From Xanthobacteraceae bacterium (GTDB lineage: Bacteria; Pseudomonadota; Alphaproteobacteria; Rhizobiales; Xanthobacteraceae): a DNA stretch of 11,241 nucleotides. Below are positions 1 to 11,241 of the stretch, in pieces. The stretch is taken from assembly GCA_030044035.1 (NCBI GenBank), contig JASHWN010000490.1, positions 1 to 11,241 on the forward strand, read 5' to 3'. Each line of letters starts with the position of its first letter. Position 1 is the stretch's first letter. The position numbers were made by a program, and so were the translations under genes. Under the pieces are notes generated by a model, which had not been told where the DNA came from, ran no database searches, and saw nothing but the letters and a program-made list of their open reading frames with translations.

Positions 1-80
1 TCCTTCGAGGGCCGCGGAGCTTGTCATCGGGCCGGCCACTTCGGGCCGGACCCGTTGGCGGCCACCTCAGGATGACGGAA
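1..80. repeat. Partial dispersed intergenic palindromic repeat (Bradyrhizobium-like type)
   Basis: Read on the minus strand, the segment begins with a TCATCCTGAGGTGG motif (about 62-76) and ends with CTCGAAGGA (1-9). From memory this is the framing of a common intergenic repeat in Bradyrhizobiaceae-like genomes. Between the ends lies a stem-loop: CCGGCC at 32-37 pairs with GGCCGG at 44-49 around a 6-nt loop. It sits just past the stop codon of the lytic transglycosylase gene and may also help end that transcript. The copy probably continues left of the window. The family assignment is from memory and no second copy is visible here. Confidence 0.5.
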
Positions 81-89
81 CGAAATCAA

Positions 90-1277
90 TCACCGGGCGG
101 GCACGCCGAGCCGCTGCAGAAAGGAGCGGCTTGGATAGCCGTCGGCGGTCATGCCGAAGCGGCGCTGCTCTTCGCGCACCGCGTCGCGCAGGTCGAAATC
201 GAGATGGCCCTCGAAATCGGCGACCTTGAAGCCAAGCGCGGCGAGCCGGCGCTGGAGCGCAATGCGCGTGTCGCGCGACGGCTGATAATCGTCGGCCGGC
301 CAGGCGGCGCGGATCGGGCCGGAGCCGCGCAGCCGGTCGGACAAGGTGCCGACCGCGAGCGCGTAGGCGTCCGAGTTGTTGAACGTTTTGATGACGACAA
401 AATTGTCGGTGACCAGAAACGCGGGCCCCGACGCGCCGCTCGGAAAGAACAGGATCGCGGCGCCCTCGTTCGGCAGCGCGTCGCCATCGGCGCGGCGAAA
501 ACCGCGCGCAGCCCATTGCCGGAATGCGCCGCGGCTTTCTCGAAAATCGAATTTCTGCGGCACGACGACTTCAAATCCCCACGGCAAGCTGGCGCGCCAG
601 CCGAACTTTTGCAGATAATTGGCGATCGAGGCGAGCACGTCGGGCACGCTCGACCAAATGTCGGCGCGGCCGTCGCCGTCGAAATCGACCGCGTAGCGCA
701 GATAGCTCGACGGCAGGAACTGCGGCTGGCCCATGGCGCCGGCCCACGAGCCGACAAATTGGCCGCGCGGAATTTTTCCTTGCTGCAGGATGACAAGCGC
801 GCTGATGAGTTCATTGCGGAACAGCGGATGCTGAAAGCGCGCGGCCGCCAGCGTGGCGAGCGATCGGAACACGTCCCAGCCGCCGGGCGCCTCGCCGAAT
901 CCGGACTCGACGCCCCAGATGCTGACCAGGATCGCCGGCTCGACGCCAAAGCGGTGCTGCACCGCGCGCAACGTGTCGGCCCATTGCGCGAGCTTGCGCT
1001 GGCCGGCCGCGATCCGCGTCGGTGACACCAGGCTCGCCAGATAGGCGGGCATCGGCTTGCCGTATTCCGGCTCGCGCCGCATCGCCGCCATGACCGCCGG
1101 ATCCGGCGTGACGCCGCCGAGTGCGGCGTTGAAGGTCGCGGCCGTTACGCCGCGCGCCGCCGCGTCGGCTCGGAGCTGAGCGAGGAAGTGGTCGAACGAC
1201 TCCGCGGGCTCGGCCGCTGCGACGCTCGTTGCGAGCGCCAGCATCGAGGCCGCGCGCAACGCGGTCCGGCGCGTCAT
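90..1277 (-). CDS. Secreted lytic murein transglycosylase, MltB/SLT_2 type with C-terminal peptidoglycan-binding domain
   Basis: A 395-residue periplasmic enzyme expected to cleave the MurNAc-GlcNAc bond of peptidoglycan, forming 1,6-anhydro ends. The N-terminus reads MTRRTALRAASMLALA, a signal sequence with twin arginines, ending near residues 20-22. The SLT_2 domain covers about 27-320. It contains IWGVESGFG (120-128), where E124 is the likely catalytic acid, and the family block SWAGAMGQPQFLPSSYLRYA (177-196) followed by DFDGDGRADIW. A PG_binding_1 domain fills about 335-393 (LQRRLAALGF ... RSFLQRLGV). The frame extends upstream to a TTG at 1319 that overlaps the dprA stop. I prefer the ATG at 1277 because the signal peptide starts there, although no strong ribosome binding site is visible. 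It is the last gene of the pyrB-plsY-dprA unit, where topA often follows dprA in relatives. Confidence 0.93.
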   Translation of the reverse strand: MTRRTALRAASMLALATSVAAAEPAESFDHFLAQLRADAAARGVTAATFNAALGGVTPDPAVMAAMRREPEYGKPMPAYLASLVSPTRIAAGQRKLAQWADTLRAVQHRFGVEPAILVSIWGVESGFGEAPGGWDVFRSLATLAAARFQHPLFRNELISALVILQQGKIPRGQFVGSWAGAMGQPQFLPSSYLRYAVDFDGDGRADIWSSVPDVLASIANYLQKFGWRASLPWGFEVVVPQKFDFRESRGAFRQWAARGFRRADGDALPNEGAAILFFPSGASGPAFLVTDNFVVIKTFNNSDAYALAVGTLSDRLRGSGPIRAAWPADDYQPSRDTRIALQRRLAALGFKVADFEGHLDFDLRDAVREEQRRFGMTADGYPSRSFLQRLGVPAR

Positions 1278-1315
1278 CGCATGTGGATAAAACTGCTGCT
1301 TCACGTCGCCGCCGC

Positions 1316-2440
1316 TCAAATCAGCGAGACCAAACCGCCGCCGTGGCGTTCCAGGCGGCCGGCGATTTCCAGTTCGAGGAGCACGATGCGCACGACCCGT
1401 GGCGAAGTTTTGGAGAGCCGGATGAGATCGTCGACCGATACCGGCGCGGGGGAGAGCAGGCTGAGAAGGCGCGCGCGCTCGTCGGCTGCCGGCTCGCCGT
1501 CCTCCGCCCGCGCTTCGTCGGCACTATCCGGCTCGCGCACCGGCAGGCTCGCGCCGATGATCGGCTGCAGCACGGATATAATGTCGGCGGCTTCGGTCAC
1601 CGGCGTCGCGCCTTGCTTGAGCAGCCCATTGGTGCCCTCGGCACGCGGATCGAGCGGCGAGCCGGGCACGGCAAAGACCTCGCGGCCCTGTTCGAGTGCA
1701 AGCCGCGCCGTGATCAGTGAGCCCGATCGCTTTGCCGCCTCGACGATGACGACGCCGAGCGCGAGCCCGGAGATCAGGCGATTGCGCCGCGGAAAATCGC
1801 GCGCTCGCGGCTCCCAGCCGAACGGCATCTCGGTGAGCAGCACGCCCGCGGCCAAAATGTCCTCGGCCAGTTCGCCATGCTCGGGCGGATAAAGCCGATC
1901 GAGCCCGCCGGCGAGTACCGCGATGGTGCCGCTTTTTTCGAGGCTGGCGCGATGCGCGGCCGCATCGATGCCGCGGGCGAGGCCGGACACGGTCGCAAAG
2001 CCGGCTTCGCCGAGCCCGCGCGCGATGCGCTCGGTGAGTTTTAGGCCCGCCGCCGAAGCATTGCGCGAACCGACCACCGCGACGGCGGGCAGCGCCAGCG
2101 CCGCGCGGTTGCCGCGCACCGCGATCAGCGGCGGCGCATCGTCGATCGCCTGCAGCCGGCGCGGATAATCGGCTTCGCCGAGCGCGATGAACTCCGCGCC
2201 GCATTGCTCCGCCGCTTCGATCTCACGCTCAGCCTCCGCGCGCGAACAAATCTTCGGCGTCACGGTCCCGCCGCCGCGCCGGGCCAGCGCCGGCAACGCC
2301 TCGATCGCCGCCCGCGCGCCGCCGCAATGATTGAGGAGAGCGCGAAATGTGCGCGGCCCGATGTTCTGGCTGCGGATAAGCCGCAGCCAGTCGGTCCGTT
2401 GCTCGTCGCTAAGCTGAACGCTGCCTCGGCTCTCGTTCAC
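1316..2440 (-). CDS. dprA: DNA-processing protein DprA (RecA loader for incoming single-stranded DNA)
   Basis: A 374-residue protein. The DprA family binds single-stranded DNA taken up in transformation and loads RecA on it in the cytoplasm. The gene is also conserved in bacteria not known to be transformable. The Rossmann-like core shows AVVGSRNAS (121-129), [13 protein letters not shown] (152-164), [14 protein letters not shown] (175-188), [11 protein letters not shown] (216-226), and the SGSLITA segment (239-245). An acidic, low-complexity linker (about 302-325) leads to a C-terminal winged-helix domain (about 326-374). An N-terminal SAM-like region is plausible around residues 15-50. The start codon is GTG at 2440, preceded by a GGGGG-containing stretch (GCGGGGGCA) that can serve as Shine-Dalgarno. 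It lies 69 bases after plsY on the same strand. Confidence 0.96.
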
Positions 2441-2509
2441 TCTGCCCCCGCGATTATCGGTCGCTTGCCGCAGTCGGAGCCTACAGGAAAAGCCGAGAAG
2501 GGGAAGGAA

Positions 2510-3115
2510 TTACGCGGCCCGCCCGATTTTGCTCTCGCTACCGCTCATAAGGCGGCCGATGTTGGCGCGGTGCATGATCCAGAGCAGGATCGTTAGCAGC
2601 GCGAACAGCTCGGCTTCCAAAGGCGCGCCCCACCACCAGAGAAAAAACGGCGTCAGCACGCTGGCGATCAGCGCGGCGAGCGAGGAGTAGCGGCTCAGCG
2701 CGGCAACCGCGAGCCAAATGGCGCAGAAGAATAAGGCTGCCGGCCAGGCGAGGCCGAGCAACAGGCCGATATAGATGGCGACGCCCTTGCCGCCTTTGAA
2801 GCCGAGCCATACCGGAAACAAATGGCCGAGAAAGGCGCCGAGCACGGCGGTGAGTGCGGCGTCGCGGCCTAAGAAATGGCCTACGATCAATACCGCGACC
2901 GTGCCTTTGAGCATATCGCCGAGCAATGTTGCGGCGGCGAGCGCTTTCCTGCCGGTGCGCAGCACGTTGGTGGCGCCGATATTGCCGGAGCCGATGCTGC
3001 GCACGTCAGGCGCGCCAAACAAACGCGTCAGCAGAACGCCAAACGGAATCGAGCCGCACAGGTAGCCGAAGACGAAAGCGGCCAGACAAGCGGCCCAAAG
3101 CGGCATGCCGGCCAT
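2510..3115 (-). CDS. plsY: Glycerol-3-phosphate acyltransferase PlsY (acyl-phosphate dependent)
   Basis: A 201-residue integral inner-membrane enzyme that transfers an acyl group from acyl-phosphate to sn-glycerol 3-phosphate, giving lysophosphatidate, the first committed step of phospholipid synthesis (partner PlsX makes the acyl-phosphate). All signature blocks are present: GSIPFG (21-26), [15 protein letters not shown] (39-53), [17 protein letters not shown] (97-113) and HRANIGRLM (182-190). Hydrophobic segments lie near 5-28, 58-80, 88-104, 113-138, 143-160 and 168-182. The length is normal for the family. The ATG at 3115 sits only three bases past the pyrB stop, so translation is probably coupled. 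Its own ribosome binding site is weak. Confidence 0.97.
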
Positions 3116-3118
3116 GGT

Positions 3119-4558
3119 CTAACCGGCGCGCGCCTTTTTGCCGGGCTCGCGCGGCGCAAAGCCGGCGCGCTCGGCTTCCGCCTCGTTCGGATAGATCACG
3201 ACGTGCTTGAGCTTGTCGTTGGTCGTACGGCACAGCGCATGCATTCCGGCCGAATAGGTGCGGCGCGTCAGGTCGCCGACGGCAAAACGATTGGCGGCCT
3301 CGTCCTCGACATCGGTCTCGCAATAGAGGCAGCGCAGCTTGCAGCGGTGCTGTGTCGGCTCGTCGATGACGTAAAACTTGTTGGCCGCGTATTGCCGCTC
3401 CGACGGATCGGCGACGATGCAATTGGCATTGCCGCATTGCACGCCGGTGCCGATCGGCTGGGCGTAGATCGGATGCTCCGGCTTGGCAAAACCGCCCGGG
3501 AATTGGTGCAGCGATTTGTTCTTGTGTAGATGCAGAAGCAGCGAAATCAGCGCCATGCGCACCGGCACGCCGTAGGCGGCCTGCTGGAAGTAGATGGCGC
3601 GGCGGTCCTTGTCGAGCGCCACGTCGAGTTCGTTGACCCGCGGCAGCGGATGCATGACGCTCGCTTCCGAATATTTTTCGTCGCCCATGAATTTGGCGTC
3701 GATCTTCGGATAGGGCCGCTCCTTCTCGGTCCAGCGCTCCTTCTGAAAGCGCGTGACATAGACTGCGTCGATCTTTTTGCGGACGATGTCCTCGTGTTTT
3801 TCCGGCTCCGGGATCAGCGCGAGCTGATGCGGCTGGTCGGCGGTGACGTAGAGCGCGTCGATCGCGCCGCTCTCGGCCTCGCCGGAGCCCTTTGCCACCA
3901 TACGGCTGTGAAATTCTTCGCGCAGGCGGCGGTCGACATGCGGCGGCAGCTCCATGCCGGGCGCCGGCAAGGGATCGATGGTGGCGCCGAAGCGGGCCAG
4001 CGCATAGACGAACGAGTGAATGGTGCGGCTGCCTTTCAGGTCGCCCGAGATCGCGACCTTCATGTTGCGCAGGCTTTTGTTCTTGGAGCGCAGCGTGAAC
4101 AAATCGCACAAGGTCTGGGTCGGATGCTCGTGGCTGCCGTCGCCGCCGTTGATCACCGGGATTTGCGCATATTCGGCGGCAAGCCGCGCCGCGCCTTCGC
4201 GCGGGTGGCGGATGACGACGATGTCGCAGTAATTGGAGATCACGCGGATGGTGTCGGCGAGGCTTTCGCCCTTGGCGGCGGAACTCACCGCCGGATCGGC
4301 GCTGGTGATGTTGGCGCCGCCGAGCCGCAGCATGGCGCTCTCGAACGACAGCCGCGTGCGCGTCGAGGGCTCATAGAACAGGCTCGCCAGGATGTGTTTC
4401 GCGGCCAGGTCGGTGCTGCGGCCGATGCGGTAGGGAACGTTGGGATCAGCCAGGTTCTGCAAAAACCCCTGGGCGACCTCGAAGATCGTCTCGATCTCCT
4501 TGTTACTGAGGTCGTTGATCGAAATGATGTGGCGGGTCGGCGGCAGAGCCTTGGTCAT
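3119..4558 (-). CDS. pyrB: Aspartate carbamoyltransferase with C-terminal PyrI-like zinc-ribbon extension
   Basis: A 479-residue enzyme that condenses carbamoyl phosphate and L-aspartate to N-carbamoyl-aspartate, the committed step of pyrimidine synthesis. The catalytic part (about 1-345) carries every expected block: YEPSTRTRLSFESA (62-75, carbamoyl-phosphate site), the mobile-loop SSAAKGES with K96, HEHPTQTLCDLF (144-155), DLKGSRTIHS (173-182), YVTRFQKERW (267-276) and VMHPLPRVNE (301-310). Residues 371-415 then match the zinc domain of the ATCase regulatory chain PyrI: C375-x4-C380 (CGNANC) and C410-x2-C413 (CLYCE), with another Cys at 406. The PyrI nucleotide-binding domain is missing, since only about 28 residues link the two parts. 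A further tail of about 60 residues follows. A loop near 216-262 is about 30 residues longer than in E. coli PyrB. The ATG at 4558 is chosen because homology begins there; the 33 residues possible upstream look non-native. It is the first gene of the unit, with no pyrC beside it. Confidence 0.95.
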   Translation of the reverse strand: MTKALPPTRHIISINDLSNKEIETIFEVAQGFLQNLADPNVPYRIGRSTDLAAKHILASLFYEPSTRTRLSFESAMLRLGGANITSADPAVSSAAKGESLADTIRVISNYCDIVVIRHPREGAARLAAEYAQIPVINGGDGSHEHPTQTLCDLFTLRSKNKSLRNMKVAISGDLKGSRTIHSFVYALARFGATIDPLPAPGMELPPHVDRRLREEFHSRMVAKGSGEAESGAIDALYVTADQPHQLALIPEPEKHEDIVRKKIDAVYVTRFQKERWTEKERPYPKIDAKFMGDEKYSEASVMHPLPRVNELDVALDKDRRAIYFQQAAYGVPVRMALISLLLHLHKNKSLHQFPGGFAKPEHPIYAQPIGTGVQCGNANCIVADPSERQYAANKFYVIDEPTQHRCKLRCLYCETDVEDEAANRFAVGDLTRRTYSAGMHALCRTTNDKLKHVVIYPNEAEAERAGFAPREPGKKARAG

Positions 4559-4567
4559 TAAAGCGCT

Positions 4568-4597
4568 GCTATAGGCCCAACGGCAGCGTGCCGGCAA
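4568..4597 (-). promoter_or_regulatory. Possible promoter of the pyrB-plsY-dprA unit
   Basis: On the minus strand TTGCCG (4592-4597) and TATAGC (4568-4573) are separated by 18 bases, resembling a sigma-70 promoter. The predicted start would lie only a few bases before the pyrB ATG, so the leader would be very short. The match is weak and could be chance in the 142-base divergent gap between pyrB and the aidB-like gene. Confidence 0.25.
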
Positions 4598-4700
4598 GTC
4601 TGCCTGAGCCGGCGCGGCGCAGTGATACACCGAAAAAGCGGGAAAGACAGCGCGCAACCGGGCGGCGTGCTACGATTGAGTCTCCGCGAGGTCTTTTGCC

Positions 4701-6329
4701 ATGGCCGCCGGCTCGCGCTTCGATACCCACGAGGTCGTCAACCAGTCGCCCGCTTTCGAGAACGTCGACCTGTTCGCGAGCGACGGTCCGCTGGTGGAAG
4801 CCGTCAAGGCGAACGGCGGTGGCGGCGCCGGCCTCATCGCGGCACTGTCGGCTTTCGGCCGCCATTGGGGCAGCGCCGAGATGATCGCGCTCGGCCGGGC
4901 GGCCAACGAAAGCCCGCCGCGTCTGCATGCGTTCGACGCCAAGGGTTTTCGCCGCGACACGGTCGAGTTCCATCCGGCCTATCACCGGCTGATGGGCGAG
5001 AGCATCGCCGCCGGCCTGCACGCCTCGACCTGGACCGAGCACGGCCGGCACGCGGCGGCACCTTCCGAAGTTTTGCGCGCGGCGAGGTTCTACATGGCCG
5101 CCCAGGTCGAGACCGGGCACTTGTGCCCGATCACCATGACGCGCGCAGCGCTGGCGGCGCTCGCGGCCGATACGGCGCTCCTCGGCAAGATCGCGCCAAA
5201 GGTGCTCAGCCGCAGCTACGACCCGACGTTCCGGCCGTGGTGGCAAAAGTCCGGCATGACGCTCGGCATGGGCATGACCGAAAAACAGGGCGGCACCGAT
5301 GTGCGCGCCAACACCACGACGGCGGTGCCTGACGGCGGGGGCTACGCTATCGTCGGCCACAAATGGTTCATGTCGGCGCCGATGAGCGACGCCTTTCTGG
5401 TGCTGGCGCAGGCGCCGGGCGGACTCACCTGCTTTGTCATGCCGCGATTTCGGCCCGACGGCTCGGTCAATGCGATGCGCCTGCAACGGCTCAAGGACAA
5501 ACTCGGCAACCGCTCCAATGCTTCGAGCGAAGTCGAGTTCACGGACGCCTTCGCCTGGCGGATCGGGGCGGAGGGCGCCGGCATGCGCACCATTTTGCAA
5601 ATGGTGCAGCTGACGCGGCTCGACTGCGCGATCGCGTCTGCCGGCCTGATGCGCATGGCGTTGGCGCAAGCCGTGCACCATTGCCGGCACCGCAATGTGT
5701 TCGGCAAGCGGCTTATCGAGGAGCCGATGATGCGGGCCGTGCTCGCCGACTTGGCGCTCGAGGTCGAAGGCGCCGTGGCGCTGGTCATGCGACTCTGCCG
5801 CGCCTTCGACCGCGCCGCCGACGATGCGGGCGAGGCGGCGTATGCGCGCCTCGTCACGCCGGCCGCAAAGTATTGGATCTGCAAAACGGCCCCGGCTTTC
5901 ATCTACGAGACGATGGAGTGCCTCGGCGGCAACGGCTACGTCGAAGAGAGCATGCTGCCGCGGCTCTATCGCGAGGCGCCGGTCAATGCCATTTGGGAAG
6001 GCTCCGGCAATGTCATGTGCCTCGACGTCCTGCGCGCGCTCAAGGGCGAGGCGGAAGCTGAGGTCGCGGCTGCGTTATCACGCGACACCGGGATTGCGCC
6101 GGCCGACAGCGGCGCCGCGGATTTGGATGAAGCGCATGCGCGCGCGCTGGTCGGTAAGCTGGCGCTGATGGCGAGCGCGCAAGCGCTCAAGTCGAGCGCG
6201 CCCGCCATCGTTGCGCATGCATTCGTTCGCACGCGGCTCACGCAACAGCATGCGACATTGTATGGCGCAGCTGTGCTCGACCCGCCGTTGATGCAGTTCC
6301 TTCTAAAGCGCGTGCTGCCGGAAGCTTGA
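4701..6329 (+). CDS. aidB: AidB-type acyl-CoA dehydrogenase homologue (alkylation-response flavoprotein)
   Basis: A 542-residue flavoprotein, nearly the length of E. coli AidB (541), and similar to it from end to end as I recall that sequence. E. coli AidB binds FAD and DNA, is induced by alkylating agents with Ada, and protects DNA, although its enzymatic role is unsettled. Shared blocks include LCPITMT (141-147), GMGMTEKQGGTDV (189-201), VGHKWFMSAPMSDA (218-231), RLKDKLGNRSNASSEVEF (263-280), LGGNGYVEES (408-417), LPRLYREAPVN (419-429) and WEGSGNVMCLDVLR (432-445). The Glu of WEGSGN is at the position of the catalytic base in many acyl-CoA dehydrogenases. The ATG at 4701 has GAGG about nine bases upstream. 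No ada gene is present here. It converges with ruvX across a 20-base gap. An isovaleryl-CoA dehydrogenase label is possible in databases, but the 542-residue length and these motifs favour AidB. Confidence 0.93.
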   Translation: MAAGSRFDTHEVVNQSPAFENVDLFASDGPLVEAVKANGGGGAGLIAALSAFGRHWGSAEMIALGRAANESPPRLHAFDAKGFRRDTVEFHPAYHRLMGESIAAGLHASTWTEHGRHAAAPSEVLRAARFYMAAQVETGHLCPITMTRAALAALAADTALLGKIAPKVLSRSYDPTFRPWWQKSGMTLGMGMTEKQGGTDVRANTTTAVPDGGGYAIVGHKWFMSAPMSDAFLVLAQAPGGLTCFVMPRFRPDGSVNAMRLQRLKDKLGNRSNASSEVEFTDAFAWRIGAEGAGMRTILQMVQLTRLDCAIASAGLMRMALAQAVHHCRHRNVFGKRLIEEPMMRAVLADLALEVEGAVALVMRLCRAFDRAADDAGEAAYARLVTPAAKYWICKTAPAFIYETMECLGGNGYVEESMLPRLYREAPVNAIWEGSGNVMCLDVLRALKGEAEAEVAAALSRDTGIAPADSGAADLDEAHARALVGKLALMASAQALKSSAPAIVAHAFVRTRLTQQHATLYGAAVLDPPLMQFLLKRVLPEA

Positions 6330-6349
6330 GCGGCGGTCCAGTGTGCCAA

Positions 6350-6823
6350 TCAGCGCGCGGCAAGTCCCGCCAACCGATCGAGTGCGCCCTGCAAAATGTA
6401 GGTCGCGGCGTGCTGGTCGATGACGGCTTTGCGCTTGGCGCGGCTTAAGTCGGCGGCGATCAGGGCGCGCTCCACGGCGGCGGTCGAGAGCCGCTCGTCC
6501 CACAGCCCGATCGGCAATTCAGTGAGCTTAGCGAAATTGCGGGCGAAGGCGCGCGTCGCCTGGGCGCGCGGACCTTCGCTGCCGTCCATGTTGACCGGTA
6601 GCCCGAGCACGTAAGCGAGGGCGCGGCGCTCGGCCGCGAGCGCGAGGATGCGCTGTGCATCGAGCGTAAAACGTCTGCGCATAATGGTTGCGACCGGCGC
6701 CGCGACGCGGCGGTCCGGATCGCTGACCGCAACGCCGATGGTCTTGGTGCCGAGATCAAGGCCGATCAGCGCGCCGCGCGCGGGCAACACAGCAGCAATT
6801 TCGATGAGCGGAACGACCGGCAT
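6350..6823 (-). CDS. ruvX: YqgF/RuvX family putative pre-16S rRNA nuclease (Holliday-junction-resolvase fold)
   Basis: A 157-residue cytoplasmic nuclease with an RNase H-like fold. In E. coli YqgF takes part in 16S rRNA 5' maturation; older annotation calls it a putative Holliday junction resolvase. Motifs in order: LIGLDLGTKTIGVAVSDP (19-36) with acidic D23, VLGLPVNMDGSEGPRAQ (72-88), LWDERLSTAAVE (108-119), and D136 in DQHAATYIL (136-144). These supply the conserved acidic cluster. About 15 residues precede the first strand, so the true start could be slightly downstream, but the ATG at 6823 is the only Met before the conserved region. It is divergent from the PEBP gene (112-base gap) and convergent with aidB. 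Confidence 0.95.
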   Translation of the reverse strand: MPVVPLIEIAAVLPARGALIGLDLGTKTIGVAVSDPDRRVAAPVATIMRRRFTLDAQRILALAAERRALAYVLGLPVNMDGSEGPRAQATRAFARNFAKLTELPIGLWDERLSTAAVERALIAADLSRAKRKAVIDQHAATYILQGALDRLAGLAAR

Positions 6824-6935
6824 GGCGGCTCGCTAACACGCGGCGGCGCTGCCGCCAACGTTGCCGCCACGCCTGCTTTTCTCCGGCGGGCGGGCCGACT
6901 ATTCTTTGCCGCGAGGGCACAAAGGAACACCCGCC

Positions 6936-7433
6936 ATGGCGTTCACGGTCAGCAGCAACAGTTTTAAGGACGGCGATTATCTGCCGAACGATTTCATTCT
7001 CTCCGCCGCATTCGGTTTCGGCTGCGCCGGCGGCAACAGATCGCCGCATCTGAAATGGTCGGGGGCGCCGGATGGCACCAAAAGCTTCGCTGTCACCGCC
7101 TACGATCCGGACGCCCCGACCGGTTCCGGGTTCTGGCACTGGCTGGTGGTGAATATCCCGGCGCACGTTTCTGAGCTTGCCGAGGGCGCCGGCTCGAGCG
7201 GCGGCCAATTGCCCGCCGGCGCGCTGGCGACCCGCACCGACTTCGGCGCGCCAGGCTATGGCGGTCCGTGCCCGCCGCCAGGCGACCATCCGCACCGCTA
7301 TCTGTTCACCGTCTTTGCCGTGAAAGCGGAAAAAATCGACGTCAAGCCCGACACGTCCGCCGCGGTGGTCGGCTTCAATCTGCATTTCAATACGCTCGCC
7401 AAAGCGGCGATCATGGGCCTGTACAAGCGATGA
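6936..7433 (+). CDS. YbhB/YbcL family PEBP-like protein
   Basis: A 165-residue protein of the phosphatidylethanolamine-binding / Raf-kinase-inhibitor-like family. The fold binds small anionic ligands, but bacterial functions are poorly known. Conserved features are SPHLKWSGAP (36-45), AYDPDAPTGSGFWHW (55-69) and GYGGPCPPPGDHPHRYLFTV (108-127). The Asp-Pro-Asp-Ala-Pro and Gly-Pro-x-Pro-Pro-x-Gly-x-His clusters form the ligand pocket in family structures. No signal peptide is seen, so it is probably cytoplasmic. The ATG at 6936 follows AAAGGA (6921-6926) at good spacing; the frame runs open further upstream but without homology. Its stop (TGA, 7431-7433) overlaps a possible ATG at 7430 of the next gene, so the two are very likely co-transcribed. 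A weak -10-like TATTCT is present at 6900-6905. Confidence 0.95.
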   Translation: MAFTVSSNSFKDGDYLPNDFILSAAFGFGCAGGNRSPHLKWSGAPDGTKSFAVTAYDPDAPTGSGFWHWLVVNIPAHVSELAEGAGSSGGQLPAGALATRTDFGAPGYGGPCPPPGDHPHRYLFTVFAVKAEKIDVKPDTSAAVVGFNLHFNTLAKAAIMGLYKR

Positions 7434-7444
7434 GCCAGGGTGCC

Positions 7445-8224
7445 ATGCAATTAAAATCCGCCGTCGTCGCTTTCGCTCTTGTCACCATCGCACAGGCCGC
7501 CATGTCCCAGACCACGCAAGCCGCCGATGTCACCGTGATCTCCGGCGGCGCCTTTAAACAAGTGCTCACGCCGCTCGCCGCCCAATACGAGAAGGAGAGC
7601 GGCAACAAGCTCGACATCACCTACCGCACGGTCGGCCAGCACTTAAAGCTGATCCACGACGGCGGCGAGGCGTTCGACGTCGCCGTGCTCACGCCTGACG
7701 CGATCGACGGCCTCGCCAAGGACGGCAAGATCGTACCCGGCAGCCGCGCCGACCTGGCGCGCACCGGCGTCGGCGTCGTGGTCAAGGCCGGCGCGCCGCT
7801 GCCCGACATTTCGACGGTCGAGGCTTTCAAGCGCGCGCTGCTTGCAGCCAAATCGGTCGCCTATATCGATCCGAAAGCGGGCGGCTCGAGCGGCATTTAT
7901 GTCGGAAAGCTGCTGCAGCGGCTCGGCATCGCCAAGGAGGTCAACGCCAAGGCGGTCTTGGTGCAGGGCGGCGAAGTCGCAAGCCACATCGCCGACGGCG
8001 AGGCCGAGCTCGGCATCCACCAGATCAGCGAGATATTGCCGGTGCCGGGCGTGACCTTGGTCGGTCCGTTGCCGGCGGACATTCAGAATTTCACGGTCTA
8101 TTCGGCCGGCGTAGCGACGGCGGCCAAGGATGCTGCGGCGGCGCACGGCTTGGTCCAATTCCTCTCCGGCCCGCACGCGCTGCCGATCATCAAGTCCAAA
8201 GGCATGGAGCCGGCCGGCCGCTGA
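7445..8224 (+). CDS. ModA-like periplasmic substrate-binding protein (SBP_bac_11 type), orphan
   Basis: A protein of 259 residues from the ATG at 7445, or 264 from the ATG at 7430 that overlaps the upstream stop. I prefer 7445 because AGGG lies just before it, but 7430 would give tight coupling. The N-terminus is a signal peptide (KSAVVAFALVTIAQAAMS, cleavage near TQAA/DVTV). The mature part follows the molybdate-binding-protein fold: VTVISGGAFKQVLTPLAAQY at its start, FDVAVLTPDAIDGLAKDGKI, then GVGVVVKAGAPLPDISTVEAF, DPKAGGSSGIYVGKLLQRLG, and a C-terminal ALPIIKSKGMEP. No modB or modC permease or ATPase genes are nearby, so the ligand is unknown and molybdate should not be assumed. The pairing with a PEBP protein is unexplained. 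Confidence 0.88.
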   Translation: MQLKSAVVAFALVTIAQAAMSQTTQAADVTVISGGAFKQVLTPLAAQYEKESGNKLDITYRTVGQHLKLIHDGGEAFDVAVLTPDAIDGLAKDGKIVPGSRADLARTGVGVVVKAGAPLPDISTVEAFKRALLAAKSVAYIDPKAGGSSGIYVGKLLQRLGIAKEVNAKAVLVQGGEVASHIADGEAELGIHQISEILPVPGVTLVGPLPADIQNFTVYSAGVATAAKDAAAAHGLVQFLSGPHALPIIKSKGMEPAGR

Positions 8225-8244
8225 TCGCGGCAAGGCTCGCCGGC

Positions 8245-8292
8245 AGCCGAAAAAGCCAGCGCCCGCACAATGGCGGGCGCTGGCTTTCGGCT
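8245..8292. terminator. Strong hairpin, probable bidirectional terminator
   Basis: AAAGCCAGCGCCCGC (8252-8266) pairs perfectly over 15 bp with 8273-8287 around the 6-nt loop ACAATG. The stem continues by five pairs (8245-8249 with 8288-8292) across a 2-base bulge. It lies between the converging ModA-like gene (plus) and DUF1127 gene (minus). On the plus strand no long U-run follows, so release may be partly Rho-assisted. In the minus direction the descending arm is followed by TTTTCGGCT, which is better suited. Confidence 0.75.
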
Positions 8293-8310
8293 TCTGACGG
8301 CGACTCTTCG

Positions 8311-8460
8311 TTAGCGCCGCGCGTGGTCCCAGGCGACTTGAGGAATGTCAGAGCGGGTAATGCCGATATCGGCCAGTTCGCGGTCGTTGAGATTGGACAA
8401 TTCGCGGACCGCCACTCCGTACTGCTTCCATGCTTGGAGATAGCGGATCAGGGAGAACAT
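8311..8460 (-). CDS. DUF1127 domain small protein
   Basis: A 49-residue arginine-containing mini-protein that is almost entirely a DUF1127 domain: YLQAWKQYGVAVREL (7-21) followed by the family signature LNDRELADIGITRSDI (24-39). In alphaproteobacteria DUF1127 proteins have been linked to RNA turnover, phosphate and carbon homeostasis and stress responses; nothing here says which applies. The frame is open upstream to 8559, but the ATG at 8460 is right: homology starts there and a GGAGAAAGGA ribosome binding site precedes it (minus strand, about 8466-8476). Confidence 0.88.
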   Translation of the reverse strand: MFSLIRYLQAWKQYGVAVRELSNLNDRELADIGITRSDIPQVAWDHARR

Positions 8461-8777
8461 CTTGCGTCCTTTCTCCGGCTTTACGGCCGGAATCACTTGC
8501 CAGATATAGGAGGCGTCTATCCCGCAGTGCACAATATATGCTGCATCGCAGCTATGCATGTAAAGAATGCACGAATGCCGTGAAATCGGTGAATTTCGGG
8601 CGCCTTAGCACAGTCTACAATTCCCATAGGCGGTAGGGTATGAGGTAGATGCAATCCTCCGCCGGTTCCATCGCCCTTATTATTGCGTCGTTCGCCCGCA
8701 TTCGGCCATCAAGCGATCCAGCCAAGGCCGAACTCAGGGGGAGATACTTCGGCAGTGCCGTTGCGTAGGGGAGTGTC
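8461..8777. other. Intergenic region (317 bases) with probable DUF1127 promoter and small inverted repeats
   Basis: This stretch is less GC-rich than its surroundings. On the minus strand a TTTACA (about 8559-8564) and CATATA/TATATT (about 8533-8540) lie 18-20 bases apart and may be the promoter of the DUF1127 gene, leaving a leader of about 65 bases. A small dyad GCTGC-ATC-GCAGC occupies 8540-8552. On the plus strand a 39-codon frame (8649-8768) is listed separately. Apart from these I see nothing recognisable: no tRNA, no riboswitch core and no IS end. Confidence 0.4.
8649..8768 (+). CDS. Possible very small ORF upstream of the 70-residue protein gene
   Basis: ATG at 8649 follows GAGG (8642-8645) by three bases and opens 39 codons to a TAG at 8766-8768, ending nine bases before the next start. 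The predicted peptide begins MQSSAGSIALIIASFARIRP, with a short hydrophobic run. It could be a translated leader peptide or chance. There is no homology I recognise and the ribosome-site spacing is short, so this is only a candidate. Confidence 0.15.
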   Translation: MQSSAGSIALIIASFARIRPSSDPAKAELRGRYFGSAVA

Positions 8778-8990
8778 ATGGGGACTGCCGCCAACCACCG
8801 CCGCTATGCCGAGGAATGCGTTGCCATGGCACAGCGCTCCGAGCATGAAAGCGACAAGGCGCTCTGGCTGACGCTGGCGCAATCCTGGGTCCGGCTTGCC
8901 GAGCATGTTGCGCGCGGGCCCGGCTGGCCGGAGACCGCGGTGGGCGAGGACGCACTCGCGTCGACGCATGCCAGCTTCGGCGACGACTGA
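8778..8990 (+). CDS. Small hypothetical protein, 70 residues, helical
   Basis: The protein reads as two amphipathic helices: HRRYAEECVAMAQRSEHESD (7-26) and KALWLTLAQSWVRLAEHVAR (27-46), followed by an acidic, probably disordered tail ending FGDD. Short proteins with the same 'YAEEC..LA.......K..L..LA..W..LAE' layout are common as hypotheticals in Bradyrhizobium-like genomes, as I recall, and no function is known to me. The ATG at 8778 has AGGGGAG (8767-8773) just upstream, a good ribosome binding site. No signal peptide or membrane segment is seen. It stands alone, with no partner on the same strand. Confidence 0.65.
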   Translation: MGTAANHRRYAEECVAMAQRSEHESDKALWLTLAQSWVRLAEHVARGPGWPETAVGEDALASTHASFGDD

Positions 8991-9046
8991 CGGTCGGCGA
9001 TTACGCGGTCAGCATCGGACTGTGGCGCTGCGGCGGTGCCGCGCGC

Positions 9047-9325
9047 TTACTGACCGTTGCTGGTCAGCACCTGCCGGCATGGCGCGCCGAGACGGGCGCG
9101 ATTGCGCTGCAGGCAGCCGAGAATGGCGAACACGTCGCATTCATTGATCCGCAACTCGGTCTGACAAAATCTGGTCACGTCCGGCTGACAGGCGGCGCGC
9201 TCTTGCGGCGTGCCTTGCGACGGCGACGCGCACTTTGGTGCACCGGGCTGCGGCGGAAATTGCGCCAGCGCTACGACGGCGCTGCCGAGAAGCCAAGCGA
9301 GCGTCAGACATCCGGTGCGGATCAC
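9047..9325 (-). CDS. Secreted small cysteine-rich-repeat protein
   Basis: A 92-residue exported protein. Start chosen at GTG (9325), which is preceded by a near-ideal GGGAGGAA ribosome binding site; the frame also runs open to a GTG at 9364, with no good site. Residues 1-21 form a signal peptide (TLAWLLGSAVVALA, cleavage near AQ). The mature part has six cysteines (32, 46, 54, 63, 71, 83), with the pattern ACQPDVTRFCQTE (45-57) and CLQRNRARLGAPCRQVL (71-87). This resembles the cysteine-rich repeat of Golgi glycoprotein GLG1 (Pfam PF00839), which occurs in many small periplasmic proteins of Bradyrhizobium-like bacteria. Disulfides are likely. The function is unknown. A palindrome lies about 46 bases upstream. 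Confidence 0.75.
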   Translation of the reverse strand: MIRTGCLTLAWLLGSAVVALAQFPPQPGAPKCASPSQGTPQERAACQPDVTRFCQTELRINECDVFAILGCLQRNRARLGAPCRQVLTSNGQ

Positions 9326-9371
9326 GGCGTTCCTCCCTGGCCCGCCGATCGACCGCGGCGGCACGCAAGCA

Positions 9372-9391
9372 TTTAACGCATACCCGTTAAA
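9372..9391. promoter_or_regulatory. Palindrome TTTAACG-N6-CGTTAAA, candidate operator
   Basis: A perfect dyad with 7-bp arms (9372-9378 and 9385-9391) and a 6-base spacer. It is AT-rich within GC-rich DNA and lies 46 to 66 bases upstream of the cysteine-rich protein's GTG start. Size and symmetry suit a dimeric regulator site. It is not a CtrA box, which needs TTAA-N7-TTAA, since here the two TTAA are 10 apart. It could equally be a promoter element. Confidence 0.4.
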
Positions 9392-9438
9392 GAGCGATAG
9401 AGGCTGAACGGATTAGATTCACCGCGCCCGCAAAGCGC

Positions 9439-9467
9439 TTGCGCTGCGGCACGGCGCGGCGATACAT
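9439..9467 (+). promoter_or_regulatory. Possible promoter of tRNA-Val
   Basis: TTGCGC (9439-9444) and ATACAT (9462-9467) are 17 bases apart, and the -10-like hexamer ends 10 bases before the mature tRNA. The position is right for a tRNA promoter, but each hexamer is only a partial match. Confidence 0.35.
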
Positions 9468-9477
9468 GTCGCCTCGA

Positions 9478-9553
9478 GGGCGGTTAGCTCAGTTGGTAGA
9501 GCGTCTGCTTTACACGCAGAATGTCGGCGGTTCGAGTCCGTCACCGCCCACCA
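9478..9553 (+). tRNA. tRNA-Val, anticodon TAC
   Basis: A 76-base cloverleaf with encoded CCA. Acceptor arm GGGCGGT (9478-9484) pairs with ACCGCCC (9543-9549). D-arm GCTC-AGTTGGTA-GAGC. Anticodon stem TCTGC/GCAGA with loop TTTACAC, giving TAC, which reads GUA and other valine codons. Variable loop ATGTC. T-arm GGCGG-TTCGAGT-CCGTC, with one G-U pair. Discriminator A and CCA at 9550-9553. Confidence 0.98.
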
Positions 9554-9572
9554 GCCTTCGCTCTTCGAGCTA

Positions 9573-9587
9573 CGGCTCGGCGAGCCG
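9573..9587 (+). terminator. Small hairpin after tRNA-Val, possible terminator
   Basis: CGGCT (9573-9577) pairs with AGCCG (9583-9587) around a 5-base loop, 20 bases past the tRNA 3' end. There is no T-run, so its role in termination is uncertain. The much stronger hairpin at 9622-9646 may do the work instead. Confidence 0.3.
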
Positions 9588-9621
9588 ATCGCACGAATGA
9601 GCGCGGATAAGTAACAGAGTA

Positions 9622-9646
9622 CGGAAGACGGGACTTCCGTCTTCCG
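9622..9646. terminator. 10-bp hairpin between convergent tRNA-Val and HU gene
   Basis: CGGAAGACGG (9622-9631) is perfectly complementary to CCGTCTTCCG (9637-9646) with loop GACTT. It lies 30 bases beyond the HU stop codon on the minus strand and 69 bases after tRNA-Val on the plus strand. It is likely a transcription stop or RNA 3'-end stabiliser for the HU mRNA. No poly-T follows in either direction. Confidence 0.6.
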
Positions 9647-9675
9647 CATATGCCCCGTTCACCGTCGTTCGAAAA

Positions 9676-9969
9676 TCAGATCGCTTCTTTGAGTTCTTTC
9701 GCGGCGCGGAAGGCAACCTTCTTGCTCGCCTTGATCTGGATCGGCTCGCCGGTCGCGGGATTACGGCCCATGCGGGCGGCGCGCTTGCGCACCTGCAGAA
9801 TGCCGAGGCCGCCAATGCGGATGCGCTCGCCCTTTTTCAGATGCTTGACGATCTGCCCGACCAGTCCGGCGAGAATGGCCTCCGACTGCTTCTTTGAAAG
9901 CTCGTTGTCTTCGGCAAGGCTTGCCGCAAGGTGCTTCAATGTCACGGTAGTGGCTGGTTTGGTTGCCAT
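9676..9969 (-). CDS. HU family DNA-binding protein
   Basis: A 97-residue nucleoid-associated protein that binds and bends DNA as a dimer without strict sequence specificity. A seven-residue Thr/Ala-rich lead (ATKPATT) precedes the usual HU helices. The helical base LKHLAASLAEDNELSKKQSEA is at 11-31. The beta-saddle runs from LKKGERIRIGGLGILQVRKR (44-63) through the DNA-intercalating arm RNPATGEPIQI (69-79), with the RNP tip intact, and the C-terminal helix KASKKVAFRAAKELKEA. The frame opens 48 bases earlier, but the ATG at 9969 has a GAGGAGGG site just upstream and starts the homology. It differs from canonical HupB, whose N-terminus is shorter, so it may be a second HU paralogue. It is flanked by tRNA-Val and tRNA-Asp, both on the opposite strand. 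Confidence 0.95.
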   Translation of the reverse strand: MATKPATTVTLKHLAASLAEDNELSKKQSEAILAGLVGQIVKHLKKGERIRIGGLGILQVRKRAARMGRNPATGEPIQIKASKKVAFRAAKELKEAI

Positions 9970-10160
9970 TTGGCCCTCCTCGATGAAGCGGTGTCGGGGA
10001 AACAGCCCCCTCGCCAATGCTGCAGTTAGACGATTCGGCTTGACCTGACCACGCTCGTTTTGCCGATTCCACCGATGTTTTCAGCATTGCTGCGCTATGT
10101 CGAGTCCTGTTGTGGCGGCTCTAAGGCAGTTTGTAGAACCGCAGTTGAGCCCTGAAATCC

Positions 10161-10188
10161 TTGACTTGGAAGGGTCCGGGCCTTAATT
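10161..10188 (+). promoter_or_regulatory. Likely promoter of tRNA-Asp
   Basis: TTGACT (10161-10166, five of six bases matching the sigma-70 -35 consensus) and TTAATT (10183-10188) are separated by 16 bases. A start would fall near 10195, about nine bases before the mature tRNA at 10204. Confidence 0.5.
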
Positions 10189-10203
10189 GCCGGGCGTGCC
10201 CGC

Positions 10204-10280
10204 GGGGGCGTAGCTCAGTTGGTTAGAGCGCTAGCCTGTCACGCTAGAGGTCGCGGGTTCGAGCCCCGTCGCTCCCGCCA
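10204..10280 (+). tRNA. tRNA-Asp, anticodon GTC
   Basis: A 77-base cloverleaf with encoded CCA. Acceptor GGGGGCG (10204-10210) pairs with CGCTCCC (10270-10276), with one G-U pair. D-arm GCTC-AGTTGGTTA-GAGC. Anticodon stem CTAGC/GCTAG with loop CTGTCAC, giving GTC (Asp). Variable loop AGGTC. T-arm GCGGG-TTCGAGC-CCCGT. Discriminator G73, as expected for tRNA-Asp, then CCA at 10278-10280. Confidence 0.98.
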
Positions 10281-10363
10281 CCACCAGAAAAACGCCAAAT
10301 ATAACAAACGGTTGCAGGATCGCGCGCGAAGGGTCGCGGCTCGTATAGGCGGGGTGCGCGCCT

Positions 10364-10888
10364 TTAGAAGGCCTTCTCCACGATGCGGTCGGTCCTGGCG
10401 CGGAAATGGTAGCGCGGGATGGCGTCGAGGTCGGTTCCAGTGATGCGGATGACCCAGGCCTTTTGCGGGTGGGCGGTCGAATGGATGACCCCCGGCCCGT
10501 AGGCCTGGGTGTCGCCTGGGCGTAGCGCGTACGCCTTGGTCTTCTCCAGCACCGCGCCGTCTTCGCCGGGCGAATTGAGCCTTCGCCACTCCGTCATCTC
10601 GGTCACCCCGCGCGCGGTGCCGTAGATCGCCCAGGAGGCGCCGTGGCTGTGCGGCTTGCCGGTTTTGCCGCCTTCCTGCACATGCGCCAGCACGTAAGCG
10701 TCGCTGTCAGGGTCGTGCCACAACTCGCGCCTGCCGGGCGGCGTTTCCTCGGCAAAGGTCGCGGCGACAAAGTCCGGATTGTTCAGGAGCACGGAGAGTT
10801 TTTTGGCAACGTCCGGCAGGCCGGCCTGGCCTTTGGCCTTCAACGTGGCCGAGAGGTCGCTGCAGAATTGGTCGAGAGTGTAGGCCAT
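10364..10888 (-). CDS. Cupin-fold protein resembling cysteine dioxygenase
   Basis: A 174-residue cytoplasmic protein (no signal peptide). An N-terminal helical region (1-50) precedes one cupin barrel. The first metal-binding motif is PHSHGASWAIYGTARG (79-94), with H80 and H82 as ligands; the second is GPGVIHSTAH (131-140), with H136. This His-x-His ... His arrangement with HGxSW is typical of thiol dioxygenases of the cysteine dioxygenase group (PF05995-like), which use Fe(II) and O2 to oxidise a thiol to a sulfinate. The segment RITGTDLDAIPRYHF near the end also fits that group. The substrate cannot be read from sequence. The ATG at 10888 has GGAGCG upstream; the open frame before it shows no homology. 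It lies 65 bases after a TctC-type binding-protein gene on the same strand, so they may be one operon. Confidence 0.8.
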   Translation of the reverse strand: MAYTLDQFCSDLSATLKAKGQAGLPDVAKKLSVLLNNPDFVAATFAEETPPGRRELWHDPDSDAYVLAHVQEGGKTGKPHSHGASWAIYGTARGVTEMTEWRRLNSPGEDGAVLEKTKAYALRPGDTQAYGPGVIHSTAHPQKAWVIRITGTDLDAIPRYHFRARTDRIVEKAF

Positions 10889-10953
10889 GATGCGCTCCAT
10901 CCGCGCTCGATGTTCAATCGTCACGGCGAATCTTGCGCTGCCGCGCGCGGGCG

Positions 10954-11241
10954 TCAATGCCGCCCGACGAGCTTGTTGTAGCGGTCGATGACATCGCGCG
11001 GCGTGGCTGCGGCGCTGGCGATCGCGGTGTGGACCGCTTCGCCGTCGATCGGGCTCATGTCGATGCCGAGCTTTTCGGCCGCGGCGATCACCGCCGGATC
11101 CTTGCACATCTGCATGAACGCCGCTTGCAGCGCTGCGGCGCGGTCGCCCGGCACGCCGGGCGGCGCGGCAAACGGCAGCGAGATGAAAAACTGCAGCTCG
11201 GCGAAATTGACGAGCGCCCGCGCCGCCGGATCGTCAGTGAG
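10954..11241 (-). CDS. C-terminal end of a TctC/Bug-type tripartite tricarboxylate transporter binding protein (partial)
   Basis: The last 95 residues of a gene whose start lies beyond the right edge. The visible part contains FAELQFFISLPFAAPPGVPG followed by DRAAALQAAFMQMCKDPAVI, then AAEKLGIDMSPIDGEAVHTA and a final TPRDVIDRYNKLVG. This 'APPGVP.DR...L..AF....KDP.....A.KLG.D..P..GE.V' layout is the C-terminal signature of periplasmic Bug/TctC receptors, which bind carboxylates for TTT transporters. Many Bug proteins occur without TctA/TctB. The frame is open without a stop to the window edge. The ligand is unknown. Confidence 0.8.
   Translation of the reverse strand, partial: LTDDPAARALVNFAELQFFISLPFAAPPGVPGDRAAALQAAFMQMCKDPAVIAAAEKLGIDMSPIDGEAVHTAIASAAATPRDVIDRYNKLVGRH

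Follow-up and report, generated by a model that had tools for sequence, protein, structure and literature searches.

How does an aspartate carbamoyltransferase (ATCase) operate when its own chain carries the zinc ribbon of the regulatory protein PyrI and lacks the PyrI domain that binds nucleotides? The question is raised by a pyrB gene in an 11,241-nucleotide stretch of DNA from a Xanthobacteraceae bacterium (contig JASHWN010000490.1, hereafter the window). A preliminary description had proposed that the product of this gene joins a catalytic part to a PyrI-like ribbon alone. In the consulted passages of the review PMC4581275, regulatory dimers either separate from or fused to the catalytic chain are the sole forms mentioned.

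Domain architecture and conservation

The gene, the parts of its product and the neighbouring genes lie in the window as follows.

3119..4558, minus strand: pyrB-Zn, the ATCase fusion of 479 aa, stop codon included (ATG at 4558, stop at 3121-3119)
3524..4558, minus strand: catalytic part, residues 1-345, ATCase fold
3791..3910, minus strand: insert region, residues ~217-256, IDALYVTADQPHQL, present in long forms only
3443..3523, minus strand: linker, residues 346-372
3302..3442, minus strand: PyrI-type zinc ribbon, residues 373-419, C375-x4-C380...C410-x2-C413
3143..3301, minus strand: probable degenerate Ada-type metal-binding domain, residues ~420-472, without zinc cysteines
2510..3115, minus strand: plsY, acyltransferase (PF02660), its ATG 3 bases past the pyrB stop
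1316..2440, minus strand: dprA (PF02481, PF21102, PF17782)
4701..6329, plus strand: aidB-like acyl-CoA dehydrogenase gene (PF18158), a divergent neighbour
6350..6823, minus strand: ruvX (PF03652), which flanks the pyrB locus in relatives too

The 479-residue protein scores 159.9 bits for OTCace_N and 61.8 bits for OTCace in Pfam, and exceeds the cut-off of the NCBIfam ATCase model TIGR00670 (286.6 versus 236.95 bits). The four cysteines foreseen at residues 375, 380, 410 and 413 lie exactly there, in a reading frame on the minus strand, a strand having gone unnamed before. Their assignment to a PyrI-type ribbon is borne out by PyrI_C (PF02748), which matches residues 373-420 with 26.2 bits against a gathering cut-off of 23.4. 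Only this region aligns with Escherichia coli PyrI (E 2e-4 in a one-sequence comparison, 29% identity over 62 columns), and only the last part of the whole-PyrI model TIGR00240 is matched (profile positions 102-145 of 150; 22.4 bits, cut-off 148.55). The Pfam search found no PF01948, the nucleotide-binding N-domain of PyrI, in the protein at E up to 1, in agreement with the earlier remark that the chain has no room for it. The fused PyrB-PyrI of Thermotoga maritima likewise attaches regulatory material to a catalytic chain (PMC4581275), but the fusion in the window carries the PyrI zinc ribbon only; it scores 89.8 bits for the full-fusion model PRK13376 (cut-off 800), and the distinction drawn beforehand between the two types therefore holds. 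A zinc-only ATCase architecture without the allosteric domain is real. A frame-shift artefact as its origin, and a carbamoyltransferase other than ATCase as the identity of the protein, were each weighed and dropped.

The predicted monomer model has a pLDDT of 81.8 and a pTM of 0.84. In the linker (residues 351-359) and the insert (223-249) the pLDDT falls below 50, so the placement of the domains relative to each other is uncertain. The insert region makes the aspartate domain ~30 residues longer than that of Pyrococcus abyssi ATCase at the same place.

The architecture is not a one-off. Searched with residues 340-479, 688 candidates yielded 534 proteins at E <= 0.001; with residues 346-425, 466 of 468 candidates reached E <= 10. 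Each search listed 120 of its matches. A length filter on 121 listed proteins left 109 sequences for alignment, that of the window among them, all picked up through similarity to the C-terminal region. Within these 109 sequences from the matches listed, the four ribbon cysteines are invariant, as are N377, N379, Y412 and E414; in another alignment, of 66 members, each matches PyrI_C at E up to 1. The ribbon is thus not a chance resemblance, given the 66 PyrI_C matches and the cysteines identical in 109 of 109 sequences.

A wider set of 154 fusions comprised the window, listed proteins of at least 440 aa, the 360-residue P0154 described below and loci that belong to further families and orders. 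CxNxxC...CxYC is present in all 154, a tally that is no unbiased count because the set was gathered by similarity. In the catalytic part, S80, K84, R105, H134, Q137, R167, R229, Q231, L267 and R296 (E. coli numbering) are kept in 154 of 154; S52-T53-R54-T55 is kept in 153, the remaining row being gapped there, and P266 in 153. These are residues of the E. coli ATCase active site. A reading of the C-terminal part as a dead leftover of an earlier PyrB-PyrI fusion is very improbable: the missing allosteric domain and the modest PyrI_C score speak for it, but the retention of the four cysteines in the family, in two orders and in the P0154 lineage runs against the decay expected of such a remnant.

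Our literature search, which covered open-access titles and the openings of abstracts, found no description of a zinc-only PyrB fusion. A protein database already lists PF02748 beside the ATCase domains, and some sources name the protein a catalytic subunit. The reservation entered at the outset, that the PyrI-like part might be a common and already described feature, thus applies in its first half, the part being common in the lineage and present in the database column, and finds no counterpart in the literature searched for its second. In three database entries (P0041, P0139 and P0149), the listed Pfam domains include plsY (PF02660) on top of the ATCase fusion, through either a true fusion or a sequencing error.

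Distribution and ancestry of the fusions

Carriers of the C-terminal part make up 25 of the 391 genomes sampled from the family of the window, in 5 of 47 genera. A second family, f16, has 2 carriers in 28 genomes, and a second order, that of genome G1065, has 9 in 96, every one checked as a fusion. In the order sample, searched by PF02748 alone, 5 of 397 genomes gave a match, and the fusions were those of G000, G097 and G419. The match in G138 (L032) is no fusion and sits in what its sequence suggests is an NrdR-like zinc ribbon; that in G189 lies inside a 38-residue frame and was excluded from the fusion count.

The class sample gave PF02748 matches in 4 of 386 genomes, with fusions in G000 and G1065. 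The match in G786 and one of those in G1001 are separate PyrI genes adjoining pyrB, not fusions. The second G1001 match is an incomplete zinc-only fusion on contig C53 (3,678 bases), beside frames that resemble pyrC, pyrF, pyrK and pyrD; this piece is perhaps contamination. A search from it found one protein among 3 candidates, P0154, which was used in its place. In the phylum sample, searched with the catalytic part alone at E <= 1e-50, 3 of 397 genomes matched: that of the window and two with pyrI beside pyrB. By these counts, the fusions have a patchy distribution and are rare within the class. All 14 named fusion loci are metagenome-assembled (11 Xanthobacteraceae, 2 Hyphomicrobiales and 1 'Proteobacteria'), and the carrier bacteria appear to be known mainly from environmental DNA.

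Two maximum-likelihood trees unite the alphaproteobacterial fusions in a single clade (100/100), which lies amid PyrI-partnered PyrBs and archaeal chains; the remaining PyrBs of the family group with Bacillus subtilis and, in the first tree, also with Aquifex. Long branches meet in the first tree, including those between the two PyrB groups; the second, without two of the three longest rows, keeps the groups apart and rejects a grouping of the fusions with the family's other PyrBs (p-AU 0.00115). Similarity to structures in the PDB follows the same division: the protein of the window scores highest with P. abyssi (251.5 bits, against 113.7 for B. subtilis), and the PyrB of the fusion-less locus L039 with B. 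subtilis (216.5 bits, against 142.3 for P. abyssi). Judged from these sequence comparisons, the catalytic chain is of the PyrI-partnered (class B) lineage. Its placement beside the archaeal sequences is weak in the first tree (85/90), and the second leaves the exact neighbour without resolution. Viral contigs in IMG/VR also carry ATCase-like chains (L057-L085; 28 loci including near-duplicates), whose best segments are 31-47% identical to the protein of the window; they were used only for the structure alignment and the tree.

P0154 (360 aa, 27 member sequences) groups with a PyrBI catalytic chain (99/94). A single clade of P0154 and the other fusions is weakly rejected at p-AU 0.041, for a group named after the first tree had been seen, and P0154 may represent an independent origin of the zinc-only fusion.

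Like the class B enzyme of E. coli, the fusion has a catalytic chain of that broad lineage and a CxNxxC...CxYC ribbon; it differs in being a single chain without the nucleotide-binding domain and in having an insert and an Ada-like tail. A separate PyrI, suggested as something to look for in the genome, did not turn up: the genome of the window has one PyrI_C over the cut-off, and PF01948 was not found in any of 36 carrier genomes at E <= 0.01, in a search that was positive in 7 of 14 controls, including E. coli.

The genome of the window likewise has one OTCace_N over the cut-off, but it is 68.4% complete, so the case for a sole ATCase rests on its relatives. For 12 carriers of 90% completeness or more, the best carbamoyltransferase after the fusion is in every case an ornithine carbamoyltransferase, and in 11 of them a second recognisable ATCase is missing. 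The twelfth, G008, has a third, divergent carbamoyltransferase-like gene beyond the fusion and the ornithine carbamoyltransferase (L042:6223-7260), with no NCBIfam match (E <= 1e-60).

The pyrB locus and the dihydroorotase-family gene

In relatives that lack the fusion, the gene order is ruvX-pyrB-pyrC-plsY-dprA (L037 and L039; L038 is the same, with no ruvX match in the fetched region). The PyrB of these relatives shares ~31-33% identity with the fusion. At 18 of the 20 fusion loci looked at, window included, plsY directly follows pyrB; L035 has a transporter-like frame between the two, and L092 is too short to tell. At none of these 20 loci is a pyrC seen next to the fusion. By hand comparison of positions, with the full neighbourhoods of non-carriers read in three, a dihydroorotase-family gene over the cut-off adjoins pyrB in 13 of 13 fusion-less genomes versus none of 27 carriers.

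An active dihydroorotase has the motif DxHxH. The pyrB-linked copies have DMRAF or DIRAF at this place and lack HxH in all three read (L037, L038 and L039), and thus resemble pseudo-dihydroorotases. NCBIfam calls these linked copies PRK09059, 'dihydroorotase', despite the missing HxH, a name that may mislead annotators. The arrangement at the plsY-dprA locus of the relatives resembles class A2 ATCase, the Pseudomonas PyrB with its pseudo-dihydroorotase (PMC7053772). The fusion differs from class A2 in its catalytic chain, which is of another lineage by the topology test above, and in the absence of the partner gene; a pyrB-linked dihydroorotase or pseudo-dihydroorotase gene, by which class A was recognised, occurs in 0 of 27 carriers.

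The carriers keep a dihydroorotase-family gene elsewhere in 26 of 27 genomes, over the TIGR00857 or TIGR00856 cut-off; the remaining one, G019 (89% complete), has no dihydroorotase over the cut-off. In the four of seven fetched regions for which the motif of an unlinked copy was seen, it is HxH in the genome of the window and QxH in the carriers G097 (L110) and G033 (L111) and the non-carrier G024 (L113). The copy in the genome of the window is over the TIGR00857 cut-off, and its allantoinase score is about equal and under the allantoinase cut-off.

The absence of the fusion from most sampled genomes suggests that it is a newcomer at the locus, which would have taken the place of the other arrangement and not have been displaced by it.

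Several further frames were seen in the same surroundings. At L033:5386-7197, between dprA and plsY, a frame with a CxxxCxxC motif, which we take to resemble radical SAM proteins, is a lineage-specific insertion, as is the presumed transporter-like frame of L035, at 3729-5333. Within the window, a small frame at 9676-10017 on the minus strand, presumably resembling the HU DNA-binding protein, lies between the genes for tRNA-Val and tRNA-Asp (9478-9553 and 10204-10280, plus strand).

The Ada-like tail and the assembly of the enzyme

The preliminary description was right about the zinc-only architecture and passed over three things: the position of the gene where relatives have pyrB and a dihydroorotase-family gene, the ~30-residue insert, and the further conserved stretch at residues 420-479 with its Ada-like module. 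In this last stretch, A462 is kept in 109 of 109, G466 in 107 and R470 in 108 of the aligned sequences from the matches listed. Residues ~420-472 resemble an Ada-type domain that has degenerated and lost its cysteines, by sequence and fold similarity, over residues ~418-472, to the N-terminal metal-binding domain of Ada (PF02805). Against a gathering cut-off of 23, this model gives 13.5 bits for the window, 24.6 for L088, 19.0 for L087, 18.8 for L091, 18.6 for L090, 15.0 for L086 and none for L030; 3 of 66 close relatives match at E <= 1. The Ada N-domain has four zinc-ligand cysteines. The tail differs from it in being attached to a biosynthetic enzyme and in that the alignments contain no conserved cysteine after residue 413, leaving the Ada zinc ligands without a counterpart.

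Insert and tail are both present in 150 long forms (149 recognised by the insert motif, and L055 from a variant of it spotted on inspection) and both missing in four short ones, a tail being counted as more than 35 residues after the ribbon. The short fusions L089, L051 and L093, with frames of 388-403 aa, branch below the long-form clade (support 100/99), which indicates that the ribbon came first and the insert and Ada tail later.

A divergent aidB-like gene adjoins the fusion in the window and in eight other loci (L030, L031, L033, L035, L036, L040, L041 and L056), and is not found between ruvX and pyrB in L034 and L051. AidB is a member of the Ada regulon in E. coli; its presence beside an Ada-like tail is possibly a coincidence. 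This neighbour, together with the conserved tail positions and the likely Ada ancestry, would fit a tail that serves as a new regulatory or partner-binding module for a metabolite, DNA or a protein, through which the enzyme is regulated in another way. Such an effector or partner site would contradict an unregulated enzyme. We consider this unlikely, as the zinc and methyl-acceptor cysteines of Ada have no counterpart in the tail, the short forms manage without a tail, and the aidB link fails at two loci and draws on a regulon role known from E. coli.

A somewhat stronger contender, still doubtful, is that ribbon and tail bridge a pair of catalytic trimers to give a hexamer or a bigger assembly, in which homotropic cooperativity is kept without nucleotide effectors. 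Class A and class B holoenzymes both join two trimers, through dihydroorotase dimers and PyrI dimers, respectively (PMC7053772), and the insert and tail of the fusions occur together. That co-occurrence may be a single event, however, because the two lie on one branch of the tree; the insert is of low confidence in the monomer model, and short forms lacking both mean that bridging by the tail is no general property.

We favour, as somewhat better than an even proposition, a working ATCase, probably the only one of the cell, in which a class B chain and a captive PyrI ribbon that docks on and stabilises its own trimer act without PyrI-type control by CTP and ATP. Each ribbon would dock at the PyrI zinc-domain site on one of the catalytic chains of the trimer to which it belongs, and would fix the trimer in a stable, active conformation, in line with the docking or trimer-stabilising role raised beforehand; classical control by CTP and ATP would be lost. 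The nucleotide-binding domain is absent, and CTP and ATP are therefore left with no PyrI-type site to act through; from its sequence, the enzyme is probably without the classical switch. In long forms, including that of the window, the probable degenerate Ada-type domain may pack as a structural cap or an oligomerisation surface. The enzyme would also differ from class C, the bare catalytic trimer, in carrying a PyrI ribbon, as judged from its sequence.

Markby, Zhou and Schachman (1991) reportedly found that the PyrI zinc domain, on its own, forms a stable complex with the E. coli catalytic trimer and changes its kinetics. Their complex resembles the fusion in pairing a zinc domain with a catalytic trimer in the absence of the nucleotide domain, and differs in consisting of two laboratory-made polypeptides, where the fusion is a natural, covalent one that has a further domain. 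Other studies of the zinc-binding domain are named in the reference list of PMC6981877. Because the fusion occupies the place of another PyrB and a pseudo-dihydroorotase-like partner, its built-in ribbon may fill the stabilising role of that partner. In Pseudomonas aeruginosa, the catalytic chain has no activity when its pseudo-dihydroorotase is missing (PMC7053772), which makes replacement by a self-sufficient enzyme plausible.

More tentatively, and with the balance of probability against it, the fusions could form a new structural class of ATCase. In several alphaproteobacterial lineages, a class B chain with a PyrI ribbon would have taken over the locus from another chain together with its pseudo-enzyme scaffold, and would then have recruited a dead Ada domain as a scaffold. 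The result would be a self-contained enzyme, its assembly and control unlike those of the three textbook classes, and the zinc-only design would have arisen at least twice.

ATCase is a textbook model of allostery, and the effect of the grip of PyrI on the catalytic trimer has so far been approached with laboratory-made pieces. A natural enzyme that has the grip domain alone lets this effect be asked about directly, and within the family short forms, long forms and a possible second origin can be compared. Related bacteria would hold, at one locus, an essential enzyme in two alternative quaternary designs and, if the recruitment is true, a repair-protein domain stripped of its chemistry would be an unexpected source of scaffold.
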